From positions 248,001 to 312,000 of the forward strand of contig BAABWY010000002.1 in the NCBI GenBank assembly GCA_040367435.1: DNA of 64,000 nucleotides. The letters run 5' to 3'. Below are positions 1 to 64,000 of the stretch, in pieces. Numbering within the stretch: position 1 is the first letter of the stretch; every line of letters starts with the position of its first letter. Under the pieces are notes generated by a model. It searched no databases and was not told the origin of the DNA. It saw only the letters and a program-made list of their open reading frames with translations. This DNA is from Hyphomicrobiales bacterium 4NK60-0047b. GTDB lineage: Bacteria > Pseudomonadota > Alphaproteobacteria > Rhizobiales > HXMU1428-3. The position numbers and the translations under genes are program-made.

Positions 1-3000
1 CGTCCTTCTTGCGTAATTCCAAGATTAGCCCCTTCACCAATCACTTTCACATTCAACTCCTGAGCTGAGACACGAAGCACATCATTGCCCCGATCACCAA
101 CTGCACTGTCAGATTGTGAAGAACCACGAACATAAGTCCCAATACCACCAAACCAAAGCAGATCAGCATTTGATTTCAAAATCGTTTTCATCAATTTCGT
201 AGGTGTCATCTCATTATCAGATACACCAAGCATTTCTTTAATTTCAGAACTAAGCTTGATCGATTTAGCAGAGCGAGAAAAAATGCCGCCGCCCTTCGAG
301 ATTAATTTCTTATTATAGTCCTGCCAGCTAGACCGCCCCGCATCAAACAAACGCTTCCGCTCTTTCCAGGAGCTCTTGGGGTCAGGATTTGGATCAATGA
401 AAATGTCGCGGTGATCAAAAGCTGCAAGGAGCTTCGTTGCTTTTGATAATAACATACCATTACCAAAAACATCACCAGACATGTCGCCAACACCAATCGC
501 CGTAAAAGGCTGGCGCTGAATATTGATATTCATTTCTCTGAAATGGCGCTTAACAGCTTCCCAACCACCACGAGCAGTAATGCCCATAACTTTGTGATCA
601 TAACCTTGAGAGCCACCTGAGGCAAAAGCATCTCCTAGCCAAAAACCGCGAGAGCAAGAAATCTCATTCGCAATATCAGAAAACGTCGCCGTTCCCTTAT
701 CAGCTGCCACAACCAAATAAGGATCGTCATCATCATGTCGAACTGTATTCTCTGGGGCAACAATCTTCTTACCAACCATATTATCAGTAATAGAAAGCAT
801 GCCATTGATAAACCGCTTATAGGCAGCAATACCATGAGCCATAAACTCTTCCCGGCTTGGATTAGTCGGCATGTCTTTAGGAACAAAACCACCTTTAGAC
901 CCTGTCGGCACAATCACAGTGTTTTTCACCAACTGCGCTTTCACCAAGCCAAGTACTTCTGTGCGGAAATCCTGATGTCTGTCTGACCAACGAAGACCAC
1001 CGCGGGCAATTTTACCAAACCGCAAATGCACGCCTTCAACCTTTGGAGAATATACAAAAATCTCACGATAAGGTTTTGGTTCAGGCACACCATCAATAGT
1101 CTGACTATCAAATTTAAAAACCAGTTCTTCAGGTGCCAAACCATTTTCATCGCGCTGAAAATAGTTGGTACGTAGCGCCACCATAATTAAATTTCTGAAA
1201 TGGCGTAAAATCTGGTCTTCATCAAGACTAGGAATGTCACTTAAAACCTGATCTATTTTTTTATTTATTCGTTTAATTTTAGCAGAAGCGCCCTTTTGTT
1301 TTGATGGATCAAACCTAAGGTTAAACAACTCCACCATATCTTTTGTAACGGATTTATAATGAACCAAAGTTTGAACAAGATAATCCTGATCATAAGGCAC
1401 ATTAATCTGCCGCAAGTAACTTCCAAGCCCGCGCAATAATGCTGCTTCGCGCCAATGAATACCAAGCAGAGAGATCATTTGGTTATAACCATCGTTCGCC
1501 GCATCACCGCGCCAAACTGACATAAACCCTTTCACAAGTTTTTCTTCAAGCTTGGAAAGGTCAATAGCTTCACCATTGCGCACTTTGAGTTTCATCATAT
1601 GCTGACAAACGGATGGTTGCCCCGCACCTTTCTCAGGCGTGATCACATAACTGCGCTCATCAATCACTGAAAAGCCCAAATTCTCAAAAATAGGCACACG
1701 TTTTGAAAGAGGAATCGATGAAGATAAATTATAAAGAGTTACTTCCACACAATCTTTTTCAGTACCTTCAGAGCGATAAAACGAAACAGCCGTTGGACGG
1801 TTCTCATCCATCTCTTCTATGATATGAATGTCACTCATCAAACGATCTGTTTTGTAAACTTCCTGATATCCAACAGGAAAAGCTTGTCCATATTGCTCTA
1901 AAAGCAATTCAGTTTCGGCAGTCTCATGTACCTTGGAAATTTCATCATGCATTCGGTCTTCCCAGCGCCGTGAGATTTCCTGAATATCTTTTTCTAATGC
2001 TTTTGAAACACGCTTTGGTGTTTTGCCTTCATCGCGCCCAATAATATAGTGAATGCGCACATAAGGCCCTTCAGCAAAATAAGGATAATAAGCACTCACC
2101 CGGCCTTTAAAACTCTTGGCCAGATAATCACCAACATATTTGCGAATATCGGTAGAAAATTGATCCTTTGGTAAAAACACCATCAATGAAACAAACCGAT
2201 CAAACTCATCAACACGCTTTAAAACTTTTACACGCGGTGAATGGTCAAGTGTTTCAATTTCTGTGGCATAAATACTGAGCATTTCTTTAGAAATTTGAAA
2301 TAACTCATCACGAGGAAAGGTTTCAACAATATTCGTCAAAGCCTTGCCACTATGGCTGTCACGCGGTGAGCCAGAGTGGTCCAACACATGATCTAATTTT
2401 TGGCGTAGCAATGGTATTGAAGCCACCTTGCTCGCATAAGCGGTTGAGGTAAACAAACCAACAATGCGAAGCTCACCGCTAATATTGCCTTTTTCATCAA
2501 AAAGTTTAACGCCGATATAATCCATATAAGTACGGCGATGAACGTCAGATTTGATATTTGCTTTCGTTATGATAATCGGAGAGGGTGAGAAAAAGAATTT
2601 GCGCACTTCAGGCGTCATCGTGCAAAGCGTTTTACCTTTCCGTAAAACTTCAACCTTGTCATCACGCAAAAGACCAAGGCCGGAATCTTCAACTGCAGTA
2701 AGTTGACTGGTCTTGCCCTTACCCTTGAGTTTATATTCCCGCATTCCAAGAAACGTAAAATTATTATCATTCGCCCAGCGTAAAAACTGAATAGATTCTG
2801 ATAGTTGGGATACCGGAACTTTAGTTTGGTTTGTAGAAAGACCTGTCGCAACTGTCGTTAACTTCGTGCGCATCAAAAGCCAATCATTCACAACCAGTTG
2901 AACCCGTTTAACTAAGGTTTTCAAAGCTGTTTCCAGCTCTTCCATAGCTTTTTCACTTAAAGGATCAATATGTAAAGATACGAAACTTTCAGAGTAAATC

Positions 3001-3470
3001 TGACCTGTTTTTTTATTCAGGCCATCGAGTTTGGTATTATCTAAAACTTCTTTTAAATTCCCTTTTGCATCGCGCCGTACCGACAAATTCGGATGAAGAA
3101 CAAGATGAATTTTCATGTTTCTCGATTGTAATTCACCAAGAACAGAATCAAGTAAAAAAGGAATGTCATCATTCGCAATATCGATGACAGTAAAGTCACC
3201 ATATTCAAATTGATAATGGTCAGAGACCTCAGGGGAATAAACTTTTAGTTTACATTCACCAGGTTTGCGCTTTTGCATAAGCTCAAATGACTGAGCCACG
3301 AGCGTCGAAAACATCTCACCATGAAATTGATTAAAATCTGTCCATTTTATTGAACTCAGAAGTTTTTTTGTAAATTCATCCAAGGAAGGTATCATCCTTT
3401 GCGAAACAGAAATATACGAAGTGATAGATTGTATCGAAGAATAATGATCTTGTTTTGTTTGTAATGACAT
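1..3470 (-). CDS. NAD-specific glutamate dehydrogenase, large (about 180 kDa) class; 3' part outside the window
   Basis: The gene starts at 3470 and runs off the left edge, so about 1,156 N-terminal residues of a family that is usually near 1,600 are present. Family enzymes catalyse oxidative deamination of glutamate to 2-oxoglutarate with NAD. I translated the start as MSLQTKQDHYSS. The N-terminal half holds the regulatory region typical of the class. The dehydrogenase core is recognisable from VPTGSKGGFVPKDMP (encoded around 869-906) and from VIGEGANLGITQEGR at the left edge, both strongly conserved in this family. No good Shine-Dalgarno precedes the start. The gene is followed on its 5' side by a 270-bp gap and then the TPM genes on the same strand, probably a separate unit. 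Identification is firm; only the end is missing. Confidence 0.93.
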   Translation of the reverse strand, partial: MSLQTKQDHYSSIQSITSYISVSQRMIPSLDEFTKKLLSSIKWTDFNQFHGEMFSTLVAQSFELMQKRKPGECKLKVYSPEVSDHYQFEYGDFTVIDIANDDIPFLLDSVLGELQSRNMKIHLVLHPNLSVRRDAKGNLKEVLDNTKLDGLNKKTGQIYSESFVSLHIDPLSEKAMEELETALKTLVKRVQLVVNDWLLMRTKLTTVATGLSTNQTKVPVSQLSESIQFLRWANDNNFTFLGMREYKLKGKGKTSQLTAVEDSGLGLLRDDKVEVLRKGKTLCTMTPEVRKFFFSPSPIIITKANIKSDVHRRTYMDYIGVKLFDEKGNISGELRIVGLFTSTAYASKVASIPLLRQKLDHVLDHSGSPRDSHSGKALTNIVETFPRDELFQISKEMLSIYATEIETLDHSPRVKVLKRVDEFDRFVSLMVFLPKDQFSTDIRKYVGDYLAKSFKGRVSAYYPYFAEGPYVRIHYIIGRDEGKTPKRVSKALEKDIQEISRRWEDRMHDEISKVHETAETELLLEQYGQAFPVGYQEVYKTDRLMSDIHIIEEMDENRPTAVSFYRSEGTEKDCVEVTLYNLSSSIPLSKRVPIFENLGFSVIDERSYVITPEKGAGQPSVCQHMMKLKVRNGEAIDLSKLEEKLVKGFMSVWRGDAANDGYNQMISLLGIHWREAALLRGLGSYLRQINVPYDQDYLVQTLVHYKSVTKDMVELFNLRFDPSKQKGASAKIKRINKKIDQVLSDIPSLDEDQILRHFRNLIMVALRTNYFQRDENGLAPEELVFKFDSQTIDGVPEPKPYREIFVYSPKVEGVHLRFGKIARGGLRWSDRHQDFRTEVLGLVKAQLVKNTVIVPTGSKGGFVPKDMPTNPSREEFMAHGIAAYKRFINGMLSITDNMVGKKIVAPENTVRHDDDDPYLVVAADKGTATFSDIANEISCSRGFWLGDAFASGGSQGYDHKVMGITARGGWEAVKRHFREMNINIQRQPFTAIGVGDMSGDVFGNGMLLSKATKLLAAFDHRDIFIDPNPDPKSSWKERKRLFDAGRSSWQDYNKKLISKGGGIFSRSAKSIKLSSEIKEMLGVSDNEMTPTKLMKTILKSNADLLWFGGIGTYVRGSSQSDSAVGDRGNDVLRVSAQELNVKVIGEGANLGITQEG

Positions 3471-3739
3471 AGCCCAGTGCTCACTTAAAAAAAGTTCCAA
3501 CACACCCGGCAAAAAATCATTATGTAAGCGATATACGCGAAAACAAACACCCACCCCAATTTTTAAAGGGTATGCAATTTCCCATGAAATATAAGCGCTC
3601 GCAAAAAGACCCCAGAGTGCAAGCGACTCAATTCCATTCAACCATAGCTAGAAAAAGATGAACAAATTCTTAGTGTTATCAAAAAGAAATAAGGTTTTGA
3701 TTCAGAAAAGAGCAAAATTAAGATGAAATAACTTGAGAT

Positions 3740-4381
3740 TTACTCAATCACGATTAGATGATTTACAAGTTCATCAAGCGGCTCACTTCCTGGTGGGAAA
3801 TGTTCCGAGAGCCACTCACCAGAGTGATTAATGGCGGTAACAAAGCCTTTTTTTGGTTTTTTATTCTTAATATCAAGTGCCAATTGCCGCACCAATGCAT
3901 CCCATTCAGAAGCTGGAATTTTTTCATAAATTCCCATATCCCCAATCACTTCTGCATGATGCTCAGCGATTGATACAAAAATCATAATGCCAGTTCGCCC
4001 TGAGGTTGTATGCATCTCTTGCGCTGCAAATTGCTCTAATGCATGGGCATGGGCCCACTTTTTCTTCAATGTCGTTGGAACGATCCAATATCTAAACGGC
4101 CGAAAAGACAAAAGAAGGGCTAGTGTGACAAAACAAATCAATTGTATGAAATAGATCTTTTCAGCAGACCAAATTAAAAATTGCCCCTCAGTATAACGAG
4201 GGAGGTAAATCAAAATCAGAGGAATAAGCAAAGCCACAAAGGCAGCCAGAAACAAAGGCAACAATCGATAACTGCCAGATTGTGCAGCAAGCACAGCCAC
4301 AATCTCGCCACTCGTGCGTTTCTCTTGATCAATGATGGCTTCACTAATTTCTTTTGCATCATCTTTGTTCAACAAATACAT
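3740..4381 (-). CDS. TPM-domain membrane protein (YgcG/DUF477 relative)
   Basis: The protein has 213 residues. The N-terminal part (about 1-30) carries the TPM-like opening with the motif EKRTSGEIVAV. Two hydrophobic segments follow at roughly 40-60 and 78-95, then a C-terminal stretch with GRTGIMIFVSIAEHHAEVIGD and a GFVTAINHSGEWL region, as in the short TPM proteins that follow ygcG in many proteobacteria. A GGGAG lies just upstream of the ATG. It is 45 bp downstream of the larger TPM gene and in the same direction, so the two are probably cotranscribed. The biochemical role is not known; the TPM fold has been linked to phosphatase activity and to assembly of photosystem II in other organisms, which cannot be transferred here. 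Confidence 0.85.
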   Translation of the reverse strand: MYLLNKDDAKEISEAIIDQEKRTSGEIVAVLAAQSGSYRLLPLFLAAFVALLIPLILIYLPRYTEGQFLIWSAEKIYFIQLICFVTLALLLSFRPFRYWIVPTTLKKKWAHAHALEQFAAQEMHTTSGRTGIMIFVSIAEHHAEVIGDMGIYEKIPASEWDALVRQLALDIKNKKPKKGFVTAINHSGEWLSEHFPPGSEPLDELVNHLIVIE

Positions 4382-4426
4382 CGATTTCTCCCAAAATCAT
4401 AAACAGTCAGACGAGTAGCCCGCAAA

Positions 4427-5236
4427 CTACCAACTACCCGAAGCGCCACCACCACCAAAACTACCGCCGCCACCAGAAAATCCGCCACTACGAGGACGGC
4501 GAAACCCGCCCGTACCACTCCATCCATCTGAAGCACCACCAAAATCAGCAGGAACGATCACAACGCCTCCAGGCATACGCCCGCCAACTTGTCGGTCCCG
4601 TGCAAGTGAGCTGATGAGATAAATGAAAGGAACAAGCCAAAACGCAAAAAAGATAAATGGTAGTAAGGGATCAATCTTAGCAACCGGCTTTCGTGCTCGA
4701 AGCGCAACTTCTTCACCATTACCAAGCAAGCTTGCCTTGATGTCTTCAACACCGGCAAAAATTCCTGCAACAAGGTTTCCCTTCTTAAAGTGAGGTAAAA
4801 TACGGCGCTGAATGATTAGACCCGCTAAGCTGTCCGGTAAATTTCCCTCAAGACCGCGTCCAACTTCAATGCGCACTTGCCTCTCATTCGGCGCAATGAT
4901 CAACAAAACCCCATTGTCTTTACCAGCCTGGCCAATCCCCCAATGACGCCCTAACTGATAGCCATAATCTTCAATGGGGTATCCACCCAAACTCTTGAGC
5001 GTAACAACCACAATCTGGTCTGTTGACTGCCCCTCAACTTCAGAGAGTTGTTTGGTAAGCCGTGCTTCATCTTCAGCCGAAATAATCTGTGCCTGGTCAA
5101 CAACCCGGCCTGTTAATTTTGGAAAGTCAGGAGAAGCCGCAAAACCAATTTCAAACAACACAAACCAAATACATAGCGCTAACCCCAAAACGGGTAGAGC
5201 TGATCTATGAGTATTATGCTTGCAAATAATATTCAA
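4427..5236 (-). CDS. TPM-domain protein, YgcG family, secreted N-terminus and Gly/Ser-rich tail
   Basis: The protein has 269 residues. A signal-like hydrophobic segment occupies about 14-33 (LPVLGLALCIWFVLFEIGFA). The TPM domain covers about 38-170 and includes LTGRVVDQAQIISAEDEARL and DNGVLLIIAPNERQVRIEVGRGLEG, both hallmarks of the family. A transmembrane helix follows at about 190-212, and the C-terminus is a low-complexity Gly/Ser tail (GGGGSFGGGGASGSW). This is the standard architecture of YgcG-type proteins encoded beside LemA. The start is a TTG with GAGG about 9 nt upstream; no ATG fits better. The gap to lemA contains a terminator and nested short repeats, so expression may be partly uncoupled from lemA. 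Confidence 0.88.
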   Translation of the reverse strand: MNIICKHNTHRSALPVLGLALCIWFVLFEIGFAASPDFPKLTGRVVDQAQIISAEDEARLTKQLSEVEGQSTDQIVVVTLKSLGGYPIEDYGYQLGRHWGIGQAGKDNGVLLIIAPNERQVRIEVGRGLEGNLPDSLAGLIIQRRILPHFKKGNLVAGIFAGVEDIKASLLGNGEEVALRARKPVAKIDPLLPFIFFAFWLVPFIYLISSLARDRQVGGRMPGGVVIVPADFGGASDGWSGTGGFRRPRSGGFSGGGGSFGGGGASGSW

Positions 5237-5254
5237 AAATTTAAGCCTCTAAAA

Positions 5255-5400
5255 AGCGTGGTTGCTTCTTGCGGATGCTTTGTGGGCATCTGAAGCACAG
5301 AAAAAGCAACCTAAAGCGCAACTAAAAAAGCGCGATTACAGCGACGGTTGCTTGTAGGCAACCTGAAGGAGCACAAAAAAAGACAACCTAAAGCACAAAG
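5255..5400 (+). repeat. Short hairpin elements: two nested pairs
   Basis: The short element has the form GCGRYGGTTGC-loop-GCAACCTGAAGCRCAACTAAAA. At 5255-5330 an outer copy has arms GGTTGCT and AGCAACC, but its loop contains a complete second copy (5270-5305) with the alternative stem GGATGC/GCATCT. At 5331-5400 a decayed outer copy (GCGCGATTAC ... GACAACCTAAAGCAC) again encloses an intact inner copy with stem GGTTGC/GCAACC. The region lies between lemA and the ygcG-like gene. The nested order suggests insertion into the loops of pre-existing copies. Confidence 0.75.
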
Positions 5401-5403
5401 AAA

Positions 5404-5431
5404 AAGGCTCCAAGTTAATAGGAGCCTTTTT
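5404..5431 (-). terminator. Intrinsic terminator behind lemA
   Basis: A 6-bp perfect stem, GGCTCC/GGAGCC with a 9-nt loop, is flanked by A-runs and T-runs on both sides. Read on the minus strand it ends in TTTTTCTTT, five bases after the lemA stop codon. It could also act on plus-strand transcripts. Confidence 0.75.
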
Positions 5432-5436
5432 GAAAA

Positions 5437-6045
5437 TCATTTAAAATTAACTTCAGGAACTTTGGTTTTTTCAGCACTAACGGAAAAAGTCTCCATCAAT
5501 TCAGAATCCGGATAGACAAGTGATTTCCACCACCGTCCAGGGATGGTTTTTAACTCTGTATTATATTGTTTTACAGCGTCAATATAATCTCGCCGTGCAA
5601 TAGCAATTCTATTTTCCGTACCCTCAAGTTGAGTTTGCAATGTTAAAAAGTTCTGACTTGATTTCAAATCAGGATAACTCTCAGAAACAGCAATCAAACG
5701 CCCAAGCGCACCTGAAAGTTGGCTTTGAATTTTTTGAAATTGCTGAAAGACTTCCGGATTAGTCGTAATATCTTTGGGCAATTGCAAGCTCGTGGCTTTC
5801 GCTCGTGCTTCAACAACCTCTTTAAAGACTTTTTCCTCTTGAGCCGCAAACCCTTTAACCGTTTCAATCAAATTAGGGATTAATTCAGCCCGCCGTTGAT
5901 ATTGATTTAAAACATTACTCCAGGCAGCCTTAGCTTGCTCTTCTTTTGTTGGAATATTATTGATCCCACACCCGGAAAGACCAGCTACCCCTAAAAACAA
6001 GATCGTAAAATACAAAATCCTGATCAAACTGATCATTTTAGACAT
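5437..6045 (-). CDS. lemA: LemA family protein
   Basis: The protein has 202 residues. A hydrophobic N-terminal segment ends in GVAGLSGCGIN, a plausible lipobox-type cleavage site. The body matches LemA throughout: AAWSNVLNQYQRRAELIPNL, LIETVKGFAAQEEKV, ARAKATSLQ, LSGALGRLIAVSESYPDLKS, NFLTLQTQLEGTENRIAIAR and YIDAVKQYN. LemA proteins are helical and membrane-anchored with the bulk outside the cytoplasm; their function is unsettled. GGGAGAG precedes the ATG with good spacing. Together with the two TPM genes downstream this forms the common lemA-ygcG-TPM trio. Confidence 0.93.
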   Translation of the reverse strand: MSKMISLIRILYFTILFLGVAGLSGCGINNIPTKEEQAKAAWSNVLNQYQRRAELIPNLIETVKGFAAQEEKVFKEVVEARAKATSLQLPKDITTNPEVFQQFQKIQSQLSGALGRLIAVSESYPDLKSSQNFLTLQTQLEGTENRIAIARRDYIDAVKQYNTELKTIPGRWWKSLVYPDSELMETFSVSAEKTKVPEVNFK

Positions 6046-6567
6046 TAATGGCTCTCCCTTTCAGCTAAAAACGCCAATAACTGGTGTAATCAAAGCTTCG
6101 CTGCGATGCAAGTAGAGAATAAGATCCTACTCAATTTTTGGTACAAATAAGCAACATTGAGGCCGCGAATAAAATATTTATGCCGAATACAGCAAAAAAA
6201 CAAAGAAGGACCAATGAGGCCGCTTGACTTGAGAGTAAAACAAGTCGAATATAAAGACACAAAATGTTGTTATAACAATATTTTAAAGATTGAAGCTCTT
6301 CAGTAGAATTAATCTGAAATAGAAACTTCTAAAATACTTAAACTTTAGTATCGCAGAAATTTTTCAGTTTAACTAGCCTGGAAATTTTTAATCTCGAATT
6401 TATCAAGTTCACTTTAACCATGGTTAAGGTCACTTGTTAAATTCAAATCGTAAAATTTATTTTACAACATCTAATGATGCAAGGGGGGGTGGCACCATCA
6501 GGGTCTCCCCTAATTTTTTGAGTAAAGCTTAAATAGCTTATTAATATGTGAGGGAGTGCGTATAATT
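6046..6567. other. Intergenic region between lemA and the repeat protein gene
   Basis: This 520-bp AT-rich stretch has no convincing gene. It probably holds the divergent promoters of lemA (minus) and the repeat protein (plus). I see a perfect 14-bp palindrome, TTAACCATGGTTAA, at 6414-6427, and a run of seven Gs at 6483-6489 that can pair with CCCC at 6507-6510 and is followed by TAATTTTTT. The latter could be a leader hairpin or attenuator of the downstream gene. Neither has a known counterpart that I can name. Confidence 0.35.
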
Positions 6568-8001
6568 ATGTATATGCGTAGCGTTGCGCTAATAGTCGCA
6601 GCACTTGGGACAATCACACTAACTACAAATGCAAATGCAACATCGCGTTTGGATCGTGAGAGAACCCATAGAGCCGCACCAGCTTGTACTGTCCATCGGG
6701 TACAGCCAGTGCACTATCGTCAGGTTAAACGTAAAGTTCTAGTTTCTAGAGCAAGACGTGAAGTTCGGTACACACCAGCTGTTTACGGTTGGCAAGCTTC
6801 AAAACAGCTTGTTCGTCGTGGATGGACTGAAACAAGAGTTGTTCCAGCTAGACATCGTCTTAAAATGGAACGTGTTTTGGTAAGCAAAGCTTACGCAAAA
6901 ACACATCACACACCAGCTCAGTATTCAACACGCACTCATCGTGTGCTTGTTAAGCGCGGCTGGACTGAAACTCGTTCAACACCAGCAACATATGGCTGGA
7001 GATCACAACGTGTTCTAGTAAAACGCGGTTGGACTGAAACTCGTAAATCACCAGCAACATATGGCTGGAGATCAGAGCGTGTTCTAGTGAAACGTGGTTG
7101 GACCGAAACTCGTTCAACACGAGCAAAATACGGCTGGAGAACAGAACGCGTCATGACAAGCCGTGGTGGTTATGATCGTGTTAGCACACCAGCTGTTTAC
7201 GGATACAAAAAACAACGTGTCCTCGTAAAACGCGGTGGTGTTCACTACACAAAATCAGCACCTGTTTACAAAACAGTTTACAGAACCAAGCGTGTAGCTG
7301 TTCGTAGCAAGCCTTGTCATTGCGATGATCGTGGACATCGTCATCGTTCTCGCACAACATATAAAACCAAACGTGTTGCAACACGTGTATTGGTTCAAAG
7401 CGGCCGCCGTATCGCTCACCGCACACCAGCTGTATACGCATGGAAACAACAACGTGTTCAAGTGAAACGCGCATCTCACCGTCTAGTACGCCGCCCAGCG
7501 GTTTACAAAACAGTTAAGAGAAAAGTGATTGTTTCACGTGGTCGCACACATCGTGTATATCACCCTGCAGTATACGCAACAAAACGCGTTAAAGTGATGA
7601 CATCTCGCGGTCGCACGCACCGTGTATATCACCCTGCAGTATACGCAACGAAACGCGTTAAAGTAATGACATCTCGTGGTCGCACACACCGTGTATATCA
7701 CAGAGCTGTTTACAAAAACGTGACACGCAAAGTGATGGTACGCCGTGCTAGAACTTGGACTGAAAGAAGACCAGCTCGCTATCGCACTCGTCTTGTTCGT
7801 GTTCAGGTATCTGCAGCTCGTAGACACCATGTGAAACACGCAGCAGTTTACAGAACTGTAAAACGCCGCGTAGTGGTATCACCTTCGAAACGCCACGTTG
7901 TTGTTAAGCCAGCAGTATATAGCTGGAAAACAACTCGCGTAGCAGTTCGTGGTCACCGCGCACACCGTTCTTATCGTGGACGTCCTTGTCGTAATAGATA
8001 A
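6568..8001 (+). CDS. Secreted, highly basic protein built of about 18 tandem repeats
   Basis: The protein has about 477 residues. A signal peptide covers roughly the first 25 (SVALIVAALGTITLTTNANA). The rest is about 18 units of 20-24 residues following the pattern [KR]RVLVKRGWTETRSTPATYGW: a Val-rich strand ending in basic residues, a variable polar turn, then P-A-x-Y. It is loaded with Arg, Lys, His, Tyr and Val and nearly free of Asp and Glu. One unit (about 235-255) carries a KPCHCDDRGHRHRS insertion with two Cys. A similar repeat rhythm occurs in some cell-surface or peptidoglycan-associated proteins of other bacteria, so an envelope role is a guess. I chose the ATG at 6568, 11 nt after GGGAG; a GTG at 6556 overlaps that site. 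It stands alone, with a strong terminator 130 bp downstream. Confidence 0.8.
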   Translation: MYMRSVALIVAALGTITLTTNANATSRLDRERTHRAAPACTVHRVQPVHYRQVKRKVLVSRARREVRYTPAVYGWQASKQLVRRGWTETRVVPARHRLKMERVLVSKAYAKTHHTPAQYSTRTHRVLVKRGWTETRSTPATYGWRSQRVLVKRGWTETRKSPATYGWRSERVLVKRGWTETRSTRAKYGWRTERVMTSRGGYDRVSTPAVYGYKKQRVLVKRGGVHYTKSAPVYKTVYRTKRVAVRSKPCHCDDRGHRHRSRTTYKTKRVATRVLVQSGRRIAHRTPAVYAWKQQRVQVKRASHRLVRRPAVYKTVKRKVIVSRGRTHRVYHPAVYATKRVKVMTSRGRTHRVYHPAVYATKRVKVMTSRGRTHRVYHRAVYKNVTRKVMVRRARTWTERRPARYRTRLVRVQVSAARRHHVKHAAVYRTVKRRVVVSPSKRHVVVKPAVYSWKTTRVAVRGHRAHRSYRGRPCRNR

Positions 8002-8123
8002 GTCGTCACAGATAAGTAAAATAGACAACGGAACAAAAAGACTTGGGTAAACTCAAGGTGAAACATTAGATATTTTATGAATATCAAATCACCGACATTA
8101 TGTTGCCCATATCTAATGTAACG

Positions 8124-8168
8124 AAAAAAAGGCACATGATAGAAATATCATGTGCCTTTTTTGTTTTT
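8124..8168 (+). terminator. Strong intrinsic terminator
   Basis: A perfect 10-bp stem, GGCACATGAT/ATCATGTGCC, with a 6-nt loop is followed by a long T-tract on the plus strand and preceded by seven As. It ends the repeat-protein transcript. Confidence 0.9.
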
Positions 8169-8310
8169 TTCTAACGTTTCAGTAAAACTCGCAATATCAT
8201 AAAACTTGCATAGCAAATATTTAGCCTGCGGCGAGATAATAGATATACATTGTGCGTACCACATATAAAATGAACCCTGACATTCATATAATCAAAAAGC
8301 TGGCAAACAC

Positions 8311-9264
8311 ATGACCAAAATAGTTTTTCTCGATAAAGGTACCTTTCCAACAACTCTGGAAGCCAAAAAACCATCATTTCCTCATGAATGGCAAGAGTTT
8401 GAAGGAACTCCAAAAGATCAGATCATTCCAAGACTTCAAGGGGCAGATATCGCAATAACGAATAAAGTGAAGCTTGATGATGAAACCTTATCAAGCCTCC
8501 CTGACCTAAAAATGATCGCCATAGCAGCAACTGGTTTTGATCATGTTGACATCCATTCTGCACATGCAAAAGACATTACAGTCGCAAATGTAAAAGGTTA
8601 CGCCGTTAATTCTGTGCCTGAACATGCCATGATGATGATCATGGCTCTTAGCCGTTCTCTTCTAGGCTTTCAATCAGATATAGAAAAAGGCGAATGGCAA
8701 AAAGCCAATCAATTTTGCTTCTTTAACCACCCTATTGAAGACCTGCATGACAAAACTCTAGGTATCATTGGCCGCGGAGTGCTAGGTGCTGGTCTTGCTC
8801 GCCTTGCAAGTGGTTTCGGTATGGGGATCATGTATGCTGGGCGCCGGGGGGATAAAAATCCTCATAAACCTTATATAGAATTTGATGAGTTCTTGGATCA
8901 GAGTGACATCATCTCCATACACTGTCCCTTAAATGACCATACAAGAGATTTGATCACAAAAAATGAATTCAGCAAAATGTCCCGCAATCCAATTCTTATC
9001 AACGCATCACGCGGCGGTATCGTAAATGAAGCTGATGCTGTTGACGCAGTAAATCAAAGAAAAATCAGAGCCCTTGGTGTTGATTGCCTCTCATTAGAGC
9101 CCCCAAGAAACGGTAATCCCTTACTTTCCATCGCACATTATCCAAACGTGATCATCACCCCCCACGTCGCCTGGGCCAGCACAGACGCCGTCCAAAACTT
9201 ATGGGATAATTTAATTAACAATATTGAAGACTGGAAAAAAGGCGATCTAAAAACTGCCCTGTAA
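8311..9264 (+). CDS. D-2-hydroxyacid dehydrogenase, glycerate/hydroxypyruvate reductase type
   Basis: The protein has 317 residues, the usual family length. The catalytic domain wraps around a Rossmann domain marked by GIIGRGVLGAGLARLASGFG (about 150-170). The dehydrogenase signature with Arg is LINASRGGIVNEADAV, and the catalytic His lies in NVIITPHVAWAS near the C-terminus. These enzymes use NAD(P)H to interconvert 2-oxoacids and D-2-hydroxyacids; resemblance is closest to glycerate dehydrogenase (HprA), but the substrate cannot be fixed from sequence alone. It is monocistronic and convergent with the diguanylate cyclase gene, with a large hairpin element between them. Confidence 0.88.
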   Translation: MTKIVFLDKGTFPTTLEAKKPSFPHEWQEFEGTPKDQIIPRLQGADIAITNKVKLDDETLSSLPDLKMIAIAATGFDHVDIHSAHAKDITVANVKGYAVNSVPEHAMMMIMALSRSLLGFQSDIEKGEWQKANQFCFFNHPIEDLHDKTLGIIGRGVLGAGLARLASGFGMGIMYAGRRGDKNPHKPYIEFDEFLDQSDIISIHCPLNDHTRDLITKNEFSKMSRNPILINASRGGIVNEADAVDAVNQRKIRALGVDCLSLEPPRNGNPLLSIAHYPNVIITPHVAWASTDAVQNLWDNLINNIEDWKKGDLKTAL

Positions 9265-9338
9265 ACGATACCCAAACAATCTGGCCACTAGAAAATTTGA
9301 TTTTTTGATAGCTATATTAAAGAACACAAACCTAGTTA

Positions 9339-9455
9339 TAAGAAGAAGGAGTGACGCCACTTCGGCGTCAGGACATGGCAGCTCTGCTGCCCGGGGCAAG
9401 CCCAGCCCCTCGGAGGGCCTGCTGCTTTAGCAGCAGAATGGCCCGTGAGAGAAAA
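9339..9455 (+). repeat. Large four-hairpin element, copy A
   Basis: This copy has the shared 5' motif AAGAAGGAGT and four hairpins: TGACGCC/GGCGTCA (9352-9370), GGCAGC/GCTGCC (9377-9391), GGGGC/GCCCC (9393-9109 region, i.e. 9393-9409), and CTGCTGC/GCAGCAG (9419-9436) inside an outer GGGC/GCCC stem. It ends in the shared CCGTGAGAGAAAACTA, whose last bases are the stop codon of the minus-strand gene. It lies between convergent genes, and no protein is encoded in it. Confidence 0.8.
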
Positions 9456-10418
9456 CTATGAATTAAGCTCAACAACGTTAGGATCAAGTTCAACAATCTC
9501 AATCACTTCGCTGCGCTCAGGAATAAAATCATTTGGGGTATATTTATTAAATTGCACTTGATTGCGACCACTTTCCTTCGCCAGGTAAAGGCCTAAGTCA
9601 GAGCGTTTAAGAAGGCTCTCAATACTATCTCCTTTGGCCCATTCACTCACACCAAAGCTACAAGTCAATTTTAATGGTTTAGAAGAACCTGCCGTTTCAA
9701 TATCAAGAGCTTCAATTTCAACACGTAATTTCTCAGCCACATCAAGCGCTTCTTCTTTCCCCGCGTTAGGTAGAAGCAAGGAAAATTCTTCACCGCCCAT
9801 TCGCGCAAATAAACCATATTCACGCTCAACTGTTCCAACAACAGCAACAAGCGCTTTATCACCTATGTCATGACCATAATTGTCATTCACGCGCTTAAAG
9901 TGATCGATATCAAACATAATAGCAGAAAGATCTGCTCCATCATCAGCGGCTGTGCAGTGAGACACTGCCGCATCAAAGAAAGCACGGCGATTTAAAATAC
10001 CCGTTAAACAATCAAGTGTTGCCAACTTGATTAATTCTTCTTGCATATATTTCATGCGTTCAGCCACGCGTAAGCGCGCCAGAAGTTCCTGTAAATTTGG
10101 AGGTTTGCGAATAAAGTCATCCGCGCCGCTATCAAGCGTTTCGATTAATTTACCATCTTCAGTACTTGAAGACATCGCAAGAATATAAATTTGTCGGCCC
10201 CGTGAAACAAGCAAACGCGTTTCCCAACAAAGTTCAAAACCTGAAATTGGACTTAGCTCCAAGCCAGTTAAAACCACATCAACATCTTGTTCACATCGAA
10301 TATATGTAAGCGCCTCAGTAGCATCTAAAAAACTAACAACTGAATGCCCATGATCTTCCAGCATAGTTGTTAAAATTTTCAAATTCACGCGACTATTATC
10401 GACAACGACAATCTTCAT
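9456..10418 (-). CDS. PleD-like diguanylate cyclase with a receiver domain lacking the phosphoacceptor Asp
   Basis: The protein has 320 residues. Residues 1-120 form a CheY-like receiver (MKIVVVDNSRVNLKILTTML, later SGADDFIRKP with the conserved Lys). At the end of strand 3 the sequence reads DVVLTGLELS, so Gly (GGC codon) stands where the phosphorylated Asp should be. Residues about 140-300 form a GGDEF domain with intact catalytic motif RMGGEEFSLLLPNAGKEEA and FDIDHFKRVNDNYGHDIGD, so c-di-GMP synthesis is expected. No RxxD inhibitory site precedes GGEEF. Control may come from partner binding rather than phosphorylation. The gene is alone, and its stop codon lies at the edge of a large hairpin element. 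Confidence 0.9.
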   Translation of the reverse strand: MKIVVVDNSRVNLKILTTMLEDHGHSVVSFLDATEALTYIRCEQDVDVVLTGLELSPISGFELCWETRLLVSRGRQIYILAMSSSTEDGKLIETLDSGADDFIRKPPNLQELLARLRVAERMKYMQEELIKLATLDCLTGILNRRAFFDAAVSHCTAADDGADLSAIMFDIDHFKRVNDNYGHDIGDKALVAVVGTVEREYGLFARMGGEEFSLLLPNAGKEEALDVAEKLRVEIEALDIETAGSSKPLKLTCSFGVSEWAKGDSIESLLKRSDLGLYLAKESGRNQVQFNKYTPNDFIPERSEVIEIVELDPNVVELNS

Positions 10419-10639
10419 GGTTTTAAACCTTATAAATCAGCAATGTTAATCAGTTAACATAGAAATATAAATAATATGAAAACGTTAATGATTTAAAGGG
10501 GATTTAAACTAAAGTTTTACTTAATTTTCACTTAACAAAAAACTTAAACCGGTCAAGGCAAAAAGAAATACTGAAAAGATAAAAAAAGAAACAATCAATT
10601 AAATACAATGACTTAAGATAAAAAAACCTAATGATATGT

Positions 10640-11941
10640 TCATCTTATTTTACAAGGCCTAGATTTAAATTCTCCCACAACAAAAGCACCTGAAACCCAG
10701 CCCTCAGCCTCTACTGCAGTATCATCAGAGGTTAATTTATAGGATAAAATGTGACACCAGGGCGAAGACATTGTTCTACGTCCAATCGCATCCAGCCCAT
10801 GCCATTCTTTTAATGAAATGTCCCCATCACACTCTTTATACTGAATTTCAACAGCATCAAAAGGGAGAGCCGCAACAAGTTTAGCTTTATGATGAGCCGC
10901 CTCTCTAACGTTCAAAACATCATCTGAAGCCACGCAAACAACTCGAAGCGTGTCACTCTTTACATCGCCTTTAGAGGTAGGCATCTCAGAATTATCAACC
11001 AAATCCTCAGGCTCTTTCTCAGTTAATTCTTTCTCTTTGGATGCAAGCTCATCAACAATTTGCAAGCGAGGCTTTACGGCCTCTTTGTTCGTCTTACTGT
11101 CAGATTGAATTAAATGAGAAGATGAAACCTTTCCCTTATAAGGCGTAATCGGAAAATCAAAATGTTTACGCCGATAAGGCTCATTCTTTAATGAGAAATG
11201 CCACCACTCTTTGCGATAATTCTCAAAACCAGCCGCAGCCATCTCACGCACCAACAAGTCCCTATTTTTCCGTGCATCTAAAACAACAGGTGATTTCGTA
11301 TGACTTTTTTCATGAAAACAATCATAACCGGTGCCAAAATCAAGACTGTTATCAGCGTAGCGGCTATCCACATCCTCAAAACAGGCCGTTTGTTTAGATG
11401 GGTCATGTGAGGGTTGAGATTTAGGTGGCAAAGGAACAATTGTTAAATCTACAGTACTGCCCCGCGAGTGAGTTGAGCGCCGAGCAATATAACCAAGGCC
11501 AAATAATTTTGATTTTTTTAATGTCGGATAAAATTCAGCTTTCGTTTTAATGTCAGTAGGTTTCTTCGCCCACGCAATAAAATCATTCACAGCTCGTTGT
11601 GGTCGATAACAATCATAAACTTTTAAAGAAAGCCCTCTTGGGCGCAATCGTTTTTGAACCTTTTTCAAAGCTCGTGCAGCCGGCAATGTTAAAATACATT
11701 CAGCCGCCTTGTATCCTTTCACCCGGCGCCCCAAAAAATTATGAGATCCATAATAGCGCATCTCTTGTAAAATGCTTGGATCAATAGCTTTAAGATAAGT
11801 AAAAAATTTGGGTAACTCACCGGCTCTAACCGGCGCGAGTGAAAATAGAATAAAGAAAGTGATAAGTGAAAAACTGAATAGAAAACATCGATTCAACAAA
11901 AACAAAGCACGCTTTTGAAATGGCACCAATTGATAAACCAT
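10640..11941 (-). CDS. Secreted D-Ala-D-Ala dipeptidase-like M15 peptidase with C-terminal SH3 domain
   Basis: The protein has about 433 residues. A signal-like hydrophobic stretch spans about 14-40. The VanX/DdpX-type domain occupies about 45-270: KVYDCYRPQRAV, the zinc motif STHSRGSTVDLTIV, DFGTGYDCF and the catalytic EWWHFSL are all present. A charged linker (KEKELTEKEPEDLVDNSE) leads to a C-terminal SH3-like domain (about 335-430) starting LRVVCVASDDVLNVREAAHH. The likely role is hydrolysis of D-Ala-D-Ala or trimming of cell-wall peptides in the periplasm. GAGG five bases before the ATG supports this start over an upstream GTG. The caspase gene lies 55 bp upstream in the same direction and carries the same SH3 type, so the two probably form an operon. 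Confidence 0.88.
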   Translation of the reverse strand: MVYQLVPFQKRALFLLNRCFLFSFSLITFFILFSLAPVRAGELPKFFTYLKAIDPSILQEMRYYGSHNFLGRRVKGYKAAECILTLPAARALKKVQKRLRPRGLSLKVYDCYRPQRAVNDFIAWAKKPTDIKTKAEFYPTLKKSKLFGLGYIARRSTHSRGSTVDLTIVPLPPKSQPSHDPSKQTACFEDVDSRYADNSLDFGTGYDCFHEKSHTKSPVVLDARKNRDLLVREMAAAGFENYRKEWWHFSLKNEPYRRKHFDFPITPYKGKVSSSHLIQSDSKTNKEAVKPRLQIVDELASKEKELTEKEPEDLVDNSEMPTSKGDVKSDTLRVVCVASDDVLNVREAAHHKAKLVAALPFDAVEIQYKECDGDISLKEWHGLDAIGRRTMSSPWCHILSYKLTSDDTAVEAEGWVSGAFVVGEFKSRPCKIR

Positions 11942-11996
11942 CACACCCTCACAAACTTTAAATAAGCTAAGTAAAATACAGTCACCAAATCAAAAT

Positions 11997-13628
11997 TTAA
12001 GGTCGCCGGCCCGTAGACATATTCGCTAGATACCGACCAGATGCCCAACCAGAAACATTTTTCCAGCTAACAATACACCAACGGCTTTTTCGTGACCCGA
12101 TTGACTTACACTGACGCACAATAACATTTTTCCCATTATGAGGAATCCGCCCAACGATCCCAAATTTAGTTCCTGGTCCTCGGCGGACATTTAATTTATC
12201 CGGATAAGTATGATCAATCACACGGTAATACTTACTCGGAGAACCACCAACAGGTTTGCGATCATTATAAGTTAAGTACTTGCCAGAAGCCCAACCACTC
12301 ACGCAGCGATACTTGACCAAACACCAATTTCGAGACGTACATTCAACCCGCCGCACGCCAGTACCATTAGGAGGTATTGCTCCCACAATAGGATAACGAG
12401 TAGAAGGTCCCTGACGCACATTTAAAACATCATCGGCACGAATATCAATCACACGCCATTTCCCATGCGGATGACCGCAATATTGACGCGTCTTTTTTAT
12501 TTCTTTAGGAGGCACAACATAAGCCGTCTGCAAACTCTTCAAACGGGCCTTCGCTTCACCCTTATAATCCCCATCTGGAAACGCTGCCAAATAGCGTCGA
12601 TAGCCAGAAGCTTTATTTTGTCTTTTTATCCGTTGCCACATTTTATCATCCGCAATGCTCCGAATAATCTGACGCACACGAGCTGCATTCTCATGTTTCG
12701 GAAATGTACGTAAAAAAGATTTATACCCATCAAGCGTATTGTCTTCGACAGCTTTTAAATAAGCCAATTGCGCATCAGGCGCGCGCTCTTCCGGCTTCAC
12801 TTCTCCAGGCTCAACAACATCCTCAATCTTAGGTTTTGCTTCGACCTTAACTTTAGGTCGCGTCTCACTTCCCTCAGGTAAAAAGTAAAAATCACCTGTA
12901 AGTGAAGAACTCTCCCAAGGGGTTTGAGTTTCTTTCGTCTCCTCATGAACTTGCAAACGCACCCGTTTAAACACGCGCTCAATAGTCAAACCAGGTTCTT
13001 GCATCGTCTTCACCAAAGCAGCTGTATAAGGCGAGTTTTTCCCCTCACCATCAGCAGCCACATCACCCGGTGACGTCGCATACGCAATCAGAGATCCTTT
13101 CGGCGCATTAATTCGTGCCAACCCGCGCGATAAAGACCGAGTTGAAGATTTAAAAGGATTATCACGGCACGCATCCAGAACAACCACATTAAAACCATTG
13201 CCAGCGACGTTCATAGCATTTGTCACAACCTCAAGGTCTATAGATTCAATCTCCACATCAACGGCAGAAGAGATTTTCGCACTCACTGGAATGAGGTAAT
13301 TCCGCCCGCCAACTTGCACACCATGCCCAGCATAATAAAACAATCCAACCGTACCACGACCACCAGCTTCTAATTTCTGCGCAAAAGTTTTAATCGCGCG
13401 CTTCATATCATTTTGAGAAAGGTCCAACGAAGAGATAACATCAAACCCAAGTTCTTTCAGAACTTTCGTCATCACAAGCGCATCGTTTTTAGGATTATCA
13501 AGCGGAGATGTGTGCTCATATGCCGAGTTACCAATAACAAGAGCGACCCGACCCGTTTCAGCAAACGCCGAGCTCGTAAAATTCAAAAAACCTAAAGCAA
13601 CCAAAGATATAAAAATAAAACGCACCAT
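11997..13628 (-). CDS. Secreted caspase-like (C14) protease with two C-terminal SH3 domains
   Basis: The protein has about 543 residues. A signal peptide covers 1-23 (ISLVALGFLNFTSSAFA). The caspase p20-like domain spans about 25-245, with GRVALVIGNSAYEHTSPLDN, the catalytic His in LFYYAGHGVQVGGRNYL and the catalytic Cys in NVVVLDACRDNPF, so the dyad is intact. A middle helical region (about 290-370) has repeat-like AYLKAVEDNTLDGYKSFLR. Two Cys-containing SH3 domains follow (about 385-455 and 470-540), each with a DxLNVRxGPxT motif. The start at 13628 is preceded by GGGG at a suitable distance; a longer form from 13709 would add an unlikely second hydrophobic stretch. Bacterial caspase homologues cleave after basic residues; the target here is unknown. 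Confidence 0.88.
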   Translation of the reverse strand: MVRFIFISLVALGFLNFTSSAFAETGRVALVIGNSAYEHTSPLDNPKNDALVMTKVLKELGFDVISSLDLSQNDMKRAIKTFAQKLEAGGRGTVGLFYYAGHGVQVGGRNYLIPVSAKISSAVDVEIESIDLEVVTNAMNVAGNGFNVVVLDACRDNPFKSSTRSLSRGLARINAPKGSLIAYATSPGDVAADGEGKNSPYTAALVKTMQEPGLTIERVFKRVRLQVHEETKETQTPWESSSLTGDFYFLPEGSETRPKVKVEAKPKIEDVVEPGEVKPEERAPDAQLAYLKAVEDNTLDGYKSFLRTFPKHENAARVRQIIRSIADDKMWQRIKRQNKASGYRRYLAAFPDGDYKGEAKARLKSLQTAYVVPPKEIKKTRQYCGHPHGKWRVIDIRADDVLNVRQGPSTRYPIVGAIPPNGTGVRRVECTSRNWCLVKYRCVSGWASGKYLTYNDRKPVGGSPSKYYRVIDHTYPDKLNVRRGPGTKFGIVGRIPHNGKNVIVRQCKSIGSRKSRWCIVSWKNVSGWASGRYLANMSTGRRP

Positions 13629-13778
13629 CAGCCAATTCCCCAAAAAACCGGATATGAAACAAACAATAATTAATGGATTATAGCTGATTGAAACGAAAAA
13701 TGCGATCACTCAACCGCTAAGTTTTGGATTAAATTATCTTAATATACTTACTCAAAAGCGAAATGCTCTAAGAAACAT

Positions 13779-13816
13779 TAAGCTTCAGCTCATAAAATAA
13801 ATCGTGAGAAAGGGAA
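13779..13816 (+). repeat. Decayed 3' end of a large hairpin element
   Basis: The sequence AAGCTTCAGCTCATAAAATA followed by ATCGTGAGAAAGG matches the last hairpin and the 3' terminus (AGCTTCAGCTCATAGAATAGCCGTGAGAGG) of the complete copy that begins 11 bases further on. It appears to be a truncated, mutated copy in tandem with copy B. Confidence 0.5.
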
Positions 13817-13826
13817 AATCTAACAG

Positions 13827-13984
13827 TACGAAGAAGGGAGTGCTCTACTTCAAAGTACGGACATGACGCCACAAGCGTCCGGTGCGTTGCGCCGCACAGT
13901 GCGGTTGCTGGTGGGCAACCTGAAGCACACTTAAAATGTAGGCCTATGAGCTTCAGCTCATAGAATAGCCGTGAGAGGAAAAGA
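13827..13984 (+). repeat. Large four-hairpin element, copy B, containing a short element
   Basis: It begins TACGAAGAAGGGAGT. Its hairpins are a weak GTGCT/AGTAC, then GACGC/GCGTC, GGTGC/GCGCC (one G-T pair) and CTATGAGC/GCTCATAG within GGC/GCC; it ends CCGTGAGAGGAAAAG. Between the third and fourth hairpins (13909-13938) sits a complete short element with stem GGTTGC/GCAACC and tail CTGAAGCACACTTAAAATG. It lies between two minus-strand genes, so it runs against their direction. Confidence 0.78.
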
Positions 13985-14005
13985 GATAAACCAAACCAAC
14001 AGCAC

Positions 14006-14434
14006 CTAGTGAATTTGCTTACGAATATAAACAGATTTATTTGTCGAGATCTCACCAGTGGGCAACTTAACCTCTTGCAACACAGCCATCTGCTGCGCAT
14101 CAGGAGATAACCGCCGAATAACAGACATCAACACAACCCCGTTCATGGCAGCCGCACTATTCAGCTCGTGAGATGAAACAGCCGTAATTGAAAGAGCATC
14201 AACCAAATCACCCCCATTAAACGGAGCCAATTCACCATCGGGTTCTCCGCGCAACGTCATTTGGTGCGTCTCATTAGTTTGATTTGTCCAGCTCATATCA
14301 AATATCAGATCCTGGCCCTCATCATGAATATGATAAGCCGCAGCCAGTGGCACCTCGCCCTGCTCAAAATCGCAAAGCTGAACATCCAGAACCCACTCGC
14401 CTAAAAATAAATAATAAGGCTTACTCAAGGTCAT
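14006..14434 (-). CDS. Hypothetical protein, about 142 residues, downstream of the LysR gene
   Basis: I do not recognise a family. The sequence begins MTLSKPYYLFLGEWVLDVQL and has alternating hydrophobic and polar stretches suggesting a beta-barrel of the lipocalin-like kind (GEWVLDVQLCDFEQGE, DLIFDMSWTNQTNETHQMTL, SVIRRLSPDAQQM). No signal peptide or membrane segment is evident. GGAG lies directly against the ATG at 14434, which is too close; the same GGAG is six bases from a TTG two codons later (14428), so translation may start there. It follows the LysR gene by 34 bp and is probably cotranscribed with it, suggesting a role in the same unknown pathway as the divergent cyclase-family enzyme. 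Confidence 0.6.
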   Translation of the reverse strand: MTLSKPYYLFLGEWVLDVQLCDFEQGEVPLAAAYHIHDEGQDLIFDMSWTNQTNETHQMTLRGEPDGELAPFNGGDLVDALSITAVSSHELNSAAAMNGVVLMSVIRRLSPDAQQMAVLQEVKLPTGEISTNKSVYIRKQIH

Positions 14435-14468
14435 CTCCAATAAACTAAAAATTTGAAATATTTTTTTA

Positions 14469-15362
14469 TCAGTGCATTGCTTTAAAAGCTTCAATCAAAA
14501 AATCAAGAAAAACTCTTATTTTTCTCGAATTTTCTCGGTGAGCTGGATAAAGAGCAAAAATACTATGATCCTCAACAAACCACTCAGGAAGAACAGGTAC
14601 TAAAGCGCCAGAATCCAAGGCATCTTCAATGAAGCGTCTAGGTAATATAACAACACCAAAATCGGAACAAGCTGCTTCTTTAAGAACAAGAGAGTTATTG
14701 GCACGAAAACGACCTTTTATCTGAACGCTTTTTTGTTGTGTTTTCTTTTTAAATAACCATCGTTCTGGTGAAGAAGAAAGATTGTAAATTAAACAGTTAT
14801 GGTCAACAAGGTCCTCAGGTTTTGTGATTGTACGGGCTGATTGAAGATAACCAGGTGAAGCACAAACAACCCGATCAAGAATGGCTAATTTCCGAGAAAT
14901 TAAACTGGAATCTTTTAATCCCTGAGTGCCCCGAATAGCAATATCGAAACCATATTCAAAAAAATCCAATTGTCTGTCATCCATCCAAAGGTCAATAGTG
15001 ATTTCTGGATAAACACGCATAAAATCTTCAATAATTGGAGAAAGGCAAATTAAACCAAGAGACATAGGAGCATTTATCTTAATCACTCCTCTGGGATTAT
15101 TATTTAAATCTGTAAGCATCTCATCAGTTTCATTTAACTGATCAAGGATTGTTGAAACACGCTCGTAATAAAGTGTTCCTATATCAGTCAAAGTCAAAGT
15201 CCGCGTCGTCCGGTTTATCAAGCGTGCTTGTAGTTCAGCCTCAAGCTCTTTAATATTTTTACTAATAGCAGCATTTGAAAATCCTAAATCACTAGCTGCT
15301 CCATGAAAACTTCCAAGCTCAACCACTCGGCAAAAAATTTTCAGAGCCGTCAATTTATCCAT
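14469..15362 (-). CDS. LysR-family transcriptional regulator
   Basis: The protein has about 297 residues, normal for the family. The N-terminal winged helix (about 1-60) reads MDKLTALKIFCRVVELGSFH, GAASDLGFSNAAISKNIKEL, RLINRTTRTLTLTDIG. The effector domain follows (about 90-295). The MDKL...NRTTRTLTLT pattern places it in the CrgA/DmlR-like branch of LysR proteins. GAGAG lies six bases before the ATG at 15362, so I prefer that start to one five codons upstream. It is divergent from the secreted cyclase-family gene, with a 156-bp AT-rich shared promoter region, and very likely controls it. Confidence 0.88.
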   Translation of the reverse strand: MDKLTALKIFCRVVELGSFHGAASDLGFSNAAISKNIKELEAELQARLINRTTRTLTLTDIGTLYYERVSTILDQLNETDEMLTDLNNNPRGVIKINAPMSLGLICLSPIIEDFMRVYPEITIDLWMDDRQLDFFEYGFDIAIRGTQGLKDSSLISRKLAILDRVVCASPGYLQSARTITKPEDLVDHNCLIYNLSSSPERWLFKKKTQQKSVQIKGRFRANNSLVLKEAACSDFGVVILPRRFIEDALDSGALVPVLPEWFVEDHSIFALYPAHRENSRKIRVFLDFLIEAFKAMH

Positions 15363-15518
15363 ATAATTCTCTCGCAAAAATCTTCGGTCATTTTTAAAAT
15401 TTACTATGCACTATAAGTAAAATATATTTCAATTAAACCGCTATTGTTAGCAAATATAAAATGACACATTATCTCACAGGTCATGCTTTGAAAGCATAGA
15501 AAATCATGGAGATAAAAA

Positions 15519-16502
15519 ATGTTCAATCAAACTTCAAAGACAATTATCACTGGAATTTTGTTTTTATCAGTAGTCTCAACAATCGCCAATGCCGAACCAC
15601 AAGCTGGTACAAGTCCCTGGGGACCAACCGACGAAATTGGCGCCCTTAATAAAATGACAGATAAAAGCCGACTAAGCGTCCTAAAGAAAATTTCAAGCGG
15701 AAAAGTCTATGACTTAAGCGTTGAATATTATGTCGGCATGCCAAGTTACGATTTTAATGGTCAACCAAGATATCAAATTTGGAATGTACATACACCCAAA
15801 GGAACCATTGTTGACAATACAACTGGCTTAGGAAAAGACATCAATAAATACGTCACTTATTCAGGTACAGCCATTTCAATGTACAGTCACACGGGCACGC
15901 ATATAGACGCACTAGCTCATTTTGGTCTAAACGGAAAAATCTATAATGGTTTTACAAATAAAGAGCATTTAGGAGATCGGGGCTGGAAACGTTCCGGAGT
16001 TGAAAAATATCCTCCAATAGTTGCTCGTGGAATTTTAGTAGATGTAGCCGCTTACAAAAAAGTAAAAATGTTGCCTGAAAGTTATGGGATCACAACAACA
16101 GATATTGACAACACACTAGCGGCTCAAGGCGTAAAAATTCGTGAAGGTGACATTGTAATCATCAGAACTGGTCGTATGAGTATTTTCAAAAACCGCAATA
16201 AATATATGAATAACACGCCTGGTTTAACGCGTGAATCAGCCAATCATTTAGTAAATCTTGGTGCAATTCTAGTTGCGGCAGATAATATTAGTACTGATGT
16301 ACTTCCATCTAAAGAGAGCCCCAATTACATACCTGTCCATAGTTCTTTATTAACAGAGCGTGGCGTGCCAATAATGCAAAATGTTTATGCCGAAGATCTT
16401 TCAAAAGATAAAGTTTACAAATTTGCCTGGATTGGAGCTTCACTAAAACTTCGTGGGTCAGATGGTGGTCCAATGCGACCAATTGCAATCCCAATTCAAT
16501 AA
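15519..16502 (+). CDS. Secreted cyclase-family (kynurenine formamidase-like) metal-dependent hydrolase
   Basis: The protein has 327 residues with a signal peptide at 1-25 (ITGILFLSVVSTIANAEP). The cyclase superfamily metal motif is complete: SHTGTHIDALAHFG (about 126-139). Other family landmarks are GTSPWGPTDEIGALN, GDIVIIRTGRM and a C-terminal RPIAIP. Members hydrolyse amides or ring systems such as N-formylkynurenine using zinc or manganese; the exact substrate is not evident, and the periplasmic location argues against a plain tryptophan-degradation role. GGAG lies seven bases before the ATG. It is divergent from the LysR gene and followed by a 10-bp hairpin. Confidence 0.85.
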   Translation: MFNQTSKTIITGILFLSVVSTIANAEPQAGTSPWGPTDEIGALNKMTDKSRLSVLKKISSGKVYDLSVEYYVGMPSYDFNGQPRYQIWNVHTPKGTIVDNTTGLGKDINKYVTYSGTAISMYSHTGTHIDALAHFGLNGKIYNGFTNKEHLGDRGWKRSGVEKYPPIVARGILVDVAAYKKVKMLPESYGITTTDIDNTLAAQGVKIREGDIVIIRTGRMSIFKNRNKYMNNTPGLTRESANHLVNLGAILVAADNISTDVLPSKESPNYIPVHSSLLTERGVPIMQNVYAEDLSKDKVYKFAWIGASLKLRGSDGGPMRPIAIPIQ

Positions 16503-16528
16503 ATTTTTGAGTATTTATAATTAAGTAC

Positions 16529-16557
16529 TGCAAGCAGCATTTACATAGCTGCTTGCA
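16529..16557. terminator. Hairpin after the cyclase-family gene
   Basis: A perfect 10-bp stem, TGCAAGCAGC/GCTGCTTGCA, with a 9-nt loop lies 27 bases after the stop codon. It is followed by CAAAATAAAG rather than a T-run, and the AGCTGCTTGCACAAAA segment is repeated directly after it. It may protect the 3' end or terminate weakly. Confidence 0.45.
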
Positions 16558-16651
16558 CAAAATAAAGCTGCTTGCACAAAAAAACCGCTCGCATTTTCTG
16601 CAAACGGTTCAAAACGATCTATACAAGCCAAATTACCTCAAATAGATAAAA

Positions 16652-16726
16652 TGGAGCGGGCGATGAGATTCGAACTCACGACCCCAACCTTGGCAAGGTT
16701 GTGCTCTACCCCTGAGCTACGCCCGC
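16652..16726 (-). tRNA. tRNA-Gly (anticodon GCC)
   Basis: The complement folds as a standard 75-nt tRNA: acceptor GCGGGCG/CGCCCGC, a D-arm with AGCTCAGGGGTAGAGC, anticodon arm ACCTTGCCAAGGT with anticodon GCC, T-arm with GTTCGAATC, and an encoded CCA end. It reads Gly codons GGC and GGT. Confidence 0.97.
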
Positions 16727-16950
16727 TTAAAATGGGTCATCATCTAAATACAGAAAGTCTTGTATCAACAAGATGATGTGGAGCGGTTCTAGATCATTCC
16801 GACAAACTTGTCCAGAGCAAAAAATCAATTTTTTTATTCATTCCGTACTTCACAAAAAATAACTCAATAAATAGCTATTGAAAATCACCGGTGAAAAGCC
16901 CACACTTATATATAGATAACAAACCAATAATTTATAAAGTGAGAATTTCC

Positions 16951-17895
16951 GTGAGTGAATTTGGACATGAGCCTGATAAAAAAGGACCTAATCAGCAAGG
17001 ATCAAACCAAAACGATCCATCCTTAATAAAATCAGATCTAATCAAAGACAGCACCACTCAAACCTTCATGGAAGATGTGATCGCAGAATCTCAAAAAGTT
17101 CCTGTGATTGTAGATTTTTGGGCTCCAAATTGCGCCCCTTGCGCTCAACTAACACCAGCACTTGAAGCCGCAGTTAGAGAAGCAGGCGGCACGGTTAAAT
17201 TAGTTAAAATTAACACCCAAGCCTGTCCAGACCTTGCTGCCCAGTTCCGTATTCAATCAGTACCAACAGTTTATGCCTTTAAAGATGGTCAACCAGTAGA
17301 CGGCTTCCAGGGCGCAATGCCTGAAAGCGAATTAAAAAAGTTCGTAAAAAAATTAAGCGGCGCCATCGAAGGGATGGCTGAAATTATCGCAGAAGCAGAC
17401 GAAAAGAGAGAACAAGGCGAAGCTCAACTAGCCGCCGACCTTTACTCTCAAGTTCTTTCACAAGACCCTCAAAATCCAGATGCTATTGGTGGGCTAATGA
17501 AATGTTACATTGACATTGGCGAGTTAGAAACGGCCCAACAAGCTATTACAATGATGCCGAAAGAAATTGAAAATCATCCTGCAATCATCAGTGCCAAAGC
17601 TGCGTTAGATCTAGCTCTAAAATCTGGTGATACGGGTGATTTAGACACCCTCATTTCTGAAAGTCAGGCCAATCCTGGAAATCATGAGAAACGGTTTGAA
17701 TTAGCAATCGCCTATAATGCGAACAACAAGCAAGCAGAAGCCGTTAATGAGCTGATAGCAATTTTAAGACATAATATGCAGTGGAATGATGGCGCCGCTC
17801 GCGCTCAATTGCTTGAGTTTTTTGAAGCCTGGGGGCCTAAAGACCCAAACACAATAGAGGGAAGAAAAAAATTATCGTCCCTCCTTTTCGCTTAA
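16951..17895 (+). CDS. Thioredoxin-TPR protein (CnoX/YbbN type)
   Basis: The protein has about 314 residues. The thioredoxin domain (about 40-145) has the active-site segment FWAPNCAPCAQL, with Cys-Ala-Pro-Cys instead of the usual CGPC, followed by QFRIQSVPTVYAFKDG with the cis-Pro. The C-terminal half (about 155-310) is helical and TPR-like, including AADLYSQVLSQDPQNPDAIG. This combination matches alphaproteobacterial CnoX/YbbN holdase proteins. I chose the GTG at 16951, which has a GTGAG upstream; a GTG at 16891 would add 20 residues but lacks a ribosome site. The next gene, 138 bp downstream, is the Lon-N-domain protein, a frequent neighbour in this class. Confidence 0.87.
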   Translation: MSEFGHEPDKKGPNQQGSNQNDPSLIKSDLIKDSTTQTFMEDVIAESQKVPVIVDFWAPNCAPCAQLTPALEAAVREAGGTVKLVKINTQACPDLAAQFRIQSVPTVYAFKDGQPVDGFQGAMPESELKKFVKKLSGAIEGMAEIIAEADEKREQGEAQLAADLYSQVLSQDPQNPDAIGGLMKCYIDIGELETAQQAITMMPKEIENHPAIISAKAALDLALKSGDTGDLDTLISESQANPGNHEKRFELAIAYNANNKQAEAVNELIAILRHNMQWNDGAARAQLLEFFEAWGPKDPNTIEGRKKLSSLLFA

Positions 17896-18033
17896 ATTAG
17901 AGTTTAGACTACGTATTAAGTTAGAGTTCGCGTTAAGAGAACCTCGTTTATTATCAAATTCAGCTATACGGCAATATTATTGCCGACTGCTAACAGATAA
18001 ACCACATGAAAGCGTCAGCTAGAAAATAAAAAC

Positions 18034-18717
18034 ATGACAAGCCCAGCGCACAAATACCGTCTACTTTCAGATTTACCTGAAACAGTCCCGCTTTTTCCTC
18101 TGAAAAACGTGATATTGCTTCCACGTAGTAACTTGCCGCTTAATATTTACGAACCAAGATATCTACAAATGACAGATGATGTGCTTGGCAATGAACGGTT
18201 AATCGGCATGGTCCAGCCAGAAACAGGCTTTGAAGCCGAACTCTCAGCAGATATTTTTGTTCCACTTAGAACAACCGGTTGCATTGGCCGCCTGACAGAA
18301 TTCTCTGAAACAGAAGATGGACGCTTGCTAATCACTTTAACAGGCATTTGCAGGTTTGATATTCTAAACGAAGAGAAAACAGATCTGCCTTATCGTATGT
18401 TTAAAGTCGATTATACTAAATATGAGAAAGACCTCGAACAAGGCTTTGGTGAAGATGAAGTTGATCGGGAAACACTACTCAGCATCCTTAAAACCTATTT
18501 ACAGCTGCATGAATTAGACGCAGATTGGGAATCAATCGACCAATCTTCAAACGAATTTTTAGTCAACACCCTCTCTATTATCAGCCCCTATGGAACCGAA
18601 GAAAAGCAAGCTCTTTTGGAGACGCCAGACCTAAAAACCCGCTCAGAAGTCCTTATGGCCTTAGCAGAAATGGATATTGCCTCACGAAATGACGACACAG
18701 GCAACACAATCCAATAA
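18034..18717 (+). CDS. LON peptidase substrate-binding domain protein
   Basis: The protein has 227 residues and consists of only the N-terminal domain of Lon, without ATPase or protease parts. Landmarks are ETVPLFPLKNVILLPRSNLP, LNIYEPRYLQMTDD, LIGMVQPE and GCIGRLTEFSETEDGRLLITL. Standalone Lon-N proteins are widespread in alphaproteobacteria and presumably bind unfolded protein; no activity is established. It sits between the CnoX-like gene and the Trm112 gene on the same strand with short gaps, which suggests one operon. Confidence 0.9.
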   Translation: MTSPAHKYRLLSDLPETVPLFPLKNVILLPRSNLPLNIYEPRYLQMTDDVLGNERLIGMVQPETGFEAELSADIFVPLRTTGCIGRLTEFSETEDGRLLITLTGICRFDILNEEKTDLPYRMFKVDYTKYEKDLEQGFGEDEVDRETLLSILKTYLQLHELDADWESIDQSSNEFLVNTLSIISPYGTEEKQALLETPDLKTRSEVLMALAEMDIASRNDDTGNTIQ

Positions 18718-18763
18718 AATTAACACCATCTGATTAAACTAACCTACTGAAAATGAAAGAAAA

Positions 18764-18970
18764 ATGGAAAAATCAGAAGAAAACAATTTGGAAATCGATC
18801 CCAAACTTCTAGACATTTTGGTCTGCCCTTTAACCAAAACACCCCTTATTTACGATAAAGATGCAGGAGAACTCATCTCAAAAAAGGCAAAACTCGCCTA
18901 TCCAATCAATAACGGCATCCCCGTAATGCTCCCCTCAGAAGCAAGGCAACTAAAAGATGAGGAATGCTAA
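18764..18970 (+). CDS. Trm112 family protein
   Basis: The protein has 68 residues. It shows the typical bacterial Trm112/YcaR layout: [20 protein letters not shown] at the start and [20 protein letters not shown] at the end. In other organisms Trm112 activates methyltransferases; bacterial versions are poorly studied. The four-Cys zinc site of eukaryotic Trm112 is not present: Cys appears once in VCPLT and once at the C-terminus. It lies 46 bp after the Lon-N gene and is followed by a large hairpin element. Confidence 0.9.
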
Positions 18971-19011
18971 AAATCAAAGTTTTATAAGCCTTTAGCTTTA
19001 AAAATCCTCTA

Positions 19012-19140
19012 TACGAAAAAGGAGTTCAGCCCACTTCGGGCTGAAGGACATGGCGAAGCGCCAGCACAGCCCGGCGCGTTGCGTCGCCCCTCGTAGGCCC
19101 AAGCGCCTTCAGCGCTTGGAATAGCCGTGAGAGAAAACTA
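19012..19140 (+). repeat. Large four-hairpin element, copy C
   Basis: It begins TACGAAAAAGGAGT. Its hairpins are TTCAGCCC/GGGCTGAA (19025-19045), TGGCG/CGCCA, GGCGC/GCGTC (one G-T pair) and CCAAGCGC/GCGCTTGG inside GGC/GCC; it ends CCGTGAGAGAAAACTA. All four stems differ in sequence from most other copies yet pair fully. It is followed directly by a short element. Confidence 0.8.
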
Positions 19141-19141
19141 A

Positions 19142-19180
19142 GTGCGGATGCTATGTGGGCATCTGAAGCACAAGAAAAAA
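19142..19180 (+). repeat. Short hairpin element, GGATGC type
   Basis: GTGCGGATGC-TATGTGG-GCATCTGAAGCACAAG is the short element with the alternative stem GATGC/GCATC. It abuts the 3' end of large copy C. Confidence 0.7.
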
Positions 19181-19283
19181 AACAAAAAACTATACATTTC
19201 CCCTAAACTAAGCTATATGCTGACCTCTTCAAGAAGGTAATATGATAAAACCTTGTTGATTTTCATGAAAATATAGGCCGCAA

Positions 19284-19317
19284 GAGCTGTGACGCGTCCA
19301 TTAGGATGGCACCGCTC
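19284..19317 (+). promoter_or_regulatory. Predicted structured leader of rplS
   Basis: GAGC and GTG (19284-19291) pair with CAC and GCTC (19110-19117 of this block, i.e. 19310-19317), closing an internal loop ACGCGT and an apical stem CCAT/ATGG with a TAGG tetraloop. The structure ends 31 bases before the rplS start. Autogenous leaders for L19 are known in other phyla, so ribosomal-protein feedback is plausible, but this is inference from a single sequence. Confidence 0.4.
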
Positions 19318-19348
19318 CTCTGTGAATATAGTATAGGAAGTTGTAATA

Positions 19349-20032
19349 ATGAACATTATTGAACAACTCGAAAAAGAACAAATTGAAGAACTAAACAAGG
19401 TTCGTGAAGTTCCTGAATTTGCTCCTGGTGATACAGTTAGAGTTAATGTGAAGGTTGTTGAAGGCGAACGCTCTCGTCTACAGGCATATGAAGGCGTGTG
19501 TATCGCACGTTCTGGCAAAGGCCTGCACGAAAATTTCACAGTACGTAAAATTTCTTATGGTGAAGGCGTGGAACGTATTTTCCCTGTTTTTTCACCATTG
19601 ATCGATTCAATCGACGTAGTACGCCGCGGTAAAGTTCGCCGTGCAAAGCTATATTATCTACGTGGCCTACGTGGTAAAGCTGCACGTATTGCTGAACGCA
19701 AAGACGCTAAAGGCACACTTACTAAGAAGAAAAAAGCCAAATTCAAAGGCTTTGACCGTCCAGAAGGTGATGCTGAAGATCTAACAGTGATCGAAGGTTT
19801 GAACGCAACAATTCAAACTCAGATCAACAAACTCGGCGTGATCAAACTAGAACAAATTGCAAACCTAAGTGATGATGAGATCGTTCAACTTGACGAAGCT
19901 CTCGGACTTAGTGGCAAAATTGAAAAAGACGACTGGGTTTCAAAAGCTCAAGAAGCTATGACAGCAGCAACTGTTGAAGAAGTCCCGGAAGAAGCTGAAG
20001 ACACTGGCTCTGACGAAGAGAAAAGCGAATAA
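19349..20032 (+). CDS. rplS: 50S ribosomal protein L19 with a helix-hairpin-helix C-terminal extension
   Basis: The protein has 227 residues, whereas L19 is usually 115-145. Residues 1-120 are a complete L19 ([65 protein letters not shown]). A Lys-rich linker follows, then an extra domain at about 140-200: [56 protein letters not shown]. This resembles the helix-hairpin-helix tail found on NuoE and L21 in rhizobia. The last 25 residues are acidic. L19 lies at the 30S-50S interface; the tail probably binds RNA or protein. rplS stands apart from rpsP-rimM-trmD here and has its own terminator. Confidence 0.93.
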
Positions 20033-20056
20033 GTCTTTATTCTTTTTTGAAATACT

Positions 20057-20093
20057 CTGGTGACCTTTTTTATCGTTTATTAAAGGTCACCAG
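20057..20093 (+). terminator. Intrinsic terminator behind rplS
   Basis: A 12-bp perfect stem, CTGGTGACCTTT/AAAGGTCACCAG, is followed by TAATTTTCT. It lies 25 bases after the rplS stop. Confidence 0.85.
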
Positions 20094-20166
20094 TAATTTT
20101 CTCCCGAGCAAAACAATTCGAATAAATTACTGATCATGTAAAATCGAATTTATCGGCATCAAAAAC

Positions 20167-20667
20167 ATGGCGAAGATCCATACAATCCGGCACGCACAAA
20201 AAGAAGATGTTCCTCAAATACAAGCTCTTCTACAAGTCACTTGGCATTCATCTTACGATAAAACCTTAGGCCATAAAAAAGTCTCAGAACTTATCAATGA
20301 CTGGCATACAAAAGAACGCTTGGAAGAAGACATCCTCAAAGAAAACTGCCAATTCCTTGTTTGCGCTGAAAAAGGCGAAATTATCGCCACCAGTTTTCTC
20401 AACAAACAAGAAAAAGATGCTATTTTAGGCCGGATGTATATTCTTCCCAATAAGCAGAATAAAGGCATTGGATCAAAACTGATGGAAAAGATTTTATCTT
20501 CAATCAGTAAAGAGACTTGCATTTCTTTAACTGTTGAGCCACAAAACAGCAGCGCCATAGACTTTTACAAAAAATTTGGGTTTATAATCCAAGGACCAGG
20601 CAGCTGCAGTGAAGACCCTCACGATGAAATACCAACCCTCATCATGAGAAGATACAGCCAAGACTAA
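20167..20667 (+). CDS. GNAT family N-acetyltransferase
   Basis: The protein has 166 residues. The acetyl-CoA binding motif A is LGRMYILPNKQNKGIGSKLM (about 88-107), preceded by ATSFLNKQ and followed by LTVEPQNSSAIDFYKKFGF, as in the YhbS/RimI-like GNAT proteins. The acceptor substrate cannot be deduced. It is a single gene between rplS and leuC with no close operon partner. Confidence 0.88.
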   Translation: MAKIHTIRHAQKEDVPQIQALLQVTWHSSYDKTLGHKKVSELINDWHTKERLEEDILKENCQFLVCAEKGEIIATSFLNKQEKDAILGRMYILPNKQNKGIGSKLMEKILSSISKETCISLTVEPQNSSAIDFYKKFGFIIQGPGSCSEDPHDEIPTLIMRRYSQD

Positions 20668-20747
20668 AACTTGAAATTAAGACTATAAATTAAAAGAACG
20701 AATATTCATAAACATCAAAAATTTAGCTATCATTTATGGAGACAAAA

Positions 20748-22148
20748 ATGGGCAAGACACTTTACGATAAAATTTGGGACGATCACGTTGTAGAAACCAG
20801 CGAAGACGGAACATCGCTACTCTATATTGATCGCCATCTTGTTCATGAAGTAACAAGCCCACAAGCCTTTGAAGGCTTACGCATGTCAGATCGCACAGTG
20901 CGCGCTCCAGAAAAAACTTTAGCAGTACCAGATCATAACGTGCCAACAGAAGGGCGCGCTCAAGGCATCAGTGACCCTGAATCAAAACTTCAGGTAGACA
21001 CGCTTGAACAAAATGCCAAACACTTTGGCATCGATTTTTACGACATGGCAGACAAGCGCCAAGGCATTGTTCACATTGTCGGGCCAGAACAAGGCTTTAC
21101 ACTACCGGGCATGACAATTGTTTGTGGTGATAGTCACACGTCAACACATGGTGCATTTGGTGCGCTTGCTCATGGTATCGGCACATCAGAAGTGGAACAT
21201 GTATTGGCCACACAAACGCTGATCCAGAAAAAAGCGAAAAATATGCGCATAACTGTGGATGGTGAAATTCCCGATCACGTTACAGCCAAAGACATCATCC
21301 TTGCTATTATCGGTGAAATCGGAACAGCTGGCGGAACCGGTCACGTTATGGAATATGCAGGTGCTGCCATCCGTAATCTGTCTATGGAAGGCCGTATGAC
21401 AGTTTGTAATATGTCAATTGAAGGTGGTGCCAGAGCTGGTCTCATCGCACCAGACGACACAACATACGAATATATTCAAGGCCGCCCACGTGCACCAAAA
21501 GGCGCCGCATGGGACATGGCACTCAGCTATTGGAAAACTTTATACACGGAAGATGATGCAAGTTTTGATAAAGAAATCACACTTAATGCATCAGATCTTC
21601 CACCAATTGTGACCTGGGGTACAAGCCCGGATAACGTTGTCTCCATAACTGGAAATGTTCCAAATCCAGATGATGTTACAGATCCTGGCCAAAAAGATGC
21701 CATGATCAGAGCGTTAAACTATATGGGTTTAACGGCTGGGACAAAAATTACAGACATTAAACTGGATCGTGTATTCATCGGATCATGTACAAATGGCCGC
21801 ATTGAAGATTTACGTGCTGTTGCCAACTTAGTAGACGGCAAAAACGTAAATGAAAATGTAAATGCCATGATCGTACCTGGTTCAGGCTTGGTTAAAGAAC
21901 AAGCTGAAAGTGAAGGGCTAGATCAAATCTTTACAAAAGCAGGATTTGATTGGCGCGAACCAGGATGCTCTATGTGCCTAGCTATGAACGCAGATAAATT
22001 GGAACCTGGTGAGAGATGTGCGTCAACATCAAATAGAAACTTTGAAGGTCGTCAAGGCCGACAAGGTCGCACACATCTGGTCTCACCAATAATGGCCGCA
22101 GCAGCAGCGATTGCGGGTCATTTTGTAGATGTAAGAGACAATAACTAA
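20748..22148 (+). CDS. leuC: 3-isopropylmalate dehydratase large subunit
   Basis: The protein has 466 residues. With LeuD it isomerises 2- to 3-isopropylmalate in leucine synthesis. The aconitase-type signatures are complete: [20 protein letters not shown], the [4Fe-4S] ligands in [13 protein letters not shown] and GCSMCLAMN, and [24 protein letters not shown] seven bases before the ATG at 20748 fixes this start; an in-frame ATG at 20736 lies inside the ribosome site. No leuD follows; the next gene is a TetR regulator 3 bp away. Confidence 0.97.
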
Positions 22149-22151
22149 TAT

Positions 22152-22751
22152 ATGGCAAGACGAAGTGATCATAGCCGAGAGGAAATAAAGGAACTCGCCT
22201 TAAATGCTACAGAAGAAATTGTAGCCGAGGCGGGTTTCCAAGCCTTAAGCGCCAGAAAAGTCGCCAGTGCAATCGGATATACCGTTGGCACGATTTATCT
22301 GGTGTTTAAAAATCTTGATGATCTCATCATGCAGGTCAATGCGCGCACGTTGGAAACTTTATTCAAAGAAGTCAGCGCTCATCAAAATAAAGAAAATCAA
22401 AAAGAAAACCTCGTCCAATTTGGCCGGGCCTATTATAATTTTGCCAAAAACAATCCCCATCTCTGGAGTTTAATTTTTGAGCATCATGTGGCAGGTGGCG
22501 GAGATATTAATCCAGATTTAGGAGAACGAATTCAAACGCTTTTTGATCTAGTTGAATCTGAAATCGGCTCGTTAGATGTAAAAAAAGAGAAAGCCGAAAT
22601 CCATGCCGCTTCCTTAGGACTTTGGAGTAGTGTGCACGGGATAACCATCCTAGCAATAACAGATAAACTCTTTATGGCCGATGAGATTACCCCTCAAGAA
22701 ATGATCGATCAGCTTATAAACAATTTCCTCACAGGTTATTGCGCAAAATAA
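22152..22751 (+). CDS. TetR/AcrR family transcriptional regulator
   Basis: The protein has 199 residues. The N-terminal helix-turn-helix is clear: IVAEAGFQALSARKVASAIG followed by YTVGTIYLVFKNLDDLIMQV. The C-terminal domain resembles the TetR_C_13-like group, with FAKNNPHLWSLIFEHH. It begins 3 bp after the leuC stop and is probably translated from the leuC transcript, which is an unusual arrangement for leuC. Its targets are unknown. Confidence 0.88.
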   Translation: MARRSDHSREEIKELALNATEEIVAEAGFQALSARKVASAIGYTVGTIYLVFKNLDDLIMQVNARTLETLFKEVSAHQNKENQKENLVQFGRAYYNFAKNNPHLWSLIFEHHVAGGGDINPDLGERIQTLFDLVESEIGSLDVKKEKAEIHAASLGLWSSVHGITILAITDKLFMADEITPQEMIDQLINNFLTGYCAK

Positions 22752-22850
22752 CCTGTGATTTAGCCCTTATGGATATTTGCCACTGATAAATTAAATATTT
22801 TCATGATAGAATGAGCCCACAAATGTATCTGTATGGGGTGGAGATATAAA

Positions 22851-24095
22851 ATGAAAAGAAAAACATCTAAGACAAGCAAAACAAGCTTTGCTTTTTTTCT
22901 TTTATTTTCTATTGTTTATTCTCTTCAATACATCTCTACCTCAGCTCAAGCCTTACCAATCAATTCAAATTTTGAAGTAAAACTATCGAGCGCCACACCG
23001 ATTAAACACATCAAAAAAATAGCGGTTCTTGGTAAAGATAATCGCATAAGCTTGCCAAAAAAACATCAAGCTCTCGCAGCTGGTATTGGAATACTTGGCC
23101 AACCTGGGAAAAAAGGTTGGCGCTGCACAGCCTTTTGTGTGGCTCCCAATATTATTGCAACAAATGCCCACTGTATCGTTCGAAACCCAACAATGGGCAA
23201 ACGACTAAATCTTGCTAAAACGATTTTTATTCTGCCCGCTCTTTCAAAATCCCCTTTAAATCATAAATACAAACCACGCATCTCATACCCAGAATATGTG
23301 CATCAAAAAATGCCAGGCCTCTCTGTCTTTTCTGGCAATTACGCTGAAGCAAGACATCTCAATTCACAAAAACAAGATTGGGCTTTCACAAAATTAATTC
23401 ATTCTGTTTGTAGAGGGCGCACCCTTGATTTCAAAAACTCAAAATTAAAAGAGATAAAAAAAGCCGCCAAAAAAAATGACGTCTTCATGATTGGTTATCA
23501 TGGAGATAAAGATATGTCTGAACGGTTATATTCAAATAAATGCCGCATCCGCTCACGCAATAACAAAACGTTCTTCATGAAAAAACAACGCAGACAAATG
23601 ACAAGAGAAGCCCTACTTCTCCCTCACACGTGTGACGCATTCAAAGGTTCCTCTGGTTCGCCTATATTTTTAAAAACTGGTAACAATTATAAAGTTATCG
23701 GCATCAATCTCGGTTCGTTAAAATACGAACATTTCCGCATTAGACGAAATCGATATACAGGCAAGATCATTAGCCGTAAGAAATTAAAAACTGGCAAAGA
23801 AACAAATATCGCCATTCAACCCAAAATATTTATCGAAGGCTTGAAACGGTTTCAAAAAGAAACACTTCTAACAAATCTTCAGCAATTCAGAGAGTTTCAA
23901 AAAGGACTTAAACTTTTAAATTTCTACAGAGGAAAAATTGATGGGCACTTTGGCAAACAAACCAAAAGAGCCATTTACGCTTTTGAGAAAAAGATGAACT
24001 TGGCGCCCATAGGACTACCAACAAAAGAACTGCTTGAAAAACTTAATAACGCGGTTAAGCAACGGTTGCTAGTCGGCAACCTGAAGCAGCAGTAA
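22851..24095 (+). CDS. Secreted trypsin-like serine protease with peptidoglycan-binding domain
   Basis: The protein has about 414 residues. A signal peptide covers 1-35 (FFLLFSIVYSLQYISTSAQA). The protease domain (about 70-320) has the catalytic His in IIATNAHCIV, the probable Asp in QKQDWAFTKL and the Ser in FKGSSGSPIF, as in V8-like trypsin relatives. A peptidoglycan-binding-like domain occupies about 345-405 (GLKLLNFYRGKIDGHFGKQT). GGAG seven bases before 22851 decides the start over an ATG six codons upstream. The final residues (QRLLVGNLKQQ) are encoded by a short hairpin element that overlaps the 3' end, so the original C-terminus may have been replaced. Confidence 0.85.
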   Translation: MKRKTSKTSKTSFAFFLLFSIVYSLQYISTSAQALPINSNFEVKLSSATPIKHIKKIAVLGKDNRISLPKKHQALAAGIGILGQPGKKGWRCTAFCVAPNIIATNAHCIVRNPTMGKRLNLAKTIFILPALSKSPLNHKYKPRISYPEYVHQKMPGLSVFSGNYAEARHLNSQKQDWAFTKLIHSVCRGRTLDFKNSKLKEIKKAAKKNDVFMIGYHGDKDMSERLYSNKCRIRSRNNKTFFMKKQRRQMTREALLLPHTCDAFKGSSGSPIFLKTGNNYKVIGINLGSLKYEHFRIRRNRYTGKIISRKKLKTGKETNIAIQPKIFIEGLKRFQKETLLTNLQQFREFQKGLKLLNFYRGKIDGHFGKQTKRAIYAFEKKMNLAPIGLPTKELLEKLNNAVKQRLLVGNLKQQ

Positions 24096-24098
24096 AAA
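24062..24098 (+). repeat. Short hairpin element overlapping the protease 3' end
   Basis: ACGGTTGC-TAGTCG-GCAACCTGAAGCAGCAGTAAAAAG is a full copy with stem GGTTGC/GCAACC. It supplies the last 11 codons and the stop codon TAA of the protease gene. Confidence 0.78.
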
Positions 24099-24102
24099 GT
24101 AT

Positions 24103-25368
24103 TTAAACAATGAAACTTGAGAGCACATCATCATTCGTGATGTCCTCGATATGATACCCAGTTTTATCCAATTCGCTTTCAAGAACTTCAAAATTCTCAG
24201 CCCGTTTACTCTCAACACCCATAAGGATTGTACCAAAGTTTCGAGCTGACTTTTTCAAATATTCAAAACGGGCAATATCATCATCAGGACCAAGCAAGTC
24301 AAGCAATTCGCGCAGGGCTCCCGGCCGTTGCGGCATCCGAATTAGATAATATTTTTTGAGGCCAGCAGCTTTCAAAGCCCGCTCTTTAACTTCCGGTAAT
24401 CGTTCAAAATCAAAGTTACCCCCAGAAGCAATACAAACAATCGTTTTATCTTTTAAATTATCATGCGGTATCCAGCGCAATGCATCTACTTCCAATGCGC
24501 CAGCTGGTTCTAAAACAATGCCTTCAATATTAAGCATTTCAATAATCGTCTCACACAAACGATCTTCAGGAATGAGCATAACTGAGCTAGGGTCAGTGTC
24601 TTTTAACAAATCAAAGTTCAACTGCCCCATCTGACCAACAGCAGCCCCATCAACAAAATTATCAACACGGTCTAATAAAACCCGCTCACCCTGGATGAGG
24701 CTTTCCTTGAAACTTGGTGCACCAGCTGGTTGTACAAAAATCATTTCAGTCTTAGGAGAACACTCCTTCATAACCTCAGCCACACCCGCAGCCAAGCCAC
24801 CACCACCAACAGGTAAAATGAGCAAATCAATAGGTTTATCAATTTGAGCTAGGATCTCTAGCCCAACACTTGCTTGGCCTTCAATAATGTCCTCATGATC
24901 AAAAGGCGGTACCATGACCGCACCAGTCTCTCCAGCATACTCAATAGCCGATTTATAACACTGATCAAAAAAATCACCGAAAATTTTAATTTCGACTTGC
25001 TCACCACCAAAAACCATTGTTTTTTCTCGTTTTTGTTGGGGGGTCGTCACCGGCATGAATATCACACCTTTCACACCAAAATGCTGACAAGCAAAAGCAA
25101 AACCTTGTGCATGATTACCGGCAGACGCACAGACAAATTGCTGATTTTTCCCATTTTCTAAAATAGCTTTTCGAAAAAAATTAAACGCACCTCGAATTTT
25201 ATAACTACGAACAGGAGTTAAATCTTCCCGCTTCAAATAAATATCTGCCTTATAACGTTTCGAGAGAAATGCATTTCGTTGTAAAGGCGTTTGAGCGATA
25301 ACTGATTTATGCAGTTTCGCAGCAAGTTCAACATTTTCGATAAATTGTGATTTTTGATTTTGTGACAT
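24103..25368 (-). CDS. ilvA: Threonine ammonia-lyase (threonine dehydratase), short ACT-type
   Basis: The protein has 421 residues. It converts threonine to 2-oxobutyrate, the first isoleucine-specific step, using pyridoxal phosphate. The PLP lysine lies in LTPVRSYKIRGAFNFFRKA, with VCASAGNHAQGFAFACQHFG and the glycine loop LPVGGGGLAAGVAEVM. A C-terminal ACT-like domain (about 335-421) contains RMPQRPGALRELLDLLGPDD, as in the Bacillus/Corynebacterium-type enzyme of about 420 residues. It ends seven bases from the end of the convergent protease gene. It is a single gene. Confidence 0.93.
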   Translation of the reverse strand: MSQNQKSQFIENVELAAKLHKSVIAQTPLQRNAFLSKRYKADIYLKREDLTPVRSYKIRGAFNFFRKAILENGKNQQFVCASAGNHAQGFAFACQHFGVKGVIFMPVTTPQQKREKTMVFGGEQVEIKIFGDFFDQCYKSAIEYAGETGAVMVPPFDHEDIIEGQASVGLEILAQIDKPIDLLILPVGGGGLAAGVAEVMKECSPKTEMIFVQPAGAPSFKESLIQGERVLLDRVDNFVDGAAVGQMGQLNFDLLKDTDPSSVMLIPEDRLCETIIEMLNIEGIVLEPAGALEVDALRWIPHDNLKDKTIVCIASGGNFDFERLPEVKERALKAAGLKKYYLIRMPQRPGALRELLDLLGPDDDIARFEYLKKSARNFGTILMGVESKRAENFEVLESELDKTGYHIEDITNDDVLSSFIV

Positions 25369-25613
25369 AATCCATATATGTCAGTTCATATCTTTGCTGA
25401 CAAGTGACAAAACCACGCTGCTCTAGCAATCAATTAATCTATTAACCATACTCAATCAAATCTGCAGGTTTTATCAAAAAAAAAGTTAGTGCCTCTTGAA
25501 ATTGAACGATGTTTATTTATATCTTAAAAAACAATTCAAATTAAGCAATATTAAGTAAAAAAACGATAGAACTAGTAAAAACCAAAGAAATATCAATCGA
25601 AAGTAAATAAAAA

Positions 25614-28600
25614 GTGGCCCATTCACAGTTTGAACTCTTAAAAACCAAAAGATTTCTTCCCCTCTTCATAACGCAAGCCTTAGGTGCTTTTAATGATAAT
25701 GGCTTTAAAAACGCCCTTGTCATTCTCGTCACTTATAAATTAGCTGAAGCACAAGGTTTAAACGGCCCTCTATTTATAACCATCGCTGCTGGTCTATTTA
25801 TTTTACCCTTTTTTCTTTTCTCAGCCACAGCAGGACAACTCGCTGATAAATTTGAAAAAACCAAACTCATTCATAAAATCAAATTTGCCGAAATCATTTT
25901 AATGCTGCTCGCCATAGCTAGTTTCTATCTCGAGTCAGTCACACTTGGCCTCATAGTCCTCTTCTTGCTTGGAACACAATCCACATTTTTCGGCCCAATA
26001 AAATACGGTATCTTACCCCAGCACTTAACAGAAGATGAACTCATTGGCGGTAATGGCCTCATCGAAACAGGAACTTTCCTTTCAATTTTGTTAGGCACAC
26101 TCTTTGGTGGTATCCTCATCCTAATGGATAACGGTCTTATCTATGTATCCATTGCCCTACTATCATTTTCAGTCGCTGGTTTTGTGGCTAGTCTTTATAT
26201 TCCTAAAGCTGAAGCCCCTTCACCAAACCTAAAAATCAATGCAAACTTTTTAGCTGAAACTATGAACATTATGGGCATGGCCAGCAAAGACAGAAATGTA
26301 TTTTTGTCCATTTTAGGCATTTCTTGGTTCTGGTTTGTCGGAACAATTTTTCTCACCCAATTCCCAACATTTGCAAAAGAAAGTTTCTTTGCAAATGAAC
26401 AGGTGACCAATCTCTTTATCGCAACTTTTACAGTCGGCATCATGATCGGTTCGCTAATGTGCAACAAATTATTAAAAGGAAAAATCACAGCCAAATACGT
26501 ACCCCTAGCAGCAATTGCAATCACCATCTCAAGTCTAGGCCTTGTCGGCCTGACATCCTCCCTAACCATTCCACAACCACCTGAAGGCACGCTCTATAAT
26601 GTAGCTGAGTTTTTAGAAATAGGTGGTGCCTCCTTAGTTCTTTTCTCTCTTTTTATAATCGCAGTGTTCGGTGGAATCTATGCTGTGCCTTTATTTGCCA
26701 TGGTCCAACATTTAAGTGATCCAAAAGAACTCTCTCGCACAATCGCTGGCAACAATATTATCAACGCTATCTTCATGGTCGGCGCCTCACTCCTTGCAGT
26801 CCTCATGATAAGTTACGGTTTTGGCGTACTTGCAATCTTTACAACTGTCGCCATTTTGAATGCCTTTGTCGCGTTGTATATTTGTAAATTACTGCCGCAA
26901 GAGTTAGTAAAATCAATCGGTCGTTTTATCTTTCACGCGCTTTATCGTGTCGAAGTAAAGGGTATGGAAAATTATGAAAAAATCGGCGACAAAGCTGTCA
27001 TCATCGCCAACCACACTTCATTTCTCGATGCTCCAATTTTAGGTTGCTATCTACCAGACACACCTCTATTTGGCATCAATTCTCACATTGCTGAAAAATG
27101 GTGGGTAAAACCAGCTTTCGCATTATTTGACCTCTTCCCTCTAGACCCAACCAGTCCAATGGCATTGAAGGGATTAATCAAAGAAGTCGCAAACGGTAAA
27201 AAATGTGTCATCTTCCCAGAAGGGCGCATAACACTCACAGGCGCTCTTATGAAAGTCTATGAAGGTCCCGGCATGATTGCAGCCAACGCAGGAGCAGAAA
27301 TACTCCCAGTCAGAATTGATGGCGCTCAATATAGCCTGTTCTCAAGACTAAAAGGGAAAATGCGTTTAAGTCTTTTTCCAAAAATCACCATAACAATTCT
27401 ACCACCTCAAAAAATAGAAGCTCCAGAAAACCTAACTGGTCGTCAAAAACGAGCCAAAATTGGCCGGGATCTGCACGATGTAATGACCAACATGGTGTTT
27501 GAAACAAGCAATACAGATAGAACGTTGTTTCAAGGTTTACTTGATGCCGCCAAAATTCACGGTAAATCTTTGCAAATTCTAGAAGATGTCGAACGCAACC
27601 CAATGAGCTATAAACGTCTCATTTTAGGAAGCCTCATATTAGGTAAGAAATTTGAAAAATTCTCAGAACCAGGCGAAGCTGTTGGCGTACTGTTACCAAA
27701 CACAAATGGCACTGTTGCAACATTCATGGGGCTACAAGCAATCGGCCGTGTCCCTGCCATGCTTAACTTCTCAGCCGGACCAGCTAGCATGGTCGCAGCA
27801 ACTCAAACCGCAGCGATTAAAACAATCATAACATCAAGACGTTTCATCGAGCTAGGACGGTTAGAACAAGTTGAGATTGAATTAAACAAAGTCGCTAAGA
27901 TCATTTACCTTGAAGACATCAAAGATGATGTATCATCTACTGATAAACTTCTAGGGTTGATTAAAACTACTCTTATTTCACTAATTTATAACCCAAAGAA
28001 ATATAACAGCACACCAGATGATACAGCCACTATACTGTTCACATCAGGCTCTGAAGGAACACCCAAAGGTGTTGCACTAAGTCATAAAAATTTACTCTCA
28101 AATGTGCATCAGATTAGTGCAAAAGTAGACTTCAGCCCATCAGACACTGTTTTTAATGCGCTGCCAATCTTTCATGCCTTTGGCCTCTCAGACGGCACAT
28201 TGCTACCACTACTCTCAGGGGTAAAAATTTTCCTCTACCCTTCACCTCTTCATTACAGGATTGTTCCTGAAATGGTCTATGATACAAACGCGACTATAAT
28301 GTTCGGCACAGACACGTTCCTAAAAGGCTACGCTAACAAAGCTCATCCGTACGATTTCTATTCAATAAGATATGTATTCGCCGGTGCTGAAAAGCTCTCT
28401 AACGAAACTAGAACTCTCTGGTCTGATAAGTTTGGCATTCGGATTTTTGAAGGCTATGGCGCAACTGAGACATCACCCGCCCTCTCATTCAATACAGCTA
28501 TGGAATGCAAACCAGGTACCGTCGGACGTTTCTTACCTGGCATTAAATATAAATTAGAAACCATTCCAGGAATTGAGGATGGCGGTCGTCTCTTGGTAAC

Positions 28601-29048
28601 TGGTCCCAACATCATGAAAGGCTATATGTTCCACAATAACCCCGGTGACATTCAAGCACCTGAAGAAGGTTGGTATGACACGGGCGATATTGTTGATTTA
28701 GATGAGGAAGGCTACATCACCATTAAAGGTCGGGTTAAACGCTTTGCAAAAATCGCTGGTGAAATGGTCTCTCTCACTATGGTGGAACAATTCCTATCAA
28801 AACACTGGCCGGAAAATATGCACGGCGTAGTCGCACTACCTTGCCCGAAAAAAGGAGAGCAAATCATTTTGCTAACAGACAAAAAAAGCTTAGAGCGCAG
28901 TGAGCTTATGTCAAAAGCTAAAGAAGATGGACTAACCGAACTTGCTATACCAAAAACCATCCACGCAAATGAAACAATCCCTATTCTTGGAACTGGAAAA
29001 CTAGATCATGTAACACTAAAAACTCTAGCTGCAGAAAAGATAGGATAG
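25614..29048 (+). CDS. Fused lysophospholipid transporter, acyltransferase and acyl-ACP synthetase (Aas/LplT-like)
   Basis: The protein has 1,144 residues in three parts. Residues 1-420 are an MFS transporter (LplT-like, opening QALGAFNDNGFKNALVIL). Residues about 430-640 are a PlsC acyltransferase with ANHTSFLDAP (HX4D) and FPEGRITLTG. Residues about 660-1140 are an AMP-binding acyl-ACP synthetase with ILFTSGSEGTPKGVALSHKN, GYGATETSPALS and GWYDTGDIVDLDEEGYITIK. In E. coli these activities are split between LplT and Aas and re-acylate lysophospholipids at the inner membrane. The start is a GTG at 25614. It is monocistronic, with a hairpin after the stop. Confidence 0.92.
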   Translation: MAHSQFELLKTKRFLPLFITQALGAFNDNGFKNALVILVTYKLAEAQGLNGPLFITIAAGLFILPFFLFSATAGQLADKFEKTKLIHKIKFAEIILMLLAIASFYLESVTLGLIVLFLLGTQSTFFGPIKYGILPQHLTEDELIGGNGLIETGTFLSILLGTLFGGILILMDNGLIYVSIALLSFSVAGFVASLYIPKAEAPSPNLKINANFLAETMNIMGMASKDRNVFLSILGISWFWFVGTIFLTQFPTFAKESFFANEQVTNLFIATFTVGIMIGSLMCNKLLKGKITAKYVPLAAIAITISSLGLVGLTSSLTIPQPPEGTLYNVAEFLEIGGASLVLFSLFIIAVFGGIYAVPLFAMVQHLSDPKELSRTIAGNNIINAIFMVGASLLAVLMISYGFGVLAIFTTVAILNAFVALYICKLLPQELVKSIGRFIFHALYRVEVKGMENYEKIGDKAVIIANHTSFLDAPILGCYLPDTPLFGINSHIAEKWWVKPAFALFDLFPLDPTSPMALKGLIKEVANGKKCVIFPEGRITLTGALMKVYEGPGMIAANAGAEILPVRIDGAQYSLFSRLKGKMRLSLFPKITITILPPQKIEAPENLTGRQKRAKIGRDLHDVMTNMVFETSNTDRTLFQGLLDAAKIHGKSLQILEDVERNPMSYKRLILGSLILGKKFEKFSEPGEAVGVLLPNTNGTVATFMGLQAIGRVPAMLNFSAGPASMVAATQTAAIKTIITSRRFIELGRLEQVEIELNKVAKIIYLEDIKDDVSSTDKLLGLIKTTLISLIYNPKKYNSTPDDTATILFTSGSEGTPKGVALSHKNLLSNVHQISAKVDFSPSDTVFNALPIFHAFGLSDGTLLPLLSGVKIFLYPSPLHYRIVPEMVYDTNATIMFGTDTFLKGYANKAHPYDFYSIRYVFAGAEKLSNETRTLWSDKFGIRIFEGYGATETSPALSFNTAMECKPGTVGRFLPGIKYKLETIPGIEDGGRLLVTGPNIMKGYMFHNNPGDIQAPEEGWYDTGDIVDLDEEGYITIKGRVKRFAKIAGEMVSLTMVEQFLSKHWPENMHGVVALPCPKKGEQIILLTDKKSLERSELMSKAKEDGLTELAIPKTIHANETIPILGTGKLDHVTLKTLAAEKIG

Positions 29049-29064
29049 ATAAAGTCACATTAAA

Positions 29065-29100
29065 AAAGCTTCAGGGCTTTTCTTAAAGACCTGAAGCTTT
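29065..29100 (+). terminator. Hairpin terminator behind the acyltransferase gene
   Basis: An 11-bp stem, AAAGCTTCAGG/CCTGAAGCTTT, lies 16 bases after the stop. The 3' T-run is short (CTTTCC), so termination may be partial. Confidence 0.6.
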
Positions 29101-29181
29101 CCAACATGAAAAAATTTAAGGTAAAAATGCGAAAGAGAGTGAGGATCATATCAATTTTCCTTAAATTATATTCCAAACGAT

Positions 29182-29328
29182 TTAAGGAAAATCAATTGGA
29201 TCAATTTGTGAAGAGTTTTCAACGAATGTTGGGTACTTAATACCAAAACCTTCATCCCCTGCTTGGGCAGAAATTACACTTCCAAACAAAGTAAATACAA
29301 CAACTGATAATGCGATTAAATGTTTCAT
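29182..29328 (-). CDS. Small secreted protein, 48 residues
   Basis: The peptide begins MKHLIALSVVVFTLFGSVIS and has a clear signal peptide ending in SAQA; the predicted mature part is only about 25 residues (GDEGFGIKYPTFVENS...). GGAG lies seven bases before the ATG, which is strong support for translation. I do not recognise it. A longer reading from 29481 would bury the signal peptide and is rejected. It is divergent from the next small gene. Confidence 0.65.
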   Translation of the reverse strand: MKHLIALSVVVFTLFGSVISAQAGDEGFGIKYPTFVENSSQIDPIDFP

Positions 29329-29681
29329 TTTTATCTCCATATTAAAAATTTGAAAGCAACGATTGCTTTTCGTTGAAGACAACATGGAGTGTTTTTGAAA
29401 AGAAAAAAAGAACCTCTCACACGACCGTGAATTCGTTTGAACTGAGGTGTTAATCGATGAAAATTTGTGATCAATTTTCACAAGGAAGTGATGCTCGATC
29501 GCAAAAAAGAGAAGCTATCCCCTCCGTTTCACGAACCTGTGAATTTTCTAACAAACATCAATAGATCATCAAAAATATCACTCAGTTCTCTTTGTGATAT
29601 TTATCACATACCCTCCCCCAACAGTTCGCTAAATTTAACTCATCAAGACGAAAAAGTCGTCTGAAACATGAAACAAAAACA

Positions 29682-29720
29682 GTGCGGATGCTTTGTCGGC
29701 ATCTGAAGCGCAACTAAAAT
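29682..29720 (+). repeat. Short hairpin element directly before a small gene
   Basis: GTGCGGATGC-TTTGTCG-GCATCTGAAGCGCAACTAAAAT is a GGATGC-type copy. Its tail runs straight into the GGAGAGAG ribosome site of the gene at 29732, so it forms part of that gene's 5' leader. Confidence 0.72.
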
Positions 29721-29731
29721 GGAGAGAGAAA

Positions 29732-30028
29732 ATGAACACTTTAAAGAAAACAGTTGTGACAGCTTGTGCAATAGCAACAATCAGCTTTGCAGCTCTTGGA
29801 GCTACAACAACAGGCGCAAGCGCCGGTTGGAAAAAGCACCGTCACCATCACCACTTCCATGGTCGCTTTTTTAAGCCACACCACTACGGATACAACTACA
29901 GCTACGGCCACCGCTGCAAACCAAAATACCGCAAAATTTGGGTATGGAGCCCTCGCAGAGGCCGCAACGTGAAACGTCTGGTAAGAGTAGGTAAATGGTG
30001 TAACGGTAGATATTACAACTACTACTAA
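29732..30028 (+). CDS. Small secreted basic protein rich in His, Lys, Arg and Tyr
   Basis: The protein has 98 residues. The signal peptide MNTLKKTVVTACAIATISFA continues to a cleavage site near GASA, about residue 32. The mature part starts with a His-rich segment (KKHRHHHHFHGRFFKPHHYG), continues with YGYNYSYGHRC, and ends in a basic stretch PRRGRNVKRLVRVGKWCNG. Two Cys could form a disulfide. It has the same Arg/Lys/Tyr/Val flavour as the repeat protein at 6568 but no internal repeat. GGAGAGAG seven bases before the ATG fixes the start. A terminator follows. The His cluster could bind metal; function is unknown. Confidence 0.75.
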   Translation: MNTLKKTVVTACAIATISFAALGATTTGASAGWKKHRHHHHFHGRFFKPHHYGYNYSYGHRCKPKYRKIWVWSPRRGRNVKRLVRVGKWCNGRYYNYY

Positions 30029-30055
30029 GCCGAAACAAAAAACAACCTCACAAAA

Positions 30056-30090
30056 ACAAATCGGTCTCAACACTGAGGTCGGTTTGTTTG
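30056..30090 (+). terminator. Intrinsic terminator behind the small basic protein
   Basis: A 14-bp stem with two G-T pairs, ACAAATCGGTCTCA/TGAGGTCGGTTTGT, has a 4-nt loop and is followed by TTGTATT. Confidence 0.8.
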
Positions 30091-30199
30091 TATTAAATTC
30101 AAATGCAGAGCAAAATTTTTCATGCTGTGACATTTCACACAGTCCAAAACTCTTAAAAAATATAATTTGAAACAAGAAATTAGATAAGAGGAAAAAGCT

Positions 30200-30283
30200 A
30201 TGCAGCCAATTACAAAAAAGAACATTCATTTTCTAATGAAACTAAACTTTGCTCTTTTACTAATCATTGCCTGTACTTCATAG
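30200..30283 (+). CDS. Possible 27-residue membrane or lipoprotein peptide
   Basis: A short frame reads MQPITKKNIHFLMKLNFALL and ends LIIACTS, so it closes right after a lipobox-like IIAC. GAGG lies seven bases before the ATG. It could be a tiny lipoprotein, a leader peptide, or a chance frame. The position among other tiny membrane and secreted genes favours a real product, but evidence is thin. Confidence 0.35.
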   Translation: MQPITKKNIHFLMKLNFALLLIIACTS

Positions 30284-30345
30284 AATGAACTTCACTACAG
30301 GCAAATTAACAAACCCAGTCTCTTAAAATTTATGGAGGCTAAAAA

Positions 30346-30438
30346 ATGGAGTTTTGGATGACCATACTTTTTAAACTAAGCATTACCATCGGACTGATTT
30401 ATTTATATCTGCCGTCGGATCCACCTAACCAGGATTAG
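30346..30438 (+). CDS. Possible 30-residue single-span membrane protein
   Basis: The frame begins MEFWMTILFKLSITIGLIYL and ends in a polar PSDPPNQD tail. The ribosome site GGAGG six bases before the ATG is one of the best in the window. One hydrophobic helix spans about 5-22. It ends 18 bp from the end of the convergent cyclase gene. Its function is unknown. Confidence 0.5.
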   Translation: MEFWMTILFKLSITIGLIYLYLPSDPPNQD

Positions 30439-30456
30439 TCTGTAAAGTAAGTTAGC

Positions 30457-31692
30457 TTACCTCTGGCGCAACAAGTAACCAGCGTTCATCACACCAACAC
30501 CGCGCAACTCAGTGACATCCAAATTAGTAAATTGAAAAGTATCTTGAACGGCGGCAACAAACGCTTCACTACAATGAATACGAGACGGTAAACTCTGCGC
30601 TTCCAATCTGGCAGCACAATTTACTGAACTTCCCCAAACATCATAAGTCATCCGCTGATCACCAATGATACCAGCTGTCACAGGCCCACGGTGAATACCT
30701 ATTCGAAGAGATAAAGTATCAAGTCCTAAAAAAGAACGATTATTCATTTGCTCAATCATATCCAGAGCTAAAAACCCAATCGCCCGAGCACCACCAGCAT
30801 CATGCAATCCACCAACTGCTAAATAACCATCACCAATCGTTTTAATTTTATCAACTGAATAATTCTCACATAAACCATCAAAGGTCGTAAACAAATCATC
30901 CAAATAAGCAACCACATCCTCAGGTGGCACATTATGAGAAGCGCGCGTAAATCCAACCAAATCAGCAAACAAAATGGTCGCATCCTCAACCCTGTCGGCA
31001 ATACGTTCTTTTGGAGCAGCTTTAAGGCGCTCTGCAATAGGAACCGGCAATATAGTCGTCAGTAATTTTTCAGACCGCTGGTACTCCAAAGCTAAAGCTT
31101 GTTCAGCTTTATAAAGCGAACTAAGAGCATAAAAAATCAATAAGGAGTTGATCAAAATCGCATTCACATAAGCCTGAAGTGCAAGCTCTCGGCGAAACGT
31201 TTGATCGCCCACCATCAAAAACCCTTCATCACTTGCAAAAAAGTAAACGCCAATCAACGCCATAAGTCCAGCACCGAGCAGCGGTAAATAGACGTGCGTA
31301 TTTTGCACCCCCACCATGAAAATAAACGCACCGGCCAAGGTAAAGTAAATCTGCAAATCACTATTCAGACCAAAGGCCATAACTACAAAGCTATTTCCAA
31401 AGAAGATAAAGAAGGCAAGTAAAACAGCCGCGAGGTACTCACCATATCGATGCATAAACACCAGCGAGAGGGCACAAATGATCATACAAAAATTATAAAT
31501 GTTAACGGGTAGCAGGGCCCAAAAATCATGCAAGCCATTCATAATTAGATGATGAAAGGCATTAAACGCCGTGACAATAAGCACCATATTCGTAAAACGA
31601 TGCCGGCGCCGTACACCTTCATCAGAACTGACAATTCCAACATTTAGAATTTTATGACCTAGGTCGATAAAATAAGCTTTCACTTTATTCAT
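30457..31692 (-). CDS. Membrane-bound class III adenylate cyclase
   Basis: The protein has 411 residues. The N-terminal half (about 30-205) carries about six hydrophobic segments. The catalytic domain (about 230-400) has the metal site ILFADLVGFT, then VDKIKTIGDGYLAVGG and RMTYDVWGSSVNCAARLEAQ. The Lys in KIKTIGD and the Asp in YDVWG are the residues that select adenine over guanine in this class, so cAMP is the expected product. It follows the CRP-family gene by three bases on the same strand and is clearly cotranscribed with it. Confidence 0.9.
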   Translation of the reverse strand: MNKVKAYFIDLGHKILNVGIVSSDEGVRRRHRFTNMVLIVTAFNAFHHLIMNGLHDFWALLPVNIYNFCMIICALSLVFMHRYGEYLAAVLLAFFIFFGNSFVVMAFGLNSDLQIYFTLAGAFIFMVGVQNTHVYLPLLGAGLMALIGVYFFASDEGFLMVGDQTFRRELALQAYVNAILINSLLIFYALSSLYKAEQALALEYQRSEKLLTTILPVPIAERLKAAPKERIADRVEDATILFADLVGFTRASHNVPPEDVVAYLDDLFTTFDGLCENYSVDKIKTIGDGYLAVGGLHDAGGARAIGFLALDMIEQMNNRSFLGLDTLSLRIGIHRGPVTAGIIGDQRMTYDVWGSSVNCAARLEAQSLPSRIHCSEAFVAAVQDTFQFTNLDVTELRGVGVMNAGYLLRQR

Positions 31693-31695
31693 AAC

Positions 31696-32376
31696 TTAAT
31701 TCAAAGCCGCAGCAATGCGACCCTCCAGCTCCGCTACATCCAATAGGACCAACCCACCACGTGTCTTTTCTAAAATTCCAACTTTCATAAGAGCAGACAA
31801 CTCCCGGCTGACAACTTCACGTCGACAACCAATCCGGCCTGCTAAATGATGATGAAACGGCGGAGGTGAAATAATTCTTTGCTCTTTATTAGAACGACGA
31901 GGAACTGACAAACGAAGCAATTCAGCATAAAGCCGTTCATTGGTTTTCAAAACGCTCATTTCTGAAAATCGAAGATCTAAGGATCGAATTCTAGAAACCA
32001 AAACCTTCAATATTTCAGACGCAACTTCAGGCACACCTGTTGCCAATTCTAAAAAATGAGACGAAGAAAGACGGGCAATCTCGGTGCGCTGCAACGCTGT
32101 TACATTCGCAGATCGCCCCTTGCCATCAATTGCAGAAAGTTCACCAAAGAAATCACCCTCAGAAAGATCAGCCAAAATTACTTCCCGCCCAAGAACAGAG
32201 CGATATAAAACCCTCACCTTTCCAGAAAGGATAAATAACACATCTGATGATGGGTCTTCAAAATCAAGAATCAACTCATTCTCATTATAAGTTCTTGTAA
32301 CTATTTTTTTCTCCAAACCCTCACACTGCCCCTCAGACAGAGAAGAGAACAAAGAAATCTTGTTCAAAGCACCCAT
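31696..32376 (-). CDS. Crp/Fnr family transcriptional regulator, probably cAMP-binding
   Basis: The protein has 226 residues. The cyclic-nucleotide-binding domain (about 5-125) keeps the phosphate-binding cassette of CRP: DFFGELSAIDGKGRSANVTA contains Gly-Glu-Leu and Arg-Ser-Ala. The C-terminal helix-turn-helix is AGRIGCRREVVSRELSALMK (about 175-200). No Fnr-type cysteine cluster is present. Being the first gene of a two-gene unit with the adenylate cyclase, it may be the receptor for the cAMP made by its partner. The 430 bp upstream contain no gene and presumably the promoter. Confidence 0.9.
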   Translation of the reverse strand: MGALNKISLFSSLSEGQCEGLEKKIVTRTYNENELILDFEDPSSDVLFILSGKVRVLYRSVLGREVILADLSEGDFFGELSAIDGKGRSANVTALQRTEIARLSSSHFLELATGVPEVASEILKVLVSRIRSLDLRFSEMSVLKTNERLYAELLRLSVPRRSNKEQRIISPPPFHHHLAGRIGCRREVVSRELSALMKVGILEKTRGGLVLLDVAELEGRIAAALN

Positions 32377-32806
32377 ACTCGTAAATAAACTTTCACTTAT
32401 TAGTTAATAAGGGGCCAACCCCTAACCGCAACAAATCATAGCCAATTTCTGAAACTCTACAAGCATCATAAAAATCATCAATGCTAAAAAATTAATGACA
32501 TTTTTACCTAAAATTTTAAAAAAATTAGCATCAAATAAAAAAGTATTTTTATTAAATAAATAAGCAAATTAAAATAAACACTTAGTAAGTATTTACTACA
32601 GTTTTACTTCGCTTATTCGTCTTTTTTTATTTTATTCCTGCTAATCTAAAAGCATCAAGAAATAACCACAACCAGTATGACGTGGATACTACAGCTTGTA
32701 ACTTAAAAGTGGATACCGGTTTTAAGAGAAATGACAAGCTTAAACAAAGAAAGAGAGCATGTCCCTAAATTCATTACAAAGAGACAGTCTCTAATGGAAT
32801 AAAACA
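32377..32806. other. Gene-free AT-rich region with divergent promoters
   Basis: This stretch separates the crp-like gene (minus) from a hypothetical gene (plus). It is very AT-rich between 32480 and 32600. I see no RNA gene, repeat copy or strong hairpin in it. Confidence 0.4.
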
Positions 32807-33556
32807 ATGATTGAGCAAGCATTACAAACAGTCAAAACACCAGGGATACCAGTCTCTCAAGCTGGCCCTGATAGAAAAGACAATGTAAGCGCTTATGAAA
32901 AAATCAAAGCAAAGCGCGCCCAAGATAAACAAACCGAAGAACATGGTCCAAAATTCACAATTGATCGCCAATTTTCTAGTAGCTCTAAAGTTTTGGCAAA
33001 AAGCCTTGGCCGGTTCAATAAAGTTTTAAATTATCTAGAAACGTCAGTTCCTTCAAAACCAGTAGAAGAAACAACCATGTTTGCTGGTCTAAAAATTAGT
33101 AAGAAAAACACAGACCAAGCAATCAATGGCATAGAAAATAAAAGTCAGCCACCAGATAGCACTAGAAACAAAACCAGTGACAAAAAAGTTTATGGCGAGC
33201 AATTAGAACTAGATTTATTTCCAAACGAAAAAAAAGTGGACGGCACTGAAAATCAGAAACCTCCTGTAGAGATTAAAAAATTTGATGAGCCACCCAAAAA
33301 ATCACTAGAGATTGAGCAAGTCCCCTCAATAGATGTAGGACATAATCCAAGTGACTTTAAAATTCATAACATCATTACAGATGAGATTATAAAAGCGATT
33401 TCACAAAGTGAACCCTCTTTAAAAGTCCAAGAAGTGAGTGAACATCTTGCTAGTAAGTTAGCCAACGAAGTTAGAAAACAATTGGCCAATCTACCCCATG
33501 CCATAGCAACAAATGAAGATTCTGCCCCCGTGGCCGTTTTTGAAAGGGAGATATAA
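32807..33556 (+). CDS. Hypothetical hydrophilic protein, 249 residues
   Basis: I recognise no domain. There is no signal peptide or membrane segment. The sequence is rich in Lys, Glu, Ser, Asn and Pro and looks largely disordered (QAGPDRKDNVSAYEKIKAKR, NKSQPPDSTRNKTSDKK). Two segments look ordered: SKVLAKSLGRFNKVLNYLET (about 64-84) and the C-terminal helix KVQEVSEHLASKLANEVRKQ (about 205-225). It is a single gene, followed by a small tandem repeat. Codon use does not stand out from its neighbours. Confidence 0.7.
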   Translation: MIEQALQTVKTPGIPVSQAGPDRKDNVSAYEKIKAKRAQDKQTEEHGPKFTIDRQFSSSSKVLAKSLGRFNKVLNYLETSVPSKPVEETTMFAGLKISKKNTDQAINGIENKSQPPDSTRNKTSDKKVYGEQLELDLFPNEKKVDGTENQKPPVEIKKFDEPPKKSLEIEQVPSIDVGHNPSDFKIHNIITDEIIKAISQSEPSLKVQEVSEHLASKLANEVRKQLANLPHAIATNEDSAPVAVFEREI

Positions 33557-33601
33557 TAAGAAGAACCAATAAGTAAGCTACTTAAGGTTCCATTACTTAG
33601 C

Positions 33602-33653
33602 CCCTGATTTCGTACCCTGATCTCGCCCCCTGATCTCGCCCCCTGATCTCGCC
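33602..33653. repeat. 13-nt tandem repeat, four units
   Basis: Four adjoining units read CCCTGATTTCGTA, then CCCTGATCTCGCC three times. The last unit overlaps one arm of a 9-bp inverted repeat, CTCGCCATG (33648-33656) with CATGGCGAG (33693-33701). Confidence 0.85.
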
Positions 33654-33745
33654 ATGGCTCCAAAAGCAAAAATAATAATCACCTACAAAAATCATGGCGA
33701 GGCCTTTTAAAAAGTCCTGAACAAAAATAAAAAGAGAACAATTTA

Positions 33746-33780
33746 AAGCCGCATCTGTTGAAAAGGTGCGGCTTCGTCTT
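33746..33780 (-). terminator. Terminator between the hypothetical gene and katA
   Basis: An 8-bp perfect stem, AAGCCGCA/TGCGGCTT, with a 12-nt loop sits 26 bases beyond the catalase stop codon on the minus strand. The flanks are T-rich in both directions (TTTAAATT on minus, CGTCTTGTT on plus), so it may be bidirectional. Confidence 0.65.
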
Positions 33781-33798
33781 GTTACCTATAAATAAAAT

Positions 33799-35268
33799 TT
33801 ATGAGGCCCCAACTTCGGTGGGCAAGATGTCATCAATATCTAATTTAAGCGCTAAGGCAACTCCTCTTCCATAAGCCGGATCAGCCTTATGACAATTTCG
33901 AATATGGCGTTTTTGTATGTCTATGTGTGCAGACCCAAGTGAACCAGCTGTATTATTAAATAACAAAGCCCTTTGGTCATCATTCATCAAACGAAATAAA
34001 TCACCTGGCTGCGAATAATAATCTTCATCAACTCTATGATTCCAGTGATCGGCAGCACCTTCAAGAGACAAAGGCGGCTCAGAAAATTCAGGTTGTTCCT
34101 GCCACTCACCCTTCATATTTGGTTCATAACCAATACGAGAGCCACCGTTCTCATCCACACGCATTGCACCATCACGATGATAGGAATGATAGGGACAACG
34201 TGGTGCATTTACAGGTATTTGACTATGGTTTACACCAAGACGATAACGCTGCGCATCACCATAAGAGAACAGGCGTCCCTGTAACATTTTATCAGGTGAA
34301 AACGATATGCCAGGAACAACGCTACCAGGATTAAAAGCAACCTGTTCGACATCCAGGAAATAATTTTCCGGATTTCGATTTAGCTCAAATTCTCCAACCT
34401 CAATTAATGGATAATCTGCCTTCGGCCAGATTTTAGTCAAATCAAATGGATTAATACCATACGAACCTGCTTCCTCCTCCGGCATAATTTGAACAAACAA
34501 TGTCCACTTAGGAAAATCACCTGCCTCTATCGCTTCATACAAATCTTTTTGATGACTTTCTCGGTCACCAGAAATAATCTGATTAGCCTCCTCGTCAGTA
34601 AGATTTTCAATACCTTGCTGAGTTTTAAAATGAAACTTTACCCAATAGCGTTGATTATCTGAGTTAATAAAACTAAAGGTATGACTACCAAACCCATGCA
34701 TATGACGGTAACTCTTTGGAATACCTCGGTCACTCATAACAATAGTGACCTGGTGTAAAGCTTCGGGTAAATTGGTCCAAAAATCCCAATTATTATCCGC
34801 ACTACGCATATTCGTTCGAGGGTCACGCTTAACAGCATGATTAAGATCAGGAAATTTCATTGGGTCCCTTAAAAAAAAGACTGGAGTATTATTTCCAACT
34901 ACGTCCCAATTACCTTCTTCAGTATAAAACTTAATGGCAAAGCCACGAATATCTCTTTCAGCATCTGCCGCTCCACGCTCTCCTGCAACAGTTGAAAAAC
35001 GTAAAAATAAGTCTGTCTTTTTGCCAATATCAGAAAAAATCTTAGCCTTAGTATAGCGCGTGATGTCATGTGTAACAGTAAACTTACCATGTGCTCCTGA
35101 GCCTTTTGCATGCATACGGCGCTCAGGAATTACTTCTCTATCAAAATGAGCCATCTTTTCTAAGAACCAAACATCTTGTAAAAGTGCAGGCCCATTTTGT
35201 CCTGCCGTCATGATATTTTGGTTATCAGAAACAGGGGCACCAAATGCCGTTGTTAATTTCTTAGTCAC
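33799..35268 (-). CDS. katA: Monofunctional haem catalase
   Basis: The protein has 489 residues, a small-subunit clade catalase that breaks hydrogen peroxide into water and oxygen. The distal His lies in [15 protein letters not shown], the distal Asn region in [20 protein letters not shown], and the proximal haem-ligand Tyr in [18 protein letters not shown]. No signal peptide is seen, so it is cytoplasmic. It is divergent from oxyR with a 111-bp gap, the classic arrangement for peroxide-induced katA. Confidence 0.96.
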
Positions 35269-35379
35269 TGCTTAAATCTCCTTACACTCATCAATTGATA
35301 ATTATTTTAGATGATATGATGCTGAAAAAACATCATAAGGTCTAATTGCATTTTGTGGCGTTTATGATAAGAAAGATTT
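35269..35379. promoter_or_regulatory. Shared katA-oxyR promoter region
   Basis: The 111-bp divergent gap contains the palindrome ATCAATTGAT (35290-35299) and AT-rich dyads around GATAATTATTTTAGATGATATGATG. LysR-type regulators such as OxyR normally bind such a gap, repressing their own gene and activating the divergent one. The exact operator cannot be fixed by eye. Confidence 0.45.
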
Positions 35380-36270
35380 ATGCAAGCTATTTCGACAAAA
35401 CAACTGCGTTATTTCCATGCGCTCTCACGCCTGAAACATTTTGGCAAAGCCGCAGACCATTGCGCAGTTACTCAGCCAGCACTTAGCATGCAAATAAAAG
35501 ACCTGGAACACATACTCGGTCTCAGTTTGGTTGTACGCGGAAAATCAAAGATTACACTTACTCCAGATGGAGAAGAAATCGCTCTGCGAGCAGAAAAAAT
35601 CTTAGCAGATATTCAGGATATTGGAGACTATGCCAGAACCAGAGGCGGCGTATTAGCTGGCACTTTCAGGTTAGGAGTTATTCCAACCATCGCTCCCTAT
35701 ATATTGCCGAAAATACTCCCCGCTCTTGGTAAAGACTTTCCCGATCTAGACCTAAAATTAAAAGAAACAACAACACCTCATTTATCAGATGCTTTATTAC
35801 AGGGACAATTAGACGCCATATTGGTCGCTCTACCCATCCATCATGCTGAGCTAATGACAAAAGAGCTCTTTTCCGACCCCTTCTTTTTGGTCATTAATAG
35901 TGAAAGTTCAAACCAAACTACAGAACCAATGAAACTCCTAGAAGAAAACAATCTTCTTCTTTTGGAAGAGGGCCACTGTTTAAGAGATCAGGCTATTTCT
36001 CTTTGCGAAAATGTAAGTCAGAAAAGTCTCTCCCAATTCGGTGCAACTAGTCTAAAAACTCTAATTGAATTAGTCGCAAACAATCAAGGCATAACACTCG
36101 TACCCAAACTAGCTGCTAAGGTAGAAATTCCACAAGACAGTCCCCTGCGCCTCATTCCCTTTGCCCCACCAGAGCCCGTTCGCACTATAGGCCTTGTTTG
36201 GCGCAAATCATCTCCCCGCATAAAAGATTTCAGTGCCTTGGCAAATACTATCACAAATGCAATCAAATAA
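35380..36270 (+). CDS. oxyR: OxyR, LysR-type peroxide-sensing regulator
   Basis: The protein has 296 residues. The winged helix is at 1-60 (KQLRYFHALSRLKHFGKAAD, VTQPALSMQIKDLE). In the effector domain the redox pair is present in EEGHCLRDQAISLCENVS, which aligns with Cys199 and Cys208 of E. coli OxyR. Peroxide oxidation of this pair would activate transcription of katA next door. The start at 35380 gives the usual N-terminus. Confidence 0.94.
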   Translation: MQAISTKQLRYFHALSRLKHFGKAADHCAVTQPALSMQIKDLEHILGLSLVVRGKSKITLTPDGEEIALRAEKILADIQDIGDYARTRGGVLAGTFRLGVIPTIAPYILPKILPALGKDFPDLDLKLKETTTPHLSDALLQGQLDAILVALPIHHAELMTKELFSDPFFLVINSESSNQTTEPMKLLEENNLLLLEEGHCLRDQAISLCENVSQKSLSQFGATSLKTLIELVANNQGITLVPKLAAKVEIPQDSPLRLIPFAPPEPVRTIGLVWRKSSPRIKDFSALANTITNAIK

Positions 36271-36384
36271 AATACGCACTCAATAGCACTCTTTCCTTGC
36301 ATAAAAGCCTACCTTTGATTAGCTACTCTTAAGAATTAATTTTATAGAGCGAACCACCTGTATCTGCATACTAGTTTTACTAAT

Positions 36385-36576
36385 AGCGCGGTTGCAAGTG
36401 GACAACCTAAAGCGCTACTAATACACACTAAATCGCGGCGGTTGCTAGTGGGCAACGTCAAGCACTACTAATACACACTAAAACGCGAAGGTTGCTAGTG
36501 GGCAACCTCAAGCACTACTGATACACACTAAAACGCGACGGTTGCTAGTGGGCAACCTGAAGGAGCACTAAAAAGA
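36385..36576 (+). repeat. Four-fold tandem array of the short hairpin element, period 50 nt
   Basis: Copies begin at 36390, 36440, 36490 and 36540, exactly 50 nt apart. Each has GGTTGC(A/T)AGTGG(A/G)CAACC, a tail of the AAGCACTACT type, and an identical linker ATACACACTAAAACGCG. Substitutions are few. The last copy's tail ACTAAAAAGAGGA holds the murJ ribosome site. Nothing else is visible in the 313-bp oxyR-murJ gap. Confidence 0.88.
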
Positions 36577-36584
36577 GGAAGCCA

Positions 36585-38150
36585 ATGCGTCTCTATAAAG
36601 CCTTTGCAACTGTCGGCGGCATGACACTCATCAGCCGCGCTCTTGGATTCATTCGAGATATCCTCGTGGCCTTCGTATTGGGCACCGGCCCCATCGCAGA
36701 CGCCTTTTTTGTTGCCTTTCGTTTTCCAAACTTGTTCAGAAGACTTTTCGGTGAAGGTGCCTTTAACGCCGCTTTTATTCCCCTTTTTGCAAAAGAGCTA
36801 GAAGGCGATGGCAAACAAAGCGCAAAGAACTTTGCCAATCAAGTCGCAAGTGTTTTAATCACAGCGCTACTCATCACAACAGCGCTCGCCGAGCTAACAA
36901 TGCCATGGCTGATATATTTCATCGCACCAGGCTTCAGTGATAACCCGGAAAAACTCGATCTCGCGATTTTCCTCACACGGATTACATTCCCTTATCTAGC
37001 ATGTATGTCACTGGTTGCCCTTCTCTCAGGTATGCTCAACGCATTAGATAAATTCGCAGCCGCAGCCGCAGTCCCTATTTTACTAAATGTCATTCTCATC
37101 GCCGCTATGAGCATCGCCGCTTTTCTTGAATTAAACGAAACAGCTACCGCAGGCATCATCTTAAGTTGGGGTGTCGCAATTGCTGGCTTCGCTCAGTTGT
37201 TTTTGCTTCTTTTTTGCGTCACAAGACAAGATTTCGCACTAAAGCTAAAACGCCCACGCCTCACCCCTCAGGTGAAAAAATTTCTATGGCTCAGCATCCC
37301 AGGAATTCTTGCTGGCGGCATCACTCAAATTAATATCATGATCGGCACCATCATCGCGTCCATGCAAGAAAGCGCTGTGTCTTTCCTTTATTACGCTGAT
37401 CGGCTCTATCAATTACCCCTAGGTATTGTCGGCATTGCCATTGGTGTTGTCCTCTTGCCGGAACTATCAAGAAAATTACGCGCCAATGAAATGGAAGCGG
37501 TGCATGACGCTCAAAACAGGTCTCTAGAATTTTCAGCTCTTCTAACAATGCCAGCCGCTGTTGCCCTATTCACAATTCCAGAGCCAATTATAAAAGTCTT
37601 GTTTGAGCGCGGCGCATTTGATGCAACCGCAACCACAGCAACCTCAGCAGCGCTCGCCGCTTTTGCAATTGGCCTACCAAGCTTTGTGCTTATCAAAGTG
37701 TTCTCCCCCGGTTTTTTCGCCAGAGAAGACACCAAAACACCCATGATCTTCGCAGGCATTTCAATGATCATCAATGTGAGCTTGAGCCTTCTCTTATTCA
37801 CTCAGTACAAACATGTCGGCATCGCTATCGCAACCTCAGTGGCCGGATGGGCGAATGCTATCCTCCTTGGAGCTCTTCTATATAAAAGAGGGCACTTCAT
37901 TATAGACAGAGCCCTGGTCTCAAAACTACCGCGCATCATTTTATCAAGCCTCATAATGGGGCTAGTGCTATATTATGCAGCTCAATATGCAAGTCCATAT
38001 CTCAGTTTGGAGTATGGCATTTGGATCAGATTCCTCACTCTTTTTGCTTTAGTCTCTTGCGGAGTTCTGGCCTATGGTTTATCAGCAGAAATAACAGGCG
38101 CGACAAGCTTCAAATCTTTAAAACAAAGTTTGCGGCCAAATCGCCAATAA
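36585..38150 (+). CDS. murJ: Lipid II flippase MurJ (MviN)
   Basis: The protein has 521 residues with about 14 hydrophobic segments. It flips lipid II across the inner membrane for peptidoglycan synthesis. Family landmarks are GGMTLISRALGFIRDILVAF, FRFPNLFRRLFGEGAFNAAF, YADRLYQLPLGIVGIAIGVV and KVFSPGFFAREDTKTPM. GAGGAAG precedes the ATG and lies at the end of the short-element array. trpS follows after 37 bp, the usual alphaproteobacterial pairing. Confidence 0.95.
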   Translation: MRLYKAFATVGGMTLISRALGFIRDILVAFVLGTGPIADAFFVAFRFPNLFRRLFGEGAFNAAFIPLFAKELEGDGKQSAKNFANQVASVLITALLITTALAELTMPWLIYFIAPGFSDNPEKLDLAIFLTRITFPYLACMSLVALLSGMLNALDKFAAAAAVPILLNVILIAAMSIAAFLELNETATAGIILSWGVAIAGFAQLFLLLFCVTRQDFALKLKRPRLTPQVKKFLWLSIPGILAGGITQINIMIGTIIASMQESAVSFLYYADRLYQLPLGIVGIAIGVVLLPELSRKLRANEMEAVHDAQNRSLEFSALLTMPAAVALFTIPEPIIKVLFERGAFDATATTATSAALAAFAIGLPSFVLIKVFSPGFFAREDTKTPMIFAGISMIINVSLSLLLFTQYKHVGIAIATSVAGWANAILLGALLYKRGHFIIDRALVSKLPRIILSSLIMGLVLYYAAQYASPYLSLEYGIWIRFLTLFALVSCGVLAYGLSAEITGATSFKSLKQSLRPNRQ

Positions 38151-38187
38151 ATGACCAAAACCAATTCTCTTAACGGGGCTCAAATAA

Positions 38188-39222
38188 ATGACACATCAAG
38201 AGCGTGTATTCTCAGGCGTACAGCCAACAGGCAACCTTCACTTAGGTAATTACCTTGGCGCCATTACAAAATTTGTTGCCCTGCAAGAAAGCCATGAATG
38301 TCTTTATTGCGTTGTTGATCTCCATGCCATCACCGTATGGCAAGATCCAAAGGAATTGGCTGGCAACATCAGAGAAGTCACAGCCGCCTTCATCGCCTCT
38401 GGCATCGACCCCAAAAAACAAATCATCTTTAACCAGTCTCAAGTTTCTGGCCACGCTGAACTAGCCTGGGTCTTAAACTGCGTCGCCCGCATGGGCTGGT
38501 TAAACCGCATGACACAGTTCAAAGAAAAAGCCGGCAAACATAAAGAAAACGCGTCTGTTGGTTTGTTCACGTATCCCAACCTGATGGCAGCCGATATCTT
38601 GCTTTATCACGCAACTCATGTGCCGGTTGGTGAAGATCAAAAACAACACCTCGAGCTTGCCCGTGACATTGCACAAAAATTCAATGTTGATTTTGCAGAT
38701 ACAATTATAGAAGCAAGCTTCGAAGACGGCACCTTCTTCCCACAGCCGGAGCCGCTTATTCAAGGCCCCGCCACCAGAGTGATGTCTCTTCGTGATGGCT
38801 CTAAAAAAATGAGCAAATCAGACCCGTCTGAGATGTCACGCATCACCATGACAGATAACGCAGACACCATCGCCAAAAAAATTCGCAAAGCCAAAACGGA
38901 TCCAGACGCTCTGCCATCAGAAACAGACGGCCTAAAAGATCGCCCAGAAGCAAACAATCTCGTTGGCATCTATGCAGCCCTAAAAGGCGTGAGCAAAGAA
39001 GACGTTCTAAAAGACCACGGCGGCGCTCAGTTCTCAACCTTCAAACCAGCCCTAGCAGAACTCGCCGTTGAAAAAGTAAGCCCCATCGCAAATGAAATGC
39101 AAAAACTACTAAATGAACCAGCAGAGCTAGACGCGATCTTAAAAGACGGCGCTAATCGAGCCCACACCATCGCCGACCCAATCATGAAAAAGACAAAAGA
39201 AATCGTTGGGTTTATTGGGTAA
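38188..39222 (+). CDS. trpS: Tryptophan--tRNA ligase
   Basis: The protein has 344 residues, normal for bacterial TrpRS. The class I motifs are present as [15 protein letters not shown] (HIGH equivalent) and [13 protein letters not shown] (KMSKS), plus [16 protein letters not shown]. It charges tRNA-Trp in the cytoplasm. It follows murJ closely and is likely cotranscribed. Confidence 0.97.
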
Positions 39223-39372
39223 AACGAGAACTGACTGTTCCTGCATCTTTAAAGGAAGTGAACATTTTTGTTTTAATCTTCCCTGAGGTGCCAACAGTTG
39301 TCGTTATCTGTGCTGTAGACGTAAGAATTAGAATTTCATCCCGCAATGCAAACGAAAAAAGGGGCAACGGCT

Positions 39373-39723
39373 ATGTCGAAAACAGATTTATCTACTATGA
39401 TTTTCTCAAAAGTCTATCCTTTATACGTTCAGAAAGCGGAAAAGAAAAATCGCACAAAAGAGGAAGTTGATGAAATCATTCGTTGGCTCACTGGTTATGA
39501 TCAGGAAGGTCTGGAGAAACAGATCGAACAGGAAAGCAATTTTAAGGGCTTCTTCGCTGATGCGCCACAAATTCATCCGAACAGTTCGCTCATCAAAGGC
39601 GTCGTTTGCGGTATTCGGGTAGAAGAGATCGAAGATCCTTTGATCAAACATGTTCGTTATATGGACAAGTTAATCGACGAGCTAGCCAAAGGCAAATCAA
39701 TGGACAAAATACTCAGAGCGTGA
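39373..39723 (+). CDS. DUF2200 domain protein
   Basis: The protein has 116 residues and matches DUF2200 along its length: [60 protein letters not shown], and a [17 protein letters not shown] ending. The function of this family is unknown. I start it at the ATG at 39373, after AAGGGGC; an ATG nine codons upstream has no ribosome site. It is a single gene. Confidence 0.88.
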
Positions 39724-39970
39724 CGACTTTTCCCTTCCGCAAGTTAGACACGCCCTCTATTTCTCGGTGTCAATCATACCCTGCGAATTAATTTCTACTA
39801 CCGCGTCCATTACACTCATTCGAGCACCAGCTGCCGCACTTAGTTCTGCGAGCATTTACCGTTTGAACAGACTGTTCCGAAGATCGCTTTTGGGTCAATA
39901 GCATACCATTTCACTACACCTCACTACATCCGCAAACCATTCAAAACAAGACCGAAACTAGTCAAACAAA

Positions 39971-40012
39971 AAAGCCCCCTGAAACAATTACGGAACAGAG
40001 GGCTTTTTATTC
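39971..40012. terminator. Bidirectional intrinsic terminator
   Basis: Stem AAAGCCCCCTG/CAGAGGGCTTT (one mismatch) has TTTTTAT after it on the plus strand and TTTTTTGTTTG on the minus strand. It separates the convergent DUF2200 and iron-binding-protein genes. The rest of the 325-bp gap (39724-40048) holds only a 12-bp palindrome, GGGACTAGTCCC, at 40038-40049. Confidence 0.85.
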
Positions 40013-40048
40013 ATATTTCAAAGAAACAATTTACACAGGGACTAGTCC

Positions 40049-41155
40049 CTAGCTGCTTGGTCCGTTATTGAGGTCTGTTTCATCAACAAGCAATGAAGCT
40101 GCTTTACGCAAATCTGCGATTTTGTCTAATGCAAGATCATCAGCTTTAAACTCACCCCAGCTTTTCACAAGGTCAGACCAGGCCACACCTTCTTTAACCG
40201 GATATTCAAAGTTCACTTTTGAATAAATCTGCTGAGCTTTTTCAGATGATAAAAATTCCATCAATTTAACGGCTGACGCTTTATTCGGTGCATGTTTGGC
40301 CAAAACCATACCAGAGAGGTTCACATGAGCGCCCCGTGTCTTGGTGTTTGGGAAAAGTAATTTAACTGAAGCCGCCCATTTTTTCTGCTCAGGCTTTTTC
40401 TCATTATTTTGCATTTTACCCATATAGTAAGTGTTACCAATCGCCAAATCACATTGACCAGCATAAACAGCTTTCACTTGAGCCCGATCATTGCCAGAAG
40501 GTTTACGAGCTAAATTCGCTTTGAGGCCCTTAAGCCATGTCTTGGTTTTCTCAGCACCATTATGAGCAATCATGGACGCAATCATCGCAACATTGTAAAC
40601 ATGTTGACCAGAGCGCATACAAATTTTACCGCGCCATTTAGGGTCAGCCAATTCTTCGTAAGTAATCGCATCTTGGCCAACACGATCCTTAGAAGCATAA
40701 ACAACCCGAGAGCGAACAGTTAGACCAAACCAGTCACCTTTCGCACTTCTATATTTGGCTGGAACATTGTCTTCAATGACTGAAGATTTAACCGGTTGAG
40801 AAATTCCTTTTTCAACGGCCGCAGATAAACGACCAATATCAACGGTTAGCAATACATCAGCTGGGCTTAATTTACCTTCAGCTGCGATACGTTCAATCAA
40901 ACCTTTTTTCGCAAAAATAACTTTAGTTTGGATCCCGGTCTGTTTGGTGAATTCTTCCAAAAGCGGCTTAACCAAATAAGGTTGGCGATAGGAATAGATA
41001 TTCACCACGCCCTTATCAGCTGCATGAGCTTCAGAGGCTAAGTAAGCTGAATTTGAGAAAGAGGAGAGAGAAACAACGCCAAAAGTGGCTACAGCAAAAG
41101 AGTACGAACAAGCTTTAAGCTTACGCTTGAGAAGCGCAGCAGGAAATAAAAACAT
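40049..41155 (-). CDS. Periplasmic Fe(III)-binding protein of an ABC transporter (FutA/FbpA type)
   Basis: The protein has about 368 residues with a long signal peptide ending near LASEAHA (about residue 45). The mature part begins GVVNIYSYRQPYLVKPLLEE, typical of FutA/IdiA iron-binding proteins; other landmarks are FGLTVRSRVVYASKD, CMRSGQHVYNVAMIASMIAH and AIGNTYYMGKMQNNE, the last with the Tyr pair that commonly coordinates iron. GGAGG five bases before 41155 fixes the start. No permease or ATPase gene lies nearby, so the partner subunits must be elsewhere. Confidence 0.9.
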   Translation of the reverse strand: MFLFPAALLKRKLKACSYSFAVATFGVVSLSSFSNSAYLASEAHAADKGVVNIYSYRQPYLVKPLLEEFTKQTGIQTKVIFAKKGLIERIAAEGKLSPADVLLTVDIGRLSAAVEKGISQPVKSSVIEDNVPAKYRSAKGDWFGLTVRSRVVYASKDRVGQDAITYEELADPKWRGKICMRSGQHVYNVAMIASMIAHNGAEKTKTWLKGLKANLARKPSGNDRAQVKAVYAGQCDLAIGNTYYMGKMQNNEKKPEQKKWAASVKLLFPNTKTRGAHVNLSGMVLAKHAPNKASAVKLMEFLSSEKAQQIYSKVNFEYPVKEGVAWSDLVKSWGEFKADDLALDKIADLRKAASLLVDETDLNNGPSS

Positions 41156-41392
41156 ATTTTCCTCCAATGAATGAGGGTCAAGGCCCCAAAATTGAATTAA
41201 TCTTCAAGAAATTTAGAAAAATAATTAAATCCCTAAATTCCCAATTAAGCCTCAAGCTAGACTGAAGCAGTTAAGTCTGTCAATAAGATAAAGTGTACAA
41301 TTAAGTAGCAGGCAAAAATATAATTAGGCCTGTGCAACGTCTTACAAAGTAAAAACTGAAACTACAGAACTATATCAACTATTGTTTTTATC

Positions 41393-42154
41393 TCAAATTA
41401 GCTCCGGTAAAACAGACGCCAAAACAAAGAGCATCAGCATCTCAGATACTTGCTGCCCAGCACCATAAATATCACCAGTTAATCCTCCATACCGACGCAA
41501 CGCAATCAGACTAACAATCAACACACCCGCACCACTAATTAAAAACACCAGGAAAACGACATACCAAGGAAGCAAAGAAAAAAACACGATTGCACAAAAA
41601 GCCAAAGCAAATAAAACTGAAATCCAAGATGCAGCCCCACTAGAAACAGCCAACCCATCTGACCGAGCCCGCGGTAAAAGTAATAAAGCTCCCATAAACC
41701 CACGAGAACCAATATGAGCAAGTAACAAACTAAGCCCAACCAAATGAACTGAACCCAGTTCAAATAAGGCCACTCCTCGCCAAGCAAAACTCACCAAAAG
41801 TGCAAGAGCCCCAAAACTCCCCACCTGGCTATCCCTCATCACCTCAAGGGCACGCGCTCTATCATAAACCCCAAGTCCATCGAAGAAGTCAGCAAACCCA
41901 TCTTCATGTAAAGCACCAGTTAAACAAATCCCTAAAACAAGAACAGAAACACATTGCAAATAAAACGGAACATTTAAACCGCCTAAGGCAAGAAGAAATC
42001 CCCAAAGAAGCCCGCCAATAAAAGCGCCCACAAGAGGAAAACACCAAGCCGCAGCTGCGAGAGATAATTTCTCTGAAGAAGAGGATACAAAGGAAGGCAA
42101 AGGCAAACGTGTTAAAAATTGAAAGCACAAAATAATTTGCTTTAAAAACAACAA
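41393..42154 (-). CDS. cobS: Adenosylcobinamide-GDP ribazoletransferase (cobalamin synthase)
   Basis: The protein has 253 residues with several membrane segments. It joins alpha-ribazole to adenosylcobinamide-GDP, the last step of the nucleotide loop. The signature GALHEDGFADFFDGLGVYDR is followed by RALEVMRDSQVGSFGALALL. The start is a TTG with AGGGA upstream; no ATG is available in frame. It follows cobT by 35 bp and forms a two-gene unit with it. It is also called cobV in Pseudomonas nomenclature. Confidence 0.93.
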   Translation of the reverse strand: MLFLKQIILCFQFLTRLPLPSFVSSSSEKLSLAAAAWCFPLVGAFIGGLLWGFLLALGGLNVPFYLQCVSVLVLGICLTGALHEDGFADFFDGLGVYDRARALEVMRDSQVGSFGALALLVSFAWRGVALFELGSVHLVGLSLLLAHIGSRGFMGALLLLPRARSDGLAVSSGAASWISVLFALAFCAIVFFSLLPWYVVFLVFLISGAGVLIVSLIALRRYGGLTGDIYGAGQQVSEMLMLFVLASVLPELI

Positions 42155-42189
42155 GTCATAAATCCCTTACTAATCATATAGATATCTAA

Positions 42190-43227
42190 TCAATCACGAT
42201 TAGAAATTGCAGCTTCATCAAACGTCGCCATGCGGGCATGAGTAGCAACCGCACCTTTAACAAGCTCCACAGCAAGCGCTGCTCCTGTCCCTTCACCCAA
42301 ACGCATATTTAAATTTAGCAAAGGTTCCAGCCACAAACAATCAAGCAATCTTTGATGCGCTGGTTCTGCTGAACAATGAGCAGCCAAACAATGATCAAGC
42401 GCGTTAACTTCTAGCAAACTCAAAGGAGCAACAGCTGCTGTAACCACAAACCCATCAAGTAAAACAGGAATTCGTTTTAACCGCGCAACAGCAACAGCAC
42501 CCAGAAGGGCAGCTTGCTCCCTTCCACCAACCAAACGAATAATATCAATTGGTGAAGAAGAACCTGCTTTAGTTTTCTTATCCCTTTTTAGCTTATGAAA
42601 CGCTAATGCTCGGTCAATAACAGTACTTTTAAGATCAACCCCTTCAGAACTAAGCCCCGTGCCAGGCCCAGCCCAATCAGCACCACACCCACCACAAGTG
42701 GCTGCCGCTAATGTAGACGCAATGGTCGTATTCCCAATTCCCATTTCTCCAAAATAAACCAGGTCCGCATCACAATTCTCAACACAAGACGCCCCAATAT
42801 TAAGAGCTTCAAGCGTCTCTTCCTCTGTCATAGCAGCAGCAAGAGTAATATTCTTCGTAGGTTGATCAAGATGTAGAGGAATAACAGAAAGTTCATGGCC
42901 AAATACGGTTGTTAATGCATTGATGGCAGCACCACCATTGTTAAAGTTTTGCACCATCTGCTCGGTAACGGTAGCAGGGAAAGGAGAAATTCCTTCTTCA
43001 ACAACCCCATGGTTCCCAGCAAATACAAAAGCTGAGACTTGGTCTAATTTCGGACATTCTCGGCCTTGCCATCCAGCTAACCATATAGCAATATCTTCCA
43101 AGCGCCCAAGCGATCCATTTGGCTTTGTTAATTGGTTTTGCCGCGCCTGAGCTGCCTCTTGAAACTCAACTTCAGCAGCTGGCAAAGAATTTAAACTGGA
43201 AAGAAAGCTATCGATGGTCTCAAACAT
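42190..43227 (-). CDS. cobT: Nicotinate-nucleotide--dimethylbenzimidazole phosphoribosyltransferase
   Basis: The protein has about 345 residues. It makes alpha-ribazole phosphate, which CobS then attaches. Landmarks are FAGNHGVVEEGISPFPATVT, FNNGGAAINAL, FGEMGIGNTTIASTLAAA and a C-terminal MRLGEGTGAALAVELV with the catalytic Glu region. I chose ATG at 43227; a TTG six codons upstream is possible. It is divergent from the kinase gene cobU, sharing a 120-bp promoter region. It is called cobU in Pseudomonas nomenclature. Confidence 0.94.
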   Translation of the reverse strand: MFETIDSFLSSLNSLPAAEVEFQEAAQARQNQLTKPNGSLGRLEDIAIWLAGWQGRECPKLDQVSAFVFAGNHGVVEEGISPFPATVTEQMVQNFNNGGAAINALTTVFGHELSVIPLHLDQPTKNITLAAAMTEEETLEALNIGASCVENCDADLVYFGEMGIGNTTIASTLAAATCGGCGADWAGPGTGLSSEGVDLKSTVIDRALAFHKLKRDKKTKAGSSSPIDIIRLVGGREQAALLGAVAVARLKRIPVLLDGFVVTAAVAPLSLLEVNALDHCLAAHCSAEPAHQRLLDCLWLEPLLNLNMRLGEGTGAALAVELVKGAVATHARMATFDEAAISNRD

Positions 43228-43349
43228 AAAATAATTCGTATCCAATAAGGGTTGCCTACATGATTATCTAAAAAATCACAGAAAAACAAACATTTAATGA
43301 CAAAATATCAAATCATTATAGAATGATCAAAACGAAATTCGTGAGCCCT

Positions 43350-43856
43350 ATGAATAAAATTTCACTGATTTTTGGCGGAGCAAAAAGCGGCAAAAGTAAT
43401 TATGCCGAAAATCTAGCCATCCCTTATTCAAACAAAATCTATATCGCTACAGCTGAAGCCAGAGATGAGGAGATGCAAAAACGCATCAAAAACCATCAAA
43501 ATCAGCGGGACAACAATTGGCATACAATTGAAGAACCAATAGACCTCGTTCCTCACCTAACCAAGCCATATACAGAAAACACTGTCATCCTTATCGATTG
43601 TATGACAATTTGGCTCTCGAACCTTATGGAAAAAAGTCTAAATATTACCGATAAGACAGATAGATTATTAAATAACCTGTCAAACTGTTCAGCTGATGTG
43701 ATACTTGTTTCAAATGAGCTTGGCCTCTCAATCGTCCCAGAAAATGCATTAGCAAGAGCCTTTCGAGATGAACAAGGTTTATTAAACCAAAAGCTTGCCA
43801 AAAGGGCCACAAATGTAGTTTTTATAGCCGCAGGACTACCGCTAATTTTAAAATAA
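43350..43856 (+). CDS. cobU: Adenosylcobinamide kinase/guanylyltransferase
   Basis: The protein has about 168 residues. It phosphorylates adenosylcobinamide and transfers GMP to it. The P-loop is FGGAKSGKSNYAE; other motifs are RIKNHQNQRDNNWHTIEEP, ILIDCMTIWLSNL and NELGLSIVPENALARAFRDE. An upstream in-frame ATG at 43323 would add nine residues; family members start right before the P-loop, so I prefer 43350. cobW follows 38 bp later in the same direction. Confidence 0.93.
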   Translation: MNKISLIFGGAKSGKSNYAENLAIPYSNKIYIATAEARDEEMQKRIKNHQNQRDNNWHTIEEPIDLVPHLTKPYTENTVILIDCMTIWLSNLMEKSLNITDKTDRLLNNLSNCSADVILVSNELGLSIVPENALARAFRDEQGLLNQKLAKRATNVVFIAAGLPLILK

Positions 43857-43894
43857 ACATCATTTCTGATGAATTCATGAGAAGAGATCTCTAA

Positions 43895-44962
43895 ATGCCC
43901 CATAAAATCCCTGTCACCGTAATCACTGGCTTTCTTGGCGCTGGTAAAACAACACTCATTCGCAACTTGATTGAAAGCGCCAATGGCAAACGCCTAGCTC
44001 TGATCATCAATGAATTCGGTGACGTCGGCGTAGATGGTGAAGTTTTAAAATCTTGCGGCGATGAAAATTGTACCGAAGATGACATTGTAGAACTGGCAAA
44101 CGGTTGTATCTGTTGTACCGTCGCAGAAGATTTTATTCCCACAATGGAAAAATTACTGAGCCGCGATCAGCGCCCGGATCACATCATTATTGAAACATCC
44201 GGCCTCGCTTTACCGCAACCACTAGTACGCGCATTTAATTGGCCAGAGATTAAAACCGAAGTGACCGTTGATGGCGTTGTAACAATCGTCGATGCCCCTG
44301 CCGTCTCAGAAGGACGCTTTGCCGCTAATGAACATCAAGTCCAAGCTCAGCGAGAACAAGACGAAGCACTAGATCACGAAACACCACTTGGCGAGCTTTT
44401 TGAAGACCAGGTGAATTGCGCTGATCTGATTGTTCTCTCGAAAACAGATCTAATCGACGATCAAGCCATAACCAATGTAAAGGCTCTCGTCTCTAAAGAA
44501 ACAAGAGACGGCGTGCAAATGGTCAAATCTCAAAAAGGCAAGCTACCATTAAATGTGCTTTTGGGACTAGACATGAAAGCTGAAGAAGACAATCGCATGT
44601 CGCACCATGAGCGTCATCACGCAGCTCACCACCATGACGATGACCACCATCACGATCATGACCATCACCATCATCACGACCACGATGATTTCGAAAGTTT
44701 CAGCATTACCTTAGAGACAATCGATGACGTGGAAAGCTTTAAAGCCAAACTGGTTGAGACCATCAAAACTCACGACATCTTGCGGCTTAAGGGCTTTGTA
44801 TCTGTAAAAGACAAAGACATGCGCTTGGTAATACAAGCTGTTGGCCCAAGACTAGACGCATACTACGACAAACCCTGGAACCTAGAAGAAACCCGCACGT
44901 CGAATTTGGTTGTGATTGGCCAAGCTGGGATGGATAGAGACACAATTGCATGCTCAGTGTAA
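43895..44962 (+). CDS. cobW: CobW, GTP-binding metallochaperone of the cobalamin pathway
   Basis: The protein has 355 residues. The Walker A motif is GFLGAGKTTLIRNL, followed by the ELANGCICCTVAEDF metal-binding CxCC motif. A His/Asp-rich loop at about 230-260 (HHHDDDHHHDHDHHHHH) is typical of CobW. The C-terminal CobW_C domain ends near WNLEETRTSNLVVIGQAG. CobW is thought to deliver cobalt to the CobN chelatase. A broken DUF4238 gene now lies between cobW and cobN, which are often adjacent. Confidence 0.95.
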   Translation: MPHKIPVTVITGFLGAGKTTLIRNLIESANGKRLALIINEFGDVGVDGEVLKSCGDENCTEDDIVELANGCICCTVAEDFIPTMEKLLSRDQRPDHIIIETSGLALPQPLVRAFNWPEIKTEVTVDGVVTIVDAPAVSEGRFAANEHQVQAQREQDEALDHETPLGELFEDQVNCADLIVLSKTDLIDDQAITNVKALVSKETRDGVQMVKSQKGKLPLNVLLGLDMKAEEDNRMSHHERHHAAHHHDDDHHHDHDHHHHHDHDDFESFSITLETIDDVESFKAKLVETIKTHDILRLKGFVSVKDKDMRLVIQAVGPRLDAYYDKPWNLEETRTSNLVVIGQAGMDRDTIACSV

Positions 44963-44988
44963 CCAAAACTAAGTTTGGATACTTAAAT

Positions 44989-45981
44989 TTATAAATAGTT
45001 TTCAAACTGGACGAAGTCTCTTTGATACTTTGCATACAAATCTGAAGGAAAAATACCTTTACGAGCAACTACCACACCACTGTCACCAGGCACACTCATG
45101 CTTTGCACATCATACTTATAAGAAAGCTTAGAGTATCTAAGCATCTGACCTTCAAGTTTCCGAATTCTCCTCTGACTGGCAATGCTATCAGTAGCAAATA
45201 AAGCTTGTCTGCGATTAACTTCTTTAACCAAGTCTTCTGAGTCACTATTTGACAACTGAGTTTGCCATTTTCCAATCAAACAATAATCTTTTGAAAGAGG
45301 AAATGTACATTCACAATTACCTCCTGCAGGGGGCATTCCATAATGCCCGACATCTAAATCTAAATTGAGTGCAGTATATGGACAATCTCCGATAGCAACC
45401 CTACCAGAAGGAGATCTTAATAGAGAATATTTAAACCCACTCATAAGTTGACACAAATCTTGAATACAAAATTGTATTGCATTTAAATATTCTAAATTAT
45501 CTGCTTTTAATAATATCGATCCATCTGCTATAAGCTCAGAAGCTTGCTTTCCATCCCAAGGATGGTCCTTTAAAGCAAAAGGTTGAATTTCACCCTTATG
45601 TTCTAACTGGCTGAGATTTAATTTGGTTACCTCTTCAAGATTTGATTGAATATAATTTTGAAAAGTAGGGTTTCTTAATTGTGATAAGGCAATATAAACT
45701 AGTAAAATTTGTAAATCATCAGTCTCTAATATTCCATTTTCAGCAATTTTTTTCACAACTGGAAATGAAAATTCTTCAAATTTACTGATGGCTTCCTCAA
45801 ATTGAACATTTATCCCTTAATCATCGTGATAAGTATACAAATCCCTTTCAGCAAAAATATTTTTAGTACTAGGATTAAATGAATGCCCATCTTTTTTAAA
45901 AACCGACAGCCTAGAGTTACTATTTGCAAATAAATCAAGGTGAGCTTTTTGAACATAATGATGTTTTCTTGGTTTATCCAT
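44989..45981 (-). pseudogene. DUF4238 gene interrupted by an in-frame TAA
   Basis: On the minus strand an ATG at 45981 opens a frame starting MDKPRKHHYVQKAHLDLFAN, the usual start of DUF4238 proteins. It runs in one frame to 44989 (331 codons) except for TAA at 45817-45819, codon 55, between YTYHDD and GINVQFEEAISKFEEF. Downstream, the frame keeps family features such as SGRVAIGDCPYTALNLDLDV. A GTG at 45756 could restart translation of 255 residues but lacks the conserved N-terminus. It is inserted opposite in orientation between cobW and cobN, and looks more AT-rich than either. The family's function is unknown. A nonsense mutation is the simplest reading; a sequencing error is not excluded. 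Confidence 0.8.
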
Positions 45982-46025
45982 TCATTTACATTATCTGATT
46001 CTAAGTATTTCAATATGGAAATAAT

Positions 46026-49000
46026 ATGCATTTATTGACAGCACAAGCCGGCGGCATCGACGACGGCAAAGACCCAATTGACCTGGCCCAAACGCCGGGC
46101 GATATCGTCGTGCTCACCTCCGCAGATACTGAGATCGCTGGCCTTGCAAAAGCATATTCCGGTTTTCAAAATAGTTCCTCTTTACGCTTAGCAAACCTGC
46201 TTAACTTAAATCACAATTATTCTATTGATCTCTACATTGAGCAAACTCTAAAACATGCCAAGCTCATCATTGTGCGTGTGCTTGGTGGCCCCTCTTATTG
46301 GCAATATGGCCTTGATGAATTAACGCGCCTTTGTCGCGGTAATAATATAAAACTCAGCGTCATGTCAGGCTCGGCTTATAAAGACGAAACCCTGGACGCT
46401 TACTCAACCATCGATCAAGAAACAACTGACCAACTCTGGTCATATCTGGTTGAAGGCGGCTCTGAGAATTACAGCAATTTTTTAAACCATGGCGCTCATC
46501 TCATTGAGCCTGAAAAAAACAGCAAACCACTCCCAGCCCAACCTTTGCCAAAAGCAGGTATCTACTGGCCAGGTACAATAATCAAATCAATCGATGATAT
46601 TAAAACGCATTGGCATTTATCCCAGCCTATAACTGCAATTACCTTCTACCGCGCATTGCTGCAATCTGGTGATCTAGACCCAATTGATCAACTAATAAAG
46701 GATCTTATTAATCAAGGCCTCAACCCCCTACCGATTTTTGCCAGCAGCTTAAAAGACCAGGTCGCCAAAGACATCATCACTGATATTTTCAGTGAAGCGA
46801 AACCATCGGCAATCATCAACACCACTTCTTTCGCCATTTCAAAACCGGGAACAGACTGGCAAGGCACAATCCTAGATCGATCCGAAACCCCGGTTTTCCA
46901 AGCCATCCTCTCAGGTTCCAACAAAGACACATGGCAAGACAATCCAAGAGGGTTGATCTCAAGAGACATCGCCATGAATGTCACCTTGCCAGAAATAGAT
47001 GGCCGCATCACCACCAGAGCCATCTCCTTCAAATCAGATTTTGGCCGCGATGAAAATGTTGAAACCTCACTTGTTGGCCACAAAGCCGAACCAAACAGAA
47101 CCGAATTCGTCGCAAAACTAGCAGCCAGCTGGTCAAAGCTTCAAAGCACTGAGATAGAAAAACGCAAAGTCGCTCTCATTCTCTCAAACTATCCCTCAAA
47201 TGATGGCCGCATTGCCAACGGCGTCGGGTTAGACACACCAGCTGGCACAATCAAGCTTTTAGAAGCGATGAAAGAAGCGGGCTATGATCTAAACACCATT
47301 CCAACAAATGGCGATGAGCTCATCAAACAATTACAACACGCCACAGCAGATAAATCTGAATGGCATCATTACCCACTAACTGACTTTCAAAAAGCCTGGA
47401 ACAAACTCGATCAAACTTTCAAAGATGAAGTTGTAGAACGATGGGGGCAACCAGATGAAGATCCCTCATTCAATCATGAAAATGATAGTTTTCTAATACG
47501 CACCATTTCACTTGGGGCTGTCATGGTTGGTGTGCAGCCAGGCCGGGGTAGCGGGCTCGACGCCAAGCTCTCTCATCATGATGCAACTATCCCGCCCACT
47601 CACGAATATCTCGCCTTTTACTTTTGGTTGAGAGAAGAGTTTAAAATGGATGCCATCATCCATATGGGCAAACATGGCAATCTAGAATGGCTCCCCGGCA
47701 AAGCGCTGGCCCTAAGCAAAAGCTGCGCTCCAGAAGCGATCTTAGGGGCCACCCCTCATATTTATCCGTTTATTGTTAATGACCCGGGCGAAGGCGCACA
47801 AGCCAAACGCCGCACCAGCGCCGTCATCATTGATCATCTAACACCACCCCTCACCAGAGCTGAAAGCTACGGCCCGTTAAAAGACCTGGAATGCCTGGTC
47901 GATGAATATTACGAAGCAGCCGGTGTTGACCCAAGACGCACGAAAATTCTAGGTGAAGACATCATCAGCCTTGCTCAATCAATTGGTCTCTCGAAAGATT
48001 GCGATATTAAAGAGAGCGATTGCGATGACACCAAACTACAAAAACTGGACAATTTCCTCTGCGAATTAAAAGAACTACAAATCAGGGACGGTTTGCATAT
48101 CTTCGGCGAGGCTCCAAAAGGAGAGCAAAAAACAAATCTCCTGCTCGCCCTCACAAGATTACCCCGTGGGGAAATAAAAAAAGAAGAAGGTGAAATTGTC
48201 AGCACAGCTGAAACCGAGCACCAGTCTATCTTACGTGCACTTGCAAATGACCTAAACTTAGGTTTTGATCCATTAATCACTGAAATGGCAACCCCATGGC
48301 AAGGCCCAAAACCAGAAGTGCTACAATCAATCACAGACCAATCCTGGCGCACAAACGGCGACACAGTTGAGAGACTAGAAATTCTAGCCGAGCAACTCGT
48401 TAATGGTTCACACAGCCCAGATCCAAGCTGGCCTAAATCAGAATGGAAAGAAACAAGTCCCGTTCTAGATTACATACACACTCACTTGAGCCCACTTCTT
48501 GAAACCTGCGCATCCAAAGAAATCGAAGGCGTGCTAAAAGCCTTAGACGGAAAATTCATCGAGCCGGGCCCATCAGGCGCGCCAACCCGTGGCCGCTTAG
48601 ATGTCCTCCCAACAGGGCGCAATTTCTACACCATCGACAATCGCACCATTCCAACCGAAACCGCTTGGCGTTTAGGCAAACAATCAGCCGAAACAGTCAT
48701 CAAAGCCTACACCCAAGCCAATGGCGAATGGCCAAAACAAATCGCTCTTTCTGCATGGGGCACATCTAACATGCGCACTGGCGGCGATGACATCGCTCAA
48801 GCCTTAGCCTTCATCGGCACACGCCCCACATGGGATAGCGCTTCGCGCCGCGTCACCGGCTTTGAAATCATTCCCTTGTCTGAATTGAACCGCCCGCGAG
48901 TTGACCTTTTATTGCGTATTTCAGGCTTTTTCCGTGATGCCTTCCCAGCCCAAATTGATCTCTTACAAAGCGCCATCAATGCCGTAGCTGACTTGGATGA

Positions 49001-49814
49001 AAATGAAAACGCCAACCCCTTGCGTGCAGCTTACCTCAAACAAAAAGAAATCCTTCAAAGTGAAGGGCACTCAAAAACAGACGCTGATAAAAAAGCCAAG
49101 GCCCGTATTTTCGGTTCAGCCCATATGAGCTATGGCGCCGGCCTAAAAGACATGGTCCACTCCGGCCAGTGGACAACAAGAGAAGACCTTGCAGATCAAT
49201 ACATAAAATCAAGTGCCTTTACCTATGGCCAGGCAAAAGAAAATGAAACAGATGGCAAAGAAGCGCTAGAGCATTTCAAAGCGCTGTTGAAGTCGACCAA
49301 TCTCGTTGTCCATAACCAAGACACAAGAGAATTTGATATTCTCGATAGTGAAGATTTTTATCAATTTGAAGGCGGCCTTTCAGCGTCAGTTGAAAGCTTA
49401 GCTGGCAAAGCTCCAGAAATTTATCACAATGATCATAGCAACCCAGAGAACCCAAAAGTTCAAACACTAAGCGAAGAAATTGCAAAAATCGTTCGCGGCC
49501 GAGCCGCAAACCCGAAATGGATTAAAGCCATTCAGCGACACGGTGCAAAAGGAGCCAGCGAAATTCTCGCCACCGTTACAAATCTCAGCGCATTTGCCAG
49601 CCTAACAAACGCAGTCGAAGAACATCACTTTGAAAGTTTGTTCGAAGCCTATTTAGTCGATGAAGATGTAAGGGAATTTTTGCAAACTTCAAATAAACCA
49701 GCTATGGAAGAGATCGCAAAGCAATTTCAAGAAGCAATAGAACGCGGCCTCTGGAAACCAAAACGCAATAGCGCATATCATTACCTAGAAACACTATACT
49801 CAAAGGCAGAGTAA
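46026..49814 (+). CDS. cobN: Cobaltochelatase subunit CobN
   Basis: The protein has 1,262 residues. It is the large subunit of the aerobic ATP-dependent cobalt chelatase that inserts Co(II) into hydrogenobyrinate a,c-diamide. Landmarks are VLGGPSYWQYGLDELTRLCR, SNYPSNDGRIANGVGLDTPA, MVGVQPGRGSGLD, IIHMGKHGNLEWLPGKALAL, LPTGRNFYTIDNRTIPTETA and FGSAHMSYGAGLKD. The AAA+ partners CobS and CobT of the chelatase are not in the window and must be encoded elsewhere. Gene and protein appear complete. The cobO gene follows after 206 bp that hold a large hairpin element. Confidence 0.96.
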   Translation: MHLLTAQAGGIDDGKDPIDLAQTPGDIVVLTSADTEIAGLAKAYSGFQNSSSLRLANLLNLNHNYSIDLYIEQTLKHAKLIIVRVLGGPSYWQYGLDELTRLCRGNNIKLSVMSGSAYKDETLDAYSTIDQETTDQLWSYLVEGGSENYSNFLNHGAHLIEPEKNSKPLPAQPLPKAGIYWPGTIIKSIDDIKTHWHLSQPITAITFYRALLQSGDLDPIDQLIKDLINQGLNPLPIFASSLKDQVAKDIITDIFSEAKPSAIINTTSFAISKPGTDWQGTILDRSETPVFQAILSGSNKDTWQDNPRGLISRDIAMNVTLPEIDGRITTRAISFKSDFGRDENVETSLVGHKAEPNRTEFVAKLAASWSKLQSTEIEKRKVALILSNYPSNDGRIANGVGLDTPAGTIKLLEAMKEAGYDLNTIPTNGDELIKQLQHATADKSEWHHYPLTDFQKAWNKLDQTFKDEVVERWGQPDEDPSFNHENDSFLIRTISLGAVMVGVQPGRGSGLDAKLSHHDATIPPTHEYLAFYFWLREEFKMDAIIHMGKHGNLEWLPGKALALSKSCAPEAILGATPHIYPFIVNDPGEGAQAKRRTSAVIIDHLTPPLTRAESYGPLKDLECLVDEYYEAAGVDPRRTKILGEDIISLAQSIGLSKDCDIKESDCDDTKLQKLDNFLCELKELQIRDGLHIFGEAPKGEQKTNLLLALTRLPRGEIKKEEGEIVSTAETEHQSILRALANDLNLGFDPLITEMATPWQGPKPEVLQSITDQSWRTNGDTVERLEILAEQLVNGSHSPDPSWPKSEWKETSPVLDYIHTHLSPLLETCASKEIEGVLKALDGKFIEPGPSGAPTRGRLDVLPTGRNFYTIDNRTIPTETAWRLGKQSAETVIKAYTQANGEWPKQIALSAWGTSNMRTGGDDIAQALAFIGTRPTWDSASRRVTGFEIIPLSELNRPRVDLLLRISGFFRDAFPAQIDLLQSAINAVADLDENENANPLRAAYLKQKEILQSEGHSKTDADKKAKARIFGSAHMSYGAGLKDMVHSGQWTTREDLADQYIKSSAFTYGQAKENETDGKEALEHFKALLKSTNLVVHNQDTREFDILDSEDFYQFEGGLSASVESLAGKAPEIYHNDHSNPENPKVQTLSEEIAKIVRGRAANPKWIKAIQRHGAKGASEILATVTNLSAFASLTNAVEEHHFESLFEAYLVDEDVREFLQTSNKPAMEEIAKQFQEAIERGLWKPKRNSAYHYLETLYSKAE

Positions 49815-49837
49815 ACTAAAATGGTAAGTAACCAACT

Positions 49838-49994
49838 ATACGAAGAAGGAGTGGCACCACTTCGGTGCCAGGACATGGCAGCAGGGCTGCCCGGCGCTTA
49901 GCGCCGCACAGTGCGGTTGCTAGTGGGCAACCCAAGCACAGCTAAAATGGAGGCCCATGAGCTTCAGCTCATGGAATAGCCGTGAGAGAAAAAA
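49838..49994 (+). repeat. Large four-hairpin element, copy D, containing a short element, inside the cob operon
   Basis: It begins TACGAAGAAGGAGT. Its hairpins are TGGCACC/GGTGCCA (49852-49870), GGCAGC/GCTGCC, GGCGC/GCGCC and CCATGAGC/GCTCATGG within GGC/GCC; it ends CCGTGAGAGAAAA. A short element (GGTTGC/GCAACC, tail AAGCACAGCTAAAATGGAGG) sits between hairpins three and four at 49909-49945. It runs with the direction of cobN and cobO and would be transcribed in their shared mRNA. Confidence 0.8.
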
Positions 49995-50020
49995 AGCGCA
50001 AATAAAAAGGACCAAACAAA

Positions 50021-50632
50021 ATGGGCAAACCGATTGATAGTGAACGCCACCATGACAAAATGGTGCAACGCAAAGAACTACACGACAAAAAAATGGCTGA
50101 GAAAACTGCGGACAAAGGCTTGCTCATTGTTCATACAGGCACAGGCAAAGGCAAATCTTCTTCAGCCTTCGGAATGGTCATGCGCGGCATAACTCACGGC
50201 TTTAACATCGGCATCGTCCAATTCATCAAAGGCGACTGGGAGTCGGGCGAGCGTGACGTATTGATGAAATTTCCAGAGCAAGTTGAAATCCACGCCATGG
50301 GCGAAGGCTTCACCTGGGAAACTCAAGATAGAGAACGCGACATAGAAGTCACCAAAAAAGCCTGGGAGAAATCAAAAGAATTTATCGAAGACCCAAATGT
50401 TAAAATGGTCGTACTCGACGAATTAAACATCGCGCTTCGTTATGATTACCTTGAGTTAGATGACGTCATCGAAACACTAAAAAACAGAGCGGCAGATAAA
50501 CACATCATCGTCACTGGTCGCAACGCCAAGCCTGAACTGATCGAAGTTGCTGATCTCGTCACAGAAATGAAATTGATCAAACACCCCTTTAAAGAACAAG
50601 GCATCAAAGCCCAAAAAGGCATTGAATACTGA
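50021..50632 (+). CDS. cobO: Cob(I)yrinic acid a,c-diamide adenosyltransferase
   Basis: The protein has 203 residues. It transfers the 5'-deoxyadenosyl group of ATP to reduced cobalt. The P-loop is VHTGTGKGKSSSAFGMVMRG, followed by VQFIKGDWESGERD, a MGEGFTWETQDRERD motif, and VVLDELNIALRYDYL. AAGGA lies upstream of the ATG. It is followed by cobQ after 76 bp. Confidence 0.95.
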   Translation: MGKPIDSERHHDKMVQRKELHDKKMAEKTADKGLLIVHTGTGKGKSSSAFGMVMRGITHGFNIGIVQFIKGDWESGERDVLMKFPEQVEIHAMGEGFTWETQDRERDIEVTKKAWEKSKEFIEDPNVKMVVLDELNIALRYDYLELDDVIETLKNRAADKHIIVTGRNAKPELIEVADLVTEMKLIKHPFKEQGIKAQKGIEY

Positions 50633-50708
50633 AGTCTAGCCAAAGAATTTTGTCTAGACCCAATATTAATTTGTTCCCAAACCAGGTCAGAACCAAAGTT
50701 GATTTCAC

Positions 50709-52211
50709 GTGACAAAGCCACATAATAAAAAAGCATGCAAAGCCTTTATGGTTCAAGGCACCGGCTCCAATGTGGGCAAATCAATGTTGGTGGCAGGGTT
50801 ATGCCGATACTTCACGAACCAGGGGCTGACCGTTCGTCCCTTTAAACCACAAAACATGTCAAACAATGCCGCAGTTACAAAAGATGGCGGAGAAATCGGC
50901 CGCGCTCAAGCGCTCCAGGCTCTGGCATGTAAAACAGACCCAACCATTCATATGAACCCCGTTCTCTTAAAACCAGAGGGCGAATGCGGTTCACAAGTAA
51001 TCGTACAAGGCAAACGATTAGGTTCTTATAAAGCAAAAGATTTCTATAACTTAAAAAGGACGCTCATGCCGAAAGTTTTAGAAAGCTTTGAGCACTTAAA
51101 AAAAGAAGCGGACCTCATCATCGTTGAAGGTGCAGGCTCAGCCTCTGAAATTAACCTGCGCGAAAATGACATCGCCAATATGGGATTTGCAATCGCTGCC
51201 AAACTTCCGGTTATTCTAGCCGCAGACATAGATAGAGGCGGTGTATTAGCCAGTATTGTCGGCACTCATGCCTTGTTGCCAAAAGATGAAATTGAACTCA
51301 TCAAAGGCTATATCATCAATAAATTTCGCGGTGATCCAACCCTCTTCACATCAGCTGAAACTCTAATCACTGAAAAAACCACCTGGCCAAGCCTCGGCGT
51401 CTGTCCCTGGTTTCCAAAAGCAAACCTACTCCCCGCAGAAGATAGTCAAGATTTGGAGAACAACGCAAATGTTAAGACAACCTCATCTAAATTGATTAAA
51501 GTCGCAGTGCCCGTTCTTCCGCGTATAGCTAATTTTGATGACCTTGATCCTCTAGCTGCCGAACCAAATGTTACCCTAACCTTAGTGAAACAAGGTGAGC
51601 TCATACCAGATGACACAGACCTCATCATCTTAACCGGCTCAAAAGCCACCATCTCAGATTTAGAAGCACTATATAAAGAAGGTTGGCACATAGATATAGC
51701 CAAACACATCCGACAAGGGGGCCATATTCTTGGTCTTTGTGGGGGCTATCAAATGCTAGGCCGGTTAATAAAAGATCCACACGGTCTAGAAGGCAGTGCC
51801 ACAGAAATTGAAGGCCTTAAATTATTAGATATTGATACGACCCTAGAGCCCCAGAAAACTCTCACGCAGGTATCAGCCGAATTTCTAGAAACTCACTCAA
51901 CTCTCTCAGCCTATGAAATGCATATGGGCAAAACAGCCGGGCCAGATACAAACCGGCCTCTTTTCAAAATTAAGAATAATGAAAACCAAATGGAAGGTGC
52001 ACAAAACCTTTCAGGAAAAGTCATGGGCACATATCTTCACGGCCTATTTCAAGCTGATGAATTCAGAAATAACTTTCTACAAAAAATACACAAAAATTTT
52101 GAAAGCCAAACAGCTTATAAAACTCAAATCGAAACCACTCTTGATGAACTATCAGAGCACATAGAAAAGTCTTTAAATATCAAAGAAATTGAAAAGGCAC
52201 AGTGTCGATAA
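50709..52211 (+). CDS. cobQ: Cobyric acid synthase
   Basis: The protein has 500 residues. It amidates four side chains of adenosylcobyrinic acid a,c-diamide using glutamine and ATP. The N-terminal ATPase part shows MVQGTGSNVGKSMLVAGLCR and PFKPQNMSNNAAVT; the glutaminase part has the nucleophile in HILGLCGGYQMLGRLI and the His in KVMGTYLHGLF. The start is a GTG at 50709; the conserved region begins 14 residues later. Its last 32 bases overlap the end of the convergent cobD. Confidence 0.95.
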   Translation: MTKPHNKKACKAFMVQGTGSNVGKSMLVAGLCRYFTNQGLTVRPFKPQNMSNNAAVTKDGGEIGRAQALQALACKTDPTIHMNPVLLKPEGECGSQVIVQGKRLGSYKAKDFYNLKRTLMPKVLESFEHLKKEADLIIVEGAGSASEINLRENDIANMGFAIAAKLPVILAADIDRGGVLASIVGTHALLPKDEIELIKGYIINKFRGDPTLFTSAETLITEKTTWPSLGVCPWFPKANLLPAEDSQDLENNANVKTTSSKLIKVAVPVLPRIANFDDLDPLAAEPNVTLTLVKQGELIPDDTDLIILTGSKATISDLEALYKEGWHIDIAKHIRQGGHILGLCGGYQMLGRLIKDPHGLEGSATEIEGLKLLDIDTTLEPQKTLTQVSAEFLETHSTLSAYEMHMGKTAGPDTNRPLFKIKNNENQMEGAQNLSGKVMGTYLHGLFQADEFRNNFLQKIHKNFESQTAYKTQIETTLDELSEHIEKSLNIKEIEKAQCR

Positions 52212-53187
52212 CAAATAATAAAACACCGATCAAACCAATCAAAGGCAAAATTAAAAACACCGCCCGTTTCATAATTGCCAAAGCCTGCCAGATATCTTCA
52301 GCATCAGCATCTAGCCGCCCCTTTGCATTAATCCAAGGGTCCTGTTTCATCACATCAAAATAAACACGTGGGCCTGCTAAAGCTATCCCAAGCGCACCCG
52401 CCATGGCAGCTTCTGGCCACCCCGCATTTGGTGAACTATGCTTACCCGAATCTTTCATCATCACCCGAAACACATCTCCCCCATTGGCATAGCGAAGTTG
52501 AGCAATAATCACAATTAACAACCCTGTTAATCGAGACGGTACAAAGTTAAGAACATCATCAAACCGCGCTGCAGCCCAACCAAAACCCAAAAATCTCTGG
52601 GTTTTGTGACCAATCATACTATCAGCTGTATTCACGGCTTTATAAAAAATCAGCCCAGGCAAACCACCGATAAAATAAAACAAAACAGGCGCAATAAACC
52701 CATCCGATAAATTTTCAGCTCCAGATTCAATCGCTGCGCGCGCAACGCCTCGCTCATCAAGCGCGGTTACATCACGCCCAACAATCTGCCCAACAGAAAG
52801 TCGTGCTTCTTCAATAGTTTTAAATTTAAGAGCTTCGTTAACATCCCGAACATGCTCATAAAGCGAGCGACCAGAAAGTAAAATCGCAGCTAGCAAAACT
52901 TCCAGAGCCATACCCCAAAGACCAATATCATTACAGATCAATGAAATGGCAATGCCAACCACCAACCAAATAGATAGATACAAAAACAGACCAAAGACAC
53001 CACGCAATTTCTGCATGTTAAACGAAACGGTTTGTTTATTAAAACGCGCTTCAATCATGGTAAGTACGTCTCCCATAAATTGAACAGGATGCGCTATATG
53101 ACTATAAAGTCGCTTAGGGTCACTAATTAACCAATCAAGAAGTATCGCTAAAATGAGGAGGAGTGCCCTCAAATCCATATCAGGCAT
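52180..53187 (-). CDS. cobD: Adenosylcobinamide-phosphate synthase CobD/CbiB
   Basis: The protein has 335 residues and several membrane helices. It attaches (R)-1-amino-2-propanol phosphate to adenosylcobyric acid. Landmarks are LLDWLISDPKRLYSHIAHPV at the start, VGQIVGRDVTALDERGVARA, ESGAENLSDGFIAPVLFYFI, NTADSMIGHKT and AGWPEAAMAGALGIALAGPR. It overlaps cobQ by 32 bp tail to tail. cobC lies 88 bp upstream in the same direction. Confidence 0.95.
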   Translation of the reverse strand: MPDMDLRALLLILAILLDWLISDPKRLYSHIAHPVQFMGDVLTMIEARFNKQTVSFNMQKLRGVFGLFLYLSIWLVVGIAISLICNDIGLWGMALEVLLAAILLSGRSLYEHVRDVNEALKFKTIEEARLSVGQIVGRDVTALDERGVARAAIESGAENLSDGFIAPVLFYFIGGLPGLIFYKAVNTADSMIGHKTQRFLGFGWAAARFDDVLNFVPSRLTGLLIVIIAQLRYANGGDVFRVMMKDSGKHSSPNAGWPEAAMAGALGIALAGPRVYFDVMKQDPWINAKGRLDADAEDIWQALAIMKRAVFLILPLIGLIGVLLFVIDTVPFQFL

Positions 53188-53275
53188 AAATAAAATCTCT
53201 AATCACCAAAATCAGAACAGAAATTACAAAAAGGAACTACAAAAAGAGTCTACAAAATAAAGCAGACCTAATCAA

Positions 53276-54283
53276 TTAAGCTGGCACGGCCTGAGTATCC
53301 AATGCATCTTGAAATAACTCTTCAAATTGCTTTAAATCACTCTGACTTTTACAAAGACCAATCCGTAACCAGTTTTGATTATAATCAAACCGTCTTGTCC
53401 AAATCGCGCGCTTAGCTAATTCATGATGTAATGTGCGGGCATCAGGTACTTCAATCAAGTTAAACAATAAAGTACCCCCAACAACTTGAATGGAAAGGCG
53501 TTCAAACACTGCTCTATGCATTTTTGATTGCAATTCAAGCAATTGTAAGCTTTTTTCCGCCCACTCTTTATCCTGTAAAGCTTTACGGCCAATTTCAATA
53601 GCGGGGCCTGAAACAGCCCAATCCCCCATTAAATCTCTCAAACGGTCCAAAAATCGCTCAGGCCCAACAGCAAATCCTAACCGAAGCCCCGCAAGACCGT
53701 AAAATTTACCAATCGAACGTAAAACAATGACAGAACCATTATCATGAAGAGGCACATAACTTATTTCAGGATGACAATCTGCAAAAGCTTCATCAAGTAT
53801 CAATGCTCCGCCCTTAGCCTTTAAAGCCTCGGCTAATTTACGAAATTTTTTAGGACTGATTACCGAACCGTCAGGGTTGTTAGGGTTTACAAGTACAACA
53901 ATTGTCGCATCCCCTATATCATCCAAACTATCAATCAAATGAACATCATGACCATAGCGTCGCCAGGAAGCCTCATGAGATGAAAATGTCGGACTAACAA
54001 TCGCAACTTTCATTGTCGGAAAAATTTGCGGTAAAGTTTGAATAAGAGCTTCAGACCCAGCCGCTGAAATGAGCCCAACCCCTTGCGGCACTGAATAAGT
54101 CTCACGAGCAACAACTTCAAGCGCATTTAAATCAGATGGATCAGGAAGGCGGTGAAAACAGGATTGAGGTAAATCTTTAATAAAATACCCATTCGGATTA
54201 ATGCCTGTAGACAGGTCTAACCACTTAAAAGGCTCGATTCCATAGTCCTTAGCAGCTTTTAACAGCTCTCCACCATGTAACAT
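53276..54283 (-). CDS. cobC: Threonine-phosphate decarboxylase CobC/CobD-type aminotransferase
   Basis: The protein has 335 residues and belongs to the PLP-dependent aminotransferase class I/II fold. Landmarks are MLHGGELLKAAKDYGIEPF, WLDLSTGINPNGY, LVNPNNPDGSVIS, and the PLP lysine in VLRSIGKFYGLAGLRLGFAV. In cobalamin synthesis it provides aminopropanol phosphate for CobD, the next gene on the same strand. The name follows Pseudomonas usage; the Salmonella equivalent is cobD. Confidence 0.92.
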   Translation of the reverse strand: MLHGGELLKAAKDYGIEPFKWLDLSTGINPNGYFIKDLPQSCFHRLPDPSDLNALEVVARETYSVPQGVGLISAAGSEALIQTLPQIFPTMKVAIVSPTFSSHEASWRRYGHDVHLIDSLDDIGDATIVVLVNPNNPDGSVISPKKFRKLAEALKAKGGALILDEAFADCHPEISYVPLHDNGSVIVLRSIGKFYGLAGLRLGFAVGPERFLDRLRDLMGDWAVSGPAIEIGRKALQDKEWAEKSLQLLELQSKMHRAVFERLSIQVVGGTLLFNLIEVPDARTLHHELAKRAIWTRRFDYNQNWLRIGLCKSQSDLKQFEELFQDALDTQAVPA

Positions 54284-54358
54284 GATCTAAAACTCCATAC
54301 AAAATGACCAACAATTGCATTTATTAGAATGCACAAAATACAATATTTTAGCTCTCAT

Positions 54359-54511
54359 TACGAAAAAGGGAGTGCCCTTTCAGAGGCACGGACATGACGC
54401 CTTAAGGCGTCCGGCGCAAGCGCCGCCCATCGGAGGGCTTTTCACTAGTGTGGTTGCTGGTGGGCAACTGAAGCACAACTAAAAAGAGCGAAAAATAGCC
54501 CATGAGACAAA
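54359..54511 (+). repeat. Large four-hairpin element, copy E, with a short element inside its fourth hairpin
   Basis: It begins ACGAAAAAGGGAGT. Its hairpins are GTGCC/GGCAC, GACGCC/GGCGTC and GGCGC/GCGCC, then GGGCT (54434-54439) pairing with AGCCC (54497-54501). The usual inner stem of the fourth hairpin is replaced by a short element (GGTTGC-TGGTGG-GCAAC-TGAAGCACAACTAAAA). It ends CCATGAGACA, a variant of the common CCGTGAGAG. It lies between divergent genes. Confidence 0.75.
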
Positions 54512-54656
54512 AAGCGTTTCGTCAATTTTAACAAAAGCAACGCATTCTAGACCCCTAACTATGCCCCAAGGCAGGTTTTTCTGCAATCAACTTATAAACT
54601 TGACGCCGTACCATTTTCAAGACACTGTGCCGAGCTTCAAAGTGACATTTAAAAAG

Positions 54657-55097
54657 ATGATGAATGAACCCATGACCATTGCGCAATCCAATAACACACC
54701 AGAGCTTGAAATCTATATTTGCGGGGCTTGTCGTCCTAAAAATGCAAGTCCAGATAACCCAGAACGTCCTGGCAAGGATTTGGCTGAGTTATTGCAAGAT
54801 GCCATAAACACGCAGAATCTAAACGAACGGTTCCATGTGAAGATAATGCAATGTATGAGTGTTTGTTCTAGGCCAGCAACAGTCTCTCTCGTAGCTCCAG
54901 GTAAATTCACATTTACAGTTGGTGATCTGGATCCAAAAACAGCAACACAAGACATCATCACATTTGCAAAACTTTATGCAACCTCTGAAGATGGCATCCC
55001 AGCCTGGAAAGACCGTCCCGTCTCATTCCAAAAAGGCGTTGTTGCCCGCACCCCCTCTTTCGGAGCCAGCCATCAAAGAATTACTGAATTAGATTAA
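54657..55097 (+). CDS. DUF1636 family metal-binding/ferredoxin-like protein in the cob cluster
   Basis: The protein has about 146 residues. It carries two Cys pairs, IYICGACRPKNASP near the N-terminus and MQCMSVCSRPATVSLV in the middle, then a thioredoxin-like core (GKFTFTVGDLDPKTATQDII). This matches DUF1636 proteins, which are commonly encoded among cobalamin genes and may bind an iron-sulfur cluster or metal. The start is uncertain: ATGs at 54561, 54657 and 54672 are in frame and none has a good ribosome site; I picked 54657 because conserved sequence begins soon after. It is convergent with cobB. Confidence 0.82.
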   Translation: MMNEPMTIAQSNNTPELEIYICGACRPKNASPDNPERPGKDLAELLQDAINTQNLNERFHVKIMQCMSVCSRPATVSLVAPGKFTFTVGDLDPKTATQDIITFAKLYATSEDGIPAWKDRPVSFQKGVVARTPSFGASHQRITELD

Positions 55098-55109
55098 AGT
55101 TTATTAGAG

Positions 55110-55152
55110 CACAATCCGACCGGAGCGCAGCGCGGATCGGAAAAATTGTGCG
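55110..55152. repeat. Intergenic palindrome, GCACAAT type
   Basis: Outer arms GCACAAT/ATTGTGC and inner arms TCCGAcC/GGATCGGA enclose GGAGCGCAGCGC. It resembles the small palindromic TAGAGCA...TCCGA repeats common between genes of rhizobia. It may act as the terminator or insulator of the convergent pair. Confidence 0.55.
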
Positions 55153-55166
55153 CCAAAACAAGAAGC

Positions 55167-55209
55167 TAGAGCATTCATCTGATTAAGTGTGAAAAGATTA
55201 TGCTCTAGT
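55167..55209. repeat. Intergenic palindrome, CTAGAGCA type
   Basis: Perfect 8-bp outer arms CTAGAGCA/TGCTCTAG with an inner ATC/GAT pair lie 14 bases after the previous palindrome, just before the end of cobB. Confidence 0.55.
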
Positions 55210-55225
55210 ATAAAAACTGACAATT

Positions 55226-56551
55226 CTAAGCAGCATCAATCAAATGAACAAAAGATCCAGAGACAGTATCTTTTTGCACACCATAACGTGAAGAACCGTC
55301 AATATCTTCATAGAGAGGCTCTCCCTCTTCTTTGAGAATTGATGCATAGTGAAATTCATGACCTCGGAAAACTTTATCGTCGGCACGTTTCACATGACGA
55401 TAGCCAAGATGCAATTTTCGTTTAGCAAAAGATGTCTCAAGCGGCAAAAGATCAGCCATTTGATGCCGCACACCATCTTTATCAACCAGCCCTGACCCAA
55501 GAGTCATATAGCCACCGCACTCACCATAAATCACTTTACCTTCGCAAGCAGCGGTCCGTAGCCCCTTCAGAAAATTATCTGAAGCAGCCAATCGGCCAGC
55601 ATGCAGTTCAGGATACCCACCAGGTAGGTAAATCGCATCAGCACTGTCATCCGGAGCTTCATCATTCAACGGAGAGAAAAAAGAAAGGTTAGCTTGAGCT
55701 TCTGACCATCCCCGTTTTAAATGAGGATAGAAAAATCGAAACGCATCATCTTCAGCAACAGCAATATGTTGTCCAAGCGGCGGTATGCCTTCACTTGGAT
55801 AAAAATCATTAACACTAAAGGCTCGAGCTAACTCAGCGATCCGGTCTACAGAAATATGCGCGTCCACATGATCAGCAATCCGGTCTATCTGGGTATCTGT
55901 TTCTGAACTCTCTGTTGCTTGAACTAAGCCCAAATGCCGTGAGGGCAAGACCATTTCATCAAACCGGGGGATGGCTCCAACAACCGGCATTCCAATTTGC
56001 TCAAGCGCTTGTTCCATCATCGTCACATGGCGCAAAGAGCCAAGCTTGTTTAAAATAACGCCGGCAATATGAACATCTTTATCAAACTCAGCAAATCCTT
56101 TAACAAGCGCCGCAACTGATTGCCCCATGCCAGCACAATCTACCACCAGGATAACAGGCAGTTTGAAAAATTTAGCTATCTCACAGGTTGCACCATGCCC
56201 TAAGACACCAGGTTTTACCGCACCATCAAATAACCCCATAACCCCTTCAATCACACAAAGAGAATTATCTTTAGTCATTGCACTGCCAAGAGAATTCAAA
56301 GTCTCAGCGACCATGGCCCAACCATCTAAGTTAAAAGAGGGTGTCCCACTTGCAACCTCATGAAATTGCGGATCGATATAATCTGGTCCAACTTTAGCCG
56401 GTGAAATATCAAACCCACGCCGCTTCAATGCCCGCATTAAACCGATGGAAAGTGTTGTCTTACCAGACCCACTATGGGGTGCTGCCAAAACAAACCCCTT
56501 CGCAAATGAAGAAGAGCATGGTGAATTTGAAGGGGGTATTGAAAGCGTCAT
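55226..56551 (-). CDS. cobB: Cobyrinic acid (hydrogenobyrinic acid) a,c-diamide synthase
   Basis: The protein has 441 residues. It amidates side chains a and c with glutamine and ATP before cobalt insertion. The P-loop is APHSGSGKTTLSIGLMRALK, followed by VGPDYIDPQFHEVASG, VIEGVMGLFDG, and in the glutaminase domain VIYGECGGYMTLGSGLVDKD with the nucleophilic Cys and GHEFHYAS near the end. GAGAT precedes the ATG. It is divergent from cobK across 212 bp. Confidence 0.95.
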   Translation of the reverse strand: MTLSIPPSNSPCSSSFAKGFVLAAPHSGSGKTTLSIGLMRALKRRGFDISPAKVGPDYIDPQFHEVASGTPSFNLDGWAMVAETLNSLGSAMTKDNSLCVIEGVMGLFDGAVKPGVLGHGATCEIAKFFKLPVILVVDCAGMGQSVAALVKGFAEFDKDVHIAGVILNKLGSLRHVTMMEQALEQIGMPVVGAIPRFDEMVLPSRHLGLVQATESSETDTQIDRIADHVDAHISVDRIAELARAFSVNDFYPSEGIPPLGQHIAVAEDDAFRFFYPHLKRGWSEAQANLSFFSPLNDEAPDDSADAIYLPGGYPELHAGRLAASDNFLKGLRTAACEGKVIYGECGGYMTLGSGLVDKDGVRHQMADLLPLETSFAKRKLHLGYRHVKRADDKVFRGHEFHYASILKEEGEPLYEDIDGSSRYGVQKDTVSGSFVHLIDAA

Positions 56552-56763
56552 AAAAATCTCAAATTAAATAAAATCAAATTCCAAAATTTCAAACATGTGT
56601 ACTGAACAAGCGCCCTAAAGCTATCAGTACAGTCAGGTGAATAAGTCATCAAACTACAGCTCCAGCTATGAAAAACAATAGAAAAACCCTTAAATATCTG
56701 TCATTTTCTAAAAAACAAGTCAAAGCGGCCTCACTCATCATTGAAAACGACTAGAAATGAATT

Positions 56764-57558
56764 ATGAATGCATCTATGAAAAAAAATATTCTCATTCTTG
56801 GTGGATCTGCAGAAGCCTTCAATTTGGCTGAAAAACTTGAAAATCACGCCAAGTATCAGCCCATCAGCTCCTTAGCTGGTCGAACCTCTGTACCAAGAAA
56901 ACCTGCTGGCACATATAGAACCGGCGGGTTTGGCGGCGTTGAAGGATTAGCTCACTATATAAAACAGGAAACCATTTCAGCCATCATCGATGCAACACAC
57001 CCCTTTGCACAAAAAATAACAACTAACGCTAGCCTTGCTGCAAAACAAACGAACTGCCCAATCATCCATATCTCGCGCCCACCTTGGCAAAAGGAAAAAG
57101 GTGAAAATTGGATCGAAGTGGATACAATGCAGGAGGCTGCTGAGAAAATAGCCCCCTCACATAGTCCATGCTTTTTAACCATAGGCCGTTTGGAGTTAAG
57201 CGCATTTCTCAACAGAACAGACATTGAGTTTCTATGCCGCGCCATAGAGCCACCGAAAGCCACAGACCCAATCAAGCAAAAAAATATGGTTCCAAAAAAC
57301 GAAGATCAATGGCCAGAAAATTTTCGGTTTATATATGCTAAAGGACCATATGATTATGAAAATGAGCTAAGCCTTATAAGACAACACAGCATACAATCAA
57401 TTGTCACCAAAAACAGCGGCGGAGATAAAGCCAAGGCCAAACTCAATGTTGCAAGAGACCTAGACATTCCAGTGGTTATGATCAAACGACCCAGCCCTTC
57501 TAAAGGCATGACGGTTGAAACTACAAACGAAGCTTTGACCTGGTTAGAAACCATTTAA
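56764..57558 (+). CDS. cobK: Precorrin-6A reductase
   Basis: The protein has 264 residues. It reduces precorrin-6A to precorrin-6Y with NADPH. Landmarks are NILILGGSAEAFNLAEKLEN, ISSLAGRTSVPRKPAGTYRT, GFGGVEGLAHYIKQ, IIDATHPFAQKITTNA, ISRPPWQ and SIVTKNSGGDKAKAKLNVAR. It is 17 bp upstream of cobL, the enzyme that acts next, and is clearly cotranscribed. An internal ATG four codons on (56776) is an alternative start. Confidence 0.93.
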   Translation: MNASMKKNILILGGSAEAFNLAEKLENHAKYQPISSLAGRTSVPRKPAGTYRTGGFGGVEGLAHYIKQETISAIIDATHPFAQKITTNASLAAKQTNCPIIHISRPPWQKEKGENWIEVDTMQEAAEKIAPSHSPCFLTIGRLELSAFLNRTDIEFLCRAIEPPKATDPIKQKNMVPKNEDQWPENFRFIYAKGPYDYENELSLIRQHSIQSIVTKNSGGDKAKAKLNVARDLDIPVVMIKRPSPSKGMTVETTNEALTWLETI

Positions 57559-57575
57559 AACGATTAAAGACAGAA

Positions 57576-58835
57576 ATGATAATGACCAATCAAATTCAAA
57601 AGACTAAATGGCTAACCATTATCGGGTGCGGCACAGAAGGTTACAATGGCCTCTCTCAAAAAGCGAAAGAAACAATTGAAACCGCCAGTTACCTTTTCGG
57701 CAGCACAAGACAACTTTCTCTCATAGAAGAAGAAAAGTCACCAAATGCAATAAGAGAAGTGTGGCCAAGCCCTATGATGCCAAGAATAGAAACATTAGCT
57801 GAACAAAAACCAAATAATACAGTCATCATCGCAAGCGGTGACCCCCAATGTTGGGGCATTGGACAGCATTTTAGTGCGCACTTAAACAAAGAAGAATTTG
57901 AGTGTGTACCCTCTGTCTCAATCCTCACACGAACTGCAAATATCATGCACTGGCCAACAGCCACAACACCAAGTATTTCATTATGCAGTCAAAGAATAGA
58001 AACGCTCTCATTGTATCTTCAACAAAATCAAAAATTGATACTGCTTTCTGCTGGCAAAGATACACCTGAAGAAGTTGGCCAGTTTCTAACCGAAAAAGGC
58101 TTCGGTCAGTCCAAAATAACAGTGCTGGAAAATCTTGGAAATGAAACAGAGACCATAAAATCAGCTAACGCAGATAACATCTCTGCAATCACCCCCTTCA
58201 GCACCCTTAATTCGCTTGCAATTCATCTAAAATCTAATGATCAAACAACATCACTCTCATGTCTTCCTGGCTTACCAGACAACAGCTTCGAGCATGATGG
58301 GCAAATGACAAAACAAAATATGCGCGCTATTACACTTGCCCACTTACGTCCAAACCCAGGTGAATTACTATGGGACATCGGCTCTGGCTCTGGCTCCATT
58401 GCAATTGAATGGTTGAGAGCAGGTACATTGTTTTTGGGCACCCCGTGCAAAGCAATCGGATTTGAGAAAAACCAAACGCGGTTAGAAAGAGCACAAAAGA
58501 ATGCAAACAATTTAGGCGTACCTCACCTGAAACTTATTTTAGGGAATGCAGAAGAGAACATTTTAAAGGCTGAAGCTCCCGATGCCATCTTCATTGGCGG
58601 AGGCATCACAACGCCTAACTTACTAGATAACGCCTTAAACGCTTTAAAGCCAGGTGGCCGTCTGGTTGCAAACACCGTCACCATTGAAGGCGCCGCCAAA
58701 TTAATTGAAACCTACAAATCCCATGGCGGGTCTTTAAGCCAAATTGCGATGTCAAATGCAGACCCTGTTGGCCACTTCCATGGCATGCGCCCCCAAATGT
58801 CCATCACCCAGTGGGTTTACAAAAAGAGCCGTTAA
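57576..58835 (+). CDS. cobL: Precorrin-6Y C5,15-methyltransferase (decarboxylating)
   Basis: The protein has 419 residues and two domains. The CbiE-like half (about 10-220) starts LTIIGCGTEGYNGLSQKAKE and has IIASGDPQCWGIGQHFSAHL. The CbiT-like half (about 240-415) has GELLWDIGSGSGSIAIEWLR, the SAM-binding motif, and DAIFIGGGITTPNLLDNALN. It performs two methylations and a decarboxylation on the product of CobK. The fused form is standard for the aerobic pathway. A large hairpin element follows. Confidence 0.95.
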   Translation: MIMTNQIQKTKWLTIIGCGTEGYNGLSQKAKETIETASYLFGSTRQLSLIEEEKSPNAIREVWPSPMMPRIETLAEQKPNNTVIIASGDPQCWGIGQHFSAHLNKEEFECVPSVSILTRTANIMHWPTATTPSISLCSQRIETLSLYLQQNQKLILLSAGKDTPEEVGQFLTEKGFGQSKITVLENLGNETETIKSANADNISAITPFSTLNSLAIHLKSNDQTTSLSCLPGLPDNSFEHDGQMTKQNMRAITLAHLRPNPGELLWDIGSGSGSIAIEWLRAGTLFLGTPCKAIGFEKNQTRLERAQKNANNLGVPHLKLILGNAEENILKAEAPDAIFIGGGITTPNLLDNALNALKPGGRLVANTVTIEGAAKLIETYKSHGGSLSQIAMSNADPVGHFHGMRPQMSITQWVYKKSR

Positions 58836-58848
58836 AAAAAATGAAAAA

Positions 58849-58867
58849 CCGTGAGAGAGAGAACTAA
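58849..58867 (+). repeat. Isolated 3' end of a large hairpin element
   Basis: CCGTGAGAGAGAGAACTAA repeats the terminal motif of the complete copy that begins four bases later, as at 13779-13816. It suggests an older copy lost its body or that the motif marks both ends. Confidence 0.45.
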
Positions 58868-58870
58868 CTT

Positions 58871-58995
58871 TACGAAGAAGGAGTTTAGCCCACTTGGGCT
58901 GAAGGACATGACGCCTTAAGGCGTCCGGCGCAAGCGCCGCCTCTCGGAGGGCCTACTGCCTTAGCAGCAGAATAGCCCGTGAGAGAGAGAAAACA
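58871..58995 (+). repeat. Large four-hairpin element, copy F
   Basis: It begins TACGAAGAAGGAGT. Its hairpins are TTTAGCCC/GGGCTGAA, GACGCC-TTAA-GGCGTC, GGCGC-AA-GCGCC, and CTACTGC/GCAGCAG (one mismatch) inside GGGC/GCCC; it ends CCGTGAGAGAGAGAAAACACTA, with the last bases forming the hemY stop codon. It has no inserted short element and is, with copy A, the cleanest copy. It lies between convergent genes. Confidence 0.82.
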
Positions 58996-60897
58996 CTAAA
59001 AGCGAACGGGGCGAACACGGTCAACCAATTCAAGGTCATCATGCTCTTCTGTGCCAGGATCATCTGGTGCCGGAGGCGCTACGAAAATTTTCGTTCTCTT
59101 GCGGCGTTTACGTTTTGATTTTGGTTTGGTTTTCTCTTCAGTTTCTACTTTTTCAGCAGGACGTTTCGCAGCCACCAAATTTGTACTATCAGTCTCTTTC
59201 TCAACTGAAGCATCATTCACACTTACATCATCATCATTTTCAAAGTCTGTTTCACTTTCAGACTTATGCCCCTGCTCTGAGGACTCAATGTTCTCTTCAA
59301 TATCAGCATCTTCAGCATCAGCAATCAGCTCACTTTGCTGAACGTCAACTGAGGTAGCGACATGAACGTCTTCAGCAGCTATAGAAACAACATCTGAAGC
59401 TTCATCAGAGTTTTTTTTATCTTTTTTTTCTACAAAATCCGACGTTGTAGAAGTATCCGTTTCAGTGTCTTTAACTACAGGAACCAAAACCATATCAGAA
59501 GATGAGCTCTCAGCTTCAGTCACATCCGCAGTTGCCTCTAATGCTCTTTGAGCTGTCAATCCTTCAGCCGTCACCAAGTCAGCCAATAATTTTTTAAGCG
59601 TATGGGTTTCTTCACTGATGATGTCATCCTCAGGCGGTACCTTCCATTCAAAACCATCAAGCTTATGACTAATAGGAGAAAGAGGTCCCCACTCATCTGC
59701 CACCACACCATCAGCAATCCATTGCGGATCTGGCATCGCATGAATGCCTCTTGCTAACCATTCTTGAACAGAACCAATGTCACCACCATCAGCCGCTTCA
59801 ATCCGAGCCATCAATGTACAAACCCTTTGCGTCGGACGCCCTCTCGTAAGCGGTCCAAGTGCCTCGCGAGCTGAAGCCCAATCCTGAGCTTCAATAGCTG
59901 CTGTGCCAACAGCAAGAGCAGCTTCTTTATGACCAGGTGTTAATCGAGCTAAAGATTTAATCCGATCAAGTCGGTCCCTAACACTATCACCAGGCCGGGC
60001 AAACGCACTCACAACCGCTAAATCAGGGTGAGGCGCCAATTTCCAACATTTGCGAAGCACCTTAAGCGCAGGGGACATTTGACCTTTAGAAGCATAAACC
60101 CGCCCGGCAACAACACTTGCAGGAATAAGGGCCGGAGCCAAACGACTTGCCTCAGTAGCAAGCTTCAAGGCTTCATCCATATCACTATCTTCAAGATCAA
60201 TAGCCAAAGCAGTTAATAACACAGCACGTTGGCGTTTAGCTTTCTTAGCTTGTACATGGCCATTACTGGTTGCAATTTTTAAGGTATCTAAAGCTGCCCG
60301 CCATGCCTGCTTCTTACATTGCAAATCAAATAAGCCAAGCACTGCCCAGGATAAATCCGGCCGCCTTTGAACAGCACGAGCTGCATATTGAGCCGCCGCT
60401 TCAATCTCATTTTGCTGAAAAGCAAGCATATAGAGCCCGCGCAAACCAAAAATTTCTGTGTCGGAGGCTGCCAGCATGCTTTCATAAAGTTTAGTCGCTT
60501 GTTGAATGTCACCCTTTAATTCAGCCGCTTGCGCACGCAACATCAAAGTCATAGGATCATTCGGCAATGTTTTCTTGGCCTGCATCGCATAACGCTGCGC
60601 CATAATATCATCACCAGAGCCAAGCGCGATTAAACCACTGCTTAAAGCATCAATGCCTTTTTTCTTCTTTTTTACTGAAAGGTAACGAGAGAAAGCTTCC
60701 GGAGAACTCATAATCATCCGAAACACAGACCAAACTACCATTAACAAAAGGAATACCGCTAACAAAGTCAATATGACTGACCTGAGAGAGGGTTCAATTT
60801 GACCACCCGCCCATTGAATAGTAAGGTCCCCTTCAATCAGCGAGAGACCATAAGAAATGCCTGCAATAACCAAAATATAAAAGAATATACGAAACAT
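58996..60897 (-). CDS. hemY: HemY-like membrane TPR protein of the haem operon
   Basis: The protein has 633 residues. Two hydrophobic helices at about 3-20 and 38-62 anchor it; the HemY N-terminal domain continues to about 135. TPR-like helices fill about 110-420 (MLRAQAAELKGDIQQATKLY, YAARAVQRRPDLSWAVLGLF). The C-terminal 170 residues are acidic and Ser-rich, then strongly basic (KPKSKRKRRKRTK). This is longer than the gammaproteobacterial protein, as is usual for alphaproteobacteria. Its biochemical role in tetrapyrrole synthesis is unclear, and it is not the oxidase of the same name. It is last in the hemC-hemD-mitofilin-hemY set. Confidence 0.88.
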   Translation of the reverse strand: MFRIFFYILVIAGISYGLSLIEGDLTIQWAGGQIEPSLRSVILTLLAVFLLLMVVWSVFRMIMSSPEAFSRYLSVKKKKKGIDALSSGLIALGSGDDIMAQRYAMQAKKTLPNDPMTLMLRAQAAELKGDIQQATKLYESMLAASDTEIFGLRGLYMLAFQQNEIEAAAQYAARAVQRRPDLSWAVLGLFDLQCKKQAWRAALDTLKIATSNGHVQAKKAKRQRAVLLTALAIDLEDSDMDEALKLATEASRLAPALIPASVVAGRVYASKGQMSPALKVLRKCWKLAPHPDLAVVSAFARPGDSVRDRLDRIKSLARLTPGHKEAALAVGTAAIEAQDWASAREALGPLTRGRPTQRVCTLMARIEAADGGDIGSVQEWLARGIHAMPDPQWIADGVVADEWGPLSPISHKLDGFEWKVPPEDDIISEETHTLKKLLADLVTAEGLTAQRALEATADVTEAESSSSDMVLVPVVKDTETDTSTTSDFVEKKDKKNSDEASDVVSIAAEDVHVATSVDVQQSELIADAEDADIEENIESSEQGHKSESETDFENDDDVSVNDASVEKETDSTNLVAAKRPAEKVETEEKTKPKSKRKRRKRTKIFVAPPAPDDPGTEEHDDLELVDRVRPVRF

Positions 60898-60995
60898 CTT
60901 TCGCTCACCTTTTTAAAAACGTCAAACGTCCAAGTTAGGATATAAACCCAACTTGAACAAAATTACTCTACAAATAAAATTCTAAGCAAACCTAT

Positions 60996-62570
60996 CTAAG
61001 ATTTCGGGCTTAAAGAATTTAATAACTGATCTTCAAGCTTACGCATTTCAGACTCAACAAATAAACGCGCCTCAACTTGTTTCAACCATGGTGTCATCAC
61101 TTGTTTAGCCTGCCCATCAAGCGTCTGTGCTTCTTTCAACGCTGCTTCAACATGACCATCTTTAAACTTATGTTCAACACGCGCAAGGACAGCCTCAGCG
61201 GTTTCACCTTTAACATCACCCGTGCGACGATATTTAAAGGCTGTGCGCGCTTTGCTCACCAATTGATCCCAGCTCAGCCCATCAACTTTTTGTCCATCAC
61301 TCTTGGCCAAAGCCTTAATTGCTAATCCAGGAAATGTGTCGAGTAAAATCTGTTCATTCGGTACACCCGTTTCACTCAGCCCCTCAAAAGAAGAAAGGTT
61401 CACATCAGGCCCAGCTAATTGTTTTACAGTTTGCAACTCAGCAGAAAATCCTTCACCGCGATCCATTCCGCGTTTTAAATTTGCAAACGCAATAGCTAGA
61501 GCGCTCCGGCGCGCACTTGCAAGTGCTTCAGCTTCTCTTTTGGAAAACTGTGCAATTTTCTCATCAATTTCAGTAAGAGCAGAGCGTAAAGGCGCAAGCT
61601 CTGTACCCAATTTCGTAGTTGAAATAGACGCACCTTCAACGCTCGTCAAAGTTGACTTCAGTTGGTCAAGATCTGACACAAGCTTAGTAGACCGAGCATC
61701 TAATGAAGCTAGCTTCTTTCCTAGCGTATCGTTTTTTAATTTCACACCTTCAAGCTGGCTTAGTGTCTCTTGCTCGGCAATCGCTTTAGAAACTTGCTCA
61801 ACTTCTCTGCGCAAGCTCTGTTTAAAATCAGTTTTAATGGTTTTTAGTTCTGTATTAACCCGCTCTTCGATTTTGTTTAGTTTAGTCGCTATTGCTGTAA
61901 CCTGAGCTAATTGATTCTTGTTACCATCATTAGAAGTTCCAAGAACTGATAAATCAGCCAAAGTCTTTTCAAGTTGCTGCACACGGCCAGATAATCTTTC
62001 ATCACTAGTAACAGCCTCAACCTTAGATGAAAGACTTGAGATTTGTTGCTTTAGGCCTTCAGCTTGGTTATTTTCAGAAAAATTTTGTAATTGTTTCTCA
62101 AAGCCATTAAGTCGGCTCGCAAGTGTGGAGCTATTTTGAATTTCACCTGATGTTACCAATTGCGGCATAAATTGCTGACCAACCAGCGCCAATACCGCAC
62201 CAATTATCGCAGCAAATAATGTTTTAAAAAATGAACCCGAAGATTTCTTTTGCTGAGAGAGAACAAGTTTAGTGATTTGATCAGCTGTGAGTTCAGTGTC
62301 TACATCTTCAGGCTTTAAGTTTTCAGGCCCTAAGTCTGCTTTTTCTCCATCTGGAGAAGACGCCGTTTCCTCGGAATTTTTCTGTGTCTCATATTTAGAA
62401 GAGTCTTTTTTAGAAACTTCTTTCTTCTCGGCCTCAGTATCCATCTTGGCTTCTTTATCTGTTGAGCTATCTTCAATAGCTTCAGAACTGACTTTTTCAG
62501 CTTTTAAATCCAAAGTAGCAGCCGGTTTCTTAGTTCGGTTTCTACCCCGGTTTTGATCACGCCTGACCAT
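60996..62570 (-). CDS. Mitofilin-like inner membrane protein (COG4223)
   Basis: The protein has about 524 residues. A charged, disordered N-terminus (about 1-115) precedes one transmembrane helix (TLFAAIIGAVLALVGQQFMP, about 120-140). A long coiled-coil covers about 150-350 (LNGFEKQLQNFSENNQ, LSSKVEAVTSDERLSGRVQQ). The C-terminal domain (about 360-510) resembles the mitofilin signature region. Alphaproteobacterial homologues of mitochondrial Mic60 occupy exactly this position between hemD and hemY and help shape inner membranes. GGAG six bases before 62570 fixes the start. Confidence 0.88.
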   Translation of the reverse strand: MVRRDQNRGRNRTKKPAATLDLKAEKVSSEAIEDSSTDKEAKMDTEAEKKEVSKKDSSKYETQKNSEETASSPDGEKADLGPENLKPEDVDTELTADQITKLVLSQQKKSSGSFFKTLFAAIIGAVLALVGQQFMPQLVTSGEIQNSSTLASRLNGFEKQLQNFSENNQAEGLKQQISSLSSKVEAVTSDERLSGRVQQLEKTLADLSVLGTSNDGNKNQLAQVTAIATKLNKIEERVNTELKTIKTDFKQSLRREVEQVSKAIAEQETLSQLEGVKLKNDTLGKKLASLDARSTKLVSDLDQLKSTLTSVEGASISTTKLGTELAPLRSALTEIDEKIAQFSKREAEALASARRSALAIAFANLKRGMDRGEGFSAELQTVKQLAGPDVNLSSFEGLSETGVPNEQILLDTFPGLAIKALAKSDGQKVDGLSWDQLVSKARTAFKYRRTGDVKGETAEAVLARVEHKFKDGHVEAALKEAQTLDGQAKQVMTPWLKQVEARLFVESEMRKLEDQLLNSLSPKS

Positions 62571-62810
62571 ATTTAACTCCAAACAAAATTAACAAACAAA
62601 AAGAACCCAATGATTATACTCTTAATATAATCACTTGTACCCGATCTGAAAATGGCTATTCAGAAAATATTTACTTCCCCAATAGAGAAACAAAAAAATA
62701 AAATCAGGACATATGAAAATAAGAGACTGAACAAGGAACTCTACCGAGAAAATAAGGCTCAAATATAAAATATTCGTCACCAAACATCATTTTATTTCAA
62801 TATATTAACG

Positions 62811-62831
62811 GGCATATTAAAGAAATATGCC
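62811..62831. terminator. Weak hairpin between hemD and the mitofilin-like gene
   Basis: An 8-bp stem, GGCATATT/AATATGCC, with a 5-nt loop lies 48 bases beyond the hemD stop. It has no long T-run on the minus strand, so read-through is likely. Confidence 0.35.
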
Positions 62832-62878
62832 TTTATATGAGGCAAAATAGAGTATTCTGACCATTCAAGAGGAGAACC

Positions 62879-63676
62879 CTACTCCCTCAATGTTTCTTTG
62901 ATACAATCAATCATACGTGATTGAGACGGAAATGAAGAAACATCAACAAAAGGAAGCTCAATCCCAAGCTGCTGATCAACCAACTCACATTTCAAAACAT
63001 CAGCAACCGTCTCAGAGAGACAAAAATGCTGAATATTTACCACATGTTGTTTAAGGTCATAAAGCTTCATCAAAGAACTATAAACCCGCGCTGTTCGGGG
63101 AGACATAAGAACAACGGCCCCTATTTCATTGTTTTTTAGCTCGTTAATCAATTCTGATGATAACTCATTCGCTTCCTTCATTTGATAACAAATAACATCT
63201 TCAAACTGATGCTTCATAGGCGTATGATCAGATTCAAACTCAACTTTTAAAGCAAACGACTGTTCATCTCCGCGTAAATTAACAATGCGTTTTGAAATAC
63301 CATCATCACAACCTTGATCATATTCACGAATAAGCGGTAGTAAACCTTCAGCCCGCCCTGGTCCAACTCGTACATCTTTAAAACCAATCAACCGTGCCAA
63401 CTCTCCCGTCGCCTTTCCAACAGTAAAAAAGGGCAGGTGAGTATATTTTTCAAAATCTTTCATTTGAGAAAAAGCACGGACCCCATTTCGGCTCGTCGCC
63501 ACCAAAGCACCAACAGGAGGAGAGTTCAAAAACAACTGAGGATCAAGATCTAAAAATTCAACATCAAGCAAAGAATAGAAAGTTGGAGTAACAGAAACAG
63601 CCAGGTCAGCAGCCTCAAGCTCTTCACAAAATCTTCGAGCATCTAATTCTGGTCGCGTGATCCATATCTTAAACAA
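62879..63676 (-). CDS. hemD: Uroporphyrinogen-III synthase
   Basis: The protein has 265 residues. It cyclises hydroxymethylbilane to uroporphyrinogen III, the branch point for both haem and cobalamin. The family is poorly conserved; landmarks are IWITRPELDARRFCEELEAA at the start, PVGALVATSRNGVRAF, FFTVGKATGELARLIGFKDV, GDEQSFAL and IGAVVLMSPRTARVYSSLM. The start is a TTG with GGAG about ten bases upstream. It lies directly downstream of hemC. Confidence 0.88.
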   Translation of the reverse strand: MFKIWITRPELDARRFCEELEAADLAVSVTPTFYSLLDVEFLDLDPQLFLNSPPVGALVATSRNGVRAFSQMKDFEKYTHLPFFTVGKATGELARLIGFKDVRVGPGRAEGLLPLIREYDQGCDDGISKRIVNLRGDEQSFALKVEFESDHTPMKHQFEDVICYQMKEANELSSELINELKNNEIGAVVLMSPRTARVYSSLMKLYDLKQHVVNIQHFCLSETVADVLKCELVDQQLGIELPFVDVSSFPSQSRMIDCIKETLRE

Positions 63677-63771
63677 ATTTAAAAGATCTCCACAAATGGT
63701 ACTCAGCTCAAAGCCTATTAGAAAGTCGACAACTTATATTGGCCTTTGTTATACTAAGAGGTCTAGCCCCC

Positions 63772-64000
63772 CTACTCAACAAGGGACGCTAAAAATTCTG
63801 GTCCAGCTTTTTCAATCAAGCTTTGAGCGCTCTCAATTCCGATCTCAGTCGCTTTGTCAATCGAGCCTTTACGGTCATCAAAAAAAGAACGCTCTCCATT
63901 ATGAGCTAAAATTTCACCTCGAAAGCGGATCTGATCATCTTCTATTTCAGCCAAAGCTGCAATAGGTGTACGACAAGATCCATCAAGCTTCCTTAAAAAA
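63772..64000 (-). CDS. hemC: Hydroxymethylbilane synthase (porphobilinogen deaminase), C-terminal part
   Basis: The last 75 residues are present; the rest lies beyond the right edge. The edge encodes FLRKLDGSCRTPI, the conserved segment with the Cys that binds the dipyrromethane cofactor, followed by RFRGEILAHNGERSFFDDRK and a C-terminus ending GPEFLASLVE. It assembles four porphobilinogens into hydroxymethylbilane, the substrate of HemD, whose gene follows 95 bp downstream. Confidence 0.93.
   Translation of the reverse strand, partial: FLRKLDGSCRTPIAALAEIEDDQIRFRGEILAHNGERSFFDDRKGSIDKATEIGIESAQSLIEKAGPEFLASLVE

Follow-up and report, generated by a model that had tools for sequence, protein, structure and literature searches.

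The 64,000-nucleotide window, by which we mean the whole stretch of DNA analysed, encodes a basic 23-residue repeat protein that matches an unnamed bacterial repeat family. The members of this family counted outside the order Hyphomicrobiales end in a peptidoglycan-binding domain, and those counted inside the order lack it. The descent of the window protein from a peptidoglycan-binding envelope family is well supported by these comparisons. A role in the envelope, within the periplasm, is likely, and envelope work is the most likely function because more distant family members end in a cell-wall-binding domain. That the protein is held to the wall or outer membrane by its charge is a more tentative proposal, somewhat below an even chance. 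Our reading as a whole, of a Sec-exported envelope protein that is a modified family member and in whose basic branches charge has replaced the domain, comes close to an even chance but just short of it.

The reading frame is open from a GTG at 6556, which would add four residues, to 8001. The ATG at 6568 is the more likely start because a Shine-Dalgarno-like GAGGGAG precedes it and genus relatives start at that ATG. The coordinates originally predicted, from this ATG to the stop at 8001, thus stand and give 477 residues (Table 1). A signal peptide had also been predicted; it was read by eye, and the N-termini of six named genus loci resemble it. Inspection by eye found no lipobox cysteine in this signal, which ends in ANA. 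The centre of the protein sits where short family members have a W...C(K)V linker; locus L036 has no cysteine there.

Table 1. Positions of the repeat gene, its parts and its neighbours in the window
Feature	Positions	Strand	Basis
Third gene of divergent cluster	3740..4381	-	ORF, genus synteny
TPM-domain protein (PF04536), next after lemA	4427..5236	-	Pfam
Divergent lemA (PF04011)	5437..6045	-	Pfam
Leader hairpin, terminator-like: G-run, loop, CUCCCC, then U-run	6483..6519	+	
Ribosome-binding stretch TGAGGGAGTGCGTAT	6549..6563	+	
Coding sequence, 477 aa, basic 23-residue repeat protein	6568..8001	+	ORF, start comparison, dN/dS
Signal peptide MYMRSVALIVAALGTITLTTNANA, Sec/SPI-like, ANA before the cut	6568..6639	+	By eye
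Array A: eight complete units of 23 aa, with a ninth extending into the centre	6706..7326	+	Anchors 46-230
Centre: CxC (Cys250, Cys252), D/H/R-rich stretch	7300..7356	+	
Imperfect unit without PA.Y anchor	7357..7425	+	By eye
Array B: eight 23-aa units, then C-terminal Cys474	7426..7977	+	Anchors 286-447
Intrinsic terminator, 17 pairs and U-run	8125..8162	+	

The repeat is strongly periodic. Its BLOSUM62 autocorrelation, in BLOSUM units per position, was 1.59 at lag 23 and 1.36 at the double lag of 46, the only strong periods, and the best value from 500 shuffles over lags 3–59 was −0.18. Identity reached 41% at lag 23 and had a median of 9% at other lags. Units follow the type PAVYxxxxxRVxVxRGxxxxRxx, and their anchors (0-based residues) mark nine starts from 46 to 230 and eight from 286 to 447, spaced by 23 throughout. 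With one imperfect unit recognized by eye at residue 263, the total is 18 (17 of them anchored), in agreement with the approximate count first proposed; a unit HMM counts 17. The repeat had been described as 20–24 residues long, and while its presence is upheld, the units are all of 23 residues. The mature part contains 19.9% Arg, 15.0% Val, 7.9% Lys and 6.0% Tyr, with Asp and Glu together at 3.1%. Its net charge is +112 and its pI 11.99, so the expectation of a strongly positive protein with almost no acidic residues was correct. At the DNA level, near-identical neighbouring units were predicted near 6950–7140 and 7540–7700 and were found at 6940–7148 (3.0 copies of 69 bp, 85% matches) and 7537–7701 (2.4 copies, 92% matches).

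Relatives within the genus bear out the suggestion that whole units were added recently. Complete genus proteins measure 477 (window), 477, 527, 391 and 387 residues, and in the comparison of repeat number that had been proposed, their arrays differ by whole units; the centre varies by other lengths. Contig ends cut or split the gene in three genomes (G002, G005 and G006), where it is present as fragments. The six named genus loci all come from MAGs, labelled Hyphomicrobiales bacterium, Hyphomicrobiaceae bacterium, “Methyloligella sp. DHS20C07” and “Rhodomicrobium sp. DHS20C08.” Loss of the frame in relatives, which the original prediction had named as evidence against it, was not seen: the window protein has matches in all eight genus genomes searched, with no stop inside them. 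The genus copies are under purifying selection, with pairwise dN/dS of 0.05–0.26 over 21 genus pairs, many of them at dS >1. Genus loci that reach far enough keep the same neighbours, among them lemA, the gene at 3740–4381 and a D-2-hydroxyacid dehydrogenase. Cys40 and Cys474 align in all seven rows of alignment A1, four of which are from the genus.

Searches of Pfam, NCBIfam and PDB sequences with the window protein returned no credible match; even at E up to 1, Pfam offered no family for it and the PDB no sequence match. Protein searches with it gave matches in 17 of 61 genomes. Two profiles built without the window protein, A6 (from 17 short members) and A9, place it in an unnamed bacterial repeat family. 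It scores 225.6 bits against A6 and 191.6 bits against A9. Among 300 residue shuffles the top scores were −26.4 and 0.9, respectively, and the protein read backwards gave −28.0 and −14.1; in a further 300 controls, whose composition and 23-residue period were retained while the unit was permuted, the maximum was 18.1 and 19.7. The family match exceeds the effects of composition and period. Profile A6 matches 66 of 297 genomes sampled from the order (eight of them from the window's own genus), 12 of 289 drawn from the class (three inside the order) and 37 of 299 drawn from the phylum (22 inside the order).

The window protein departs from the standard form of this family. Every one of the 17 rows of A6 has Cys-Tyr close to its start, Trp and Cys in the middle and a Trp late in the sequence, and 11 of the 17 have a C-terminal Cys. 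The window protein has a Cys after the signal peptide and one at the C-terminus but lacks the central Trp and Cys linker between the arrays; its centre offers a CxC in another context and no Trp. Because this linker is missing, we regard the protein as a modified rather than a canonical member. Short Hyphomicrobiales members (∼190–250 residues and ∼5–8 units; L056, L058 and L066 are examples) share its unit and likewise have no PG_binding_1 domain; of the 17 in A6, all have a Cys close to the start and 11 have one close to the end. Compared with them, the window protein is longer, far more basic, and different in its centre. One genome (G032; L008/L195) holds two copies side by side, with eight units in a frame of 257 residues and 16 units in a frame of 441 residues. 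Two loci from one genus (L101 and L117, in G121 and G197) have four counted units followed by a conserved non-repeat tail (..GASSADIGVGLGFSTGSIYDGY).

Outside the order, which here means the same class and a few cases elsewhere in the phylum (such as L097, L103 and L120), the family has a different ending. A Pfam scan placed PG_binding_1 (PF01471) at the C-terminus of all nine out-of-order members scanned. Our own domain model detected a domain of this type in 19 of 19 out-of-order ORFs versus none of 63 in-order ORFs; the rows come from related genomes and are not fully independent, and the model was built from ten of the 19 proteins, leaving nine independent of it. These counts derive from 98 surveyed ORFs, from which we dropped 11 fragments or duplicates and five ORFs with fewer than two counted units (L106, L145 and L146, out of order and with the domain; L126 and L140, in order and without it). 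When a domain-bearing profile was run against 199 in-order genomes, none of the matches listed spanned both repeats and domain; most were PG_binding_1 stretches of other proteins or repeats of known members. Three of the ORFs behind the domain matches were read (in G166, G029 and G065), and each is PG_binding_1-like without the repeat.

The typical out-of-order protein begins with a signal peptide or lipobox, a CYxRV start and four 23-residue units. It continues with a Trp and GE..C(L)VE linker, four more units, EW...C and the C-terminal PG_binding_1. An export signal is visible by eye in most of these proteins, several of the signals being lipobox-like and others SPI-like. Judged by sequence, they and the window protein carry one and the same repeat. 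Shared features are the 23-residue PA.Y..V...V.V unit, a Cys near the start, a Cys between the arrays and a Cys after the second array, two four-unit arrays being typical of the domain-bearing proteins. The window protein differs in that it has neither PG_binding_1 nor the canonical linker, contains 18 units rather than ∼8, and carries a net charge per residue of 0.25 rather than ∼0. In each of two genomes (L155 and L156, in G489 and G375), two members of the PG_binding_1 type lie in tandem on one strand. Lipopolysaccharide, nucleic acid and peptidoglycan had been put forward as ligands; only peptidoglycan gains evidence, indirectly, through the domain in these relatives.

Charge and array length vary widely across the family. 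Calculated over the repeat region, net charge per residue has a median of 0.02 among the 19 ORFs with the domain, 0.06 (0.01–0.32) among 52 short in-order ORFs, and 0.25 (0.24–0.27) among 11 expanded ORFs of 11–22 counted units, which come from five families (f1, f9, f12, f19 and f26). Length and charge are not strictly coupled, since two short ORFs of three and two units (L016 and L017) are very basic, at 0.31–0.32; several others lie at 0.15–0.22. Nor is charge a general replacement for the domain, because most domain-less short in-order ORFs are not strongly basic. Strong charge is not family-wide, and thus only in the basic branches could the protein work through its charge. A tree of RpoB, which covered 24 of 26 genomes since no RpoB was matched in G025 and G256, placed the 20 in-order rows on one side of a 99/99 branch and rejected a single clade of the five expanded rows (p-AU 0.007; f1 twice, f9, f12 and f26). 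The expanded family f19 is absent from this tree because G025 gave no RpoB match. The simple reading is that expansions occurred separately in several lineages; a single gain followed by several losses could also leave the expanded taxa non-monophyletic.

Structure prediction had been proposed as a check for a repeating beta fold. Where strands appear in either AF2 model, each unit has one short (5–7) and one long (12–14) strand, but the models are too weak to name a fold. The full-length model is poor (pLDDT 35.7, pTM 0.18), as is that of a four-unit repeat window (pLDDT 62.8, pTM 0.27), whose alignment kept register; the alignment of a five-unit window slid out of register. A Foldseek search of the PDB gave no match below E 0.45, and no barrel family was matched in Pfam. 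Because both models are poor and Foldseek found nothing below that value, a beta stalk must be called a guess.

The neighbourhood may offer a further link to the envelope. The gene was predicted to be isolated; no other gene accompanies it on its strand, but lemA, in divergent orientation, is a recurrent neighbour in five families. The count took in 64 of the 66 family-bearing in-order genomes (all but G005 and G117) and 12 out of order; among the 64, lemA turned up in 55 and was missed in nine. In 17 of these 55, no more than 2 kb separates it from the repeat gene, and the two are divergent by strand each time (seven in f1, three each in f2, f12 and f32, and one in f10). The pairing was not seen in the other 38, some of which are in many contigs. 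None of the 12 out-of-order genomes has such a pair within 2 kb; one of them, G813, has both genes ∼4 kb apart. At the corresponding locus, G018 and G171 carry relatives of the TPM gene, and G018 and G155 carry relatives of the gene at 3740–4381. TPM domains are proposed to help assemble membrane-linked complexes (PMC11237479, PMC12419801), in a chaperone-like manner according to the first of these papers. The divergent lemA and TPM genes suggest a shared envelope function.

A mobile or viral origin of the window protein was considered and rejected; it has no relative in plasmids or viral contigs, and genus synteny is kept. Two short members likewise have no relatives in viral contigs. A single weak match to a plasmid turned up, from Methylobacterium bullatum at 28% identity, and the domain-bearing L097 matches plasmids and phages through its C-terminal part only.

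The working of such a protein can be outlined as follows. Each 23-residue unit would supply one short and one long beta strand, as the models hint, and the arrays might together make an elongated beta stalk or sheet within the periplasm. Where the branch is basic, Arg, Lys and His could hold the protein to anionic peptidoglycan, to LPS and phospholipid, or to both, and this hold would stand in for the lost wall-binding domain. Placed between wall and outer membrane, the protein may then serve as a spacer, a tether or a coat. Agrobacterium tumefaciens and related species are reported to have no Lpp and to tether peptidoglycan to OMPs (PMC11527210). With known outer membrane–peptidoglycan tethers (Lpp, Pal and LDT-linked OMPs), the window protein would share only this putative role; it differs from them in having no Pfam or NCBIfam match to such a family and no lipobox by eye. 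A more elaborate version, in which PG_binding_1 was lost, the arrays grew separately in several lineages into a polycation that replaces the domain electrostatically, and the product serves with LemA and TPM as a length-adjustable wall–membrane spacer, we consider rather unlikely.

Other explanations of the same features must be weighed. The polycation could leave or coat the cell and bind extracellular DNA, acidic polysaccharide or biofilm surfaces, as a matrix or adhesion protein would. A signal peptide in which no lipobox is seen by eye, the net charge of +112, and Tyr/Arg-rich repeats of variable copy number within the genus are what one would expect of such a protein. However, no autotransporter, sorting, secretion or C-terminal membrane-anchor domain is among its Pfam and NCBIfam matches, distant relatives carry a wall-binding domain, and passage through the outer membrane would be left unexplained; we judge this alternative unlikely. 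The protein might instead cover LPS and phospholipid head groups and so protect the outer membrane against cationic peptides, a shortage of divalent cations or envelope stress, together with LemA and TPM. Its net charge and the divergent lemA in five families are consistent with protection of this kind, as is the chaperone-like action on membrane-linked complexes proposed for TPM domains (PMC11237479). Yet Pfam and NCBIfam show no LPS-binding domain in it, the pairing was not seen in the majority of lemA-bearing genomes, and those parts of the literature that we examined assign no function to LemA, which makes this proposal quite improbable.

Two further alternatives question how much the repeat itself matters. 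Slippage or unequal recombination may have added units in a mostly neutral way, leaving the function of the short protein unchanged while the extra units and charge contribute little. Near-identical neighbouring units and whole-unit differences among close relatives are the expected marks of such growth. The low dN/dS argues against it, although exchange between units could lower this ratio and dS is above 1 in many pairs; so do the lack of stops inside the matches in all eight genus genomes and the narrow band of net charge shared by all 11 expanded ORFs of five families. We assign neutral growth a low probability. Finally, the gene could be an untranslated tandem array that merely happens to be open. 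Nothing beyond the repeat itself favours this, while the start region, the ribosome-binding stretch and the terminator recur in the genus, dN/dS is well below 1 and the family profile match beats its controls; such an array is extremely improbable.

An exported tandem-repeat protein is a known kind of protein. The repeat family and its recharged, domain-less variant have no model in the copies of Pfam and NCBIfam searched, and we found no publication naming the 23-residue repeat among titles within the literature and terms searched. At one end of the natural series that the family provides are near-neutral proteins of ∼8 units carrying a wall-binding domain, and at the other are polycations in which as many as 22 units were counted. 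This series, which includes the 8- and 16-unit copies in one genome, allows the takeover of a binding domain's role by charge to be tested. A further gain is an envelope candidate for an order in which wall–membrane links are unlike those of E. coli.

Signals for expression surround the gene. The ribosome-binding stretch TGAGGGAGTGCGTAT differs by at most one change in all seven genus loci, and TGAGGGAGTGCRTAT has one match in its own genome. Genus loci have a G-run hairpin and U-run ∼50–85 bases upstream of the start; the G-run, 6–8 long, and the C-run of this leader are kept in seven of seven genus loci aligned. Fold z-scores ranged from −0.8 to −1.6 for the five sequences folded, and covariation is slight. 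Because these scores are weak and the covariation slight, the leader structure is only suggested and leader control is only a lead. The CUCCC of the leader hairpin could also pair with GGGAG in the ribosome-binding stretch, in the manner of an attenuator or switch. Within 6000–8400, nothing reaches an Rfam gathering score; in the window as a whole, only a tRNA elsewhere does. A palindrome at ∼6416, TTAACCATGGTTAA, resembles a CtrA site, and CtrA control was rejected: when upstream regions are aligned, only the window has the palindrome intact, L032 keeps it in part, and L031, L033, L034, L035 and L036 do not keep it.

A strong terminator had been predicted downstream and was located, and a similar hairpin follows the gene in three of three further genus loci scanned. 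The accompanying prediction of high expression gained no support: codon adaptation is 0.587, which ranks 20 of 46 among window ORFs (median 0.569), measured against a reference of minus-strand ORFs around rpoB, a few of which are not translation genes. Elsewhere in the window, we observed a 50-bp tandem repeat at 36389–36562 (3.5 copies, 90% matches) whose unit contains the inverted repeat GGTTGC...GCAACC, as well as short tandem repeats at 44626–44689 (overlapping units of 15–24 bp) and 33601–33653 (a 13-bp unit, 4.1 copies).
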